Source: Candidatus Nitrosoglobus terrae
Lineage (GTDB): Bacteria; Pseudomonadota; Gammaproteobacteria; Nitrosococcales; Nitrosococcaceae
Assembly: GCF_002356115.1 (NCBI RefSeq)
Contig: NZ_AP014836.1
Coordinates: 1,861,091-1,925,090, forward strand
Length of the DNA stretch: 64,000 nucleotides
Direction of reading: 5' to 3'
Shown: one piece after another, positions 1 to 64,000 of the stretch
Layout of the letters: each line of letters opens with the position of its first letter
Position numbering within the stretch: position 1 is the first letter of the stretch
Position numbers and translations under genes: made by a program
The notes under the pieces: model-generated
Database searches by the model: none
What the model saw: the letters and a program-made list of their open reading frames with translations, nothing else
What the model was told of the DNA's origin: nothing

Positions 1-3036
<3,036 letters not shown>

Positions 3037-3126
3037 TTATAATCAACAATTCACTAAAATAAGATAAATAATCACATTATTATACCGTTTCTTGCTATTG
3101 ACTGCACCTCATAGGGGACTACTTAG

Positions 3127-4470
3127 ATGGATAAGCATGCTAATAGCCTACAATCCAAGCAGAATATTTATTCTATCTCCCGTTTAATACATGAAGCCCG
3201 TGGAATCCTTGAACAATCTTTTCCACTGCTTTGGGTGGCAGGAGAGATCTCTAATCTATCTCAACCCTCTTCGGGTCATCTTTATTTTACGCTGAAAGAT
3301 AAAACGGCTCAGGTGCGCTGCGCTATGTTCCGTAATCGCAACCATCGACTAGGATTTATTCTGGCCAATGGAATCCAAGTACTGGCTTGCGCTCAGGTCA
3401 GCCTATACGAAGCTCGGGGAGAATTTCAACTCATTATCGAATCGTTAGAAGAAGCGGGTGATGGTGCCTTACGACGTGCTTTTGAAGCCCTAAAATACCG
3501 GCTAGCTGCTGAAGGGTTATTTGCGCTAGAACATAAACAACCCTTACCAACTTTACCCCAGCGTATTGGCGTTATTACCTCCCCTTCAGGGGCAGCTATC
3601 TGCGATATTCTCAGCGTACTTAAGCGACGTTTTCCCGCGATCCCGGTGCTGATCTATCCGGTACCTGTTCAAGGGGAAGGAGCTGCTCAACAAATTGCAG
3701 CTGCCATTAGTAAAGCCGATCAGCGTCGTGACTGCGATCTTTTGATCTTGGCGCGGGGGGGCGGATCTTTAGAAGATCTATGGGCATTTAATGAAGCAGT
3801 ATTAGCCTATGCTATCTATCACTGTACCCTGCCCATAATTTGTGGTGTAGGCCATGAAATAGATTTCACTATTGCCGATCTAGTCGCCGATCAGCGAGCA
3901 CCCACCCCTTCAGCAGCGGCAGAAATGGCGGTGCCTGATAGTCGAGAATGGTATCAGCGCTTTGCTCAGCTTAAGCAACGACTTCATCTGTTATGTCAGC
4001 AATATTTACACTACCAAAACCAGCAGGTTAAAAACTTAACGGCTCGCCTTCGCCATCCTCACAGCCAACAACAGGCGTTAGCCCAACGGGTAGATGAGTT
4101 AGAACTGCGCCTTAATCGAGCTTACATCACTTTAAATAAGGAGCGGAACATGCATCTAAATCATCTGATTCCGCGCCTCAAAGCCCTTTCTCCACCCCAA
4201 CAATTAAAAGCTTACCGGCTACGCTTAATAGAATTGGCGCAACGTCTCCGAAATGCTAAGCAACGCTACTTAGCGCAACAACAAAGGCGGCTTGAAGTAG
4301 CGCAACGTGCCCTCCAAGGGATCAGCCCCTTAGCAACCTTAGAACGAGGTTATGCCATTGTCACTGGATCTACGGGCATCGTACGAGTAGCCCATCAGCT
4401 TCAACTCGGGGAAAATATTGAAGTTCAGTTTGCAAGCAGCCGTATTCAAGGCAAAGTAACTAAAATATAG
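3127..4470 (+). CDS. xseA: Exodeoxyribonuclease VII large subunit
   Basis: Large subunit of the single-strand-specific exonuclease that trims DNA ends during repair. The 447-residue length is normal. An N-terminal OB-fold (about residues 15-115, with VAGEISNLSQPSSGHLYFTL) is followed by the conserved catalytic core with PQRIGVITSPSGAA, LARGGGSLEDLWAFNE and CGVGHEIDFTIADLVAD. A long Gln- and Arg-rich coiled-coil region follows, then a C-terminal segment with LERGYAIV. It lies 5 bp upstream of mutL on the same strand, so the two repair genes are probably co-transcribed. The small subunit xseB is not in the window. Confidence 0.96.
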   Translation: MDKHANSLQSKQNIYSISRLIHEARGILEQSFPLLWVAGEISNLSQPSSGHLYFTLKDKTAQVRCAMFRNRNHRLGFILANGIQVLACAQVSLYEARGEFQLIIESLEEAGDGALRRAFEALKYRLAAEGLFALEHKQPLPTLPQRIGVITSPSGAAICDILSVLKRRFPAIPVLIYPVPVQGEGAAQQIAAAISKADQRRDCDLLILARGGGSLEDLWAFNEAVLAYAIYHCTLPIICGVGHEIDFTIADLVADQRAPTPSAAAEMAVPDSREWYQRFAQLKQRLHLLCQQYLHYQNQQVKNLTARLRHPHSQQQALAQRVDELELRLNRAYITLNKERNMHLNHLIPRLKALSPPQQLKAYRLRLIELAQRLRNAKQRYLAQQQRRLEVAQRALQGISPLATLERGYAIVTGSTGIVRVAHQLQLGENIEVQFASSRIQGKVTKI

Positions 4471-4475
4471 CTGAG

Positions 4476-6236
4476 ATGACCACCCCAACCGTTCCCCGTA
4501 TTCAGCGTTTATCTCCTGCGCTGGCTAGCCAGATAGCTGCTGGAGAAGTCGTTGAACGACCGGCTTCTGTGCTTAAAGAGTTGATTGAAAACTCCCTAGA
4601 TGCGGGAGCCCAGCATATTGAAATTGAAAGCGAAGCAGGCGGTATTGGCTTGATCCGTATTCGTGATGATGGTTACGGCATTCACCCTGAAGATCTCTCT
4701 CTGGCCTTAAGCTCCCGGGCTACCAGTAAAATTCACCGAGCAGAAGAATTACTGGCTATCACTACCTTAGGTTTTCGCGGTGAAGCCTTAGCCAGTATTC
4801 AGGCTGTTTCCCGCTTGAGCCTCAGTTCTCGCATAGTAGACGCTAATCACGGCTGGCGCATTCAGGAAAATAGATCACCTCAGCCCATCGCTCATCCTGT
4901 GGGCACTACGGTTGAGGTGCGTGATTTATTTTATAACACCCCAGCCAGGCGCCGTTTTCTTCGGGAGGAAAAAACCGAATTTATACGCTTAAAATCTACC
5001 CTTACCCGACTAGCCCTAAGCCACTTTAACGTGGGTTTTCGTGCAAACTACAATGGCCGCCCTCTCCTTGCCCTACCTGCTCACCATTGCCCAGCTGAGC
5101 GATTAAAACGGGTAGCGGCTGTCTACGGACAAGGTTTTGTTGCAAACAGCTTATACGTTGAACAAGAACAGGACGAATTACGCCTATGGGGCTGGATCGG
5201 AAACCCCGCCTTCTCCTGCGGTCACAATAATTTACAGTATTTCTATACTAATCATCGTATGGTTCGGGATAGATTACTCACCCAAGCCGCCCGCCAAGCC
5301 TATGGCAACCGCCTTCCTCAAGGCCGACACCCAGCCTATCTATTATATTTAGAGCTACCCCCTAACCAATTGGATGTGAACGCCCACCCCACCAAAAATG
5401 AACTTCGGTTTCGGCAAGCCCGACAAGTCCACAGCTTTATTGTGCGCACCCTTATTGAAGTGCTCAAACAACCCGAATTACAAGGACAGTCCTGGTTACC
5501 TGTATCACTACTACAATCCAGCCGCTACCCCAATCTCAAAGAAAAACCCGCTAAAACAACCCACACTATTGCAGAACACCTAACCCCCTATCATACCCAA
5601 CCCCTAAAAAAACACGTACCCGAAGCAACAGAAGATAACGATCCATTGCTAGGCCAAGCCCAAACATTGGTACTTAACCGCTATCTGTTAGCAGAAAATA
5701 AAACAGGACTCATCTTAGTTGATACCTATATGGCCAAAGCCCATCTAACTCAGACACGCCTACAAATAGCCTATGCTAATGACAATATCACACAACAACC
5801 ATTACTTTTTCCCCTCACTCTCAACGTTCTAGCTAGCCAAGCAGAATGGGTAGAGCTACACGGCTCCAAGTTACTGGAATTAGGGTTTGGGTTATACCGA
5901 CTAGGCCCTGAGCTTTTAATTCTCCGAGAAGCCCCTACCCAACTTAAAGGGCTTAACTTTAAATCATTCCTGCACGCATTGCTGCTTCAATTAACTACAC
6001 AGCCACAAAAACCCCTTGAGCTAGCTTTCATTAGAGAAGGGATTATTAACCTGATAGGCTCGCACCTAGCGCCATCAACGCCTCCCCTTTCCCTACCTGA
6101 AATGAACGCTCTCCTTCGGGATCTAGAACATTTTTATCAGCATACATCAACCCTTAACCGCAAGCTTCCTTGGCGGGAGTTCCCTAAAGATCAAATTGAG
6201 GCTTGGTTCTCCTCGCCACACGATCAGAACACCTGA
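4476..6236 (+). CDS. mutL: DNA mismatch repair protein MutL
   Basis: ATPase that links MutS mismatch recognition to strand incision. The N-terminal GHKL ATPase half is clear: IAAGEVVERPASVLKELIEN, ENSLDAGA, DDGYGI and GFRGEALASI. The C-terminal half is weakly conserved. Where endonuclease-type MutL proteins carry the metal-binding DQHA..E motif, this protein reads LVDTYMAKAHL, so that motif is lost and a MutH-type nicking partner would be expected, as in E. coli. The length of 586 is slightly shorter than the E. coli protein. The TGA stop (6234-6236) is directly followed by the last CRISPR repeat with no intergenic base, so there is no private terminator, and read-through would make RNA antisense to the array. 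Confidence 0.96.
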   Translation: MTTPTVPRIQRLSPALASQIAAGEVVERPASVLKELIENSLDAGAQHIEIESEAGGIGLIRIRDDGYGIHPEDLSLALSSRATSKIHRAEELLAITTLGFRGEALASIQAVSRLSLSSRIVDANHGWRIQENRSPQPIAHPVGTTVEVRDLFYNTPARRRFLREEKTEFIRLKSTLTRLALSHFNVGFRANYNGRPLLALPAHHCPAERLKRVAAVYGQGFVANSLYVEQEQDELRLWGWIGNPAFSCGHNNLQYFYTNHRMVRDRLLTQAARQAYGNRLPQGRHPAYLLYLELPPNQLDVNAHPTKNELRFRQARQVHSFIVRTLIEVLKQPELQGQSWLPVSLLQSSRYPNLKEKPAKTTHTIAEHLTPYHTQPLKKHVPEATEDNDPLLGQAQTLVLNRYLLAENKTGLILVDTYMAKAHLTQTRLQIAYANDNITQQPLLFPLTLNVLASQAEWVELHGSKLLELGFGLYRLGPELLILREAPTQLKGLNFKSFLHALLLQLTTQPQKPLELAFIREGIINLIGSHLAPSTPPLSLPEMNALLRDLEHFYQHTSTLNRKLPWREFPKDQIEAWFSSPHDQNT

Positions 6237-9200
6237 GAAACACCCCCACGGGCGTGGGGAAGACGCATCCGTGAGAATGAGGGGGATGGCAACGGGGGAA
6301 ACACCCCCACGGGCGTGGGGAAGACATTCATACAAGCAAGGACTACACACATGAAAGAGAAACACCCCCACGGGCGTGGGGAAGACCGTCGAGAAGCGAT
6401 TTTTATGACAAGACCCCCGGAAACACCCCCACGGGCGTGGGGAAGACCGGAGCTGTCCATAAGCACGTCTGGCGGTGGAGGAAACACCCCCACGGGCGTG
6501 GGGAAGACAATGTATCTATAGTAAAACGAGCTTTCTATATAGAAACACCCCCACGGGCGTGGGGAAGACCCGTTCGGGGAACAGCTGCATATCCATCCGC
6601 CGGAAACACCCCCACGGGCGTGGGGAAGACCAAAGATAAAGTCGAGGGCTGAGTATGATCTCAGAAACACCCCCACGGGCGTGGGGAAGACGATATGCAG
6701 CGCTCAAACTCTAGAGAATAAGGGGAAACACCCCCACGGGCGTGGGGAAGACATACCGGAGGCCGCTGCTATATTTCTTACTATAGAAACACCCCCACGG
6801 GCGTGGGGAAGACTCTTAGCGAAAAGGTTTTTAGGAATATTTCAAAGAAACACCCCCACGGGCGTGGGGAAGACAACATTAAACGTTCTCATTATCACTC
6901 CGATTTAGAAACACCCCCACGGGCGTGGGGAAGACCTAGCCGTGACCGTCTTTAAAAGTAAAGACAAAGAAACACCCCCACGGGCGTGGGGAAGACTTTC
7001 TAGTTCTAGCTCATCTCGATTACGCGGCAGAAACACCCCCACGGGCGTGGGGAAGACTCGTTGTCTTATAAGTAACGCCGTCGCTAATCAGAAACACCCC
7101 CACGGGCGTGGGGAAGACTCGCCGATTTTCACTTCGCAAAAAAGCTGGGAAGAAACACCCCCACGGGCGTGGGGAAGACCCGGCTCTGTACCAAGTCAGT
7201 GAAAGCGACCAAGAAACACCCCCACGGGCGTGGGGAAGACGGCATATTTACCGAAAAGCCTAATCGCGTGCCAGAAACACCCCCACGGGCGTGGGGAAGA
7301 CAAAAAAATGAGCGTACAAAAATTAAAAACTTTAGAAACACCCCCACGGGCGTGGGGAAGACATTCAAGTCACCTACCTTTACTTCACAGAAAAGGAAAC
7401 ACCCCCACGGGCGTGGGGAAGACAATGTATGAAAAGCTCGTTTTAATATAGGTGCAGAAACACCCCCACGGGCGTGGGGAAGACAAAAGACTATATAAGA
7501 TGTGTATCAACAAAAAGGAAACACCCCCACGGGCGTGGGGAAGACGATAGTCTCAGTGTCGTACGATAGTTTTACGTGGAAACACCCCCACGGGCGTGGG
7601 GAAGACCACCATCCTTGTAGTGCTTAATGAAGCGTCTGAGAAACACCCCCACGGGCGTGGGGAAGACTGCAGGATATCTTTAAAAAACGTTTTTACTACA
7701 GAAACACCCCCACGGGCGTGGGGAAGACTTATCTTACGATACTAGCTACAGTAATATAAAGGAAACACCCCCACGGGCGTGGGGAAGACACTGTGTGACT
7801 GTCATCGCTTGAAGAAACTAAAGAAACACCCCCACGGGCGTGGGGAAGACCTATCATAAGACACTGAGACTATCGTTTCTTTAGAAACACCCCCACGGGC
7901 GTGGGGAAGACAGAAATCTCATATTTTACTTGCATCCCTCAGGAGAAACACCCCCACGGGCGTGGGGAAGACAGAAATCTCATATTTTACTTGCATCCCT
8001 CAGGAGAAACACCCCCACGGGCGTGGGGAAGACTCTTTCCCTAGAGTTCCAAGTAAGATAACTTTAGAAACACCCCCACGGGCGTGGGGAAGACGCGCGG
8101 AGTGAGGTTTAAGGGGTATATCGGGTAGAAACACCCCCACGGGCGTGGGGAAGACTTCCAAGCGCTCCAGTCGCTCCATGCTAGAACAGAAACACCCCCA
8201 CGGGCGTGGGGAAGACCCTAGGGAACGGATTCTGGGAAGATTTGCCTGAGAAACACCCCCACGGGCGTGGGGAAGACTTTTAGAGTATGTAAAAGATAAC
8301 CCTAAACCCGGAAACACCCCCACGGGCGTGGGGAAGACAAGTTTGGGGGGTGGCTAAAATATACGATGATAGAAACACCCCCACGGGCGTGGGGAAGACC
8401 CATGAGTGTCTGCCTTTTCTAGATGAGAACCAGAAACACCCCCACGGGCGTGGGGAAGACGCTACATCCCAATTATTCAGACAAAACCTGTAAGAAACAC
8501 CCCCACGGGCGTGGGGAAGACACAAGGAGAAACAAAATGGTTAGACGAGTAAAAGAAACACCCCCACGGGCGTGGGGAAGACTCGCCTACTTTCACTTCA
8601 CAAAAAAGCTGAGAAGAAACACCCCCACGGGCGTGGGGAAGACTTGTACACATGAAACATTACATTTACAAAGAAGGAAACACCCCCACGGGCGTGGGGA
8701 AGACGGAGCCGGTTCTCTAACCCGCCATCCTTTCGTGGAAACACCCCCACGGGCGTGGGGAAGACTAAGCGACGTGACTAGAGATGAAGTAAGAGAGAGA
8801 AACACCCCCACGGGCGTGGGGAAGACAGAGGTGATGCAGTAAGACAGGCTATGGAGAAAGAAACACCCCCACGGGCGTGGGGAAGACGCTTGGAACGCAT
8901 CACAGAACTGAAAAAAAGCAGAAACACCCCCACGGGCGTGGGGAAGACCAAAATCGCTAAAGCATGCAAAAACATCCACGAGAAACACCCCCACGGGCGT
9001 GGGGAAGACACGCTACCTATCCTAGAAGCCTCAGAACCCATAGAAACACCCCCACGGGCGTGGGGAAGACTTTGCACTAGATAAGAGCTGGAGCCTAAAA
9101 GAGGAAACACCCCCACGGGCGTGGGGAAGACTCCTCTTTTCCGGTAGAGGTGCCCACGTAGACGGAAACACCCCCACGGGCGTGGGGAAGACGTTCCATG

Positions 9201-10717
9201 TGCCCGATATGGGCGTGGAGTGAGGGAAACACCCCCACGGGCGTGGGGAAGACAGCCGTGCCCCTTCAACGCGCCCTGAAACCTTAGAAACACCCCCACG
9301 GGCGTGGGGAAGACAGCATACGATAGAAAAAGTAATAATAAAGGGGAGAAACACCCCCACGGGCGTGGGGAAGACAAAACAGGAGTACAAAAAATGAGCA
9401 TACAAAAAGAAACACCCCCACGGGCGTGGGGAAGACTCAAATCGTAGATGTCTTTGCATGCTTTAGCGAGAAACACCCCCACGGGCGTGGGGAAGACCCC
9501 AAGTTTCAGAGGAAATAAAAGAGCCGGCCAGAAACACCCCCACGGGCGTGGGGAAGACCGCAGCGCGGAGTAAAACTTATAGACCCCGGGGGAAACACCC
9601 CCACGGGCGTGGGGAAGACCGCGTTTATCCAGAACTGACCCGGGGCTTTTCAGAAACACCCCCACGGGCGTGGGGAAGACCATCATCAAGATAGCTATTT
9701 AACATAATATACAGAAACACCCCCACGGGCGTGGGGAAGACTTGATGGAACATGGGAAGACGGCGCTAAAGACAGAAACACCCCCACGGGCGTGGGGAAG
9801 ACATCCTGATAATAATGGTTATCCGCGGGGATGATGAAACACCCCCACGGGCGTGGGGAAGACCAGTACTTTAATGGAAGGAACCTAGCTATCTTGGAAA
9901 CACCCCCACGGGCGTGGGGAAGACAAAAGTCAGGAAGGGCGCTAAAATAAATCATGAGAAACACCCCCACGGGCGTGGGGAAGACGCATCATCCCCCGCA
10001 TCATCGCACCAGCACCTAGAAACACCCCCACGGGCGTGGGGAAGACTATAAAAAAGTCATGAGCAGCGCTAAAAATAAAGAAACACCCCCACGGGCGTGG
10101 GGAAGACTTGAAAAGCACAGGGCTATATCTACCAGCTCTAGAAACACCCCCACGGGCGTGGGGAAGACAAAGTAAGCGTCAATTCGCTAACTAGATAAAT
10201 GGAAACACCCCCACGGGCGTGGGGAAGACCTAGATGTTCTCATTATATGAAAAAGTATATTGGAAACACCCCCACGGGCGTGGGGAAGACTTAAAGAACT
10301 AGCGAGCAAGGTGTGACAATGGAGAAACACCCCCACGGGCGTGGGGAAGACTGAAGATAAAAACGGGGTTATGATTTCATCTGAGAAACACCCCCACGGG
10401 CGTGGGGAAGACTAGCTTCCTCTAGAACCGTTTGTTTTTTATTGAGAAACACCCCCACGGGCGTGGGGAAGACCAATGACTGCTGTCAAAACCCAGTCCA
10501 GCGATAGAAACACCCCCACGGGCGTGGGGAAGACCAGTTAAATGAATGGTGTTACAGGAACCCTAAAGAAACACCCCCACGGGCGTGGGGAAGACCCTTG
10601 GCAACAGCAGTCCGATCTTCTTCCTCGAGAAACACCCCCACGGGCGTGGGGAAGACTTGTCCGGAATTGGTTTGCTTAAATAACCACCTGAAACACCCCC
10701 ACGGGCGTGGGGAAGAC
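6237..10717 (-). CRISPR. Type I-E CRISPR array, 74 repeats and 73 spacers
   Basis: I checked the start of each repeat by hand: a 28-bp repeat recurs every 61 bp from 6237 to 10690 without one change of period, giving 74 repeats and 73 spacers of exactly 33 bp. I see no variant repeat, including the leader-distal one at 6237. Read on the minus strand (the crRNA strand), the repeat begins GTCTTCCCC, has arms CCCCAC and GTGGGG around a GCCC loop, and ends GTGTTTC. It is a normal Cas6e substrate that would leave an 8-nt handle once the PAM-derived base after the repeat is counted. The leader and cas2 lie at the high-coordinate end, so new spacers enter near 10690 and the oldest are next to mutL. 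Confidence 0.99.
7884..8005 (-). repeat. Tandem duplication of one repeat-spacer unit inside the array
   Basis: The spacers at 7912-7944 and 7973-8005 are identical over all 33 bases, and both begin agaaatctcatatttt on the plus strand. The flanking repeats are also identical, so a 61-bp unit has been duplicated exactly. It lies about 29 units from the leader-distal end. It probably arose by slippage or recombination between repeats rather than by a second acquisition. Confidence 0.98.
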
Positions 10718-10822
10718 ACTGAGATTCTAAGGGATTTCTGCATCATTATGAAGCCCTTAACGGGTACAGAAAATTTAATATTTTGTTAAAGAACTTTGGT
10801 GATCGATAGCCTCCTAATAGAG
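10718..10822 (-). promoter_or_regulatory. CRISPR leader
   Basis: This is the 105-bp AT-rich gap between the cas2 stop and the first repeat. It is the expected place for the array promoter and the adaptation signals. On the minus strand it contains GTTCTTTAACA and then AATATTAAATTTTC. Close to the repeat junction is an inverted repeat, TAAGGG (10728-10733) with CCCTTA (10754-10759). I cannot assign a -35/-10 pair with confidence, and no clear match to the IHF consensus is visible. Confidence 0.8.
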
Positions 10823-11119
10823 TTAATTTACCTCTTTCAAGGTTTCCACAATCAATTGAAGACCCGAAAGGGTGATCGTAGGTTTACGGGGTGGGCCAAT
10901 GGTTCTGATCTCAAAACCCGGTGAGCGGGGAATCGAACGGACAAGCAGCACACCGGATTCTACCGGGCAGTGTTTGTACAGATAATCCACCACTGTAGTG
11001 GCGACCGAATCTTTGATACCCGAGACAAATACATTAGGCCGAGGCTCAATAAACCATAATTTCATCCGCCCACGCACCGCAGGCGGTAAGTCATTTGCAA
11101 TAACGATTAGCACGTCCAC
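10823..11119 (-). CDS. cas2: CRISPR-associated endonuclease Cas2, type I-E
   Basis: Forms the dimer that bridges two Cas1 dimers in the spacer-integration complex. The protein has 98 residues, usual for Cas2e, with an N-terminal beta strand VLIVIANDLPPAVRGRM in the I-E style (compare E. coli NCPPALRG) and a C-terminal GFEIRTIG segment. It starts at a GTG inside the cas1 coding region, giving a 29-bp overlap; a second GTG two codons later (11113) is also possible. It is the last gene before the leader. A long overlap with cas1 suggests fixed stoichiometry of the adaptation proteins. Confidence 0.95.
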   Translation of the reverse strand: MDVLIVIANDLPPAVRGRMKLWFIEPRPNVFVSGIKDSVATTVVDYLYKHCPVESGVLLVRSIPRSPGFEIRTIGPPRKPTITLSGLQLIVETLKEVN

Positions 11120-11966
11120 TCCCCAGTATAGCAGTCACATCTGCCCCTACTCTGGCCAATAGATCCATCTCAATCACCCGTTCCCGAAATCTCGCAGATA
11201 CTTTATGTTTGTCATAACGCCCGGCCAAATCGCGAGTTAAGGCAAATGCTAAATCAATACACAGCGTTTCTTTATATAAATCCGCCAAATCATAGATAAA
11301 AGGCAAGGGACTCCCAGAGTGAATAAAGCCAATACACGGCGAATAACCCATACTATGGATGGCTGAACAAAGAATACCGTAAAGGGCAGCGTTGGCAGCT
11401 GTAAGCACCTGATTGGTGAGATCGCTGATTTCAAATTTGCCCGGCGTATAAATACGCCCCTTCCAGCCTACTTGATACTCTTCGGCTTTTTGCTGATATA
11501 GGCCACGTACCCGCAAGCCCTCCATGCCCATCATTTCCTTAATCGTCTTACCTGCTAAGTCAGCCTCAGGAAAGCGATGGGCAAAGAACCGTCGCGCCAC
11601 TGCTAAGGATTTTTTAGGGTCGCTGGCAAGCTCAATTTGTTGCTTAAGATTACGGGTATTGGCGGTAGGCAGAAAACCGGCGGCGTAAAATAACAGAGAA
11701 TCCTCCCCTACCCAACATACCGCACAGTTAGCGGCAGTGGCCGTTTTAATCGCGTCATGGGTCACGGTCGTCCCCGGCCCCAACAATAACGCATTGAGGG
11801 TAGCCACCGGCAATGGCACCACGTTGGCATCAGCATCGATCCACTTAACACTGCTGTCATCAATTTCTAACCGCCCCCGCTCCAGATAGATAAAAGGGTA
11901 TTTATCTTTTACTTGGGGCAAAGACTCTCGGGTGATCTTGACAAATAAACGCTGATCGTCGCTCAT
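11091..11966 (-). CDS. cas1: CRISPR-associated integrase Cas1, type I-E
   Basis: Catalytic subunit that inserts new spacers at the leader end of the array. The 291-residue length is somewhat under the E. coli protein. The C-terminal alpha-helical catalytic domain contains LTNQVLTAANAALYG and CIGFIHSGSPLPFIYDLADL, with the conserved His and the acidic residues that bind metal. The C-terminus ends GSGRANRYCK. It starts at an ATG 5 bp after the cas5e stop and overlaps cas2 by 29 bp. With cas2 it forms the adaptation module of the operon. Confidence 0.97.
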   Translation of the reverse strand: MSDDQRLFVKITRESLPQVKDKYPFIYLERGRLEIDDSSVKWIDADANVVPLPVATLNALLLGPGTTVTHDAIKTATAANCAVCWVGEDSLLFYAAGFLPTANTRNLKQQIELASDPKKSLAVARRFFAHRFPEADLAGKTIKEMMGMEGLRVRGLYQQKAEEYQVGWKGRIYTPGKFEISDLTNQVLTAANAALYGILCSAIHSMGYSPCIGFIHSGSPLPFIYDLADLYKETLCIDLAFALTRDLAGRYDKHKVSARFRERVIEMDLLARVGADVTAILGSGRANRYCK

Positions 11967-11971
11967 ATTCG

Positions 11972-12673
11972 CTACGCTAGCCGCTGTACCGTCACCCGTC
12001 GGTCACGGTATTTTTTATGCTCGCCAAACTGTAACGGAACATCGTTTAAGGTCAGTACTTCGTCGCCCTCATGCTCCCCTTGTCGTACTTGCAATACAGC
12101 CGTACGTTTCTTTTCCTCAGCTAATTTTTGGCCGGCGGCCAGGGCCTCACCTCCGGTCATAAATTCGCCTCGATAAATAAACTCACTGGGTACGCAATTT
12201 TTACGGCCTAGATACAAATCCCATACCGGTGCCTGTAAAGCGGCTATAATGTCTGTCACCCTAGCGGCAGGTACTTGTAAGGCTACTGCATAGGCCATAT
12301 CTTGCAAATAGTAGCGGTAAGTCATCTTAGTCCCTCCGCCAACTGCTTTGCCGCCATCACTTTTTTTCGGGATCAGTAGCGTTTGCCACGGATCTTGATC
12401 GTCATAGCCACTCCCCACCATATGAAAATCCCGCAGCAAGGGCTGGCGGTCCTGAGCATCCCGCGGTACATAAGCCACTAACTGCATATCCAAATCGACC
12501 CAAGCCGCCAACCAATCCCGCTGCTCTCCCCCGATACCTAATGCACAGCAGATCAAACCCAACACCCCCGATTTGGTGGGGAAATGTAAGCTATCACGGT
12601 GGCCAAACTTGGAGTCATGCCCCCAAGCCTGTAAAGGAGCCTCTAGCCATAATAAAAGATAAGGATCGCTCAT
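11972..12673 (-). CDS. cas5e: Cascade subunit Cas5e
   Basis: RAMP protein that caps the 5' handle of the crRNA in the type I-E Cascade complex. The 233 residues start with MSDPYLLLWLEAPLQAWGHD, the typical Cas5e N-terminus, followed by FPTKSGVLGLICCALGI and later LYLGRKNCVPS, the conserved thumb and glycine segment. It lies 9 bp after cas7e and 5 bp before cas1 on the minus strand, inside one continuous operon. Confidence 0.96.
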   Translation of the reverse strand: MSDPYLLLWLEAPLQAWGHDSKFGHRDSLHFPTKSGVLGLICCALGIGGEQRDWLAAWVDLDMQLVAYVPRDAQDRQPLLRDFHMVGSGYDDQDPWQTLLIPKKSDGGKAVGGGTKMTYRYYLQDMAYAVALQVPAARVTDIIAALQAPVWDLYLGRKNCVPSEFIYRGEFMTGGEALAAGQKLAEEKKRTAVLQVRQGEHEGDEVLTLNDVPLQFGEHKKYRDRRVTVQRLA

Positions 12674-12682
12674 GATTCCCCC

Positions 12683-13711
12683 TCACTGCACATGATTTTG
12701 CAGCTTGGTAATCAGATCATCGATGCTGAAATTTTCATCTTCACCAAACTCATACGCCCCTAGCTGGCCAAACAATGAGCCGCTGAGTTTTTCTTTTTTA
12801 TCGAGGTAGTCTTTCAGCGCCTCAATGCTAGGTTGCAAGTAGCCCTCACCTTTAGCTTTAACGGGTTTTTCAAAGGGTATTTGTAAGCGCTGGCCTTTGC
12901 GCACCAATACCCGAGCAAACTCCCACGGGCTGGCACCGGATTGGGTGGTTTGGCGGGCACTGGGCACCGCCACAAATAGGGCTTGGGTAAAAGCAGTAAT
13001 GGCTTTTTTCAGGTCTTCTGTCCCCAACGTTTGGGCAAGCTGGCCTAAATCTAAGCTGACGTAGCGGTAATAGGTAGCGCTATTAAATTCCAAGCTCCCC
13101 ATGTGGGCGGAACAGGGTTTTTCCGCTAGATCATCCAGCGCAGTAAAAAACTCCACCTCATTACTCACCTTGTGGGTAGAAATAGCATGGGCAAAAGACG
13201 CGGCGGCCTCCACGTTCATGTCTGCTGTCTTAGCCACCATGCGACCAAATAGGGCAATATCCAGCGCATCCACCGCTGGATTGATTGTTTTTTTAGCAAC
13301 CTTAGCTACTTCCTTATCTTTGAATTTACTGACATCAAAGCCATTTTCTTTGGCGTACTCAGCAAAAGCGGTAGCTTCGGTGTCGCTGATAAATAGCAAA
13401 GTATCATCGATAATCAGATCTGCCAGTTTTTTGCCACAGGCTTGAGCCAAGCTTTCTTCAGCTCCGGCAGCTTGGCAGGCTTTAGTAAAAATTCTTTCTG
13501 CCTGTTTGGTACGGGTTGCTAGCTTGATACCAAAATCTGGCATCGCCAGCCGCACCTGGCGCTTCCAGCACTGGGAGCTAACACGGGCACGAGTGACTCC
13601 CCCCACTACAGCAGTCTTGGGTGCCCCCACGTCATCCCGATTCAGACAAGTAACGGGGAAGGATTGGAGGATATGAAATTCAATACGGGTATTTGTGTAG
13701 ATGTTAGTCAT
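12683..13711 (-). CDS. cas7e: Cascade backbone subunit Cas7e
   Basis: Forms the helical backbone that coats the crRNA spacer. The N-terminal IEFHILQSFPVTCLNRDDVG and GGVTRARVSSQCWKR are diagnostic, with SLEFNSATYYRY and QTTQSGASPWEF further on. I start it at the ATG at 13711 (MTNIYTNTRIEF, 342 residues) because AGGAG lies about 7 bases before it; an upstream in-frame start at 13744 would run into cas6e. Cas7 follows cas6e rather than cse2 here, unlike the E. coli operon. Confidence 0.97.
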   Translation of the reverse strand: MTNIYTNTRIEFHILQSFPVTCLNRDDVGAPKTAVVGGVTRARVSSQCWKRQVRLAMPDFGIKLATRTKQAERIFTKACQAAGAEESLAQACGKKLADLIIDDTLLFISDTEATAFAEYAKENGFDVSKFKDKEVAKVAKKTINPAVDALDIALFGRMVAKTADMNVEAAASFAHAISTHKVSNEVEFFTALDDLAEKPCSAHMGSLEFNSATYYRYVSLDLGQLAQTLGTEDLKKAITAFTQALFVAVPSARQTTQSGASPWEFARVLVRKGQRLQIPFEKPVKAKGEGYLQPSIEALKDYLDKKEKLSGSLFGQLGAYEFGEDENFSIDDLITKLQNHVQ

Positions 13712-13724
13712 GAAAAACTCCTGT

Positions 13725-14381
13725 TTAGTTAAATGGGTTATCAATCAGCGGCACAATCTGTAGTAGACCGCAGCCAAAGGCGCGGCCTCGGCCAATGCCG
13801 TTGGTAAAGTTGTGGCAAAATTGCTCACGGTTGGTTACAGCAAGCTGGCCTTGGATATGGGCTTGGGCTAACGTCACCGGACGCTGGGCTTTGTCTTTAA
13901 ACTGCAACACTTCTAGCCGGTCTATTTGCAGGTGCTCAGCAGAAGCGGTAAAACCCCAGCTGGCAGCAGCCCGCTCTAAAAACCACTGGGCTACCGCGTC
14001 GCGACTCTTCACTGGCATCAACTTACGGCTAGCGTTATCGCGTCGGGTGGGATTGATAATCACCTTGAAGCGATAGCGCCCGTGGGTAAGAAAATTATCT
14101 GGAATGGGACGGCTATTCACCTCACCATAGGCTTGGCCGTCCTCATTTACAGCCTGCTCGGCAGGCACACGATTAGCCAGTAGCAAAATCTTACGTCCCT
14201 GAAAATCACCCCCTTGGTCAGCGTATAAAATGCCGCTGGCTTGGCTACCCTGTTTCTCAGCGCTGCTACGCCTATCTTCGTATAAGCTATACACCACCCG
14301 ATGCAGGGAATAAGGATCGGTGATGCGCAACGCCTTGATAGCAGCACGATCAAGCTGTAACACGCTAGCGGTCAGATTCAT
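13725..14381 (-). CDS. cas6e: crRNA-processing endoribonuclease Cas6e
   Basis: Cuts the pre-crRNA at the 3' base of the repeat hairpin and stays bound in Cascade. The N-terminal ferredoxin fold has DPYSLHRVVYSLYED, with the catalytic His at about residue 27. Residues PDNFLTHGRYRFKVIINPT form the middle. The C-terminal fold ends with the glycine-rich loop GIGRGRAFGCGLLQIVPL. The length of 218 is close to the family norm. It overlaps cse2 by 4 bp (ATGA). Its position between cse2 and cas7e differs from the E. coli order, where cas6e follows cas5e. Confidence 0.96.
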   Translation of the reverse strand: MNLTASVLQLDRAAIKALRITDPYSLHRVVYSLYEDRRSSAEKQGSQASGILYADQGGDFQGRKILLLANRVPAEQAVNEDGQAYGEVNSRPIPDNFLTHGRYRFKVIINPTRRDNASRKLMPVKSRDAVAQWFLERAAASWGFTASAEHLQIDRLEVLQFKDKAQRPVTLAQAHIQGQLAVTNREQFCHNFTNGIGRGRAFGCGLLQIVPLIDNPFN

Positions 14382-14920
14382 GGGGCCCCCTCAGCTGGAG
14401 CATCAGCCTCAGTTTGGCGACCATAGAACTCTTGCGCCCATTGCGCTTTGATTTGTTGCCCATGAGGGGCAAAATACTGCAACTGCCGCAATAAACGAAC
14501 GTAATCTAAGGGTTGGGTCACGCGGCTTTCAATTAGGGTTAGCACTGGGCGCAAAATACGGCACAATTCAGGTAGGCCATCGCAGGCCAGTACGCGACGC
14601 AATTTGGCCTTGGCCTGATCGCTTTGGTTGTCATCGGTGTAACAAGCAGCGATGGCTTGGCCCAGCCTGAAATTGCCGTTACGCTCAGCCCTAGCTTTCG
14701 CTAGGGCAGCCGCTACAGTGATAAAGGGTAGACGCTGATACTCCTGCTCTAGATCAACCCCAAACCCAGCCAAAAACTCCCAGCTCTGATATTCAGTGGC
14801 CGGATTATCAGCTCTGCGTAAGCGCGCGGCCAACCCTTTATCCTGCTGGATACGGGTCAGCAGGTAGCTCACGAAATTTTCTTCCCGACTGGCCGGGCGA
14901 TCGGATGCTACAGTTTCCAC
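14378..14920 (-). CDS. cse2: Cascade small subunit Cse2 (Cas11)
   Basis: Small alpha-helical subunit, two copies of which line the belly of Cascade and stabilise the displaced DNA strand. The 180 residues are rich in Ala, Leu and Arg, with YQRLPFITVAAALAKARAER and LRRVLACDGLPELCRILRPV matching the expected helices. Position supports the call: it sits between cas8e (17-bp gap) and cas6e (4-bp overlap). Sequence identity in this family is low, so context carries part of the weight. Confidence 0.92.
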   Translation of the reverse strand: METVASDRPASREENFVSYLLTRIQQDKGLAARLRRADNPATEYQSWEFLAGFGVDLEQEYQRLPFITVAAALAKARAERNGNFRLGQAIAACYTDDNQSDQAKAKLRRVLACDGLPELCRILRPVLTLIESRVTQPLDYVRLLRQLQYFAPHGQQIKAQWAQEFYGRQTEADAPAEGAP

Positions 14921-14937
14921 GGATCAATCCTCCTGCT

Positions 14938-16494
14938 TTACTTTAAATATTGACTTAAATTGGGACGGCGCTTAGCCCAAGCGTCCAACTGCCGAGCGGT
15001 TTCGTTGGGGCAAAAGCGGTTATAGGCTTGGCGCACGTAACTGGCAAAACGCAAGCGCAGTTTGTGACGCTGGTGTTGGTTTTTCTCATCCTGATTACAG
15101 CTATCGAGCAAGGTTTGAAAATCACGCTCGCACAGTTGCCAAAACAGTTGAGTGGCTTGGGCGGCAAGCTTACTGCCATCGACCAACTGTTCTTTAAAGT
15201 AAGCCATGACGCAGCCATATAGCGTTTTAGCGCTGATATCAAGCGCGCTCATTTCGGCTTGAAGCTGAGCAAACCAAGACTCACCTAACATGCTGCTATG
15301 TAGCCAAACTTGAGATTCAACGAAATCATCACCCTGCTTAACAGATTGATCGCCAGAATTAGAAGAAACTTTTATCCCGCCGCACCAAATAGAAAAAATT
15401 TTATGATTACTCTCAACAATACGATTAATACCAACTTTCAGAGCTATACACTCAAAACCAGTAGAGGAAGAAAATACGTTAACAGCTAGTATTGCTTCCA
15501 ACTCTCTCCACGGTCTTTTCTCAGGATCGGCGTACTTAGTTTTTATTTCTTTTCCTGACTTATTAATCAACAGGCTTGGCTCAGTCCAGCCCTCTTTAAC
15601 TTTTGGGTATTGAATACCATCCAGATAAAAAACACCCTCATCTTTCAGCAACACAAAACGCGATAAAGCCACTAACCCAGCTTGATAGCTGGTTTTATAT
15701 GCTTCTGCGATAGTGTCTTTTTCTGTTTCAGGCATCCTTTCCCAAAGGGGTATACCCACACCACTAGGCCAAGGATTTAATTTTTGAAAATTCTCCCCTG
15801 TCATTAAATTAAACCAAAGACTTTCAAGTATTGAGTCAACCAGGGGGAAACAATGCAGCTGGCCATTCCAACTGCCAAGACTAGGCCCAGCATAGGCGGT
15901 GTAACCACTCTTCAAAACATCTCCAGCAAGGGAGGTCAAATCGAACTCAATACGTTTTCCGCCAAAAGAAAAATTCATTAATGTAACCAAGAAAATAGCC
16001 TTCTCTGCATCAGATAAGGTTCTATGAAAAAGCGTTTGTGATAGCTGGGTATTATTTTCGCTTGGTAAATCTGGATAAAAGCCCGCACCAAATCTCTTGG
16101 CACTTCCAGACTGTATGGCTTCTGTTTTTTTACTTAGTGTTTTAGCCGTAGCTAGCTTTTTTTCCGTCCTATCAGCAATCAGTTTTTCTATGGCCGACAT
16201 CTGCAAAAACGGTTTTTCCCCGTACAGATAAAATCGGTCATACCACTTATCCAGATAGGCTAGGCAGTGTTGAGCCAAGCCCGCTGCCTCCAGTGCCTTC
16301 CATTCTTGTTCATCCTTGGGGGTACAAGCAGCTTGAGCAATAGCTAATAGTAATTTCATTAAGGCAATTTTTTGTACCGGATTACCGCCCAAGGCTCGGT
16401 ATTCAGAATTGCTGAATATCTGCCGTAAACTCACCCGCCCCCTATCGGCTACGGGCAGCCAAGGCTCATCAATCAGGTTAAATTGATTTTCCAT
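14938..16494 (-). CDS. cas8e: Cascade large subunit Cas8e (Cse1)
   Basis: Recognises the PAM and recruits Cas3. The N-terminus MENQFNLIDEPWLPV is diagnostic of Cse1, as are KLLLAIAQAACTPKDEQEW and FLQMSAIEKL. The 518 residues are close to the E. coli length. A C-terminal four-helix bundle is expected in the last 150 residues. The central stretch (about 15300-16150) looks clearly more AT-rich than both ends of the same gene, which may reflect exchange or rapid change of the PAM-reading part. It lies 12 bp after cas3 and is probably co-transcribed with it. Confidence 0.96.
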   Translation of the reverse strand: MENQFNLIDEPWLPVADRGRVSLRQIFSNSEYRALGGNPVQKIALMKLLLAIAQAACTPKDEQEWKALEAAGLAQHCLAYLDKWYDRFYLYGEKPFLQMSAIEKLIADRTEKKLATAKTLSKKTEAIQSGSAKRFGAGFYPDLPSENNTQLSQTLFHRTLSDAEKAIFLVTLMNFSFGGKRIEFDLTSLAGDVLKSGYTAYAGPSLGSWNGQLHCFPLVDSILESLWFNLMTGENFQKLNPWPSGVGIPLWERMPETEKDTIAEAYKTSYQAGLVALSRFVLLKDEGVFYLDGIQYPKVKEGWTEPSLLINKSGKEIKTKYADPEKRPWRELEAILAVNVFSSSTGFECIALKVGINRIVESNHKIFSIWCGGIKVSSNSGDQSVKQGDDFVESQVWLHSSMLGESWFAQLQAEMSALDISAKTLYGCVMAYFKEQLVDGSKLAAQATQLFWQLCERDFQTLLDSCNQDEKNQHQRHKLRLRFASYVRQAYNRFCPNETARQLDAWAKRRPNLSQYLK

Positions 16495-16506
16495 AGTGTC
16501 TCCAGA

Positions 16507-19128
16507 TCAGTCCTTATCTTTTGTTAAAACTTGGTAGCCCAAGTCATTGCGGTATTCCAAATAGTAGCGTTCATGCACAGGGGCACCATATAAACCTTGA
16601 AGCCGATCCGAATCCACTAACGCTACGCGTAAGAGACTCTCGTCCTCTGCCCAATTGGGATCACCCAAATAGAAACAATGGCCAAATCCAAGTTTCTGTA
16701 GCTGATCCCGTGCGGGGGGGGGCAAAGGTGCCTCAGCGGCGCGTACCGGCACGACCTGCTGCATGAGTGTTGCTGTCAGGGTTTTCCATGCAGATTTATT
16801 TAAGCGATGGTACTGCGTAGGTAATTCAAGGGTTTGGCCATCTAGCAAGGTCAAACGGGTAACGTGGTGGTCTTTGTCGTAATACAAATCCCGTAGCAGT
16901 AGCACTTCATAGCTATCGCTTTCGCTATAACGGGTTTGGGCTTTGGCTTCTGGTAACGTTTTGCCATCTTCGGCCAAGCCGATACGCGCCAATTGCCGTA
17001 GAGCTTGTCGACCCATACGCTGATGGCCATACCCTTTGCTGCCATGTTCCAGCTCATACAGCCAACGAGCCATAGCGCCCTCTTCACATCTATTGGCGTA
17101 AGTGGCTTCAATCAGACCCCGAATATCGCTGGGTAAGGCAAGCTGTTGAACGGGCTGCCATACCTCCAAGCTACGGCATAGCACATAAGGGGCATAAACA
17201 TGCGCACTGGCACCAAAAGCATGAACGGGATTTTCAATAGCACCATGTAAATCCGGGGCTAATAGCCAAGCTTCACAACGTGCTCCCGCTGGACGGGGAG
17301 TATCGGTGTGGCGCCACAATCGACCTAGTCGCTGCAATAACATATCTGTAGGGGCAAAACGACTCACCATAAAATCGGCATCGATATCCAGCGACTGCTC
17401 TAGTACTTGAGTGCCGATTAGAATCCGTCCTTGCTTAACCCGGTGCTCCCAACCGGGTTTACCGAATAAATCCACCCAATGATTTTCAATTTTTTGCCGA
17501 TCGGCAGCAGTAAAGCGTGAATGGAGCAGGCCGCAAGCTAGTCCCAATTCCTGAGCACGAGCCGCTAAATCAAGGTAGCGTTGCTGAGCCTCTTTGACGG
17601 TATTTTCAATCCATAGTACTTGCTGGCCTTGGCTAGCACGATCTAGCGCCTCTTGTATTGCCTTAGCTTCGTCCTGTAGCAATATAATTTCTATGTGCGT
17701 ATCAGGCGGAGGCGCAACGGCCAGTTCCCGCACTGCTTCCGCTGCGCGGACGGCGGTAATCAGAGGATAGGCTTGGCTATGCAGTGGCATTTGTAGCAAT
17801 TCACTGCGCCGCTCCTGATTGAGGGTGGCGCTTAGAATAATGACCGTACAATGCAGGTTACGCAAAAGCTCTACCAGCGCATTTAGCAAGGTGCCCGTAT
17901 AGGCATCATAGGTATGCACTTCATCGAGAATCACCACCTTGCCCGCCAAACCAAAAGCGCGCACAAAACCATGTTTAACATTCATGGCGGCCATTAAGGC
18001 TTGATCAATAGTGCCCACGGCAAAGGGTGCCAATAGCCCACGTTTAGCTTGACTAAACCACGCGCCGCCGGGTTTCCCTTCTTCACCCATCTCCATTTCC
18101 TGTAACCATGCCTTGCTATGGAGCAACAAAGCGCGACGGTGCGGGCAATCGGGGGCAAGGATGCGCTCTAGAAAGCAATTGAAACGTTGATACATCTTGT
18201 TAGAAGTGAGCTGGGTAGGCAGGGCGAAATATATTCCCATCGCCTGCTCGGATTGCAGTATCTGGTAGGCAGCATAGAGGGCTGCTTCGGTCTTCCCCAG
18301 CCCCATAGGCGCTTCCAACACATACACCCCTGAGCCGCTTCTTACAACGTCGATCAATTGTTGCTGGGCTGGGCGCGGGGGCGGGGTAAAATCAAACACC
18401 TGCTCAAAGCTCAGGTTTTTCTGATAAGTGGGTAGTACAAAACCGGCCTCATCTACAGCACGCTTGATATTCTCCTGCCAAGGCTGTTTTGGATCTTCAA
18501 AATGCTGCCCCGAACCCACCCAGTCGGCCACACTGGTAAGACCGGCCACTAAACGCGCCTGAGCAGTTGAGTTTATTCGGGGCCAATCCATCCCAAGGTG
18601 CTGTTTTAGGTCTTCTACTAAAGCCTTACGCTCTAGCTGCCAAGGTAGGCCGCCAAACACCTCTGCATCCGCCCGTTTACCACTCAATTGAGGAGAAAAT
18701 CCATGATGCTGCCCCAAAATTTCAGGCACCCATTGGGGGGCATTCAGCGCTTTAGCCGCTGCTTGACTCACGCCAGCGTGTCCACCCCATTGCTTTTCAA
18801 GATCAGGATTAATCGATAAAGCTGAAAAATGCTCAATACCAATAGTGCAGGCACGGCGAAGTTTTTCAAAAAAAGTAGGACTAACCTTGCCGATATCGTG
18901 ACAGGCGGCGGCAAAGGGGGCATCGTCTGGAAATAGCTGATGGCGCAACTGATCCGGATAGCGCTCAAGCAACACACGGGCTACCTTGCCTACGATTTGA
19001 CAGTGCTCGGGCACGCTACGGCCAAGCTGGATATTCCCCGCTGCATCCTTAAATGTTTTTGCAGGGCAGTTGATGAATGGAATGACGGGAATATTGTTTT
19101 TATTCCCTGAGCTTGGTGGCTTTCGCAT
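16507..19128 (-). CDS. cas3: CRISPR-associated helicase-nuclease Cas3, type I-E
   Basis: Degrades target DNA after Cascade binding. An N-terminal HD nuclease domain (CHDIGK, His77-Asp78, plus QHHGFSPQ) is followed by a superfamily 2 helicase with Walker A APMGLGKTEAA (about residue 275), DEVHTYD, the SAT motif LSATLNQE and motif VI LLQRLGRLWRH. The C-terminal domain has LYYDKDHHVTRL. At 873 residues it is full length and no frame break is seen. It is the first gene of the operon, so its promoter should lie in 19129-19417. Confidence 0.97.
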   Translation of the reverse strand: MRKPPSSGNKNNIPVIPFINCPAKTFKDAAGNIQLGRSVPEHCQIVGKVARVLLERYPDQLRHQLFPDDAPFAAACHDIGKVSPTFFEKLRRACTIGIEHFSALSINPDLEKQWGGHAGVSQAAAKALNAPQWVPEILGQHHGFSPQLSGKRADAEVFGGLPWQLERKALVEDLKQHLGMDWPRINSTAQARLVAGLTSVADWVGSGQHFEDPKQPWQENIKRAVDEAGFVLPTYQKNLSFEQVFDFTPPPRPAQQQLIDVVRSGSGVYVLEAPMGLGKTEAALYAAYQILQSEQAMGIYFALPTQLTSNKMYQRFNCFLERILAPDCPHRRALLLHSKAWLQEMEMGEEGKPGGAWFSQAKRGLLAPFAVGTIDQALMAAMNVKHGFVRAFGLAGKVVILDEVHTYDAYTGTLLNALVELLRNLHCTVIILSATLNQERRSELLQMPLHSQAYPLITAVRAAEAVRELAVAPPPDTHIEIILLQDEAKAIQEALDRASQGQQVLWIENTVKEAQQRYLDLAARAQELGLACGLLHSRFTAADRQKIENHWVDLFGKPGWEHRVKQGRILIGTQVLEQSLDIDADFMVSRFAPTDMLLQRLGRLWRHTDTPRPAGARCEAWLLAPDLHGAIENPVHAFGASAHVYAPYVLCRSLEVWQPVQQLALPSDIRGLIEATYANRCEEGAMARWLYELEHGSKGYGHQRMGRQALRQLARIGLAEDGKTLPEAKAQTRYSESDSYEVLLLRDLYYDKDHHVTRLTLLDGQTLELPTQYHRLNKSAWKTLTATLMQQVVPVRAAEAPLPPPARDQLQKLGFGHCFYLGDPNWAEDESLLRVALVDSDRLQGLYGAPVHERYYLEYRNDLGYQVLTKDKD

Positions 19129-19417
19129 TTCAAAATCCTGTGCTTAGAATCTGTTAACGCTCTTCTGGGTAATCACCCTAAGAAGACCCCATGGATGCGC
19201 AATAAGCAGGTTTTACGCTTGCGCTCGCAAGTTTTTTCACATATTTTCTCTAGCCGCACAAAGCTGCGATCAACAACAAGGATGCAGGTACGGCCTCAGC
19301 AGATAGATCTTTGGTGTAGTCGCAGTTATACGGTTGAGCGGGTTCGTTTATGAACTTGTTCTAATATCGACTGAATCGATTAGAACTTTAGTACGAATCT
19401 TATGGAAGTAAACAAGT
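19129..19417. promoter_or_regulatory. Gap upstream of cas3 with two inverted repeats
   Basis: This 289-bp gap must contain the cas operon promoter and the 3' end of the GGDEF/EAL transcript. Two structures are visible. GTTCTAAT and ATTAGAAC (19358-19386) form an 8-bp inverted repeat with a 13-base centre. AACAAG and CTTGTT (19411-19428) form a 6-bp hairpin over the stop codon of the upstream gene. Neither is followed by a T tract, so operator or attenuator roles are as likely as termination. I see no gene in the gap. Confidence 0.4.
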
Positions 19418-22399
19418 CTAGGCTTGTTCACCACAAGAATCCTCGTCGTTTAGGGGAGAGGAAGATATCAATGCAGTATTATCAGCTCTGGCCCAGCGAA
19501 GATCATCGCTACACCATACTAATTTATTACCTCTACTAAATTTATGGGTTTCAGCAATATATATATCTGGTCGGCCCACATAATAACCTTGAGCATAATC
19601 CACGCCGTATTCCCGTAGTAAAGCTAGAATTTCAGCACTTTCTACAAACTCGGCTACGGATTTTTTACCCAGCCCTTTAGCAATATCACTTAAAGCTTTA
19701 ATGAGTACCCGATCTTGAGGATTTTCAACTAATTGACGCACAAAGGTGCCGTCTATTTTGATATAGTCAACGGGGAGATGCTTGAGATAGAAGAAAGAAG
19801 AAAACCCCATACCAAAATCGTCCATGGCAAAATAACAGCCATAGGCTTTGATTTTACGGATAAAATTCTCTGCAGCTACTAAATTGGCAACCGCTGCTGT
19901 CTCAGTAATTTCAAAAATTAATAAAGAAGGATCAATATTAGTAGTGTTTAATAGACCCTCCAAGATCGGCAGTAAATTAGGATCATCGACAACTCGCCCT
20001 GACAGATTAATAGAGAAGGTTAACTTATGCTCCTGAGGAAGCTGGGATATCTTTGTAATCGCCTTACGTAACACTAAATGATCTATGGCATGAATTAAGC
20101 CTGATTTTTCAGCGACTGGAATAAATTTATCTGGAGAAATAATAATTTTTCCCTCACTATCGCGCATGCGCAGCAGTACTTCATAATGGTGAATAGTGTT
20201 TGTTTTGATCTCCAATATGGGCTGGAAGTAAAGTAAAAACCGATCCTCTCGAAGTGCCTGCTCAATTTGCTCTTTCCAGTACACTTGCTTTCGCATTTGA
20301 TCACGGGCTTTCTCATCAATTGAGAATAAATGCCACCCGCCTCTACCCGCATCTTTAGCCTGGTACATAGCTAGATCAGCATTGGCCATTAATTCAGGCG
20401 CCGTTGCGCCATGAAGGGGAAAGAGGGTAATGCCAATACTGGCCGAAATAGAGTGACTATGCCCTAAAATTGGAAACTCTAACTCACCTAACTGAGTACA
20501 TACTCTTTTTGCGGTTTGAATAGCTCCCTGAGTGTCACATTCAGCAATAACAACAGCAAACTCATCTCCTCCCAGACGAGCGACGATATCATTGGCTCGG
20601 ATCACTTGGCGTAGCTTATCAGCCACTGCTTTTAGTAATAAATCCCCACTCTGATGGCCATAAGTGTCATTGATGTATTTAAATTGATCTAGATCAAAAT
20701 AAAGTAAGCTGCCATTGCGCTGATGGTGCTGAGAATCTATTAAGATTTGCTCAAATTCATGTTGAAAGCGACGACGATTAAACAACTCAGTGAGGGGATC
20801 ATGATCGGCTAACCAAGTGAGCTTTTGCTCAGCTTGCTTCCTTTCAGTCACATCATGACCTACGCTAAGAAGCACACCATCATAGGGGGATCGGGCGGTT
20901 AATCGAGAGTGAAGCCAAGAAATAATACGCTGCTCGCCATTGCGGCTGCGAAGTACCATATCCACGCGTAGATGATCTCGGTAGCCTACTCGCAGTTCTT
21001 CCAGCTCTTGAATGATCCTAGGTAAATTTTTATTCCCTGCCAAAAGATTATTAAATGGCCGACCCATAATTTCATCAATATTATAGCCGGTGATCATCAG
21101 ACCTTGCCGATTTAGCATTGTCACTTGCCCAGCCGCATTTTGGGTTAGAATAATCACTGGCGCTGTATTCAACAACCCAGTGACAAAATCTCGTTCCCGT
21201 ATTAAATCATTACTCCGTTCGGCTAAACGGAGGGTTCGCTCCTGTATCTCGGTCTGTAAAATCTCCAGCTGATAAGAAAGGGTGAAAGTTGCATTATCAA
21301 GCACGCTAATCTCATCTTGCCACCAAGGCTGTCGAGCTGGGCTTTCAAGATTCTCTCGGGTAGCCTCAAAATTATGATCGGCTAAATAAGGAAGACTTAC
21401 CGCAACGCGTCGCAGGCGGACTATAGCAATTTCTAATAAAATGAGCAGTAAAGCCTCAGAGATCACTAAACCAATAAAACCCCCTAGAAAGATTTTCTGA
21501 GCTTCCACTTGAATAGCGGCCAGCTTATCAGTTAAATCACTAATGATGGCCAATCGCAGTAAACCTTCGTCGCTCCCAGTTTTTATCGCCATTAATTGAA
21601 TTTCATATTCCCTACCCCTATAGCTCTGCCATACCGACTGAGTGTCTATTGTTGCTAGGGCATGATGTCTAGCCACCGCCTGTAATAAACGTAAATTACG
21701 ATTTACATGGGTAAACACCTCTACCCGCACTCCCCATTCAGGCAATAACGGGTAGGATTTAGCCTCATTTTCAGGAGATATCTCATCATCAGCGATAATA
21801 CTAATATCGCTACCGGAGATCTTATGGAAGGTGGTAGCTATATCTGCAAGGGAGCAGCTAAGTAACAAAACACCCCCATCATCCTCGTCTAATAATGGAA
21901 CAGCTATATATTGAATACAGGTATTCTTGCAATCTAATCCGGTAACAGGTTGTTCTGTTTCATTAGCTGCATATACCCATTCTGATACTTGAGAAGTATC
22001 CATTTGAGGTTCCCAAGTACCCAATAATTCATTATTTGTAGAATATAAGCCTACTATCTTAAGTCCCCACGATGTCTGTAGCAGATTCTTATGCTGGATA
22101 GAGATCGCCTGAATACGGCCAAGTAAAGAATTATCTTCACTACCCTTCTCATATATTAGAGGCATAATATCGGCGAGCTTCTCCATATGGGAATATGAAT
22201 GCTCCATAATCCCTTGTATCTGCCGCTGATAATCCAAATAAGCTTGCTCACGCTGCACTGTAAACTGATGTAACAAGCTTACGTAGGCCATCCCGCCTAA
22301 AGAAACAATGATAGCAATTAGAATTAAGCTAAAGACTAAGGCCGCTTTCCATTTAAGGCTTAAAAAACGTAGGAGGGGAGCTTGTTCAGTATCTTGCAT
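19418..22399 (-). CDS. Membrane-bound GGDEF/EAL protein with periplasmic sensor and PAS domain
   Basis: Predicted cyclic di-GMP synthase and/or phosphodiesterase. Order over 993 residues: a transmembrane helix near residues 16-38, a periplasmic sensor of about 260 residues with two close cysteines (LDCKNTCIQY), a second helix (GGFIGLVISEALLLILLEIA, about 305-325), a linker with a coiled coil, a PAS domain (LLNTAPVIILTQ onwards), GGDEF with intact RLGGDEF and an inhibitory I-site RAND five residues before it, and EAL (YEVLLRM, FEITETA, DDFGMGFSSFFYLKHLPVDY). Both catalytic domains look intact. It is a lone gene upstream of the cas operon on the same strand, with a 289-bp gap, so a functional link to cas is not indicated. 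Confidence 0.93.
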   Translation of the reverse strand: MQDTEQAPLLRFLSLKWKAALVFSLILIAIIVSLGGMAYVSLLHQFTVQREQAYLDYQRQIQGIMEHSYSHMEKLADIMPLIYEKGSEDNSLLGRIQAISIQHKNLLQTSWGLKIVGLYSTNNELLGTWEPQMDTSQVSEWVYAANETEQPVTGLDCKNTCIQYIAVPLLDEDDGGVLLLSCSLADIATTFHKISGSDISIIADDEISPENEAKSYPLLPEWGVRVEVFTHVNRNLRLLQAVARHHALATIDTQSVWQSYRGREYEIQLMAIKTGSDEGLLRLAIISDLTDKLAAIQVEAQKIFLGGFIGLVISEALLLILLEIAIVRLRRVAVSLPYLADHNFEATRENLESPARQPWWQDEISVLDNATFTLSYQLEILQTEIQERTLRLAERSNDLIRERDFVTGLLNTAPVIILTQNAAGQVTMLNRQGLMITGYNIDEIMGRPFNNLLAGNKNLPRIIQELEELRVGYRDHLRVDMVLRSRNGEQRIISWLHSRLTARSPYDGVLLSVGHDVTERKQAEQKLTWLADHDPLTELFNRRRFQHEFEQILIDSQHHQRNGSLLYFDLDQFKYINDTYGHQSGDLLLKAVADKLRQVIRANDIVARLGGDEFAVVIAECDTQGAIQTAKRVCTQLGELEFPILGHSHSISASIGITLFPLHGATAPELMANADLAMYQAKDAGRGGWHLFSIDEKARDQMRKQVYWKEQIEQALREDRFLLYFQPILEIKTNTIHHYEVLLRMRDSEGKIIISPDKFIPVAEKSGLIHAIDHLVLRKAITKISQLPQEHKLTFSINLSGRVVDDPNLLPILEGLLNTTNIDPSLLIFEITETAAVANLVAAENFIRKIKAYGCYFAMDDFGMGFSSFFYLKHLPVDYIKIDGTFVRQLVENPQDRVLIKALSDIAKGLGKKSVAEFVESAEILALLREYGVDYAQGYYVGRPDIYIAETHKFSRGNKLVWCSDDLRWARADNTALISSSPLNDEDSCGEQA

Positions 22400-22420
22400 T
22401 GATATCTTCTACAAAATCAG

Positions 22421-23712
22421 AGTTAACGGTTTACGCTTCACGACCGGCTAACCTGTATCGGTTAACCTGAATTCTCGCTTGCTACGTTTTTCTTGCTTCA
22501 TCCTAGCCCGTATTCTCATTTAGCTTATACTAAACAAGCTTCCGGTTTGTCTGCCAGTCCACAAGCTTTAATTCCCGTGCGCCTCACGGTATCCTGTCTG
22601 CCCGACCTGTCTTGCCGACAGGCAGACAGGCAGGTTAGTGCTTTCTGTAGGATAACTTTAGCTGCTGCACTATCTCTATCATGATGAGCATGACATTCCT
22701 TGCATTCCCATTCTCGGACATTTACCAGCAGTTTCTCACCTATTGAGCCACAATCAGGGCAAATGCCAATAGAGCGTTCAAACCGGCCTATGGTCATTAA
22801 TTGTCTACCATACCATTGGGCTTTATAGGTCAGTTGACAGCGTAGCTCAGACCAATCGCAGTCCCCAACCGCTCTCGCTAGCTTTCCGTTGGCCATGATG
22901 CCACGCACGTTTAAGTCCTCAATTGCTGTTACTTGGTTTTCGCGTACGATTGAAGTACTTAAGTCGTGCAGAAAATTCCCTCGCTTGCTGGCTATTCTTT
23001 GGTGGATACGGGCTACGCCTATTCTGTTTTTGGCTCTGTTACTTGAGCCTTTTACTTTTCTTGATAAGTCCCGTTGTGCAGATTTAAGCTTACGTAGATA
23101 CTTGAAATAAAACTTCCTTGGTTTAACTCTATTACCGTTGCTATCGGCTATGAAGGGGGTTAACCCAAAATCTAACCCTATCGCTTTATCGGTTTCAGGG
23201 GGATTAATGACATCTATGTAATCACATTGAAGTGAGATAAACCATTGTCCTGAAGAATTACAAGATACCGTAGCACTATTTGGGGTTACGGGTATCTCTT
23301 GAAAGCTCCAGACTACTTTAACCTTGCCTAGTTTCGGTAAATCATTTGGTTTAAAGATTTTAGCACCTCTACGTTTATCTAACGTATAACAGCAAGACTT
23401 TACTTGATGACGCTTTTTAAACCTTGGGTATTTGCTTTTCTAGGGTTAGCATACGTGAAAGCGAAACGGCGTTTAACGCCTCTTTTCGTTCCTTATAAGC
23501 CTCGCTATGGGTTTTAATGCCCAGTTCCAGACGTAACGACAGGCATTAAACTCTTTAGTGAGCTGTTTTCTTTGGCGATCAGTGGAATAAAATCTAAGTT
23601 TATATGCTTTCATAGTTAAACTTCACATTAACTGTGGTAACGTAAAAAAATACAACCCGTCAAAACGTTTTATGTTGCCCTCGCGCGCTGTGCTCCGCCC
23701 CACTACGCAGAA
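22421..23712 (-). mobile_element. Degenerate IS200/IS605-family element (copy 1)
   Basis: A broken tnpB is flanked by sequence shared with a second remnant at 25266-25580. Right-end side: GAGTTAAC followed by GGTTTACGC near 22421, and a strong hairpin with arms CCTGTCTGCC and GGCAGACAGG around 22592-22629. Left-end side: TTTTATGTTGCCCTCG, then CTGTGCTCCGC (23668-23698). Subterminal hairpins and tnpB without tnpA are typical of this family. The boundaries are estimated from the similarity between the two copies, not from a target site. Confidence 0.7.
22525..23613 (-). pseudogene. tnpB: tnpB (RNA-guided nuclease of IS200/IS605 elements), frameshifted
   Basis: From the ATG at 23613 the frame gives MKAYKLRFYSTDRQRKQL and NACRYVWNWALK, then loses frame at AAAACCC near 23510, where one base is missing. 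A second break near 23435 joins MLTLEK to KYPRFKKRH with loss of the region normally between them. From there the frame is open to 22525 and keeps all RuvC signatures: GLDFGLTPF (Asp), AIEDLNVRGIM (Glu), the zinc ribbon CPDCGS and CKEC, and HDRDSAAAK (Asp). The downstream part has no ATG before the MANGK segment. The catalytic half is therefore preserved while the N-terminal recognition part is broken, and it is very probably inactive. Confidence 0.88.
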
Positions 23713-23724
23713 TCGCTGGGGGGA

Positions 23725-24600
23725 TCATACATCCATATACTCCTTCAAGGTCTGCTGTAATGTGGTAAAGCGTTTGTTTTTTCGATATACCATATACCAA
23801 TGACTCATGATCGGGAAAGAGGCGATATTTAAGACCGCTAGCCGCTGTAAAGTAAGCTCTTGCGCTAAAGTGTGCTGAGAAATAATACCCAGCCCCAGCC
23901 CCGCCTGTACTGCCTGTTTAATTTCCTCAGGGTGATTCATTTCCATGCTCGGAGTAATAGCAACTCCCAAGCGTTCAAAAAACAATTTTATGATCATCCA
24001 GTCACTAGAATCCTGATTGGGTAAGATAAAAACTTCTTGCTGCAATTCCACCAGAGATACCTGCCGCCCTATCAAAGCATGATCTGGAGGTGCAATCACT
24101 ACAAGAGGATTCTCCATAAATGATTCGGCTACTATCTCCAAGTTATCTGGAGATCCATTCATAATAGCCATATCGATAGTATTTTCTTCTAAATATCTTA
24201 GTAGTCTTTCTTGAGGGGCTACTTCAAGATTAATGCTGGCTTGAGGAAATTGTTGGTGAAAACGACCTAATATATTAAAGACAAAATAGCTAGCGGTAGG
24301 GTCTATAGCAATAGTCAATGTACCGCGCTTGCTTTCCTTAAGCTCTTCTAAAACATTCTTCGTCTCGCTCAGTGCTTGGAGAATTTTTTGGCTATAATCA
24401 TAAAATTCTCGGCCTGCTTCAGTAAGAAAAGTTTTTTTTCCAACCAGCTCAAATAGCGCAAGACCTATACTATCTTCTAGTTGTTTAATTTGCATGGAAA
24501 CAGCAGGCTGGCTTAGATGAAGCTCCTCTGCTGCCCGAGTGTAGCTAAGGTGACGGGCTACGGTCTTAAACACATACAGCTGACGAAAAGTAAAATTCAT
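23725..24600 (-). CDS. LysR-family transcriptional regulator, CbbR-like
   Basis: A DNA-binding regulator of 291 residues. The N-terminal winged helix-turn-helix (FTFRQLYVFKTVARHLSYTR, then AAEELHLSQPAVSMQIKQLE) is followed by a periplasmic-binding-protein-like effector domain (LTIAIDPTASYFVFNILG, AIMNGSP, VQAGLGLGIISQHTL). The closest remembered relatives are CbbR regulators of Calvin-cycle genes, because of the VARHLS..RAAEELHL.QPAVSMQ pattern and the conserved GKK..LTEAG. No cbb operon is in the window, so the regulon is unknown. It is divergent from trxA. Confidence 0.85.
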   Translation of the reverse strand: MNFTFRQLYVFKTVARHLSYTRAAEELHLSQPAVSMQIKQLEDSIGLALFELVGKKTFLTEAGREFYDYSQKILQALSETKNVLEELKESKRGTLTIAIDPTASYFVFNILGRFHQQFPQASINLEVAPQERLLRYLEENTIDMAIMNGSPDNLEIVAESFMENPLVVIAPPDHALIGRQVSLVELQQEVFILPNQDSSDWMIIKLFFERLGVAITPSMEMNHPEEIKQAVQAGLGLGIISQHTLAQELTLQRLAVLNIASFPIMSHWYMVYRKNKRFTTLQQTLKEYMDV

Positions 24601-24906
24601 AATTCAACCCTAAAGAATATATCCATAATTGAGTGCACGCTGATAGCCTCATAAGCGCATTTCCCATCAATTATCGACACTTTCAACCCTATCTAAAGGG
24701 TAATCGGTTGATTTTTAGATTGTTTATCCCTAATCCCTAAGAGTCGCAAAGCCATAACGCAGTAGCGCAATTTTCATCACTCACTTAGTCACGATTCCCA
24801 CACTTATTACAGATATATAGACAATTCATCTGCCATGCAGATTCGTAATCAAATTTCAAATTGTTTAAAATCCTAAGAATCAATAGTAATTGGAGTTACA
24901 TCTACC
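24601..24906. promoter_or_regulatory. Divergent gap between the LysR regulator and trxA
   Basis: This 306-bp gap holds no gene. It contains an inverted repeat ACCCT/AGGGT with a 6-bp centre (24686-24701). A LysR protein commonly binds in its own divergent promoter region, so this is a candidate operator, though the match to the T-N11-A rule is not specific. The last 40 bases before trxA include GGAGTTACATCTACC, a plausible ribosome-binding site. Confidence 0.35.
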
Positions 24907-25233
24907 ATGAGTAATCAGACTATATCGGTAACCGACAACACTTTTGGAGAACAAGTACTTAACTCTGATCTACCGGTACTGGTAGATTATTGGGCTGAAT
25001 GGTGCGGGCCTTGTAAAGCCATCGCCCCCATTTTGGAGGAAATCGCAAAAGAATATGCGGGTAGGGTTAAAGTTTGTAAATTAAATATTGATGACAATCC
25101 GGCAACTCCGCCGCGCTATGGTATTCGTGGAATCCCAACGCTGATGTTATTTAAAAATGGGAATGTCACCACTACCAAAGTAGGCGCATTATCAAAATCA
25201 GATCTAGCCGCGCTTCTTGATAAAAATTTATAG
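24907..25233 (+). CDS. trxA: Thioredoxin
   Basis: Small cytoplasmic disulfide reductase of 108 residues. The active site is [15 protein letters not shown], and the cis-proline segment [14 protein letters not shown] is intact, followed by the usual C-terminal helix ending LAALLDKNL. The length is standard. It is monocistronic, transcribed away from the LysR gene, and followed by the second IS remnant. It is an ordinary reductase of NADPH-linked thiol metabolism. Confidence 0.96.
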
Positions 25234-25265
25234 CTAAATCTCTGCTAACTATCTCAATCTCTCTC

Positions 25266-25580
25266 GGAGTTAACAGCTTACGCGTCGTAATTACAAGGAC
25301 TCTTGCTAGCAACGTTTCGCTCCCCGTGTTTTTCTCATTCATTCCAACCCCTAGACCGCACAAGTGACTTGTGCGGTTTCAGGCTAGTCTAGCCAGCCCA
25401 CAAGCTTTCCTGCCTAGCCGTCAGGCAGGAATTCCCGTACTCCTCACAGTATCCTGTCTGCCCGACCTGTCTTGCCGACAGGCAGACAGGCAGGTTAACG
25501 CTTCCTGTCAGATTATTTTCACTGCCACACTATAATAATTTTTATTTTGCCCTCGTACTCTGTGCTCCGCTATACTGGGT
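25266..25580 (-). mobile_element. Internally deleted IS200/IS605 remnant (copy 2)
   Basis: Three blocks match copy 1 in the same order but lie next to each other: the left end (25540-25570, TTTTATTTTGCCCTCG then CTGTGCTCCGC), the last part of tnpB (about 25445-25535, with an in-frame TGA), and the right end with the same CCTGTCTGCC/GGCAGACAGG hairpin and GAGTTAAC at 25267. About 1 kb of tnpB is missing between the first two blocks. The right-end side carries an extra hairpin, CCGCACAAG with CTTGTGCGG. This is a non-autonomous deletion derivative rather than a random fragment. Confidence 0.75.
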
Positions 25581-25591
25581 GGTATCGCGTA

Positions 25592-26326
25592 TCATGCGCT
25601 CCTTCGATGGCATAAAATCCGTTCAACAACAGCCCCTAAATAACTTAGAAACATGGTTCCTAGCTCGGGCTGAAACCGATCTAGTTCTTGACTTCCCATA
25701 GCCAGCATACCAATACGCTGCCGTTCCCCAAATGGAATCAAAGCACAAGAAACTGCTATATTCGCCTGCTCCCTAAAAAGATATTTTTTCTGCTTCATGG
25801 TCAGCCGACCACAAATAGGTTGAGTACTTTTTAAGATGTGAGTAAATATTTTAAGCTCAGATACACTTTGCGAAATTAAGGTGATATTAGGATGATTCAA
25901 ACTCAAAGAATCAAGAAGCTGATCATTAACAAATAACCATAAGGCTATAGTATTTACTTCAAAATCAGCCCGTAAAGAAGAGAACAAGGTTTCAAGCATT
26001 ACCTGAGGGCTGGTCATCGTAAACACTCGTAAGGTCAGCTGATGTATCTTTTTACTTAAATCGCCATTAATTTTTGCGTTTTCTATTAAATTTTGCAGCT
26101 GCTGCTTTAATACCCCATTTTTATGATGTAACAATGCTAACTGCCGTTCCACTAAGCTAACAGCCTCCCCGCTTAAGTGAGGAATAGTAAGCTCGCCCAG
26201 TAGATCGGTGTGATAGATAAAAAAATCCCGATGAGTACGTAAGTACTCAATGACCAATTGCTCATGATCTTGATCCTCAATAAGCTGAATCTTTTGCCCT
26301 TCTTTTATTTTTATTTTCCTTCTCAT
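25592..26326 (-). CDS. DUF484 family protein
   Basis: Cytoplasmic protein of 244 residues in the family that follows dapF and precedes xerC in many Gammaproteobacteria. [19 protein letters not shown] and [16 protein letters not shown] form the characteristic N-terminal helices and coiled coil; the rest is a GAF-like domain ([32 protein letters not shown]). The start is the ATG at 26326, which overlaps the dapF stop as ATGA; a longer frame to 26374 would run inside dapF. Function is unproven in the family. xerC would normally come next, but IS remnant 2 lies immediately downstream and xerC is absent. Confidence 0.9.
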
Positions 26327-27153
26327 AGTGTAATTGACCCTTTGAACACAGTTTCTACTGGCCCCGTCATCCAAACAGGTTTATTATCCCCTTCCCAGCA
26401 AATACTTAAACGCCCGCCAGGCAAATCTACTTTCACCTGATGCGACAACCAGCCGCGTCGTTTACCAATTACCACTGCTGCGCACGCCCCAGTACCACAA
26501 GCAGGAGTCTCTCCCGTGCCCCGTTCATAGACTCGTAGCTGAATATGATCAAAGGAGATGATTTGCATAAAACCAACGTTTACCCGCTGAGGAAAGCGTG
26601 GGTGCTTTTCTAACATAGGCCCTAGGGTTAACACTGGCGCCGAATGAACAGTGGGCACCCGGAGCACACAATGGGGATTACCCATGGAAACTATGCTTAC
26701 CTCTACGCACTGGCCATCTACTGCCAGTGAATAAACATCAGCCTCACAGTCTACTTTAAAGGGTATTTGTTCAGGGGCAAAACGGGGTATTCCCATATTT
26801 ACAGTTACCTGTCCATCAGACTCTAACTGAAGGTGAATAACGCCCCCCACTGTTTGAACCCGTAGATTATCTTTATCAGTAAGCCCTTGATCGCGGACAA
26901 AACGAGCAAAGCAGCGAGCACCATTACCACATTGTTCAACTTCGCTGCCATCTGCATTAAAGATTCGGTAGCCAAAATCAACCTCCGTGGATGGAGGCTG
27001 TGTTACCAATAATATCTGGTCGCAACCTACACCTAGTCGGCGATCAGCAATCCGTCGTACCTGTGAAGTAGTTAAAGATAACGGCTGAGAAACGGTATCA
27101 ATGACCACAAAATCATTACCCAGGCCGTGCATCTTGGTAAAAGTAATATTCAT
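26323..27153 (-). CDS. dapF: Diaminopimelate epimerase
   Basis: Converts LL- to meso-diaminopimelate for lysine and peptidoglycan synthesis. The protein is 276 residues long and begins [19 protein letters not shown]. Both catalytic cysteines are present, in [13 protein letters not shown] (about residue 75) and [14 protein letters not shown] (about residue 219). It is in the operon lptM-lysA-dapF-DUF484, with an 83-bp gap after lysA and a 4-bp overlap with the DUF484 gene. It works with the adjacent decarboxylase LysA. Confidence 0.97.
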
Positions 27154-27236
27154 CTTAGTTTAGGCTTAAAATAAAAATGGCTTATTAATATTAAAAACCA
27201 ACTCACTATTTCTATTCTATATACCCCATTACAACC

Positions 27237-28487
27237 TTACACGGGTAAAATCGACTCACCCTCATAAAGAGACTGTACCGTTTCCCGCGCCCGTACTAAA
27301 TAAGCTTCAGTACCCGTTACAATAACCTCAGCAGCTCGCGGGCGGGTATTATAATTAGAACTCATGGTAAAACCATAAGCCCCCGCAGAGCGCACTGCAA
27401 GTAAATCTCCGGTTTCAATAGCCAGACTACGCTGCTTACCGAGAAAATCCCCCGTCTCACATACCGGACCTACGATATCAAAAAGATTCAATTCTCTATC
27501 GCTATGAATAGCCACTGGAATGATCTCTTGCCAAGCCCCGTAGAGCGCCGGACGAAGTAGGTCATTCATAGCAGCATCCACAATGGCAAAATTCTTTTTA
27601 GATGTATGCTTAAGGTATTCAATCTGTGTCAAAAGTACCCCGGCATTACCCACAATTGCCCGCCCAGGCTCAAGCCAAACTTCTAAATCCCGCCCAACCA
27701 ATTTCCCCTGTAATGCGGTCACATACTGTTGTGGGCTTGGGGGTGTTTCATCCCGGTAGATAATGCCTAAACCTCCTCCTAGATCAATATGACGTACTTT
27801 AATCCCTCGAGCAGCAAGTTGATCGACTAGCACCAGCACTCGATCTAAGGCAGCTAAAAAAGGAGCTAGGGTGGTGAGCTGAGATCCAATATGGCAGTCT
27901 ACGCCCAGAATATCGATATAAGGTAAACGGCTCGCATGAGCATAAACCTCTAGGACCTGCTCAATCTCTATACCAAATTTATTTTCCTGTAAACCAGTTG
28001 CAATATAAGGATGAGTACCCGCATCTATATCCGGATTTACCCGTATGGATACTGGCGCACGCTGTCCCAATTTCTCAGCAATGCTATTTAAACATTCTAG
28101 CTCGGCCTCAGACTCCACATTAAAACAGGCAATCCCTACTAATAGCGCCCGATGCATTTCATCCGCTTGCTTACCCACGCCGGAAAAAACTATGCGCTTA
28201 GGATCACCCCCAGCCGCTAACACCCGCTCCAGCTCTCCTACTGAAACAATATCAAAACCCGATCCAAGCCGCGCTAAGATATTTAAAATTGCAAGATTAG
28301 AGTTGGCCTTAACCGCATAACATATACGATGAGGGTAGCCTTGGAAGGCTTGATCAAACGCTTGCCATTGCTGCTCTATAGCGGCTCGAGAATATACATA
28401 GCAAGGGGTACCAAAACGGTTTGCAACCTCTGACAGCGGAACTTCCTCAGCCCATAAAATATTATTCTGATAGTGAAAATAATCCAT
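27237..28487 (-). CDS. lysA: Diaminopimelate decarboxylase
   Basis: PLP enzyme that makes L-lysine from meso-diaminopimelate, the last step of the pathway. The alanine-racemase-type barrel has the PLP lysine in CYAVKANSNLAIL, then HIGSQL, HIDLGGGLGI and EPGRAIVGNAG. The C-terminal beta domain has GPVCETGDFLG and GAYGFTMSSNYN. The length of 416 is normal. Its ATG is 3 bp after the lptM stop, and dapF follows, so lysine and peptidoglycan precursor genes are coupled. Confidence 0.97.
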   Translation of the reverse strand: MDYFHYQNNILWAEEVPLSEVANRFGTPCYVYSRAAIEQQWQAFDQAFQGYPHRICYAVKANSNLAILNILARLGSGFDIVSVGELERVLAAGGDPKRIVFSGVGKQADEMHRALLVGIACFNVESEAELECLNSIAEKLGQRAPVSIRVNPDIDAGTHPYIATGLQENKFGIEIEQVLEVYAHASRLPYIDILGVDCHIGSQLTTLAPFLAALDRVLVLVDQLAARGIKVRHIDLGGGLGIIYRDETPPSPQQYVTALQGKLVGRDLEVWLEPGRAIVGNAGVLLTQIEYLKHTSKKNFAIVDAAMNDLLRPALYGAWQEIIPVAIHSDRELNLFDIVGPVCETGDFLGKQRSLAIETGDLLAVRSAGAYGFTMSSNYNTRPRAAEVIVTGTEAYLVRARETVQSLYEGESILPV

Positions 28488-28490
28488 GAT

Positions 28491-28616
28491 TTAGAACGCC
28501 TTTTGTGCTACTCCCTCTTTGGGTAAATAAAGTGGCCCGACCTGACCACAACCTGCGATACACAATCCGATCAATAGTAAACTCAGCCCTAGCAATCCTC
28601 TCCAATGCTGCGGCAT
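28491..28616 (-). CDS. lptM: Small lipoprotein LptM (YifL family)
   Basis: A 41-residue gene. From the ATG at 28616, after a strong AGGAGG, it encodes MPQHWRGLLG, a hydrophobic stretch LSLLLIGLCIAGC with a lipobox (IAGC), then GQVGPLYLPK. The GPLYLP segment after the lipidated Cys is the signature of LptM, which assists assembly of the LPS translocon LptDE in the outer membrane. The neighbours agree: in E. coli yifL also precedes dapF. It lies 3 bp before lysA. Confidence 0.9.
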   Translation of the reverse strand: MPQHWRGLLGLSLLLIGLCIAGCGQVGPLYLPKEGVAQKAF

Positions 28617-28784
28617 ATACAAGCCTCCTGAAAATTTTTTCTATTGTAACCTGCTTTTAGTAAAAGAATTTTTCTTCTAATTACTCTTCAACTTCTCAAG
28701 AATTCGCTCATGCTAACGATATTAAACATTATTAGGAAAATCTGTTCTTAGAGGATCTTGTTACTATTTAGGTGTAGCAGCGTT

Positions 28785-30503
28785 ATGTTAACTCCACAAA
28801 CACAAACGATTACCCCCGGTCTCGTCCGTCTATTAGTCAAAGAAGGACTATTGACTCAGGAAGCCGCACCCCAGCATTACGAGCAATCACGCAAAGCAGG
28901 CACTTCTTTTGTTTCCTATCTCATACAACAAAAATTAGTTGAAAGCCGAAATATTAGCCAAGTGATCTCTCGAGAATTTGGTATTCCTTTATTTGATCTT
29001 GACACCTTAGACTTAAATTATCTTCCTAAAGGACTCATAGAAGAAAAGCTCCTGATCCAACATCGGGCACTACCTATATTTAAGCGGGGGAATCGCCTAT
29101 TTGTGGCGTTAGCCGATCCTACCAATTTACAAGCACTAAGCGAGATTAAATTTCATACCGGTATTAATACCGAGGCTATTATCGTTGAAGAAGATAAGCT
29201 TACTCGAACTATTGAACAGATTACAAAAAAACAAGATACCTCATTAGCGGAGCTGCACGATATCGTCCTAGATAGCCTAGAGACTCCCTCAAGTGAGGAT
29301 GAGTCATCTGGAATTACCATTGATCCCAGTGTTGATGATACCCCCATAGTGCGCTTTATTAATCAAGCCCTGTTAGATGCTATTAACCGAGGGGCTTCAG
29401 ATATCCATTTTGAGCCCTATGAAAAAAGTTATCGCATCAGGTATCGGCAAGATGGGATATTACACGAAGTCTCATCCCCACCTATAGCGCTAGCCACTCG
29501 GATAGCTGCACGTATTAAAGTGATGGCCAGATTAGATATTTCAGAACGCCGTATTCCTCAAGATGGGCGCATGAAAATGAAAATCTCTAAGCAGAAAGCC
29601 ATTGATTTTCGAGTCAGCACTTGCCCTACCCTATTTGGCGAAAAAATTGTCCTCCGTATTTTAGATCCTACGAGTGCACAGCTAGGGATCGAAGCCTTGG
29701 GCTATGAGGAAAATCAAAAGAATATCTTCCTAGAAACCATTCATCGGCCTTATGGTATGGTACTGGTCACTGGACCCACGGGTAGCGGTAAAACCGTCTC
29801 TCTTTATACCGCTCTTAATATTCTGAATACCGGAGATCGGAATATATCTACAGCTGAAGATCCCGCTGAAATCAATTTACCCGGTATTAATCAGGTTAAT
29901 ATCTACCCAAAAGTAGGCTTAACCTTTGCTGGCACCCTAAGAGCTTTTTTGCGCCAAGATCCAGACGTTATTATGGTTGGTGAGATTCGAGATCTTGAAA
30001 CCGCTGAAATTGCCATTAAAGCAGCGCAAACCGGCCATATGGTGCTCTCCACCCTTCATACTAACGACGCGCCTCAAACCCTCACTCGGCTTTCAAACAT
30101 GGGGGTAGCTTCTTACAATATCGCCTCAGCTGTCTCCCTTATTATTGCCCAGCGCTTGATACGGCGCCTTTGTGTTCATTGTAAAACTCCCCATGAAGTA
30201 CCTGATGAAACCCTCTTAGAAGAAGGTTTCACCGAAGCTCAGATTAACGCTAGCCCAATGGTCTATAAAGCTTCCTCTGACTGCCAGCATTGCTCAGGAG
30301 GCTATAAAGGTCGCATAGGTATTTATCAAGTGATGCCTGTATCAGAAAAGATGGGGCAGATGATTATGGCGGGTGGTAATGCGATAGAGTTGGCCCAGCA
30401 AGCAAAAAAAGAGGGCATTACTGATCTACGGCAATCAGGGATTAAAAAAGTCATCGAGGGCATTACCAGCTTAGATGAAATCAATCGAGTAACTAAGGAA
30501 TAA
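28785..30503 (+). CDS. pilB: Type IV pilus assembly ATPase PilB
   Basis: Hexameric cytoplasmic motor that drives pilus extension. The N-terminal GSPII_E domain (about 1-150) leads to the ATPase core with Walker A GPTGSGKTVSLYTAL, the Asp box, and Walker B with the His box (FLRQDPDVIMVGEIRDLETA, STLHTNDA). A zinc-binding tetracysteine follows: CVHC and CQHC flank about 37 residues. I prefer the ATG at 28785 (MLTPQTQT); a TTG at 28758 preceded by GAGG is the alternative. It is the first gene of pilB-pilC-pilD-coaE and is divergent from lptM. Confidence 0.96.
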   Translation: MLTPQTQTITPGLVRLLVKEGLLTQEAAPQHYEQSRKAGTSFVSYLIQQKLVESRNISQVISREFGIPLFDLDTLDLNYLPKGLIEEKLLIQHRALPIFKRGNRLFVALADPTNLQALSEIKFHTGINTEAIIVEEDKLTRTIEQITKKQDTSLAELHDIVLDSLETPSSEDESSGITIDPSVDDTPIVRFINQALLDAINRGASDIHFEPYEKSYRIRYRQDGILHEVSSPPIALATRIAARIKVMARLDISERRIPQDGRMKMKISKQKAIDFRVSTCPTLFGEKIVLRILDPTSAQLGIEALGYEENQKNIFLETIHRPYGMVLVTGPTGSGKTVSLYTALNILNTGDRNISTAEDPAEINLPGINQVNIYPKVGLTFAGTLRAFLRQDPDVIMVGEIRDLETAEIAIKAAQTGHMVLSTLHTNDAPQTLTRLSNMGVASYNIASAVSLIIAQRLIRRLCVHCKTPHEVPDETLLEEGFTEAQINASPMVYKASSDCQHCSGGYKGRIGIYQVMPVSEKMGQMIMAGGNAIELAQQAKKEGITDLRQSGIKKVIEGITSLDEINRVTKE

Positions 30504-30507
30504 CCTT

Positions 30508-31728
30508 ATGGCGCAACCGGCTACTAAAAACCATCTCTTTATCTGGGAAGGCACTAACCGGCAAGGACAGAAAATTACCGGTGAGTTAAGCAGTAAAAAT
30601 GCTACCTTAGTAAAAGCTACTCTGCGGCATCAAGGAATCATTCCAATAAAAGTGCGTAAAAAGCCCAAACCCCTATTTGGCCAGCGTCAAAAAAAAATAA
30701 CGCCTCAAGAAATTGCTGTGTTTAGTCGCCAACTCGCCACTATGATGTCTGCTGGGGTTCCACTAGCTCAGTCTTTTGAAATTATAGGCCGTGGTCATGA
30801 AAATCCTTCTATGCAAACCCTATCCTTAAATATCAAAAGCGAAATAGAAAGCGGTGGAACGCTTGCTGAAGCCCTTAGAGAGCACCCAAAACACTTTGAT
30901 AACCTCTTTTGCAATCTCGTCCATGCAGGAGAGCAATCGGGTACTTTAGAGATACTATTAGATAAAATTGCAACCTATAAAGAAAAAACAGAAGCAATCA
31001 AAGGAAAGATTAAGAAAGCCTTATTTTATCCTGTTGCAGTCATTATCGTTGCACTCATCATTACCACCATTTTGCTTATTTTTGTTATTCCCCAATTTGA
31101 AAGCCTATTTAAAGGCTTTGGTGCCGATTTACCTGCCTTAACCCTGTTAGTCTTAAAACTTTCAGCAATTTTTCAACAATGGTGGTGGGCTATTTTTGCA
31201 GCTATCGGCATCACTATCTATGGGCTTATCATGGCTAAACAGCGTTCCCGTAAAATCAACTATCTCTTTGATCAACTATTACTTAAGCTGCCTATTATTG
31301 GTGTCATCATGAATAAGGCTATCATTGCTCGGTATGCCCGTACACTCTCTACTATGTTTGCTGCGGGCGTTCCTTTAGTGGAAGCAATGGCTTCCGTAGC
31401 CAATACCGCCGGTAATTCCATCTATACTCAAGGCATCCTACGTATGCGTGATGAGGTTTCAACGGGTAATCAGCTACAAGCCGCTATGCGGGATAGTCAA
31501 CTCTTTCCCAATATGGTGGTGCAGATGGTAGCTATTGGCGAGGAGGCTGGCTCCATTGATCAGATGCTAGCTAAAGTGGCAAGTTTCTATGAAGAAGAAG
31601 TAGATAACGCTGTTGATGGGTTAAGCAGCTTATTAGAACCCGTTATCATGGCTATTTTAGGTGTTTTAATAGGGGGGCTAGTGATTGCCATGTACTTGCC
31701 CATCTTCAAAATGGGCTCAATCATTTAA
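30508..31728 (+). CDS. pilC: Type IV pilus inner-membrane platform protein PilC
   Basis: Polytopic inner-membrane protein that connects the PilB motor to pilin assembly. The 406 residues contain two GSPII_F repeats: EIAVFSRQLATMMSAGVPLA and, after the first membrane segment, IARYARTLSTMFAAGVPLVE. Hydrophobic helices lie near 170-195, 215-245 and at the C-terminus (EPVIMAILGVLIGGLVIAMY). It starts 4 bp after pilB. Confidence 0.96.
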   Translation: MAQPATKNHLFIWEGTNRQGQKITGELSSKNATLVKATLRHQGIIPIKVRKKPKPLFGQRQKKITPQEIAVFSRQLATMMSAGVPLAQSFEIIGRGHENPSMQTLSLNIKSEIESGGTLAEALREHPKHFDNLFCNLVHAGEQSGTLEILLDKIATYKEKTEAIKGKIKKALFYPVAVIIVALIITTILLIFVIPQFESLFKGFGADLPALTLLVLKLSAIFQQWWWAIFAAIGITIYGLIMAKQRSRKINYLFDQLLLKLPIIGVIMNKAIIARYARTLSTMFAAGVPLVEAMASVANTAGNSIYTQGILRMRDEVSTGNQLQAAMRDSQLFPNMVVQMVAIGEEAGSIDQMLAKVASFYEEEVDNAVDGLSSLLEPVIMAILGVLIGGLVIAMYLPIFKMGSII

Positions 31729-31758
31729 TTAAATATAACAACCCATTCACTTAAACCA

Positions 31759-32628
31759 ATGGAAACGATTACCTTCCTTAATGATCACCCGATGAGCTTT
31801 TTAGGTTCAATTTTTCTGCTGGGACTTACGATAGGTAGCTTCCTTAATGTAGTGATTTATCGCCTTCCCCTGATGATGGAGAACTACTGGCAGCAGCAGT
31901 ACGCAGAATTACAAGGCAATCCCTTACCAGAATTAAAACAGTTAAATTTATGCCTCCCTCGATCTCACTGCCCAAGGTGCAATCATGTCATTCAGATCTG
32001 GGAAAATATTCCTATATTGAGCTATTTACTACTCAAAGGCCGCTGCAACCATTGCGGCTCGCCTATCTCTCCTCGTTATCTTTTAGTTGAAATTTTAACC
32101 GCTATCTTCTCTGTTGCCATTGCTTGGCGATTTGGTGTCAGCTGGCAAACTATTGCCGCGCTAGTATTAAGCTATGCTCTAATTGCGCTTACTTTTATCG
32201 ATCTCGATCATCAATTATTGCCCGATAGCATTACCTTACCATTTCTCTGGCTAGGGTTAACTCTCAATTTATTTAACCTATTCACTGATATACGGGCTAG
32301 TGTTATTGGCGCAATCGCCGGTTATCTCTCTCTTTGGCTTGTTTATCATGTATTTCGAATACTTACCCATAAAGAAGGCATGGGTTATGGTGACTTTAAG
32401 CTGTTAGCTTTACTGGGCGCTTGGCTAGGCTGGATAATGCTACCCGCTATTATTTTACTCTCTTCATTAGTCGGCGCAGTGTTAGGCACCCTATGGCTTT
32501 ATCTATCTCATCAATCCAAAGAATCCCCACTTCCTTTTGGTCCCTATCTTGCGGCTGCAGGCTGGTTAGCCTTAATGTGGGGACGAGATATCAATCAATT
32601 TTATTTATCTATTACTGGGCTTGGCTAA
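31759..32628 (+). CDS. pilD: Prepilin peptidase / N-methyltransferase PilD
   Basis: Cleaves and N-methylates type IV prepilins in the inner membrane. The cytoplasmic loop has the zinc tetracysteine CPRCNHV and CNHCGSPIS. The two catalytic aspartates sit in LTFIDLDHQLLPD and GYGDFKLLALLGAWLG. About eight hydrophobic segments are present in the 289 residues. It lies 30 bp after pilC and 24 bp before coaE, the usual operon. Confidence 0.96.
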   Translation: METITFLNDHPMSFLGSIFLLGLTIGSFLNVVIYRLPLMMENYWQQQYAELQGNPLPELKQLNLCLPRSHCPRCNHVIQIWENIPILSYLLLKGRCNHCGSPISPRYLLVEILTAIFSVAIAWRFGVSWQTIAALVLSYALIALTFIDLDHQLLPDSITLPFLWLGLTLNLFNLFTDIRASVIGAIAGYLSLWLVYHVFRILTHKEGMGYGDFKLLALLGAWLGWIMLPAIILLSSLVGAVLGTLWLYLSHQSKESPLPFGPYLAAAGWLALMWGRDINQFYLSITGLG

Positions 32629-32652
32629 AATAAGGATATTGTTAGAGATAGG

Positions 32653-33471
32653 ATGCCTGTTTATAAAATTGGGCTTACCGGCGGTATGGGGAGTGGTAAA
32701 TCTACCGCAGCTAAGGTTTTTTCCGAGCTCGGGATCTCGGTTATCGATGCCGATATTATTGCCCGAGAATTAGTGAAACTTGGTCAACCTGCCCTTGCTG
32801 AGATCGCTGCTTTCTTTGGTAAAGAAATTCTCACCTCTAAAGGAGAGCTTAACCGAACGCGCTTACGCAATTTAATCTTTGAAAACGAGAAACTAAGAAG
32901 TAAGCTGGAATCCATCCTACACCCCCGGATACTCCAAGAGATGCACAGCCAAGCTGGAAAGCTTACAGCCTCTAACCCTTACTGTATTCTTGTCATCCCA
33001 TTACTGCTAGAAACAGCCCAAGAATGCTATGTCAACCGGATTTTAGTCATTGATACCCTTAACGACACCCAGCGCCATCGTATTAAAATTCGGGATGGAC
33101 TTTCAGATAAAAAAATCAATGCTATTCTTCGAACCCAATGCCCCCCCGCCCTCCGGCTTGCAGCAGCTGATGACAGTATCAGCAATAATACCGATCTAGC
33201 AGCCCTATATCATCAAATTAAATGCTATCATCAACAATATCTTATATTAGCTCAACAGCACGCTATAGCCTGCCCAATCATGAACGAGCATACAAAACGA
33301 CCTATTTACTGCCCCACCTGTAAAGCAGAGATTACTTGGTCCGAAGAAAATCCTTGGCGCCCCTTTTGTAGCCAGCGTTGCCGGTTAATTGATCTAGGGG
33401 CTTGGGCTACAGAATCTCATCGAATTCCGGGAGAAGATACCGTTAAACTAGATTCCGATACTGAAGAGTAA
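32653..33471 (+). CDS. coaE: Fusion of dephospho-CoA kinase (CoaE) and DNA gyrase inhibitor YacG
   Basis: Residues 1 to about 205 are a complete CoaE, which phosphorylates dephospho-CoA in the last step of CoA synthesis: P-loop [35 protein letters not shown]. The rest (about 210-272) is a YacG zinc finger: [13 protein letters not shown] and [16 protein letters not shown], with an acidic tail. YacG normally is a separate protein of about 65 residues encoded next to coaE that binds GyrB. Here there is one uninterrupted frame with no internal stop, so the two are fused. It ends 5 bp before the convergent Nudix-ThiE gene. Confidence 0.95.
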
Positions 33472-33476
33472 GAAAA

Positions 33477-34445
33477 TTAATCCCAGCCAGCACTGATCCC
33501 GCTAAGCCCTTTTCCCCAGAAAGACCTAATAGCTGCAATCCCTTGCGCTCCCCGATTCCAGGATTCCTCTAAGTGTTCCCATCCCAACCCGCCTAAAGCA
33601 TAGACTGGAAAGGAAACCCCGGCTATCAGCGTTTGCAATTGATCCCAACCTAAAGGTAATGCGTGCGGATGGGATTGGGTTTTAAGCACCGGCCCTAGCA
33701 CTGCAAAATCAACCCCAATATTAGCAGCATGGGTGAGCTGTTCTGCACTATGACAGGAAGCGGCTACCCATTTACTGGTGGCTAATGGCCGCTGGGAGCA
33801 TAGCATTAGACGCTCACTTGTTAAATGCACTCCATCAGCGCCCAATGCCACTGCTTGGATAGGTGTAGTATTCAGCAATAAAGCGGCACCATATCGAGCA
33901 CAAAGGGATTGAGCCTCTTCTGCTAAACTAGCGTAGTCTGAAAAACTAAGGGTTTTAGCCCGTAGCTGCACCAAGCGCATTCCAGCGATGAGTGATTGGG
34001 ATAAATAGCCCAAAAATACCGCCTGATCCCCAACAAGATCTCCAGTAATAAGATAGGTTGAGGGCAGCTGGGCTGCACTAACGATAGATTGATTAGCAGC
34101 AGGAAAATTATAATGGCTTAAATCTTTTGGCCAAACCCATCGTATAGGCTGTCCTTCCCGACCCCGAGCAACACCAGAAAATCCCTCTACTTTCCAAGTA
34201 TCCAGCAGCACAGCACAATCGCTATAATTATGGTGGATTTGGATCAATGGACGAGCTTTAAGCACTTTAAGCCCTAACTCTTCCTTTAATTCCCTAGATA
34301 GGGCTTGACTGACGCTTTCCCCTGAATTTAGCTTTCCCCCTGGAAATTCCCATAAATTACCTTGATGAACATAGGATGGGCGTTTTGATAGGAGTACTTG
34401 GCCTTGTTCATTAAAAATTACCCCTACGGCCACATGGCGTATCAT
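33477..34445 (-). CDS. Nudix hydrolase (MutT-like) fused to a thiamine-phosphate-synthase-like domain
   Basis: Residues 1-130 are a MutT-type Nudix domain that would hydrolyse oxidised nucleotides: the Nudix box is GGKLNSGES followed by RELKEELGL. Residues about 140-322 are a ThiE/TenI-like barrel (RLVQLRAKTLS, GADGVHLTSERL, ASCHSAEQL, FAVLGPVLKTQSHP, YALGGLGWEHL). This two-domain protein is known from other Gammaproteobacteria. The barrel lacks some ThiE motifs, so thiamine synthesis cannot be assumed. It is convergent with coaE-yacG, and its start overlaps the region upstream of the DUF2905 gene. Confidence 0.9.
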   Translation of the reverse strand: MIRHVAVGVIFNEQGQVLLSKRPSYVHQGNLWEFPGGKLNSGESVSQALSRELKEELGLKVLKARPLIQIHHNYSDCAVLLDTWKVEGFSGVARGREGQPIRWVWPKDLSHYNFPAANQSIVSAAQLPSTYLITGDLVGDQAVFLGYLSQSLIAGMRLVQLRAKTLSFSDYASLAEEAQSLCARYGAALLLNTTPIQAVALGADGVHLTSERLMLCSQRPLATSKWVAASCHSAEQLTHAANIGVDFAVLGPVLKTQSHPHALPLGWDQLQTLIAGVSFPVYALGGLGWEHLEESWNRGAQGIAAIRSFWGKGLSGISAGWD

Positions 34446-34478
34446 AACGCTATTTTTGTGAAATTAATCTTAACACCT

Positions 34479-34679
34479 ATGTCACGCTTACTGATTATTC
34501 TAGGATTAATACTCGTTATCATAGGACTCATCTTCCCTTGGCTTACTAAACTCGGCTTAGGTCGATTACCGGGTGATATCGCTATTGAGCGGGAGAATTT
34601 TCATTTTTACTTCCCAATCACAACTTCTATTTTGATAAGCTTGATTCTTACTCTACTATTTTGGTTGTTCCGTCGCTGA
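34479..34679 (+). CDS. DUF2905 small membrane protein
   Basis: A 66-residue protein with two hydrophobic helices (LLIILGLILVIIGLIFPWL and SILISLILTLLFWLF) around the conserved GLGRLPGDIAIERENFHFYF, which is the DUF2905 signature. I start it at the ATG at 34479; the longer upstream frame overlaps the Nudix gene on the other strand and has no family match. Function is unknown. Confidence 0.85.
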   Translation: MSRLLIILGLILVIIGLIFPWLTKLGLGRLPGDIAIERENFHFYFPITTSILISLILTLLFWLFRR

Positions 34680-35105
34680 TGGCTTAAGTTGAAGCTTGAT
34701 ATTGATTACGTTTATGGATTAGGAGGTAGGCTATACAATAGGTATTTTCTACTGCTTATCTACCTTAATACACAAAAAAATATTTTTGTGTTATAAATTA
34801 AAAGACTTGATAATTTAGTTCATAAGCGCAATGAATAGTTAAAGATAATGGGTTAATCAGCCTAACTATTACTGATACTAGAGTAATTAGCTATTCACAC
34901 AGAATAGCTATATTTCTTATTTAATACAGTAACTTAATAAATACAGGCTAAAATAGCAAAAAGGAAAACAAACCTAAGCTAGTAAATAATTAAAATTATT
35001 TTATTATCAGATCAAAATTGGTGCTACAACAACTGTGATATGCATAAATCCCAAGCTTATACCTTAATACCATAATTACTATTACTATAGGGAAATGTAC
35101 TGGAT
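34680..35105. other. AT-rich gap of 426 bp, no gene seen
   Basis: No coding frame is supported here. One near-perfect hairpin stands out at 34770-34791: nine bases ACACAAAAA pair with TTTTTGTGT around a 4-base loop. It could terminate transcription from either side. The last 20 bases contain AGGGA, the likely ribosome-binding site of the next gene. Confidence 0.5.
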
Positions 35106-35861
35106 TTGCAGCGATCAAACGAAAACGATATTACAGAAGATCCACTAGAACTGAGTATTATCATTCCCTTTTTTAATGAGCGGGATAATGTAGAGCCATT
35201 ACTCGCAGAAATTGATTCTGCTTTGTGTACGTTATTTACCTATGAAATTATTGCGGTTGATGATGGCTCAACTGATGGTACAACAGAAATTCTTAGCCAG
35301 CGCGCTGCTTATACAGCTCATTTGCGTATGTTACGCTTAGAAGAAAATCGTGGTCAGAGCGTTGCTATTGCTAATGGCGTTTATATAGCTAAAGCACCAT
35401 TAATTGTAACGTTAGATGGCGATGGACAAAATCCGCCGGCTAATATTCCTACCTTGGTATCGGCTTATCATGCAGCAGATACATATCCTTGTATTATCGC
35501 TGGTTGGCGACAGAATCGCTATGATAGCTTAGTGTACCGTTTATCTTCGCGTCTTGCTAATACTCTACGTTGTTGTTTACTTCATGATAAATGCAGAGAT
35601 ACTGGCTGTGGGCTTAAAGTCTTTGCTCGACAAACCTTCCTAATGCTGCCACTTTTTAATCATATGCATCGCTTTCTTCCAGCGTTGGTTAATCGTATGG
35701 GAGGTAAAGTTATTAACGTTCCAGTAACCCATCGCTATCGTAAAGCAGGCCGTTCCAAGTACGGCGTACGTAATCGCTTATTGGTAGGACTTGTTGATTT
35801 AGCGGGAGTATATTGGTTAATGCGGCGGAGTTGTCCTATTTTACATAACCATAAGGTATAA
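35106..35861 (+). CDS. Family 2 glycosyltransferase, dolichol-phosphate-mannose-synthase-like
   Basis: Predicted to transfer a sugar from a nucleotide donor to a polyprenyl phosphate at the inner membrane. The GT-A fold has SIIIPFFNERDNVEPLL, IIAVDDGSTDGTTEIL and the acidic TLDGDGQNPP, and later RDTGCGLKVFARQ and HRYRKAGRSKYG. It lacks the C-terminal membrane helices of ArnC. The start is uncertain: TTG at 35106 after AGGGA is the best visible. The LAB_N gene follows after 1 bp, a pairing common in cell-envelope loci. Confidence 0.88.
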   Translation: MQRSNENDITEDPLELSIIIPFFNERDNVEPLLAEIDSALCTLFTYEIIAVDDGSTDGTTEILSQRAAYTAHLRMLRLEENRGQSVAIANGVYIAKAPLIVTLDGDGQNPPANIPTLVSAYHAADTYPCIIAGWRQNRYDSLVYRLSSRLANTLRCCLLHDKCRDTGCGLKVFARQTFLMLPLFNHMHRFLPALVNRMGGKVINVPVTHRYRKAGRSKYGVRNRLLVGLVDLAGVYWLMRRSCPILHNHKV

Positions 35862-35862
35862 A

Positions 35863-36147
35863 ATGTTTGAGGGGTCATTGTCTACTGAAACGCTGTGGAT
35901 CGGCTTTGGCCTGCTGGGCCAAGCTTTGTTTTCAGCTCGCTTCCTTATACAGTGGATTGCCAGTGAGCGTGATAAGTGCAGCCATATCCCTGTTTCTTTT
36001 TGGTATTTTAGTATTATGGGCGGGATAATGCTGTTAATTTACGCTATTTATCGTGAAGATCCAGTGTTTATTCTGGGACAAGCCGCGGGTATTTTTATCT
36101 ACTCTCGTAATCTCTATTTAATTTATAGGTATAACAAAAAGTATTAA
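35863..36147 (+). CDS. LAB_N domain membrane protein (lipid A biosynthesis N-terminal domain)
   Basis: A 94-residue membrane protein with three helices. The pattern GFGLLGQALFSARFLIQWIASE, then PVSFWYFSIMGGIMLLIYAIYREDPVFILGQ, is that of the domain found at the N-terminus of some LpxB proteins and as a stand-alone partner of GT2 genes. Together with the preceding GT2 it probably modifies a lipid-linked glycan. The ArnT-like glycosyltransferase often found third in such clusters is missing here. Confidence 0.9.
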   Translation: MFEGSLSTETLWIGFGLLGQALFSARFLIQWIASERDKCSHIPVSFWYFSIMGGIMLLIYAIYREDPVFILGQAAGIFIYSRNLYLIYRYNKKY

Positions 36148-36549
36148 TTAAGCATTACGGATTCGTTAAGGTAGACGTTTTTATCAATATCTACTTCTGT
36201 AATTACTTCGAGATAAGACATTCTTAATTACCCGACTCTAAGGGAGAGACGCAAAACACGTACTACTAGTATTGTTTCTGGTAATGTCTGCTAGCGTTTA
36301 TCAATCGAAGAGCAGCTCTAGGTATTCTTCCCGATATTTTTTCTCAGCCTACTTTACTCAAACCGATTGTACTGGCCGTCTATCCTTTCTGGCCTCGTGC
36401 AATATCCAAAAATCCATCCACTCTCCAAGTAATAGCCCAATCGCTATAATCACCGAAAGTAACCCATCGTCTCAGGAGCCTAGCATTTATTATATTTGCA
36501 TACTAAATTTACGCTATAAGACAAATAATCTATTGAGGGAGGACTTATT
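36148..36549. other. 402-bp gap upstream of fdhA, no gene seen
   Basis: The open frame starting at 36272 has a Ser- and Lys-rich composition without family character and runs into fdhA, so I do not call it. The end of the gap has a strong ribosome-binding site, GAGGGAGGACTTATT, before the fdhA ATG. I looked for a sigma54-type TGGC/TTGC pair here because a sigma54 activator lies downstream, and found none with correct spacing. Confidence 0.4.
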
Positions 36550-37776
36550 ATGTCTAGTAACAGAGCGGTTGCTTATAAAGGCCCAGGGCGTGTTGAGGTC
36601 GTTAGCACTGATTATCCTACCTTCGAACTCAAAGATGGGCCGGGGGTAAATCCAGCTAACATTGGGCGCAAAGTGCCTCATGGGGTAATTATTAAAACTG
36701 TTGCCACCAACATCTGTGGTTCTGATCAGCACATGGTGCGTGGTCGTACCACAGCTCCTATTAATCTTATTCTTGGCCATGAGATCACCGGTGAGATCGT
36801 CGAGGTTGGGCGTGATGTGGAATTTCTCAAGGTTGGGGATTTAATCTCAGTACCTTTTAATATTGCCTGTGGCCGGTGTCAAAACTGTATCAACGGTCAT
36901 ACGGAGGTCTGTCTACACGTTAATCCAGATCGTCCAGGGAGTGCTTATGGTTACGTAGATATGGGGGGCTGGGTAGGCGGCCAAGCCAATTATGTATTGG
37001 TACCTTACGCTGATTTCAATGCCTTGAAATTCCCAGATAAAGATCAAGCCTTAGAAAAGATCTTAGATCTCGCCATGTTAACCGATATTTTTCCAACTGG
37101 TTTTCACGGTTGTGTAACGGCTGGCGTTGGCCCTGGGTCTACAGTGTACATTGCGGGTGCCGGCCCCGTTGGGCTAGCCGCGGCAACTGCCGCCCAATTA
37201 TTTGGGGCAGCTACCGTCATCGTAGGTGATATGAACGCTCAGCGCCTCAAGCAAGCTGCAAGTTTTGGTTGTGAGGTGATTGATCTCTCTAAAGGAGAAC
37301 CTAAGGAGCAAATAGAACAAATTCTCCGTGTCCCAGAAGTGGATTGTGCTATTGACGCAGTAGGTTTTGAAGCTAAGGGGCACGGGGCTAATACCGCAGC
37401 AGATGCACCGGCTGCAGTACTGAATGCCCTCATGGATATTACCGCTGCCGGAGGTTGCATTAGTATCCCAGGATTATACGTTACGGGCGATCCGGGGGCG
37501 GCTAATGAGGCGGCCAAAAAAGGAGCGCTATCGCTTAATTTTGGCACTGGATGGGCGAAATCTATATCTTTTGCGACTGGACAATGTCCGGTAATGCGCT
37601 ATAACCGAAAACTGATGCAGGCAATCCTCGCTGATAGGGTGCACATTGCTAAAAATGTCAACGCTAAAGTGATTACCCTTGAGGAGGCTCCCCGTGGCTA
37701 TGCCGAATTTAATGAAGGGGCAGCGACTAAGTATGTACTCAATGCCAATGGATACTTAGATAAATTTGCGGCCTAA
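36550..37776 (+). CDS. fdhA: Glutathione-independent formaldehyde dehydrogenase
   Basis: Zinc-dependent medium-chain alcohol dehydrogenase that oxidises formaldehyde to formate with tightly bound NAD. Residues NICGSDQHMVRGRT carry the catalytic zinc Cys, GHEITGEIV the next ligand region, and CGRCQNC followed by EVC the structural zinc. The Rossmann fold has AGAGPVGLAAATAAQLFGA and VGDMN. YGYVDMGGWVGGQA is characteristic of the Pseudomonas putida FdhA type. The 408-residue length is slightly over the P. putida enzyme. It is monocistronic, with a terminator-like hairpin after the stop. It gives the cell a route for removing formaldehyde. Confidence 0.94.
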   Translation: MSSNRAVAYKGPGRVEVVSTDYPTFELKDGPGVNPANIGRKVPHGVIIKTVATNICGSDQHMVRGRTTAPINLILGHEITGEIVEVGRDVEFLKVGDLISVPFNIACGRCQNCINGHTEVCLHVNPDRPGSAYGYVDMGGWVGGQANYVLVPYADFNALKFPDKDQALEKILDLAMLTDIFPTGFHGCVTAGVGPGSTVYIAGAGPVGLAAATAAQLFGAATVIVGDMNAQRLKQAASFGCEVIDLSKGEPKEQIEQILRVPEVDCAIDAVGFEAKGHGANTAADAPAAVLNALMDITAAGGCISIPGLYVTGDPGAANEAAKKGALSLNFGTGWAKSISFATGQCPVMRYNRKLMQAILADRVHIAKNVNAKVITLEEAPRGYAEFNEGAATKYVLNANGYLDKFAA

Positions 37777-37793
37777 ATGAATATTTAACGCTA

Positions 37794-37824
37794 TTAGCTC
37801 TGTGCGTTTATTGTGCAGAGCTAA
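37794..37824 (+). terminator. Hairpin after fdhA
   Basis: Nine-base arms TTAGCTCTG and CAGAGCTAA enclose a 13-base loop, followed by TTTGTG. It lies 17 bp after the fdhA stop and is placed to end that transcript. The short T run makes it a moderate terminator at best. Confidence 0.6.
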
Positions 37825-37970
37825 TTTGTGATCAAAATAACGAACTGTTTAGCAGCCTAAACAAGGGAGAATCTACTGAAAAAATACTTCACAATGAGTT
37901 GATGCTGATATAGCGTAACTTAGCCAAGAAATCAAATTACAATCCTTATTAAATTCACCCTAATCGAGCT

Positions 37971-39434
37971 ATGTTACATTCATTACGTAGCCGTTTGTTA
38001 GCCTTGCTTGCCTTGCTAGTACTTGCTGTAAGCGCAGCCGGGATTCTTATGCTGGATCTATATCAGCAATCCACAGTAGCCAAAGTAGGGCAAGCCAATG
38101 CTGAGATTGGTCGAGCTTGTGACACCATTACTATGGCCTATCATGCCTATAGTCGCCAGCATGAACCATTATCATTAGAGGGTACTCATTTGCGGCGGGA
38201 TTTGACCGCTATCGTATTATCGTCGTTGCGCGATTGGCCGGGCATAGAGGGTGGAATTTGGCAAGCTAAAGCCGGCTCACTTGCTTATGCCTTTCCGACT
38301 TATGAAGGATCAGGGCCAAAGACAGATTTGCCGCAAGCCGAAATCTCTAGAATCCGTGCTATTAATAAAGCAGCGCTTAGGAAACAGCAGCAAGCGAGCT
38401 TTCAATATGTTGGATCTTCTCAAACCGTTTTATTTACCGCTTGCCCCTTGCTGGGTTCAGCACCAGATCTTACCGCTTGGACTATGATGCGCGTATTTAC
38501 CCTTGGTGGGCAAGCTTATCGGCAGCTCTTGCTAGGGCTAGGAGTACTATTTCTTACCGTCATCTTTACGGCAATTTTATTAGCTTGGCTTATGATAACT
38601 TGGTCCCGTCATATCTTGATAATCGAGAAGATTCTCACTACCCATGATATTGCTGAGTTACCTAGCCTGCCAATCACAGGAGAGTTAGAACTAGATCGCA
38701 TCATAACGGCATTGAATGAGGCCGGTCGTCGCCTAGCTGCTAGTCATCAACAGTCTAAAGCGCTGACTCAACAAATAGCTTCAGGACAACGTTTAGCTGC
38801 TATTGGTCGGATTGCAGCTGGGGTTGCTCATGAGATTCGCAATCCGATTGCTGTCATGCAGCTTAAAGCAGAAAACGCTTTAGCTGGAAACACGGAGCGA
38901 AAAAACCAAGCCCTTATAGCCATACTTGAGCAGATTAAAAAACTTGAGCTACTCCTTCGTCGGCTATTAAACATTACGGAACACAATAAACCAAACCTAA
39001 AAACTGTAGCGCTTGGAGCATTCTTGGAGGCCTGTGTTACCGCTCATGTGAAGCGGGCGGCCGCAAAGGGTATCTTGATACACTATCACACCCATGTTAA
39101 GGCAGGCTGCTTTGATCCTGAGCAAATGAGATCTGCGCTTGATAACCTCATTCTTAATGCTATTGTAGCCTCTCCGGTAGGGAGCCAAATAATAATCACC
39201 GCTACGCACCTAGAAGCAAATCTGATCTTCTCAGTAAACGATCAAGGACTTGGTCCTCCACCCAGTATCAGTGAGCACTTATTCGAGCCCTTCGTAACTG
39301 GACGCCATGACGGTACTGGATTAGGTCTCTCTATTGTACGTGAAGTAGCTGAATCCCATGGTGGAATAGCGGAATTAATAACATCGACAGGCAAAACCTG
39401 CTTTAAGATCACTGTGCCATGGCAACCATCTTAA
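37971..39434 (+). CDS. Membrane sensor histidine kinase
   Basis: Sensor of a two-component system, 487 residues. A transmembrane helix at about 7-30 and another at about 182-215 bracket a periplasmic sensor of roughly 150 residues with no recognised fold. The HisKA motif is GVAHEIRNPIAVMQL, with its His at about residue 285. The HATPase domain has the N-box LDNLILNAIVAS, the G1 box NDQGLGPP and the G2 box GTGLGLSIVREV. It overlaps the response regulator gene by 16 bp. The signal is unknown. Confidence 0.93.
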   Translation: MLHSLRSRLLALLALLVLAVSAAGILMLDLYQQSTVAKVGQANAEIGRACDTITMAYHAYSRQHEPLSLEGTHLRRDLTAIVLSSLRDWPGIEGGIWQAKAGSLAYAFPTYEGSGPKTDLPQAEISRIRAINKAALRKQQQASFQYVGSSQTVLFTACPLLGSAPDLTAWTMMRVFTLGGQAYRQLLLGLGVLFLTVIFTAILLAWLMITWSRHILIIEKILTTHDIAELPSLPITGELELDRIITALNEAGRRLAASHQQSKALTQQIASGQRLAAIGRIAAGVAHEIRNPIAVMQLKAENALAGNTERKNQALIAILEQIKKLELLLRRLLNITEHNKPNLKTVALGAFLEACVTAHVKRAAAKGILIHYHTHVKAGCFDPEQMRSALDNLILNAIVASPVGSQIIITATHLEANLIFSVNDQGLGPPPSISEHLFEPFVTGRHDGTGLGLSIVREVAESHGGIAELITSTGKTCFKITVPWQPS

Positions 39435-40786
39435 TTGCTGATGATGATGCCGCCATACGGGAGGCTTTGGCTGAAGCAGTTTGCGACTTAGGCCATACTG
39501 CTTTAGAAGTCGATTCTGGCGAAGCGGTTCTCTCGGTGATCGAGCACCAAACAGTTAATGCGGTCCTCCTTGATCTTCGAATGCCGGGCATGGAGGGTCT
39601 GGAAGTATTACAGCGCCTGCATGGGCTACCCTCGCCACCTGCTGTGACAATATTGACGGCCTACGCTACCGCTAGCAATACTATTGAAGCAATGCGGCTA
39701 GGCGCCTTCGATCATCTGACCAAACCGATTGGCCGGGCGGATTTGGCACAAGTACTTAATAGCATGCTGGCAAGTACAGCTAAACTAGAAGCAAACCCCA
39801 TCCCATTTACAGCAGAGGAAGTTTTAGTTGGATCGAGCGAAGCCATGCGCCAAATTCAGAAGCGTATTGGTATGTTGGCCGATAGCGATGTTACCGTGCT
39901 CATTACGGGTGAAACTGGTACGGGTAAGGAATTGGTAGCTCATGCTATTCACAACTTCGGCCAACGCCATAGAAAACCCTTTATCGCCGTCAATTGCGCA
40001 GCCATTCCTTCGGATCTTCAGGAAAGTGAGATGTTTGGCCATACACGCGGCGCTTTTACGGGTGCCATCACTGAGAGAACAGGTGCTTTCCTTCAAGCAG
40101 ATGGGGGCACCTTATTTCTGGATGAGATTGGCGATATGGATATTGCTATGCAGGCGAAGATCCTTAGAGTATTGCAGGAGCGTATTGTAACTCCGGTAGG
40201 CGGTCAACCTACACCTGTAGATGTTCGAGTCATTGCCGCAACCCATCGGGATTTATTTCATCAAGTCCAAAAAGGAATGTTTCGAGAGGATTTATTTTAT
40301 CGGCTCCATGTAGTGCCCATTCATCTACCTCCTCTACGGGAGAGAATCACCGATATCATTCCCTTAGCTGAATATTATCTAGCGCGTACAAACAATAAGC
40401 AACTGGCTGCCGATGCAATTGCCCGATTAATCCAGCATGATTGGCCGGGGAACATTCGCGAACTAAAAAATGCAATGGAACGGATTTCAATACTAGTACA
40501 GGGTCAGTTGATTCAAGCAACTGACTTTCGTTTTCTCGCTGAAAGGCAGCTCAATCCAAGACAAACCCTTAATTGGCCTAATGAGGATCTCCCCGCAGCT
40601 GTGGCCAAGCTAGAGGCTACGCTTATTCGCCGCGCTCTGCAAAAAACAAACGGGAATCGCGCTGAAGCTGCGCGCCTTCTAAACATTCATCGTCAGCTTC
40701 TTTACGCAAAAATAAAACGCTACGGTATCAAAGAGTCAGAAGACCGGACAAATGATGTCATCAAACAGGACAACAATATTCCTTAA
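39419..40786 (+). CDS. NtrC-family sigma54-dependent response regulator
   Basis: Transcription activator, 455 residues. The receiver domain (1-120) has the acidic pair in ILIADDDAAI and the phosphorylated Asp in AVLLDLRMPG. The AAA+ domain has Walker A GETGTGKELVA, the sigma54-contacting GAFTGA loop, Walker B GGTLFLDEIGDM and HDWPGNIRELKNAMER. A Fis-type helix-turn-helix ends the protein (NRAEAARLLNIHRQLLYAKI). It overlaps its kinase gene by 16 bp. The next gene has a sigma54-type promoter, so that gene is the likely direct target. Confidence 0.95.
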   Translation: MATILIADDDAAIREALAEAVCDLGHTALEVDSGEAVLSVIEHQTVNAVLLDLRMPGMEGLEVLQRLHGLPSPPAVTILTAYATASNTIEAMRLGAFDHLTKPIGRADLAQVLNSMLASTAKLEANPIPFTAEEVLVGSSEAMRQIQKRIGMLADSDVTVLITGETGTGKELVAHAIHNFGQRHRKPFIAVNCAAIPSDLQESEMFGHTRGAFTGAITERTGAFLQADGGTLFLDEIGDMDIAMQAKILRVLQERIVTPVGGQPTPVDVRVIAATHRDLFHQVQKGMFREDLFYRLHVVPIHLPPLRERITDIIPLAEYYLARTNNKQLAADAIARLIQHDWPGNIRELKNAMERISILVQGQLIQATDFRFLAERQLNPRQTLNWPNEDLPAAVAKLEATLIRRALQKTNGNRAEAARLLNIHRQLLYAKIKRYGIKESEDRTNDVIKQDNNIP

Positions 40787-40824
40787 CCTAGCTCAAGATC
40801 CTCTTTCTTCGCCCTTTCAACGGA

Positions 40825-40840
40825 TGGCATAGATTTTGTA
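40825..40840 (+). promoter_or_regulatory. Candidate sigma54 (-24/-12) promoter
   Basis: TGGCATAGATTTTGTA matches the sigma54 consensus TGGCAC-N5-TTGC with exact spacing; only the final C of -24 and the C of -12 differ. It lies about 54 bp upstream of the secreted-protein start and directly downstream of a gene for a GAFTGA-containing activator. Both facts support it, but activator binding sites were not identified. Confidence 0.65.
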
Positions 40841-40893
40841 CTGACTTATTTAGGATCTCTCTACAAGATTTTCTAACTAAGGAGTGATACATC

Positions 40894-41691
40894 ATGACTA
40901 TACAGTCCATAACTAGACCGCAGAAAATAGCACTGGCTCTCGGGGTAATGATTGTTGTTAGCCCTGTTTTTGCTCAGAGTCAATCGCATTCTGTACCTAC
41001 ACCCCCTTCATCTAACCCTACTACGCCGGTACCTCCAGCATGGATACATGAGTTACCCGCTACATCCCCTGCACCATCCACCACTGCTGAATCTTTTTAT
41101 AGTACGCAACAACTGCCGGTTTACCAAGGCCAAGTGCGGCAATTTACTCTGACACCGCGAGGGGATATTGATGGTTTGATCCTAACTGACGGTACAGAAG
41201 TGAAAACACCACCTTATCTTTCAGCGGAGTTTGCGTATTCAGTGCATCCAGGCGATCAAGTGACTATCCATGGCCCGCAGGCAAAGGAACTGTCTTTAAT
41301 CAGAGCAGTTTCAGTGACAAACCAAACAAATGGGCAAACCATAACCGACACTAGCCATGGCAAGCGTAACCATGAAGAGATCCAAGGCCAAGTACGTATG
41401 CGCTTACATGGGTATCGAGGAGAAGTTAATGGCGTACTGCTTAATGACGGAACAGTGATCCATTTACCCCCTCCCGAAGCTGATCGTTTTGCTGAAATTA
41501 TTAAACCAGGACAGATCTTATTTGCCGAAGGAGACGGAATAAGTAACGTGTTTGGACATATGATTGAAGCAAATAGAATCGGCTCCTCTAAAGATCAGCT
41601 TGCTGTTGTGAATATGCCTCCAAAGCGGGGCAGAAAACATCTTAGACCCCATGAAATGGAGTTTAATCCTAGATTATCGCCAAAACCTTAG
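40894..41691 (+). CDS. Secreted proline-rich protein with two related beta-type repeats
   Basis: Not a family I can name. Residues 1-27 are a signal peptide ending VSPVFAQS. A Pro/Ser/Thr linker follows (about 28-68). Then two related units: GQVRQFTLTPRGDIDGLILT followed by DGTEVKTPPYLS and HPGDQVTIHG, and GQVRMRLHGYRGEVNGVLLN followed by DGTVIHLPPPEA and KPGQILFAEG. The shared pattern GQVR-x10-G-x2-(D/N)G(V/L)-L-x-DGT-x4-PP suggests two small OB-like folds. A basic tail ends it. It has a strong AAGGAG ribosome-binding site and a sigma54-type promoter. It is probably periplasmic or exported, responding to the upstream kinase. Confidence 0.75.
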   Translation: MTIQSITRPQKIALALGVMIVVSPVFAQSQSHSVPTPPSSNPTTPVPPAWIHELPATSPAPSTTAESFYSTQQLPVYQGQVRQFTLTPRGDIDGLILTDGTEVKTPPYLSAEFAYSVHPGDQVTIHGPQAKELSLIRAVSVTNQTNGQTITDTSHGKRNHEEIQGQVRMRLHGYRGEVNGVLLNDGTVIHLPPPEADRFAEIIKPGQILFAEGDGISNVFGHMIEANRIGSSKDQLAVVNMPPKRGRKHLRPHEMEFNPRLSPKP

Positions 41692-41724
41692 ATCCATAAA
41701 GCATGGTAATATGGGGATCGTATC

Positions 41725-42927
41725 GTGAAAAGATATCCCGCCCTTGATTGGTTAAATTTCTTCATCGCAGATGTGAAGGATGGGGCGGGCCCCTTTCTGT
41801 CAGTTTACCTTCTTTCTAGCCAGCATTGGGATGCGGGTAAAATTGGCTTAATTATGGCAATTGCTGGTACAGCCACTGTATTAGCTCGAACTCCCATAGG
41901 TGGATTTGTTGATTGGGTTACTTGGAAACGTGGCTTGATTATTACTGCGGCGGTAATGGTTGGGATCTGTTTAGTACTTATTACTTGGATTCCGAGTTTC
42001 TGGCCAGTAGCCGTTACCCAAGCGGTGATTGGCATAGCCGATGCTGTCTTTCCCCCTGCTATTACCGCAATTTCTCTTGGCATTGTCGGTTTTGAAAGAT
42101 TTACCTACCAAGTGGGGCGTAATGAAGCCTTTAATCATGCGGGTAATGTGGTAACAGCGCTCGTAGCTGGAGTTGCTGGGTGGCTGATCAGTCCAAGTGC
42201 AGTACTATGGCTTGCTGCGTTTATGGCTATCCTGAGTATTGGGGCGGTACTGAATATAGAGGGCAAAGCTATCAATCATAAAATAGCCCGCGGATTACCG
42301 GCCGAGAGCGGACAGATTCTAGCTCCAAATCTACTAGAACTATTCACTTACAAGCCACTACTCATTTTCACAGCCACAATAACGCTATTTCACTTTGCCA
42401 ATGCCGCGATGTTACCACTGCTCGGCCAGAAACTGGCGCTCACTCATCCTGACGCTGCCAGCTTAGTCATTGCCTTCTGTATTACTATAGCCCAAATTGT
42501 CATGGTACCAATGGCTTTACTGGTGGGGCGAAAAGCCAATTCCTGGGGTCGAAAGCCAATCTTTCTAGCAGCTTTTGCTGTGCTGCCAATCCGAGGTTTT
42601 CTCTACACTCTCTCTCAAGATCCTTATTATCTCATCTCGATTCAGCTTCTTGATGGTATCGGTGCGGGTATTTTCGGTGCGTTGTTCTACATCGTGGTCT
42701 CCGATCTCACCTGGGGAACAGGGCATTATAACCTAGCCCTAGGCGCTACCTCAGCTTGTTGGGGTTTAGGAGCCGCTTTGAGCCATTTGGTAGCTGGTTT
42801 TATTGTGGATTATGCAGGTTATAATGTGGCATTTCTAAGTCTTACTGGAATCGCACTAATCGCTTTTTTACTGTTTTGGCTTGCAATGCCTGAAACCAGT
42901 AGGGTAAAGCGTAACAGCACAACTTAG
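41725..42927 (+). CDS. Major facilitator superfamily transporter
   Basis: Twelve-helix inner-membrane transporter of 400 residues. The loop 2-3 motif GGFVDWVTWKRG and the loop 8-9 motif VGRKANSWGRKPIF are recognisable MFS A-motifs. The substrate cannot be read from sequence. The start is a GTG at 41725 with GGGGATCG before it. It follows the secreted protein after 33 bp and may belong to the same sigma54-controlled unit, which would suggest export of a compound sensed by the kinase. Confidence 0.9.
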   Translation: MKRYPALDWLNFFIADVKDGAGPFLSVYLLSSQHWDAGKIGLIMAIAGTATVLARTPIGGFVDWVTWKRGLIITAAVMVGICLVLITWIPSFWPVAVTQAVIGIADAVFPPAITAISLGIVGFERFTYQVGRNEAFNHAGNVVTALVAGVAGWLISPSAVLWLAAFMAILSIGAVLNIEGKAINHKIARGLPAESGQILAPNLLELFTYKPLLIFTATITLFHFANAAMLPLLGQKLALTHPDAASLVIAFCITIAQIVMVPMALLVGRKANSWGRKPIFLAAFAVLPIRGFLYTLSQDPYYLISIQLLDGIGAGIFGALFYIVVSDLTWGTGHYNLALGATSACWGLGAALSHLVAGFIVDYAGYNVAFLSLTGIALIAFLLFWLAMPETSRVKRNSTT

Positions 42928-43077
42928 TCACCTAACCCATGCTCGCCAAAATAAGGAATCTTTTAAAAATTAGTTGATGCTCATAGTTTTAGCCCACCGG
43001 AAAATCAATACTGCCTAGCAGTAAGCACCCTAGAGACCTCTATTCTTCAGAATAGGGAGAAGGGAGAATACGGATTT

Positions 43078-43305
43078 CTAGTCTTTGAGTGTGTAAACAG
43101 CCCCGCAATAGGGGCATTGCTCCTGCCCAGTATCCTCTATGGGCAGATAAACCCGAGGATGGGAATTCCATAATTCCATAGCCGGCATAGGGCAAGATAA
43201 GGGCAAATCTGCCCGAGTAACCTCATAGCAATGTTCTTTGCTCGCCTGAATCTTATGGAGCTGAGAGCTTAAAGTACTCTGTACTGTTATTTCACTTGCA
43301 GTCAT
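43078..43305 (-). CDS. Small zinc-finger protein, zf-CHCC type
   Basis: A 75-residue protein whose C-terminal half has Cys38, His49, Cys64 and Cys67 in the arrangement of the zf-CHCC family, with NSHPRVYLPIED before CPYCGAVYTL. Related proteins are common in Proteobacteria and resemble the zinc-binding accessory subunit NDUFS6 of complex I. Nothing in the neighbourhood fixes a role. It is 73 bp from nadA on the same strand. Confidence 0.85.
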   Translation of the reverse strand: MTASEITVQSTLSSQLHKIQASKEHCYEVTRADLPLSCPMPAMELWNSHPRVYLPIEDTGQEQCPYCGAVYTLKD

Positions 43306-43378
43306 ATATTCACCATCATTTAAGAATTAATAAAAAGAAAGCCAACTATCTTTCGTTTATTTTCAGCCTCTTAGCCTT

Positions 43379-44476
43379 TTAGATAGAGACCTCTAGCATC
43401 CGATCTAAAGCTAAGCGGGCAAGCTCTACCTCTTTCTCTGGCACCTTGATTTGATTGACTATCTGCCCAGATACTAGATTTTCTAAAACCCAAGCCAGAT
43501 GCTGAGGATCAGTTCGGAACATTGTCGAGCACATACACACCATAGGCGACATAAAGTGGATAGATTTACCTTCGCCCTTAAACCGCTCATGGAGGCGATT
43601 CACCAAATTAAGCTCTGTACCTACGAGCCAGCGAGTATTAGAGGCTGACTCTTGAATAGTTTTAATAATATATTCTGTTGATCCCACATAGTGAGATTTT
43701 TGGCATACTTCAAAGCTATTTTCAGGGTGGGAGATAATTCTCGCATCAGGATAGCGCTCCAAAAAGCGATCAATATGCTCTGGCTGGAACATCTGGTGAA
43801 CAGAACAGTGACCTTGCCATAGAATTATTCGAGCTGATCGAATTTGATCTGGCATTAACCCTCCATTGGGGCGATTAAAGTTCCAAACCACCATCTCTTC
43901 AAGGGGGATACCCATACCATAGGCCGTGTTTCTACCCAGATGTTGATCAGGAAAAAATAATACCTTTTCCCGACGGGCAAACGCCCATTTAAGAACAGCT
44001 TGGGCATTACTTGAGGTGCAAACAATACCGCCATGACGGCCACAGAAAGCTTTAAGATTAGCCGCAGAGTTAATATAGGTAACTGGAGTCACCTGCTCCA
44101 TATCTAAGATCTCTCCTAACTCTCGCCAAGCGCGCTCCACCTTAACCAAGTCCGCCATATCCGCCATAGAACAGCCAGCTGCCAGATCAGGAAGGATAGC
44201 CATTTGCTCTGGGCGAGATAAGATATCGGCCACTTCAGCCATAAAATGAACACCGCAAAAGACGATATATTTAGCCTTAGAAGCAGCCGCCTGACGCGAT
44301 AATTTAAGAGAATCTCCAGAATAATCAGCGAATCGAAAAACTTCCTCTCGCTGGTAGTGATGCCCGAGAATAACCAACTCACTTCCCAAAACCCGCTTAG
44401 CCTCAGCGATCCGAGACTCACAATCATCATCATTTAAATGAATATAGTTTTGGATTGCTACTGCAGATTTAGCCAT
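43379..44476 (-). CDS. nadA: Quinolinate synthase A
   Basis: Condenses iminoaspartate with dihydroxyacetone phosphate to quinolinate in de novo NAD synthesis, using an oxygen-sensitive 4Fe-4S cluster. The conserved blocks LGHHYQREEVFRFADYSGDS, FCGVHFMAE, CSMAD, VCTSSNA and MVCMCSTMFRT are present, supplying the three cluster cysteines. I start at the ATG at 44476, where GGAGG lies upstream; frames further up have weaker signals. nadB and nadC are not in the window. Confidence 0.96.
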   Translation of the reverse strand: MAKSAVAIQNYIHLNDDDCESRIAEAKRVLGSELVILGHHYQREEVFRFADYSGDSLKLSRQAAASKAKYIVFCGVHFMAEVADILSRPEQMAILPDLAAGCSMADMADLVKVERAWRELGEILDMEQVTPVTYINSAANLKAFCGRHGGIVCTSSNAQAVLKWAFARREKVLFFPDQHLGRNTAYGMGIPLEEMVVWNFNRPNGGLMPDQIRSARIILWQGHCSVHQMFQPEHIDRFLERYPDARIISHPENSFEVCQKSHYVGSTEYIIKTIQESASNTRWLVGTELNLVNRLHERFKGEGKSIHFMSPMVCMCSTMFRTDPQHLAWVLENLVSGQIVNQIKVPEKEVELARLALDRMLEVSI

Positions 44477-44603
44477 AATTGTAGCCTCCATCAAGAACTA
44501 ATAAAGAAAATAGTTTACTAAAGAATTAGATCCTCTTGATAAAAAATAGTGACATTTAAACCCATTTTAAAGATAAACCCGACTCAAAATTAGAGGTTAA
44601 TTA

Positions 44604-44996
44604 ATGATGAAAGTTATTGACCTTAATCACTACACTTTGCGAGCAACACGAGAGATCCTAGAAGAATTATGCCTATTTTACTGCGAGATCATAAGGCTTA
44701 AAATTGGCTCACGGCCACCCATTGGTGGTAATGGATATTGGCTATATGCAGGTAATGATCCTATCCTTCATTTAATAGAATGCTCTCCTGATGAACCTAG
44801 ATCCACGATAGCTAAAAATACATTTGATCACGTTGCCTTCACCTGCCAAGATCCCGCTGCTTATGAGCTACATATCAGGAAACGGGGAATTATCTATAAG
44901 GTGCGTACCGTACCACAAACGAATCAGTTCCAAATTTTTTTTAAAGATCCCGCAGGTAACGGCGTAGAGCTCAATTTTGCAAGCAAAGAAACTTAA
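44604..44996 (+). CDS. VOC (glyoxalase/dioxygenase fold) protein
   Basis: A 130-residue protein with two beta-alpha-beta units of the vicinal oxygen chelate fold. Candidate metal ligands are His9 (DLNHYTLRA), His near residue 75 (TFDHVAFTC) and the Glu of NGVELNFA, with the typical FKDPAGNGVEL end. Such proteins include glyoxalases and resistance proteins, and the substrate cannot be told. It is a single gene between nadA and aspS. Confidence 0.88.
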   Translation: MMKVIDLNHYTLRATREILEELCLFYCEIIRLKIGSRPPIGGNGYWLYAGNDPILHLIECSPDEPRSTIAKNTFDHVAFTCQDPAAYELHIRKRGIIYKVRTVPQTNQFQIFFKDPAGNGVELNFASKET

Positions 44997-45079
44997 AATA
45001 TTGTGATTCTAAAACTAGAGAATTAGCGTTTATCTTAACCAATTTAGGTACAGTTATCTTAAGGCTTTAAGCGCTCTGC

Positions 45080-46861
45080 CTACTTTGAGGTGGACGGGCT
45101 AGACTTAATTCCCAGTTCTTGAAGCTGTGATCCTGCCACTGATCCAGGTGCGCCTGTGAGCAAACAGCTTGCCGTTTGAGTCTTAGGAAAGGCAATCACT
45201 TCCCGAATAGAAGTACTTCCAGTCATTAGCATCACTAAGCGATCTACACCAAAAGCGATTCCACCATGAGGTGGGCATCCATATTTTAATGCATCTAAAA
45301 GAAATCCAAATTTATCTTGAGCCTCCTCTTGCTTAATTCCTAAAAGGCTAAAAACCTGCTGTTGTACTTGAGGCTGGAAAATACGCATAGATCCCCCCCC
45401 AACCTCACTACCATTAAGTACCAAATCATAGGCACGAGAGCGGCAAACCGCCGGATTTTGTGCTAATAAAGCCAGATCCTCTTCTTTAGGAGCAGTAAAA
45501 GGATGATGCAACGCGCTCCAACGATTTTCTTTATCATCCCACTCAAACATGGGGAAATCTATGACCCATAGAGGCCGCCAACCTGATTCTACCAAGCCGT
45601 GATCATGGCCTAATTTGACTCGTAAAGCCCCTAGGGACTCATTTACAATAGCGGCTTTATCAGCCCCGAAAAATAAAATATCTCCCTCCTTTGCGTCCGT
45701 ACGCTCTAAAATAGCGTCAATAACCTCATTAGGTAAAAATTTAAGAATTGGTGACTGTAACCCCGCTCGTCCTTGGCTAAGATTAATCACCTTAATATAA
45801 GCTAACCCCTTAGCTCCGTGGATAGCTACAAACTGAGTATAGTCATCAATTTCTTTACGGCTAAGCTTATTGCCTCTAGGCAATCGCAACACCGCCACTC
45901 GCCCCTGATCATTTTTAGCGGGCTCAGCAAAGACTTTAAATTCTACTGTTTTCATCAAATCCCCCGCTTCCACTAATTTTAAGGGGATTCGCAAATCAGG
46001 TTTATCCACCCCAAAGTGGGATATGGCTTCAGCATAGGGCATACGCGTAAATGGAGTTTGGAGATCTACCCCTAACACAGTAGTAAATAGATCTCTTATC
46101 ATCTCTTCCATTAGATTCATCAGCCCATCTTCATGTAAAAAAGAGGTCTCTATATCCAATTGAGTAAATTCAGGCTGACGATCTGCCCTTAAATCTTCAT
46201 CACGAAAACAACGAGCAATCTGATAATAGCGATCCACTCCGGCAACCATTAATAACTGCTTAAAGAGCTGAGGAGATTGAGGTAACGCAAAAAACTGCCC
46301 AGGATGGGTACGGCTTGGCACCAGAAAATCCCGCGCACCTTCCGGGGTTGACTTAGTCAAAATAGGGGTATCAATATCAAGAAACCCTTGGCTATCAAGA
46401 AATTGGCGTAGCTGTCGAGTAATGGCTGATCGTAGCCGAAGCCGCTGGAAACTTTCAGGTCGACGAAGATCAAGATAACGATAGCGTAACCGAATATCCT
46501 CCCCAACTTCTAACTTCTCATCTATTGGAAAAGGGGGAGTCTCTGATATGTTGAGCACTTCAATATTTTGACCCCATACCTCTATCTGGCCCGTAGCTAG
46601 ATCAGGATTCTCAGTTCCTTCTGGCCGACGCTGCACTCTTCCCTTAACTCGAAGGACATACTCACTACGTACTTGATTAGCCTGATTAAAGCTCTCTTGA
46701 GAATATTCCGGGTTAAAGACCAATTGGGTAATTCCTTCCCGATCTCGAAGATCAACAAAAATCACTCCACCATGATCTCGGCGACGATTGACCCAGCCGC
46801 AAAGGGTAACGTCTTGGTCAATATGCGCTTCAGAAAGAGCACCGCAATAATGGCTACGCAT
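45080..46861 (-). CDS. aspS: Aspartyl-tRNA synthetase
   Basis: Class IIb synthetase charging tRNA-Asp, 593 residues, normal for the bacterial type. The N-terminal anticodon-binding OB fold has [20 protein letters not shown]. The catalytic core contains RYLDLRRP, motif 2 [19 protein letters not shown] and motif 3 [16 protein letters not shown], with the bacterial GAD insertion domain between them. It lies downstream of fmdB on the same strand, a frequent arrangement. Confidence 0.97.
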
Positions 46862-46986
46862 GGTAAATCCTTAGCTAAAAGTTAAAAGCAGGCGATTTCT
46901 AGGATCTCTAGCGGATTGGCGCAATAGAGCCAAACCTACCCGTTGATTCTTAGTTCTATTTTCTACAAGCCCACTTTCAAAGCAGG

Positions 46987-47310
46987 CTAATTAGTAGCCG
47001 TGGTTGAAGTTGCTGCATCTTTCTTAGGATTAGCATTAGTTTCAGCGCTTCCTGAATGATCTGGGGCTTTTTCAGCGCTTTCCTTTTCCTTAGGCCCATC
47101 ACCCGAGGCGACTACATTGCGTTTATTACTATTTTTAAAATCCGTCTCATACCACCCCCCCCCTTTAAGCCGAAAACCGGCTGCCGAAACCAGCTTACGC
47201 AATTTATCCTCACTGCAAGAAGGACACCGAACCGCTGGCGCATCAGTCAATTTTTGCAACAACTCCACTTCATGACTACAGGACTCACAACGGTATTCAT
47301 AAATAGGCAT
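46987..47310 (-). CDS. FmdB-family zinc ribbon protein
   Basis: A 107-residue protein. The N-terminal zinc ribbon MPIYEYRCESCSHEVELLQK with CPSC is the FmdB regulatory-protein signature. The C-terminal half is low-complexity and charged, rich in Lys, Glu, Ala and Thr. I start at the ATG at 47310 because family members begin MP.YEY. Function is not established in most organisms. Its position before aspS is conserved in many Proteobacteria. Confidence 0.92.
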   Translation of the reverse strand: MPIYEYRCESCSHEVELLQKLTDAPAVRCPSCSEDKLRKLVSAAGFRLKGGGWYETDFKNSNKRNVVASGDGPKEKESAEKAPDHSGSAETNANPKKDAATSTTATN

Positions 47311-48005
47311 AACATTACACCCTAGTTTATTATATTTAACTATATTAAATAACACTAAATATTAGAAAAATAAATATCCAACTTATCAAGTTACTTAGGA
47401 TAATTACTCTCAAAAAACATAGATCCTAGCCCCGCTCAAGGGCTTAGTAATATCCCTTAGCCCAAATAATTAAGTTATAAAAATCAAAACCTATTTTGAC
47501 TTAATCTAGAGACCCTCTACTCTAACTGGATAGTTAACATAAAATAGCTACTATCATCAACTAGTCACACTACCAATTAGCGCATCAATATCCTAGCCTA
47601 GCAGCACTAGATTGTCACATTCCGGAGGATATCCACATTCGGAGAATCAAGCAGGCGCAAGAGAACTAGCCATCTCTAAAATCGCCCATCAAAACAAATA
47701 GAGAGGAGTTACTTATCAGAATGGAGACAATCATGAGCAGTAGCTTGCTAAGCAATTGAACTATCCAACTCAAACCGGCAAATAACTGAAATTTCTCCTC
47801 TTCTGCTCATAAAAGGCACAAAGAAGAAACAGTAGAATGCTGGAAATCAATAAACTGCCAATAAAGAAGCTTAGAATCAACAGGGCACTCATTCTCAATA
47901 AGAAGTAAAGTTAACAGTCAAAAAATTAACCAATCAAAAAAAACCCTACGGAGGTAAAAAGCCTCCCCATAGCACTAAGTAACACCATTAAAATCCAGAA
48001 AAACG
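47311..48005. other. 695-bp gap, no gene; terminator at its right end
   Basis: No coding frame of reasonable composition is seen; two tiny frames (12 and 23 codons) lack support. On the minus strand at about 47945-47971 there is a hairpin with arms GGAGG and CCTCC (loop CTTTTTA), followed shortly by a run of eight T residues, placed to end the GDSL esterase transcript. The rest is AT-rich. I found no tRNA or known small RNA. Confidence 0.5.
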
Positions 48006-49076
48006 CTACACTTGTATTCTACCTACTCGCGTCATAACGTGAGCCAGAAAGACACCGATCAGCCCAATCAGAAACAAACTGGCGCTGGCAGGTTCAGACA
48101 CGGCCAGCGCTTTAAGCGCGTCTGTCGCAACTATACTCTGAACTACTGCGGTCGGATGCAGATCATCCCAGAACAGATGGTCATTTGGATTCGCACAGAC
48201 ACTGCCTGATTGGGAATCGGTGAAATTACCGGTCCAGCAAGGGTCAGTCACGTTGGTAAGCCCGTATTTTCTAGGATCAGCGACGATATTGTCGAGGGCG
48301 ACATAGGTATTCACAAAGCTGAGATGGAAACCGTCGCGTTGCGCTAAAGTCAGCAATTCCTGCTGGAAAGCACTATTGAAGGTCTCGGTCAGGGTTTGGA
48401 TGTCAGCTAACACGGCGGCAGGGTCTCTAGGATCGACATTTTTCGCCGCCGCGATCGCACGTGGATCCTTGCTAAGATCGGGGACATTCAGCGCTAGTAA
48501 ATGCTTCATATCATCCTTGGCAAGGCTATCCACCACGGAACCGATATTGCCAACCGCTTGGTTGATGTCTGTTTTAATATCACTACTTGACAGGGAATGA
48601 GAGCGATCGAGTAGCCCTGTAATCAGTGCATCAACATCGTTTGAACCAATCCAGAGGGCGTAGAGGGCATCAGGTTGCGGATTAGGCACTGCTTTTTGGT
48701 AAGCCGAAAGTTGCGCGGGTAGATCAATCGCTTTATCAAGTATGCTGTTACCCGGGTGTGCCAGCGTTGGCCCAGTCTGCGCATCACCGTAGGCGAAATC
48801 TTGACCACCTTTTAAACTAGGCGTGACTTGGCCAAGCCCCAGCGAAGCGGCTAGGTCTTGCACCCAAACAGCGCCGTTGCTAAACCGTCCTTTTGAATAA
48901 GGCGGTGAAACCGGCACTGTACCTTTAGTTAAAGCATAGAGGTTGCCTACATCGGAGAGGCTGTCGCCGAATACATAAAAGCCACTATATGTTGGTATCG
49001 CGAATGCCGTACCGGTCCAACTGCAAATGAGTAAACCCACTCTGACTAACAAGTACCATTTGTTCTTGAATCTCAT
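48006..49076 (-). CDS. SGNH/GDSL esterase with PEP-CTERM-like anchor
   Basis: Exported lipase/esterase-like protein, 356 residues. An N-terminal signal peptide ends GTAFA. The catalytic blocks are block I FGDSLSDVGN (Ser), block III IGSNDVD and block V DDLHPT (Asp and His). The C-terminus SEPASASLFLIGLIGVFL followed by a basic end resembles the PEP-CTERM sorting signal used with exosortase. Start at the ATG 49076 with AAGGAGA before it. The composition is richer in G+C than the flanks, and two cyanobacterial-type GCGATCGC octamers lie in or just before it. No exosortase is in the window. Confidence 0.87.
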   Translation of the reverse strand: MRFKNKWYLLVRVGLLICSWTGTAFAIPTYSGFYVFGDSLSDVGNLYALTKGTVPVSPPYSKGRFSNGAVWVQDLAASLGLGQVTPSLKGGQDFAYGDAQTGPTLAHPGNSILDKAIDLPAQLSAYQKAVPNPQPDALYALWIGSNDVDALITGLLDRSHSLSSSDIKTDINQAVGNIGSVVDSLAKDDMKHLLALNVPDLSKDPRAIAAAKNVDPRDPAAVLADIQTLTETFNSAFQQELLTLAQRDGFHLSFVNTYVALDNIVADPRKYGLTNVTDPCWTGNFTDSQSGSVCANPNDHLFWDDLHPTAVVQSIVATDALKALAVSEPASASLFLIGLIGVFLAHVMTRVGRIQV

Positions 49077-49645
49077 AGGTTTCTCCTTTGATCTTGCTAT
49101 TAGTGTTTGGGCGATCGCTACCATCACGAGGCACACAAATTTCGCGCCCAGACAAATAATACTGCCCGGTCAAACCACTAGCGATACGCTGCCGATCAGC
49201 ATAAATAATCACTGTAATTTAATCCAACATTAGCCCCTATTAACAATATATATCAAAAAATTAAAGATACTACGGCTCATCATTTTCTAGACGATAAATA
49301 ATCATAAGCCATCTATTTATGGGATTTAGAGAGAGGATATGGCCTACACTTAGGACAACATGAGGAATGCTTAAGCTTAAGTTTTTGCCGGCCGCTGCTT
49401 CTTACTCCTAAGTGCCCCACTAGCACGACTGTTCAAAGATCAATTAAACATTAAAGTCCTCCTAGATCTTACCGATAATAGGCCGAACCAAGATATTTTT
49501 TTTTGTCTAATTTATGAAGTTAAATCTATTAGGCTAAGAAACCCAAGATTTAACGATTATTATTTTCCCATAAGCAAGCTAATTCATCCAATCTTGGTCA
49601 TGATTGAACAAGAGATCGACGAGCCAACATATCAGGAGTAAACTC
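49077..49645. other. 569-bp gap between two divergent genes
   Basis: Promoters for the esterase (minus) and the repeat protein (plus) should lie here. A minus-strand frame at 48985-49212 overlaps the esterase start and has no recognisable features, so it is not called. The octamer GCGATCGC is at 49111-49118. AGGAG at 49632-49636 serves the next gene. Confidence 0.4.
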
Positions 49646-50143
49646 ATGAATGACCCCAAGCTAAAAAATGACTCACCCTCTACCCAAGAAGGAGTTACAG
49701 CCAGCTATCAAGCAGCCTTTGCTACTCAGATTACTACTACCCTAGATCAACAACATTTAATATCTATACTAAAAAATATTCATCCTGAGCAATGCCTTAA
49801 TTTTTTATCCCGTAAATCCTTAAATGAGACTCTGCTTACCCGACATCATGGTCGATGGAGCTGGGGGGAATTATCTAGCAATATTACGCTACCTTGGTCT
49901 GAAGAACTTATTGATCAATTTAAAAGCCACTGGGATTGGATTCACTTATCTCGCAACATTGCCTTACCTTGGTCTCTAAAATTTATTGAACGATTCAAAG
50001 ATCACTGGCACTGGGGGCAGTTATCTTCCAATACCCGCGCTTTAGCTATTTTACCTGTTTTAAAACCTGAAGACGTTACCATAATCATGGCTCATCATTT
50101 CCCTGATGATAGTGGTTGCAAACTACCTACGCTTCATTCTTAA
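49646..50143 (+). CDS. Protein with W-W-LS-N-LPWS repeats
   Basis: Not assigned a function. The 165 residues contain about three tandem units of roughly 24 residues: RWSWGELSSNITLPWSEELI, then HWDWIHLSRNIALPWSLKFI, then HWHWGQLSSN. The unit can be written as W-x-W-x2-LS-x-N-x-(T/A)-LPWS-x3-(F/L)I-x2-FK. Similar tryptophan repeats occur in large bacterial and viral proteins of unknown role. I start at the ATG at 49646 because AGGAG lies 9 bases upstream; a TTG at 49604 is the longer alternative. It is a single gene with a strong terminator after it. Confidence 0.75.
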   Translation: MNDPKLKNDSPSTQEGVTASYQAAFATQITTTLDQQHLISILKNIHPEQCLNFLSRKSLNETLLTRHHGRWSWGELSSNITLPWSEELIDQFKSHWDWIHLSRNIALPWSLKFIERFKDHWHWGQLSSNTRALAILPVLKPEDVTIIMAHHFPDDSGCKLPTLHS

Positions 50144-50170
50144 TCACGGAAAGATGCCATCTCGGCCCCT

Positions 50171-50209
50171 AGGGTAGCGGATAAAAATCTAAACCTTCAC
50201 CGCTACCCT
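50171..50209 (+). terminator. Strong hairpin after the W-repeat protein
   Basis: Ten-base arms AGGGTAGCGG and CCGCTACCCT pair perfectly around a 19-base loop, followed by a pyrimidine-rich run TCCCTCATTTCC. It lies about 28 bp past the stop. It probably ends this transcript before the petABC promoter. Confidence 0.7.
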
Positions 50210-50306
50210 TCCCTCATTTCCTCAACCCAATCTAAAAAGTCATTTTTCAAGGCTAATCTAGTCTGCTAATCTAGTCCCTCTTAGCATGAGGTTGCCAAGT
50301 TTTTTA

Positions 50307-50336
50307 TTGCTTTATGATAGAATTCCGCGATATAAA
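50307..50336 (+). promoter_or_regulatory. Candidate sigma70 promoter of petABC
   Basis: TTGCTT (50307-50312) and TATAAA (50331-50336) are separated by 18 bp and lie about 70 bp upstream of petA. This is the best -35/-10 pair I see in the gap. TTGCCA a little upstream with TATGAT is a weaker alternative. Confidence 0.4.
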
Positions 50337-50408
50337 AAAGCACTCTTGACTCATGTTATATATAGCTTGTAATAATCTTAGTTTTACCTTTTGGTAGTGG
50401 AGAAAAAT

Positions 50409-51014
50409 ATGAGTATAGATAGTGTTGATCACGGTAAGCGCCGCTTTTTAACGGCTACAGCAACAGCGGTTGGTGTAGCTGGTATAGGCTTTACCGCGGT
50501 ACCCTTCGTCAAGTCTATGAACCCCAGCGCTCAAGCTCAAGCAGCAGGCGCCCCAGTAGAAGTTGATATCAGCAAACTTGAACCTGGCCATTTAATGACC
50601 GTAGAGTGGCGTAGTCAGCCGGTGTGGATTTTCCATCGAACACCGGAAGAACTCAAGGATTTAGATATCCTCACCACCAGTGACGAGCTTCGAGATCCTA
50701 ATAGCGATGTAACGGATCAACAGCCCTCTTATAATAAAAATTCCTATCGCTCTCTTAAACCTGAAATCGCAGTGCTTATTGGAATTTGTACTCATTTAGG
50801 CTGTTCTCCTACCTTCCGTCCAGAGCTTGCCCCAACAGATTTAGGCAAGGATTGGAAAGGAGGGTTTTTCTGCCCGTGCCACGGTTCCCGTTTTGATCTT
50901 GCCGGCCGAGTCTTTAAGGAGGTTCCAGCGCCAACAAATTTAGTTGTGCCCCCTTATCGTTTCCTCAGCGAAAACCGCTTACTAATCGGTGAAAACCCAG
51001 GAGATAACGCCTAA
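50409..51014 (+). CDS. petA: Rieske iron-sulfur subunit of the cytochrome bc1 complex
   Basis: Carries electrons from ubiquinol to cytochrome c1. The N-terminus has a twin-arginine-type anchor (GKRRFLTATATAVGVAG) that stays as the membrane helix. The 2Fe-2S ligands lie in CTHLGC and CPCHGSRFD. I start at the ATG at 50409, with GGAG upstream; the GTG at 50391 is less likely. It overlaps petB by one base (TAATG). Confidence 0.97.
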   Translation: MSIDSVDHGKRRFLTATATAVGVAGIGFTAVPFVKSMNPSAQAQAAGAPVEVDISKLEPGHLMTVEWRSQPVWIFHRTPEELKDLDILTTSDELRDPNSDVTDQQPSYNKNSYRSLKPEIAVLIGICTHLGCSPTFRPELAPTDLGKDWKGGFFCPCHGSRFDLAGRVFKEVPAPTNLVVPPYRFLSENRLLIGENPGDNA

Positions 51015-52231
51015 TGAAAATGATTAATCAAATATTTGAATGGGTCGATTCTCGCCTTCCCATTTCTAAGCCATGGAAGGAACACATGGCGGAATATTAT
51101 GCGCCAAAGAATTTTAATATTTGGTATTTTTTTGGCTCTTTAGCTTTGCTGGTATTAGTTATCCAGTTAGCCACTGGATTATTTTTAACTATGAGTTACA
51201 AGCCCGACGCTAGCCTAGCTTTTGGCTCGGTTGAGCACATTATGCGAGATGTAGAGTGGGGATGGCTTATTCGTTATATGCACTCTGTTGGTGCATCAGC
51301 TTTCTTCGTTGTGGTGTACCTCCACATGTTTCGAGGACTGCTCTACGGCTCATCTAGGCAGCCAAGAGAGTTATTATGGATCATCGGGATGATGATCTAT
51401 CTTGCCCTAGTAGCAGAAGCTTTTATGGGTTATTTGTTGCCCTGGGGGCAAATGTCCTATTGGGGTGCAGAAGTCACCACCTCGCTTTTTGGCGCTCTAC
51501 CCTATATTGGTACGGGCTTAGCTGAGTGGATTCGGGGTGATTATGGTATCTCCGATGCCACTTTAAATCGCTTCTTTGCCTTCCATGTATTTTTAGTTCC
51601 TTTTCTACTGGCTGCGCTAGTGGTTGTGCATATCATAGCACTACATCAAACTGGATCTAATAACCCAGATGGGATAGAAATTAAAGAGAATAAAGATGCC
51701 TATGGCATCCCTTTAGACGGTATCCCCTTTCATCCTTATTATAGCGTCAAAGATATATGGGGATTTGGCGTATTTTTATTCATATTTGCCTGGATAGTTT
51801 TTTATGCCCCAGAGCTTGGGGGATGGTTCTTAGAAGGGGATAATTTTGAGCCTGCTAACCCGTTAGCTACACCAGAAGATATCAGACCTCTATGGTATCT
51901 GACCCCTTATTATTCCATACTACGCTCTGTTCCTGATAAGGTAATGGGGGTTGTTGCGATGGCTGTGGCAATGCTCCTGTGGATTTTTGTCCCTTGGCTT
52001 GATCGTAGCCCAGTAAAATCTATTCGTTACCGGGGAACACTTTATAAGTCTGCTATCACTCTCTTTGCTATTAGCTTTATATGCCTAGGCTATTTAGGCA
52101 CAAAACCGGCTACACCGGTGACTGCTATGATCGCTCGCATATTTTCAGTCATCTATTTTGCCTTCTTTTTGTTAATGCCAATCTACACTAAGCTGGATAA
52201 AACTAAACCTGTTCCTAAGAGAGTGAGCTAA
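51014..52231 (+). CDS. petB: Cytochrome b subunit of the bc1 complex
   Basis: Membrane subunit with two haems b and both quinone sites. The 405 residues include RYMHSVGASAFFVVVYLHMF and FAFHVFLVPFLLAALVVVHI, with paired haem-ligand histidines, WGAEVTTSLFGALPYIG, the Qo-site motif PEL (APELGGWF) and HPYYSVKDIWG. About eight helices are visible. It is the middle gene of petABC, 2 bp before petC. Confidence 0.97.
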   Translation: MKMINQIFEWVDSRLPISKPWKEHMAEYYAPKNFNIWYFFGSLALLVLVIQLATGLFLTMSYKPDASLAFGSVEHIMRDVEWGWLIRYMHSVGASAFFVVVYLHMFRGLLYGSSRQPRELLWIIGMMIYLALVAEAFMGYLLPWGQMSYWGAEVTTSLFGALPYIGTGLAEWIRGDYGISDATLNRFFAFHVFLVPFLLAALVVVHIIALHQTGSNNPDGIEIKENKDAYGIPLDGIPFHPYYSVKDIWGFGVFLFIFAWIVFYAPELGGWFLEGDNFEPANPLATPEDIRPLWYLTPYYSILRSVPDKVMGVVAMAVAMLLWIFVPWLDRSPVKSIRYRGTLYKSAITLFAISFICLGYLGTKPATPVTAMIARIFSVIYFAFFLLMPIYTKLDKTKPVPKRVS

Positions 52232-52233
52232 CA

Positions 52234-52950
52234 ATGAAAAGAACTATTGCCTGTTTATTACTTTTTGCTTCATCAGCGGCTGTGGTTTGGGCCTCTTCAG
52301 ACCACTATCCGCTGGATAAGGTAAAAATTGACCTTCATGATAAGGAGTCCCTACAGCGAGGGGCAAAAACCTTTGTGGACTACTGCGTAAGCTGCCACTC
52401 TGCTAAATACATGCGCTATAGCAGAATGGCAGAAGATCTTGGCCTGACCACGGCAGAAGTCACCCAGAATTTTATGCTTACTACCAATAAAATTCACGAT
52501 CCCATGGAGATTACAATGCGGCCTGAGGATTCAAAAGCCTGGTTTGGAGCTACCCCACCCGATTTAACCTTAGTCGCTCGCTATAAAGGCCCAGCTTGGC
52601 TGCACACCTATCTGCGAACTTACTATCTTGATCCGGGTCGCCCTACTGGCGTGAATAATCTAGTTTTTAAGGATACAGCGATGCCCAATCCTTTATGGCC
52701 TCTTCAAGGCTGGCAGACTTTAGTTAAGAAAGGAGATGAATCCTCAGATCTTAAGCTAACAATGCCTGGAGCCCAGTCTCCTAGTCAGTATGAACAAACC
52801 TTAGACGATTTGGTTAATTTTTTAACCTACATGGGTGAACCCGCTCAGCTTGAGCGAGAAAAATATGGCCCTTGGGTCTTAATTTACTTGGCTGTTTTTT
52901 GCGTTATTGCCTATTTCCTTAAAAAGGAATACTGGAAAGACGTTCATTGA
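52234..52950 (+). CDS. petC: Cytochrome c1 subunit of the bc1 complex
   Basis: Periplasmic c-type cytochrome anchored by a C-terminal helix. A signal peptide ends VVWA. The haem site is CVSCHS (about residue 51) and the axial Met is in KLTMPGA or nearby. The C-terminal helix is GPWVLIYLAVFCVIAYFL, followed by KKEYWK. It completes the petABC operon, which sspA follows after a 173-bp gap. Confidence 0.97.
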   Translation: MKRTIACLLLFASSAAVVWASSDHYPLDKVKIDLHDKESLQRGAKTFVDYCVSCHSAKYMRYSRMAEDLGLTTAEVTQNFMLTTNKIHDPMEITMRPEDSKAWFGATPPDLTLVARYKGPAWLHTYLRTYYLDPGRPTGVNNLVFKDTAMPNPLWPLQGWQTLVKKGDESSDLKLTMPGAQSPSQYEQTLDDLVNFLTYMGEPAQLEREKYGPWVLIYLAVFCVIAYFLKKEYWKDVH

Positions 52951-53123
52951 GATAAGCACGGGCAGTTTTGGCTAAAATAATTATTAATAATTTCAGTTAA
53001 CTGGCTAAATGAAAACTAGATTATATTTATTTTGCACAAACTGCCCAGCATCCCGTAAGTAAGTAAAAATCGCACAATTAAAGTTATTCACAAAAATATA
53101 GGGAGTGCTAAAAGCTAGATCTA

Positions 53124-53759
53124 ATGACTATTTCTAATAAGAGAACTACTACAACCCTATTCTCTGATCCGCTATGCCCGGTTTGTCACCGTACCCGTAT
53201 TGTTATTGCGGAGAAGAACATTCCCATCGATATTATTAACGTAGATCCTAATAACCCTCCAGAGGAGTTGATTCTCCTTAATCCTTATAACTCGGTTCCC
53301 ACGCTTATTGATCGGGATCTGACATTATATGAATCAAAAGTCATTATGGAGTACTTTGACGAACGCTTTCCTCATCCACCTCTAATGCCTATAGATCCCA
53401 TCTCTAGAGCCCGTATTCGGCTTACCCTTCACCGGGTTGATCTGGAGTGGTATCGCTTACTTGGTAGTCATCCTTACTTCAATATATCGTTAAAAGCACG
53501 TAAAGCCCTAGCTGAGGATTTAACAATATTAAGTCCTGTTTTTGAACGAGCACATTTTTTTATGAGCGAGGAATTCTCGCTGCTAGATGCTGCCTTAGGG
53601 GCTTTATTGTGGCGCTTACCCGTACTGGAAATTAAATTACCCTCTCAGGCAAAGTTTATTGAAAGCTATGCTAATCGCATTTTTTCTAGGGACTCCTTCC
53701 AACGAAGTCTAAGTGATGCTGAACGAGAAATGCGATCAGAGGTTGTGGGCATTACTTAG
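53124..53759 (+). CDS. sspA: Stringent starvation protein A (glutathione-S-transferase fold)
   Basis: RNA-polymerase-associated protein of the stationary-phase response. The N-terminal thioredoxin-like domain has LFSDPLCPVCHRTRIVIAEK and LNPYNSVPTLIDRDLTLYES, followed by the helical GST C-terminal domain. The length of 211 matches the family. It is in the order petABC-sspA-sspB seen in many Proteobacteria, with sspB 17 bp downstream. Confidence 0.95.
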   Translation: MTISNKRTTTTLFSDPLCPVCHRTRIVIAEKNIPIDIINVDPNNPPEELILLNPYNSVPTLIDRDLTLYESKVIMEYFDERFPHPPLMPIDPISRARIRLTLHRVDLEWYRLLGSHPYFNISLKARKALAEDLTILSPVFERAHFFMSEEFSLLDAALGALLWRLPVLEIKLPSQAKFIESYANRIFSRDSFQRSLSDAEREMRSEVVGIT

Positions 53760-53776
53760 ATAGGATTATCCTATGT

Positions 53777-54187
53777 ATGATCGATAACTCAAAACCTACT
53801 ATGAGTTCAAACCGTCCCTATCTAATCCGAGCTTTATATCAATGGATCATCGATAATGGCCTAACCCCCTATCTATTGGTAGATGCTACGGTAATAGGGG
53901 TAGAAGTACCTCATCAGCATGTTTCTAACGGCAAAATTACCCTCAATATCCATCCAAATTCGATTCGTGATCTCTCACTAGAAAATGATTGGTTCAGTTT
54001 TTCCGCTCGTTTTTCTGGCATCTCCCATCAAATACTATTTCCAGCCCAGGCCACCTTGGCTATTTATGCAAAGGAGAACGGGCAAGGAATGAAATTTAAT
54101 GAAGAGGATCGATCGCCACCACCACCTCCAAACCCATCAAGCCCAAATCCTCTTAGCCGAAAACCTACTTTACGCATCGTAAAGTAA
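53777..54187 (+). CDS. sspB: ClpXP protease specificity-enhancing factor SspB
   Basis: Adaptor that delivers ssrA-tagged proteins to ClpXP. NRPYLIRALYQWIIDNGLTP and the LVDATVIGVEVP strand match the substrate-binding domain, followed by GKITLNIHPNSI, FSARFSGISHQI and LAIYAKENGQGM. The C-terminal tail is disordered and Pro-rich, ending in LSRKPTLRIVK, which fits the ClpX-binding peptide of SspB (basic and hydrophobic end). It is convergent with gltX. Confidence 0.94.
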   Translation: MIDNSKPTMSSNRPYLIRALYQWIIDNGLTPYLLVDATVIGVEVPHQHVSNGKITLNIHPNSIRDLSLENDWFSFSARFSGISHQILFPAQATLAIYAKENGQGMKFNEEDRSPPPPPNPSSPNPLSRKPTLRIVK

Positions 54188-54210
54188 ACAAATCGCTAAT
54201 ATTTCTTTAT

Positions 54211-55614
54211 CTATGAGTCTTGGCTAATCCAAGCAAGGGCTCGATCAAGGCGCATCAGTACCCGCTCTTTCCCCAAAAGTTCAAGGGTAATATCAATAGG
54301 CGGCGAAATAGGGCGCCCCATCATAGCTACTCGCAAAGGCTGGGCTAATTTAGCTAATTTCAAATCATGGCTCTCCATTATTGCTACCAAGATCTCATGT
54401 AATGTAGTTGCAGTCCAGCACTGTGCTTTTTCAAAACAGCTACGCAGCTCTTGTAATGGCTGCAGAATAGCAATGTTAAGATATTTGCTAGCTGCCGGTT
54501 CTTCATATTCACTAAAATCACGATAAAATGGCAGGCTGTTATGAGCCATTTCTACTAAGGTCTTTGCTCGCTCCTGCTGCGCCTTAACGATAGCCACTAA
54601 ATCCGGCCCCTCTGCTGGATCAATCCCAAGCTGCCCTAAATGCCAGCTTAGGTGGTGAGCAATATAGGCTGGATTAGCATTTTTAATATACTGTTGGTTA
54701 AGCCAAAGCAGTTTTTCAGGGTTAAAGATAGAAGCAGATTGATTAATATCTCCAATATCAAATAACTTGATCATTTCATCTAAGCTGAAAATTTCCTGAT
54801 CCCCATAAGACCAGCCGAGGCGAACTAGATAATTTAGCAACGCCTCAGGTAAATAACCTGCCTCTCGATAGCTCATTACACTTACAGCGCCATGGCGTTT
54901 TGATAACCTTTGTTTATCCGACCCTAGAATCATAGGTACATGGGCATAAATAGGGGTTGTTTTACCCAAGGCATGAAAAATATTGCTCTGACGAGGCGTA
55001 TTATTAAGATGATCATCGCCTCGAATAACATGGGTAATCTGCATATCCATATCATCCACTACCACAGTTAAATTATAGGTGGGAGTACCATCAGCGCGGG
55101 CTAAGATTAAATCATCTAGCTCACTATTCTGGAATACTACAGATCCTCGGACTAAATCTCGTACCACAATCTGGCCTGTTAGCGGGGTTTTAAAACGAAC
55201 CACAGGAGAAATTCCATCCCTTGGAATAGCATTCTCTCTACACCGGCCATCGTAGCGAGGCTTTTCTTTCTGGGCTAACTGTCTAGCACGCCTAGCCTCA
55301 AGCTCTTCCTTAGTACAATAGCAAAAATATGCATGACCAGAAGCAATAAGCTGTTTAATAATCTCCTGATAACGGGAAAATCGATCAGTTTGATAAAAAG
55401 GCCCCTGATCGTACTCCAGCCCTAACCAAGTCATGCCCTCAAGAATGGCATTAACAGACTCAAGGGAAGATCGTTCCCGATCTGTATCCTCTATTCGTAG
55501 GATAAAATGGCCACCGTGCTTACGGGCGTGAAGCCAAGAAAAAAGCGCAGTGCGAACACCGCCAATATGCAAATAACCAGTAGGACTAGGAGCAAAACGG
55601 GTACAAACAGTCAT
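54211..55614 (-). CDS. gltX: Glutamyl-tRNA synthetase
   Basis: Class I synthetase charging tRNA-Glu; 467 residues from the ATG at 55614 (MTVCTRFAPSPTG). The HIGH-type motif is PTGYLHIGGVRTALF and the KMSKS-type motif is KQRLSKRHG. A zinc-site region CYCTKEELEARR with a later Cys is visible, as in E. coli GltX. The GTG at 55626 is a possible but less likely start. It is divergent from pntA across a gap with a perfect palindrome. Confidence 0.96.
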   Translation of the reverse strand: MTVCTRFAPSPTGYLHIGGVRTALFSWLHARKHGGHFILRIEDTDRERSSLESVNAILEGMTWLGLEYDQGPFYQTDRFSRYQEIIKQLIASGHAYFCYCTKEELEARRARQLAQKEKPRYDGRCRENAIPRDGISPVVRFKTPLTGQIVVRDLVRGSVVFQNSELDDLILARADGTPTYNLTVVVDDMDMQITHVIRGDDHLNNTPRQSNIFHALGKTTPIYAHVPMILGSDKQRLSKRHGAVSVMSYREAGYLPEALLNYLVRLGWSYGDQEIFSLDEMIKLFDIGDINQSASIFNPEKLLWLNQQYIKNANPAYIAHHLSWHLGQLGIDPAEGPDLVAIVKAQQERAKTLVEMAHNSLPFYRDFSEYEEPAASKYLNIAILQPLQELRSCFEKAQCWTATTLHEILVAIMESHDLKLAKLAQPLRVAMMGRPISPPIDITLELLGKERVLMRLDRALAWISQDS

Positions 55615-55772
55615 TGTAAGGGCCACCCAATATGTATCAACTAAAAAAATTTCCCTATTTCTACACTAATAACACTTAGAAATGCTAATAAGCATTCTAG
55701 CAAAGTGCTATAGATTTCCTCCATGGTAAATTTCTCTCTAAGCAAAGTAGTTAAATTCAACCCCATCTAAAA

Positions 55773-55791
55773 AAAAGAATACTATTCTTTT
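55773..55791. promoter_or_regulatory. Perfect palindrome in the gltX-pntA gap
   Basis: AAAAGAATA and TATTCTTTT flank a single C, a 19-bp perfect palindrome extended by further A residues on the left. It lies about 113 bp before pntA and 159 bp before gltX. The symmetry suits a dimeric repressor or activator site rather than a terminator. The regulator is unknown. Confidence 0.4.
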
Positions 55792-55903
55792 GTTATTTAC
55801 TTTGAGATAAAAGCACCTTAGACCGATGATCTAGGGTAGCTCATAATTGCAAAGTTCAATAAGTATGCGATAATTCTGAGTTAGCACTGGGAGTAAAATA
55901 AAA

Positions 55904-57493
55904 ATGCAAATCGGAATTCCAAAAGAACTCCATTTAGGTGAGAAACGGGTAGCGGCTACCCCAGATACAGCCGAGCACTTACAAAAACTAGGGTTTTCAG
56001 TTGCATTAGAGTCTAAAGCGGGCCTTAGTGCTAATTTCTCTGATGAAGCTTATCGTCAAGTAGGCGTTAAAATCATTGAAAACACCCCATCTTTATGGGA
56101 AACCTCGGATATTATCCTTAAAGTTCGCCCTCCGGGAAAATATTCAAAACCTGCTATTGATGAATTAGCCCTATTACGGGAAGGCGCTTATTTAATCAGT
56201 TTTATCTGGCCGACCCAAAATAAAAATTTATTAGAACAACTAGCAACAAAGAAAGCTACCGTCTTAGCTATGGATAGCGTACCTAGGATATCTCGTGCTC
56301 AAAAACTAGATCCTCTAAGCTCCATGGCTAATATTGCAGGTTATCGGGCGGTTATTGAGGCCTCTTATCATTTTGGCCGCTTCTTCACTGGGCAAATTAC
56401 TGCTGCCGGTAAAATTCCGCCTGCAAAAATATTAGTTATTGGTGCTGGAGTAGCTGGACTATCCGCCATTGGTACCGCAGTAGGATTAGGTGGTATTGTG
56501 CGGGCATTTGATACTCGACCCGAGGTTAAGGAGCAAGTTCAAAGCATAGGTGCTGAATTTCTAGTCCTCAACTTTAAAGAAGAAAGTAGTGGAAAAGGCG
56601 GATATGCCAAGGAAATGAGTAAAGAGTTTATCCAAGCAGAGATGGCGCTCTTTGCCCAGCAGGCTGCGGAGGTAGATATTATTATCACCACCGCTCTAAT
56701 TCCAGGTAAGAAAGCACCGATCCTCATTACCGAGGAAATGGTTAAATCCATGAGACGGGGCAGTGTTATCGTTGATCTAGCTGCTGAGCAAGGAGGAAAT
56801 TGCGCTTTAACAAAACCCGATGAAGCTACTACCAAGCATGGGGTGACTATTCTTGGCTACACAGACCTACTGAGTCGTCTTCCCACCCAAGCTAGCCAGT
56901 TATATGGAACTAACTTACGTCATTTACTTGAAGAGCTATGCCCAAATAAGGATGGGATCATTCATTTAAATATGAAAGATGAGATCATCCGTAGCCTCAC
57001 GGTAGCCAAAGATGGAGAGATTACCTGGCCACCTCCACCTCTATCAAAACCAGCCGTACCTGCCCCCAAGCCATTACAACAACAGGCAGAATCCATACCC
57101 ACCCAAGGGCAAGCAATAGCGGCAACACCAAAAAAGAAATGGCAACTTTCTAAAGCTGTTAAAATTGCATTATCCATGAGCTTAAGCGGCTTAAGTTTAT
57201 GGGGGTTAGGGGCTGTGGCTCCTCCTTCTTTTATGCCTCATTTTATGGTCTTTGTGCTGGCCTGTTTTGTAGGTTATCAAGTGATTTGGAATGTGACCCC
57301 CTCCTTACATACACCTTTAATGAGTGTCACGAATGCCATCAGTAGCATTATTATTATTGGCGCGCTTGTTCAGGTTGCTAAACCTGGGATTTTGCTCGGG
57401 ATCCTCGCAACAATTGCTATCTTAATCACCAGTGTCAATATTGCCGGTGGCTTCCTTGTAACCCAACGCATGCTGCGGATGTTTAGAAAATAG
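55904..57493 (+). CDS. pntA: NAD(P) transhydrogenase alpha subunit
   Basis: Proton-translocating transhydrogenase subunit that binds NAD(H). [20 protein letters not shown] starts the dI domain; NADH binding is at [19 protein letters not shown], then [20 protein letters not shown]. After a Pro/Gln-rich linker, four C-terminal membrane helices (from about residue 430) show the single-chain alpha subunit of the E. coli type. It has 529 residues. It lies 14 bp upstream of pntB. It makes NADPH from NADH using the proton gradient. Confidence 0.96.
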
Positions 57494-57507
57494 GAGAGAG
57501 CAACATT

Positions 57508-58923
57508 ATGTCCCAAGGTCTGGTTACAGTCACTTATATTGGTGCAACCATCCTATTTATCCTCAGCTTGGGCGGTTTAAACCACCAAGAAACTGCTCAG
57601 CGTGGCAATATCTATGGCATGGTGGGTATGGTAGCGGCCATTTTAGCTACAGTCTTCAGCGGTGCAATTAATACTCCCAGTGCCCATATCTTGCTTATAA
57701 TCGCCATGGCGATTGGTACTATCATTGGAATTAAGCTGGCGCAAGAGGTCAAAATGACCCAAATGCCAGAGTTAGTAGCCATACTGCACAGTTTTGTAGG
57801 TCTTGCCGCAGTTCTAGTAGGCTATGTTAATCTCATTGCGCCAGAAATTGAGATTACCGGAGTTGAAAAAACAATCCATAGCGTCGAAATCTATCTCGGA
57901 GTTCTCATTGGTGCGATTACTTTTTCCGGATCTATCATCGCTTTTGGTAAGCTTAGTGGGCGTATTGACGGTAAACCTTTATTGCTTCCTGCTCGCCATG
58001 GGTTAAATTTAGGATTGGTTATCCTCATGATCTGGCTAGGAAAAGCCTTTGTTGTATCTCAAGCAACAGGGTCAGGGCTGCTCTTTCTTTTACTGATGAC
58101 AGTTATTGCCCTTGGATTTGGTGTTCATATGGTGATGACTATTGGAGGTGCCGATATGCCAGTGGTGATCTCCATGCTCAATAGCTATTCTGGCTGGGCA
58201 GCCGCTGCCACTGGCTTTATGCTAGCCAATGACCTATTAATTGTCACCGGTGCTTTAGTGGGCAGCAGCGGTGCTATCCTTAGTTACATTATGTGCCGTG
58301 CCATGAATCGCAATTTTATCAGCGTTATTATGGGCGGTTTTGGTACTGGATCTGGTGATACCCTCACCCCCCTTACTACCAGTAGTGGTAAAGTAATTGC
58401 TATTAGCGCTGAAGAATCAGCCCAGCTTTTAAAGGTAGCTAAGAGCGTCGTTATTATCCCTGGCTATGGCATGGCGGTCGCTCATGCTCAGCATACTGTG
58501 TATGAAATCACTAAATTACTACGAGAGCAGAACATCAAAGTACGCTTTGCCATTCATCCGGTAGCTGGGCGCATGCCAGGCCATATGAATGTATTATTGG
58601 CTGAAGCTAAAGTACCCTACGATATCGTTCTGGAAATGGATGAAATTAACCAAGACTTTCCAAGCACAGAAGTAGCTATTGTGATTGGTGCCAATGATAT
58701 TGTTAATCCTTCTGCTCAAGAAGATCCTAATAGCCCTATTGGTGGCATGCCCGTCCTTGAAGCTTGGAAAGCAAAAACAGCAATCGTATTAAAACGAAGC
58801 ATGGCAGCAGGTTATGCCGGTATAGATAATCCTTTGTTCTACAAAGAGAATACTCGCATGCTCTTTGGGGATGCCAAAGAAAGTCTAGGCGCTGTACTCT
58901 CTTATCTTCATAAAAGCCCTTAA
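57508..58923 (+). CDS. pntB: NAD(P) transhydrogenase beta subunit
   Basis: Membrane subunit with the NADP(H)-binding dIII domain. About eight hydrophobic helices occupy residues 1-260, with [20 protein letters not shown] in the conserved proton-path region. The dIII domain has [47 protein letters not shown] and the typical end [14 protein letters not shown]. The length of 471 is normal. It forms the pntAB operon. Confidence 0.97.
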
Positions 58924-59015
58924 AATAGTACCGGCTAAAACCAATGGCGTAAGTCTCAAGGAAGAGCCGCCCCTAGCCCTAGCATTATTCAGCATCTAAA
59001 TATTTGTCTCATCTA

Positions 59016-59041
59016 CCTGCTAAAAAACTATCATTAGCAGG
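59016..59041. terminator. Hairpin downstream of pntB
   Basis: Eight-base arms CCTGCTAA and TTAGCAGG enclose a 10-base loop, 93 bp past the pntB stop. There is no T tract after it, so termination is uncertain; it could also act in the 5' region of the next gene. Confidence 0.4.
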
Positions 59042-59214
59042 ATAGTTGAGCCTTCTAAGCAGAATCTCTTATCCAGTCTCAGTCCTTTACAAATATCATC
59101 ACAGCTTGGAATAAAAATTGGCCTATTCTCATTTTAGCCACTAGCGGCAGAGCTTTAGCTCAATCAGCGGTAGCGGGTAGTTATCGAGTATTAGTAGCGG
59201 ATCATTACGCCGAT

Positions 59215-60213
59215 GTGGAGACTCGGCAAATGGCTTCAACTTGGGTATACATCCCACTTGATGCTGATTATGTATATTGGTACCAAGCTGTTGCACAGAT
59301 TATTGATCTAGAGACTCACCCCGTAGGTTTAATTTTTGGCAGCGGGTTTGAACATCGCCCTCATTTTATTGAAGATCTGAGCCTGCTAGGAATATTACTA
59401 GGCAATACTGCCAATAATATCCGATTACTTAAAGATCCTCATTATTTTTTCTCCTTACTCCAGTCTTTACACATTCCTGCGCCTGAAACCCAATCTTTTC
59501 CTCCAATTAATCCTATAGGCTGGTTGCGCAAAACTATCGGTGGCACTGGAGGCCAGCACGTGCTATCCGCAATGCCTGATCAGATCGCGTCTAACTGTTA
59601 TTACCAACGTAAACTGGAAGGCCAGCTTGGATCTGTGCTCTTCCTTGCAAATGGTAAAGAAGCCCAAATCCTAGGCTACAATCGATTGGAGCTCACTCCA
59701 ATCGCTTTTGCTCCTTACCGTTATGGCGGAATCTCAGCGCCTTTAGCTATAGATCCTGTTACTCATATGCTTATGCAAAGCTATTTAACCGCTATTACAG
59801 CAGTAACGGGTTTATTGGGCCTAAATGGGCTTGATTTTATTCAAACCCCTACCAGAGAGATCAAGGTATTAGAAATCAACCCTCGACCCCCTACCTCTTT
59901 AGATCTATATCAAGATCTATTTAACCCATTAGATGCCCATATTCGCGCTTGCTTAGGAGTATCATTGCCTATCCACGTCAATCCTATGTTATTTGCTCGC
60001 GCCTTTTCCATCCTTTATGCACCCCATTCGCTGCGAATCCCACAAAATGTATCTTGGCCTCATTTTTGTCATGACTACCCCATAGGCAATTATTCTATTG
60101 AACAAGGAGAACCCATTTGCTCAGTTCATGCTCAAGGCATTAGCATTGAGCACTGCTGGCAGCAGCTCCAACAGCATCAATCCCAAGTGTTAAAGTTATT
60201 AACTGCAACCTAA
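59215..60213 (+). CDS. ATP-grasp family protein, start codon unclear
   Basis: Predicted ATP-dependent ligase. With the GTG at 59215 it has 332 residues, but coding continues upstream in the same frame to about 59116: it reads NWPILILATSGRALAQSA and then VLVADHYADV, which is the nucleotide-binding N-terminus of this family. No ATG, GTG or TTG exists in frame between there and the stop at 59056, so the gene uses an unusual start (ATT or ATC) or has a one-base change near 59108. Conserved parts are KTIGGTGGQHV, YYQRKLEGQLGSVLF, GLNGLDFIQ and EINPRPPTSLD. Such genes accompany H4MPT-linked C1 metabolism in methylotrophs. It lies 22 bp before the next ATP-grasp gene. Confidence 0.8.
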   Translation: METRQMASTWVYIPLDADYVYWYQAVAQIIDLETHPVGLIFGSGFEHRPHFIEDLSLLGILLGNTANNIRLLKDPHYFFSLLQSLHIPAPETQSFPPINPIGWLRKTIGGTGGQHVLSAMPDQIASNCYYQRKLEGQLGSVLFLANGKEAQILGYNRLELTPIAFAPYRYGGISAPLAIDPVTHMLMQSYLTAITAVTGLLGLNGLDFIQTPTREIKVLEINPRPPTSLDLYQDLFNPLDAHIRACLGVSLPIHVNPMLFARAFSILYAPHSLRIPQNVSWPHFCHDYPIGNYSIEQGEPICSVHAQGISIEHCWQQLQQHQSQVLKLLTAT

Positions 60214-60235
60214 CACAAATTTGTTACCTCTTTTT

Positions 60236-61126
60236 ATGGTACAGGTAGTTATTTTTAATAATCATCATGGCTGGCATAGCCAGCAGCTGGAAGTAGCTTT
60301 AACAGCTAAAGGGATAAAAACTATCCGCGCAAGCTTAGACCAGTGTCGGATTGATTTAGATCTCCCTTCTGGGCTTTATATTCCTGGATTAAGCGCAACA
60401 TTGCCCCATGCGGTCATCACCCGAGGAATTGCAGCGGGCAGCTTTGAGCAAATTAGTGTACGCTTAGACATCTTGCATGCCCTAGCTGAACTAGGTGTTT
60501 ATGTACTCAATAACGCGCTTGCTATTGAACGTACCGTAGACAAAGCGCGAACCTCGCTACTGCTCCATTATCAAGGTATTCCCACGCCCCGTACTTGGGC
60601 CTGTGAAGATACAGATCAAGCTCACCAATTAATTGCCCAAGCACAAAGGCAGTGCCACGAACTTGTGCTCAAACCTTTATTTGGCTGCCAAGGGCAGGGG
60701 CTTATTCGACTCAGCTGCCCTGCTGACTTAAATACCTGTGGGGCTGTAGGTGGACTCTATTACCTACAGGAATTTATCCCTCCTATAAATAAGGGTATCT
60801 GGCAAGATTGGCGAGTTTTTGTGGTGAATCATCAAGCAATTGCCGCCATGATTCGCCGAGGGCACACTTGGATCACCAACGCTGCCCAAGGCGCAGAATG
60901 CTTTCCAGTGCCCTTAGATCCTGAAATCAGTAGGCTGGCCTGCCAAGCCACCCAAGCTGTCGGCGTTGATTATGCAGGGGTGGACATTATCTATTCCGTA
61001 GATAAGGGTTTTCAGGTACTGGAAGTTAACAGCATTCCTGCTTGGCGGGCGCTACAGCAAACCACAACCATTAATATTGCTCAGGTGCTAGTAGAATTTT
61101 TATTAGAAAAACTCTATTGCTCTTGA
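60236..61126 (+). CDS. RimK-like ATP-grasp ligase
   Basis: Predicted to add an amino acid such as glutamate to an acceptor with ATP. The 296 residues from the ATG at 60236 include DKARTSLLLHYQGIPTPRTW, ELVLKPLFGCQGQGLIRL, YLQEFIPP, DWRVFVVNHQAIAAMIRR and the metal-binding GVDIIYS and LEVNSIPAW. The fold is closest to RimK and MptN-type ligases, the latter adding glutamate to tetrahydrosarcinapterin. A TTG at 60221 is the other start. Pairing with a second ATP-grasp gene and a HisA-like gene nearby points to cofactor synthesis rather than ribosome modification; this is inference. Confidence 0.85.
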   Translation: MVQVVIFNNHHGWHSQQLEVALTAKGIKTIRASLDQCRIDLDLPSGLYIPGLSATLPHAVITRGIAAGSFEQISVRLDILHALAELGVYVLNNALAIERTVDKARTSLLLHYQGIPTPRTWACEDTDQAHQLIAQAQRQCHELVLKPLFGCQGQGLIRLSCPADLNTCGAVGGLYYLQEFIPPINKGIWQDWRVFVVNHQAIAAMIRRGHTWITNAAQGAECFPVPLDPEISRLACQATQAVGVDYAGVDIIYSVDKGFQVLEVNSIPAWRALQQTTTINIAQVLVEFLLEKLYCS

Positions 61127-61236
61127 CATATGACGATGCTGACACGTGCTCGTAGCTTGAATCCGCTCCACTATAAAACCAGAACAGCAGTTAACTTAAA
61201 ATTAACACTGTAGCGCTCTGGAAGAAAACTAAGTGC

Positions 61237-62184
61237 TTATTGCGCTGGGCGACTGCCTAAAAGCCAACCATTCACTATCGTACCGTATAGCGACATCGGG
61301 GTATTATGGTATTTTGCGCGCGTAGTCGTGACATTACCGGTATAGCGAGGGTCTTGCGGACGTTCGTGGGCATTCATGTACATCGCCACATCCCACGCCT
61401 CTTGGTCACTTAGCACACTGCTAAGATTTAAAGGCATATTAGCCTTGATGAACGCAGCGGCGTTATCCAGCTGGTGCATGCCGGCTCCCCAATTGAATGA
61501 CTGGGAGCCCCATAACGGCGGAAACACATTGCGTCCTGCAATCTGCTGACCCGCGCCGTCAGGACCATGGCACGATGCACAGTGATTCACATAGACTTCC
61601 TTGCCGCGCGTGTAGTCTGGCGATCGCTGGGGTTTAAAGTCTTGCTTTGGATACCCAGCGCCGGTTAGCTTTACACCCCTAGGCGCGCCCTTGGATAACC
61701 ACCGCGCATAAATCTCTAGCGCAACGATGACATCACTGTTCAGCGGTGGCGCTTTCCCGTTCAGGCTGAAACGGAAGCAGTCCTGCAGACGCTCGCCGAA
61801 ACTATTCACGTGGCCATTCTTTGCCAAATATCGTGGATATAGGCCGTAGGCACCCCACAAGGGTGCAGAGTTTGCACGCCGCCCAGCATCAAGATGGCAA
61901 TTACTGCAGGATAACCTATTACCAACATAGGTGCGCGCTTGCTTTGCTGTATCGGTGAAGATAACGCGACCGCGCCGGATCTTATCACCTAGGGAACCGG
62001 CAGGGATTGCCGACTCTGGCGGGGGCGTGAACGTAGGTCGTTCCGGAAATTTTAATGCAGTATGAGTGATCACCGCAACACCCACCACGCTGCGTCCCAT
62101 ATCCAGCGAGGTGCTTTTGTTTGAAGACTGGGAACACACGGTAAGCGCCAGCACCCCCAAAAGCAATATTAGCAATTTACCCAT
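61237..62184 (-). CDS. Dihaem cytochrome c, thiosulfate-dehydrogenase (TsdA)-like
   Basis: Periplasmic electron-transfer enzyme of 315 residues. The N-terminus MGKLLILLLGVLALTVCSQS is a signal sequence with a Cys that could be lipidated, though VC is not a standard lipobox. There are two haem sites, CSNCH (93-97) and CASCH (202-206). The segment ERLQDCFRFSLNGKAPPL resembles the TsdA region where a Cys (here 136) ligates haem 1, and HLDAGR and PDYTRGKEVY also fit. TsdA joins two thiosulfates to tetrathionate or does the reverse. The assignment to TsdA rather than a general dihaem cytochrome is probable. It has one GCGATCGC octamer at 61620. Confidence 0.8.
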   Translation of the reverse strand: MGKLLILLLGVLALTVCSQSSNKSTSLDMGRSVVGVAVITHTALKFPERPTFTPPPESAIPAGSLGDKIRRGRVIFTDTAKQARTYVGNRLSCSNCHLDAGRRANSAPLWGAYGLYPRYLAKNGHVNSFGERLQDCFRFSLNGKAPPLNSDVIVALEIYARWLSKGAPRGVKLTGAGYPKQDFKPQRSPDYTRGKEVYVNHCASCHGPDGAGQQIAGRNVFPPLWGSQSFNWGAGMHQLDNAAAFIKANMPLNLSSVLSDQEAWDVAMYMNAHERPQDPRYTGNVTTTRAKYHNTPMSLYGTIVNGWLLGSRPAQ

Positions 62185-62228
62185 AGCCTTATTGCCAATA
62201 ACGGGTGGTGGCTTCCACCTCCTCAGCT

Positions 62229-62957
62229 TTACTGGCTATAGGTGGAAAATTCTGCGCACTGAATTAAATCCTCAGCGCTTAAATTGCCATTATATAAAGC
62301 GCTGGCTAATAACACTCCATCGGCACCCCACCGGACTAATTGTTGTAAATCTTTGAGGCAAACAACCCCCCCCGCTGCAAATAACCCTCCTTGCTGTAGC
62401 CGTTTTTGCTTGATCTCATTCAACAGTGCCCAATCCGGCCCTTTCTGGGTTCCTATTTGTCCTAAGCTCATGACAATCACGGTCTCTGGCCATAATTCCG
62501 GCTGGGCACTCAACTCCGCAGAACCAAGGAAATGGCCATCGCGGTAATCTAACGATAGAACTAATTGATCGGCCATGGGTAAACGCCGCAATTTTTGCCA
62601 AGTGTCTATATCAGGTAGACTTTCCGTCCCCACTACCGGATAGGCTACCCCCAACGCAAATAATTGCAGGATAGCCTCACAGCTTACCGCCCCCCCATCT
62701 ACCCATAATTTCAGCTTAGGATAATTTTGTACAATGGCGGCTATCACCGAGCGATGATGACCACGCCCCATAATTCCATCTAAATCAGCTAGATATAAAT
62801 GGGAAAACGGATACCATTCCAACAATCCAGCTATAACCTCTAAAGGGGATGAATGAGCAGAAAAAGGAGAAATCAACGGTAAATAATGTTCCCGCCGCCC
62901 TCCTTTTGCATGGACAACTAAATTATTCATTAAGTCAAGCACAGGTAGGAGTTTCAT
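62229..62957 (-). CDS. HisA/HisF-like TIM barrel protein
   Basis: A 242-residue barrel that resembles HisA (MKLLPVLDLMNNLVVHA, YLADLDGIMG, LWVDGGA, VVGTESL, LSLDYRDG, AAGGVVCLKDLQQL, GADGVLLASALYNG) but differs from the true histidine enzyme in the substrate loops, beginning with VVHAKGGRREHYLPL. Proteins of this kind are encoded with the H4MPT/methanofuran gene sets of methylotrophs and their relatives. The ATG at 62957 is chosen over the TTG one codon before. No other his gene is nearby. Confidence 0.82.
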   Translation of the reverse strand: MKLLPVLDLMNNLVVHAKGGRREHYLPLISPFSAHSSPLEVIAGLLEWYPFSHLYLADLDGIMGRGHHRSVIAAIVQNYPKLKLWVDGGAVSCEAILQLFALGVAYPVVGTESLPDIDTWQKLRRLPMADQLVLSLDYRDGHFLGSAELSAQPELWPETVIVMSLGQIGTQKGPDWALLNEIKQKRLQQGGLFAAGGVVCLKDLQQLVRWGADGVLLASALYNGNLSAEDLIQCAEFSTYSQ

Positions 62958-63006
62958 CAAATCCTCGCGCCCTCGCTAAAACTGAAGAAAAAGCCCACTA
63001 AATAAA

Positions 63007-63444
63007 TTAATCCGGATAAAATTCACCCGCTAGCACCTGACTCCAAGTCCATCCAGTATCCGCAAAAGCGGCGGGAAAAGTATCTTCATCCCTATCTGTT
63101 TCTCGTGCGGCTACCGTTACAGCGCTTGGGTAAACTTCCCGGATCGTCTCTTCAACTTTTGGCTTTAAGCTTGGGCTTTTGGTTAAACGCCGAGCAATAT
63201 GCTGGCGCTGTTCTTTAATCGTTAATTGCCAACTTCAGGTTCTGCGATTGGGTTGGTATTTCCATTTAAGTAAGTGCATCAGCAATACAATTAACCGATT
63301 CTCAACCTCATTTCTATCGCTGGAGGCCATTTCCTCTAACTCCCCAATCAGGGCTTCCACGTTCACCTCCTCAAACCGACCTTGTCGTAGCTTTTCAACC
63401 GTCTCCTGAGTCCAACCATAATAGTCTTGCTGTGGAGTTATCAT
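63007..63444 (-). pseudogene. DUF29 family gene with an in-frame stop
   Basis: From the ATG at 63444 the frame reads MITPQQDYYGWTQETVEKLR, then ELEEMASSDRNEVENRL and LKWKYQPNRRT, then TGA (63235-63237). The same frame continues without shift as SWQLTIKEQRQHIARRL and ends GWTWSQVLAGEFYPD at 63007. Both halves are DUF29, where the junction is normally an Arg-containing R(S/T)RSW-like segment, so CGA to TGA is the simplest event. The intact length would be about 145 residues, which is normal. Function of DUF29 is unknown; such genes occur in many copies in some genomes. Confidence 0.88.
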
Positions 63445-63486
63445 GTTAAGCGCTCCCATAAATCACTTTAACCATAATACCCCTGA

Positions 63487-64000
63487 CTATTTCAGCAAGG
63501 ACGAAGGCATAAAGTTAATCTTAAGGATCTGCATAATGCGTTCACGGCTGTTTAATGACCCACGGGTAATCGTTCGTATCACCTCATAATAGGCCCTCAG
63601 TTTTGGATCTTGAATTCGGTTATCGTTAAATTTAATACTTTCCAGATAGCCCGCCGGCAGCTCTCGGTGAAAATGCCCAATCCGCCAATTTGGGTCGTAT
63701 TTTGCTGGCAGCCTTGCGAGTAAGGGATCGGCTAAGGCGCAGGTATCGATGTAATGGGTACCTGGGCCATCGTGGACAGAGAAAAACCCGAGGAAACCAC
63801 ATCTAACTTTAACTTTCGCCGAAAATTGTAGCGTGCAAGATTCTCTGCCAAGGGAGCGGCATATCATTTCGGCTTGATAGCGATCATCCCCTATGGTCCA
63901 TTCTGGGCGAGCAAACGTAGACTTTGGCGCCGCTAGGAGACCATACCCTTGAGAATAAAACCCTCGTTCATCCGCTATCCCATCGTTGTAAATCTTTACA
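63487..64000 (-). CDS. C-terminal part of a membrane glycosyltransferase-like protein, N-terminus outside the window
   Basis: The minus-strand frame is open from the right edge, where it reads VKIYNDGIADERGFYSQGYG, down to the stop at 63487. The ATG at 63867 is internal. The segment IDTCALADPLLARLPAKYDP with NWRIGHFHRELPAGYLES is typical of the soluble C-terminal domain of polytopic proteins annotated as arabinofuranosyltransferase-like or hypothetical membrane proteins. Only about 171 residues are visible, so the membrane part and its start cannot be checked. Confidence 0.72.
   Translation of the reverse strand, partial: VKIYNDGIADERGFYSQGYGLLAAPKSTFARPEWTIGDDRYQAEMICRSLGRESCTLQFSAKVKVRCGFLGFFSVHDGPGTHYIDTCALADPLLARLPAKYDPNWRIGHFHRELPAGYLESIKFNDNRIQDPKLRAYYEVIRTITRGSLNSRERIMQILKINFMPSSLLK

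What the first reader, a model, noticed from the sequence alone, without database searches (positions are those of the whole stretch)
6265..10689. A 5'-AAY PAM can be read from the spacers alone
On the crRNA strand the base just after the 28-bp repeat is T in 52, C in 19, A in 2 and G in 0 of 73 spacers, so it behaves as a PAM-derived 29th base. Overlapping related spacers supply each other's missing flanks. The spacer at 9437 is flanked by AA in its relative at 8949; the spacer at 8949 by AA in 9437; the spacer at 6509 by AA in 7424; the spacer at 7424 by AA in 6509; and the spacer at 9376 by AA in 7302. The spacer at 7363 is preceded by AG in two relatives, within a glutamine codon where the synonymous CAA would give AA. 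One weak pair (9925/10047) gives TG but its alignment is unsure. E. coli-type I-E uses AAG, so this Cascade probably reads AAT and AAC.
Basis: partly seen in the sequence, partly recalled or inferred. Interest (0 to 1): 0.85.

Follow-up and report, generated by a model that had tools for sequence, protein, structure and literature searches.

The report
CRISPR array with AAY recognition motif
This bacterium's CRISPR immune system copies DNA that follows the letters AAT or AAC, and this can be read from its own 73 stored fragments; the same motif is already known from Vibrio cholerae, and here it turns out to mark a whole branch of such systems.

Summary
The array has 74 identical 28-bp repeats and 73 spacers, all 33 nt. 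On the crRNA strand the first spacer base is T52, C19, A2, G0 (P about 2e-17). Spacer-spacer overlaps give AA in front of five spacers and AG in front of one. I found no viral protospacer for this array. One A-start spacer matches the host's own xerD gene, directly behind AAC; it looks like a one-base slip, so Cascade would see ACA.

The AAY reading holds for relatives. In 33 arrays beside Cas8e homologues, 976 of 992 spacers start with T or C. Twenty of 22 protospacers read for three related systems have AA upstream: AAT 9, AAC 9, AAG 1, AAA 1. E. coli-type loci carry G there instead. Cas1 residue 211, which contacts that PAM base, is Lys in 26/26 G-type and Ser in 29/29 Y-type proteins.

AAY type I-E is not new: V. 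cholerae has a near-identical repeat, 5'-pyrimidine spacers and a tested AAY PAM (PMC7677007). Verdict: real, correctly interpreted, a new member of a known kind. Evidence is strongest for spacer acquisition; Cascade's own requirement is inferred.

The parts
6237..10717 (-). CRISPR array: 74 identical 28-bp repeats, 73 spacers of 33 nt, transcribed on the minus strand
   Evidence: the only array with this repeat in the genome
10718..10822 (-). leader, 105 bp between cas2 and the first repeat
   Evidence: position only
10823..11113 (-). cas2 (GTG start, overlaps the end of cas1)
   Evidence: reading frame and position; no family search run
11091..11966 (-). cas1e; Ser at E. coli position 211, E. 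coli C-terminal PAM-reading tail absent
   Evidence: NCBIfam TIGR03638 318 bits, cut-off 215.6
11972..12673 (-). cas5e
   Evidence: TIGR01868
12683..13744 (-). cas7e
   Evidence: TIGR01869
13725..14381 (-). cas6e
   Evidence: TIGR01907
14378..14920 (-). cse2 (cas11e)
   Evidence: TIGR02548
14938..16494 (-). cas8e (cse1), large subunit that would read the PAM
   Evidence: TIGR02547 217 bits, cut-off 70
16507..19128 (-). cas3
   Evidence: TIGR01587 and TIGR01596
9803..9835 (-). A-start spacer identical to the host's own xerD 3' end (C1:885380-885412), preceded there by AAC
10657..10689 (-). leader-proximal (newest) spacer, the other one that starts with A; origin unknown

Best explanation
The array belongs to a complete type I-E system of the pyrimidine ('AAY') branch. 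Cas1-Cas2 captures DNA next to 5'-AAT or 5'-AAC and cuts inside that motif, so its last base becomes the first base of the 33-nt spacer; E. coli does the same with AAG. Cascade then most likely licenses targets by AA plus a pyrimidine, while the repeat end (TTTC) does not offer AA and so protects the array. Shown: the first-base bias, the AA flanks, clade-wide conservation, and protospacers of relatives. Inferred: that Cas8e of this organism needs AAY, and that Cas1 Ser211 with the missing C-terminal tail accounts for Y in place of G.
For: Bias and counts. AA at 5 of 6 flanks readable from spacer overlaps. Self-match of an A-start spacer directly behind AAC. 976 of 992 first bases are Y in 33 relatives' arrays; 52 of 52 in three plasmid-borne systems. 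Protospacers of a Chlorobiaceae relative: 14 of 14 AA, 12 of 14 AAY (AA background 5%). Protospacers of Klebsiella and Enterobacter plasmid systems whose Cas1 is 75-76% identical to the window's: 6 of 8 AA, 8 of 8 Y at -1 matching the spacer base. G instead in E. coli-type loci. Cas1 211 K versus S, a residue contacting the PAM base in E. coli (PMC6395717). V. cholerae precedent with conjugation tests (PMC7677007).
Against: No foreign protospacer was found for this array's own spacers. One window flank is AG rather than AA, and 2 of 22 relatives' protospacers lack AA (CAC, CGC), so AA is not absolute, or those are escape variants. Two of 73 spacers start with A. The Cas1 residue contrast rests on one split of the tree, so it is not independent evidence many times over.
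Confidence: 0.92

Rival explanations
1. The PAM is only AA (AAN), as in some other I-E systems, and the pyrimidine comes from base composition.
For: AA is the constant part; Klebsiella I-E is listed as AAN (PMC8482600); one AAG and one AAA among the relatives' protospacers.
Against: After AA this DNA has A 45% and G 24%, yet first bases are A 2/73 and G 0/73. Clade-wide A 8 and G 8 of 992. Chlorobiaceae target DNA is richest in AAG, yet all 14 matching spacers start with C or T.
Confidence: 0.05
2. AAY is only the acquisition preference of Cas1-Cas2; Cascade tolerates any -1 base or a wider PAM set, as in E. coli.
For: The array records acquisition only. E. coli interference is looser than acquisition (PMC6546366). 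In V. cholerae, over-expression rescued two of four non-AAY targets (PMC7677007).
Against: In V. cholerae under normal expression, purine-start spacers against YTT gave no interference (PMC7677007). The tolerated self-match here sits in a register where Cascade would see ACA, which fits a demand for AAY.
Confidence: 0.35
3. The first-base bias reflects a variable last repeat base or processing, not the PAM.
For: The base abuts the repeat, and in E. coli it was once taken as repeat (PMC7677007).
Against: T and C are interspersed along one array of otherwise identical repeats. In relatives the base usually equals the protospacer base: 8 of 8 and 11 of 14.
Confidence: 0.01

Closest known systems
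Vibrio cholerae O395 type I-E (Bourgeois 2020, PMC7677007)
   Same: 28-bp repeat identical outside the 5-bp loop (GTCTTCCCCAC-----GTGGGGGTGTTTC), 33-nt spacers, conserved 5' pyrimidine (99.7%), PAM 5'-RTT on the target strand = AAY, captured base derived from the PAM.
   Different: In V. cholerae T and C are captured about equally; here T:C is 52:19, although AAT and AAC are equally common in this spacer DNA (65:66; P 7e-5). Relationship of the V. cholerae Cas proteins was not tested here.
Plasmid-borne type I-E of Klebsiella pneumoniae (NZ_CP079158.1) and Enterobacter asburiae (NZ_CP074179.1)
   Same: Cas1 76% and 75% identical, gene order cas3-cas8e-cse2-cas6e-cas7e-cas5e-cas1-cas2 (the Enterobacter copy has an insertion sequence within it), Y at every first spacer base, Ser at Cas1 211.
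   Different: On plasmids, with spacers against conjugative plasmids and Ackermannviridae phages.
Escherichia coli K-12 type I-E
   Same: Same subunits; one PAM base becomes the first spacer base.
   Different: AAG; G fixed at position 29; Cas1 Lys211 and a C-terminal PAM-reading tail; gene order with cas6e after cas5e.
Gardnerella vaginalis and Lactobacillus casei I-E with computed AAY PAM (listed in PMC4246573)
   Same: AAY motif.
   Different: Other phyla; relationship of their Cas1 to this clade was not tested here.

Membership tests
Type I-E CRISPR-Cas | Signature subunits Cas8e (Cse1) and Cse2 with Cas5e, Cas6e, Cas7e, Cas3, Cas1e | tested here: met
   All seven tested proteins pass the cut-off of at least one fitting NCBIfam model
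Type I-E CRISPR-Cas | Cas2 and leader next to a 28/29-bp repeat array with about 61-bp period | tested here: met
   cas2 frame and 105-bp leader (cas2 by position and frame only); 28+33 in all 73 units
AAY (pyrimidine) branch of I-E, as in V. cholerae | Spacer position 1 is T or C | tested here: met
   71 of 73
AAY (pyrimidine) branch of I-E, as in V. cholerae | AA at -2/-3 of protospacers | tested here: met
   5 of 6 flanks from spacer overlaps; no external protospacer for this array. Relatives 20 of 22
AAY (pyrimidine) branch of I-E, as in V. cholerae | Interference requires AAY | not testable with these tools
   Needs a plasmid or phage assay
E. coli-type (AAG) I-E | G at spacer position 1 / repeat position 29, Cas1 Lys211 and C-terminal tail | tested here: not met
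   0 of 73 G; Ser211 and no tail

The most novel reading that the evidence does not exclude
Type I-E falls into Cas1e classes whose -1 PAM base is fixed by the PAM pocket (Lys211 plus C-terminal tail gives G; Ser211 without the tail gives pyrimidine), so the acquisition PAM of any I-E array can be read from the base after its 28-bp repeat, and a swap at residue 211 and the tail would switch it. In the pyrimidine class T may be favoured over C beyond base composition.
Probability: 0.35. Interest if true: 0.6.

Novelty: new member of a known kind. Interest (0 to 1): 0.36.

Why it matters
It shows that a PAM can be inferred from an array with almost no protospacers, and then checked on relatives. 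It extends a motif worked out in V. cholerae to a branch of type I-E found in Pseudomonadota, Chlorobiota, Thermodesulfobacteriota, Spirochaetota, Chlamydiota and on enterobacterial plasmids. It also gives a concrete test of what sets the PAM during acquisition: Cas1 residue 211 and the C-terminal tail.

Tried and rejected
The array against phage and plasmid records gave only chance matches or matches to other arrays. Five viral-contig scans with patterns back-translated from overlapping spacers gave zero matches, or three contigs where the spacers match no better than 23 of 33. The array against 371 related genomes gave only the self-match; other rows run across the repeat, lie in other arrays or are at chance level. 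The first third of the array re-searched alone against the own genome gave nothing new. Pooling 1065 spacers of window and relatives gave overlaps only inside the window's array. Arrays of two other relatives found no phage, and arrays L017, L036, L053 and L056 found no usable protospacer in their own or related genomes. Mapping the Cas8e PAM loops onto E. coli by profile alignment (19% identity) was too weak to compare the glycine loop, lysine finger or glutamine wedge residue by residue, so I draw nothing from it. Structure prediction was not run, as it would not show the contacts.

Full report
What is there. On the minus strand, downstream of a complete cas operon, lies an array of 74 identical 28-bp repeats and 73 spacers of exactly 33 nt. 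It is the only array with this repeat in the 2.02-Mb genome. The operon reads cas3, cas8e, cse2, cas6e, cas7e, cas5e, cas1, cas2 and then a 105-bp leader; seven of the proteins match type I-E family models above cut-off, and cas2 is assigned by position and frame.

The claim about the first base. T 52, C 19, A 2, G 0, exactly as reported. No other spacer position is skewed in that way. Given the spacers' own composition the chance of 71 or more pyrimidines is 2e-17. A plain AAN motif would predict A 45% and G 24%, so the pyrimidine is selected and not a by-product of AA.

The claim about AA. Five spacers have AA immediately upstream in an overlapping relative and one (7363) has AG. With AA before a pyrimidine at 6% in this DNA, 5 of 6 has a chance of 5e-6. 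The weak pair 9925/10047 is inside the noise. One extra real pair, 7546/7851, gives no 5' flank.

A self-match explains one exception. Spacer 9803, one of two that start with A, is identical over its full 33 nt to the host's own chromosome at the 3' end of xerD (gene named from its translation), and the site reads CAGCAAC followed by the spacer. So AAC lies directly in front of the captured segment. The simplest reading is a spacer taken at AAC but trimmed one base further, so that the pyrimidine was lost; Cascade would then see ACA, which would explain why a perfect self-match is tolerated. AAY in front of a random site has about a 4% chance, so this is suggestive only.

Relatives. A scan with Cas8e returned 52 loci from several phyla. 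In the 33 that carry arrays, the first base is T 578, C 398, A 8, G 8. One of them, a Chlorobiaceae genome bin, holds 14 protospacers of its own spacers: AA in 14 of 14, with AAC 8, AAT 4, AAG 1, AAA 1. Full systems with Cas1 75-76% identical to the window's sit on Klebsiella and Enterobacter plasmids and one with 69% on a Pseudomonas plasmid; all 52 of their spacers start with T or C. Eight protospacers of the Klebsiella and Enterobacter systems in named phages and plasmids give AAT 5, AAC 1, CAC 1 and CGC 1, and the -1 base equals the first spacer base in all eight. Altogether 20 of 22 have AA and 20 of 22 have a pyrimidine at -1.

Contrast with E. coli-type systems. Type I-E loci drawn from the same class and phylum through a Cas1e model fall into E. 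coli-like ones with G at that position in nearly every unit, and a third group with mostly C or a mixture of C, T and G. In a Cas1 tree the pyrimidine-type sequences lie together on one side of a long branch, with one five-spacer array (L032: C 3, T 1, A 1) scored as mixed among them. At E. coli residue 211, which contacts the PAM base in simulations of the E. coli complex and whose loss reduces acquisition (PMC6395717), all 26 G-type proteins have Lys and all 29 Y-type proteins have Ser; the C-terminal PAM-reading tail of E. coli Cas1 (around 285-291) is missing from the Y type. This is a plausible cause. It rests on a single deep split, and Ser is also common in the third group, so it is correlation.

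Mechanism. Cas1-Cas2 binds a prespacer next to AAY, cuts within the motif and leaves its last base on the spacer. This is the E. coli mechanism with a different last base. Interference by AAY is inferred for this organism; for V. cholerae it was tested by conjugation (PMC7677007).

Known or new. Vibrio cholerae has the same repeat outside the loop, the same 33-nt spacers, the same 5' pyrimidine and a tested RTT (= AAY) PAM (PMC7677007). AAY was also computed for Gardnerella and L. casei (PMC4246573), and AAC, AAT and AAN appear among I-E PAMs in a catalogue (PMC8482600). The finding is therefore a new member of a known kind. I found no paper in the held library linking Cas1 residue 211 to the choice of G or Y, but that search was narrow and the library is incomplete.

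A loose end. T exceeds C 52 to 19, although AAT and AAC are equally frequent inside these spacers (65 to 66; P 7e-5); the clade shows a milder excess (578 T seen, 519 expected). In V. cholerae, C-start spacers interfere less well (PMC7677007), so selection for working spacers, or a Cas1 preference, are both possible.

Noticed in passing
window 9803-9835; genome C1:885380-885412: Perfect self-targeting spacer against the 3' end of the host's xerD, directly behind AAC, apparently taken one base out of register.
   Followed up: yes
window 6265-10689: T is favoured over C as first spacer base (52:19) although AAT and AAC are equally common in the spacer DNA; a milder excess is seen in relatives.
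   Followed up: partly
window 7912-7944 and 7973-8005: Two neighbouring spacers are identical, probably a unit duplication by recombination.
   Followed up: no
window 7119, 7363, 8583; 8949, 9437; 6509, 7424; 7302, 9376; 7546, 7851: Several spacers sample the same target sites from slightly different phage variants on both strands; none of 992 spacers from 33 other arrays shows such overlaps at the same threshold.
   Followed up: partly
window 11972-14920: cas6e lies between cse2 and cas7e, unlike the E. coli order; the same order occurs in the Klebsiella and Enterobacter plasmid systems.
   Followed up: partly
L099-L112, L135-L138: A third Cas1e group has mostly C or a mixture of C, T and G (rarely A) after the 28-bp repeat, suggesting AAC or AAB motifs.
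   Followed up: partly
L170 (G814:C7:43500-61000): One Chlorobiaceae protospacer matches its spacer at positions 2-33 but has AAA where the spacer carries C, a possible PAM escape change.
   Followed up: no
L178, L179: Complete AAY-type I-E systems on Klebsiella and Enterobacter plasmids carry spacers against conjugative plasmid genes (traG) and Ackermannviridae phages.
   Followed up: partly
window 22525-22908: Short ORF resembling the C-terminal zinc-finger end of a TnpB-like protein, a possible insertion-sequence remnant (judged by eye).
   Followed up: no
L059 (G000:C2, 6436 bases): Second contig is a small element with a plasmid replication-initiator-like ORF and a primase/helicase-like pair (judged by eye); no window spacer matches it.
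   Followed up: partly
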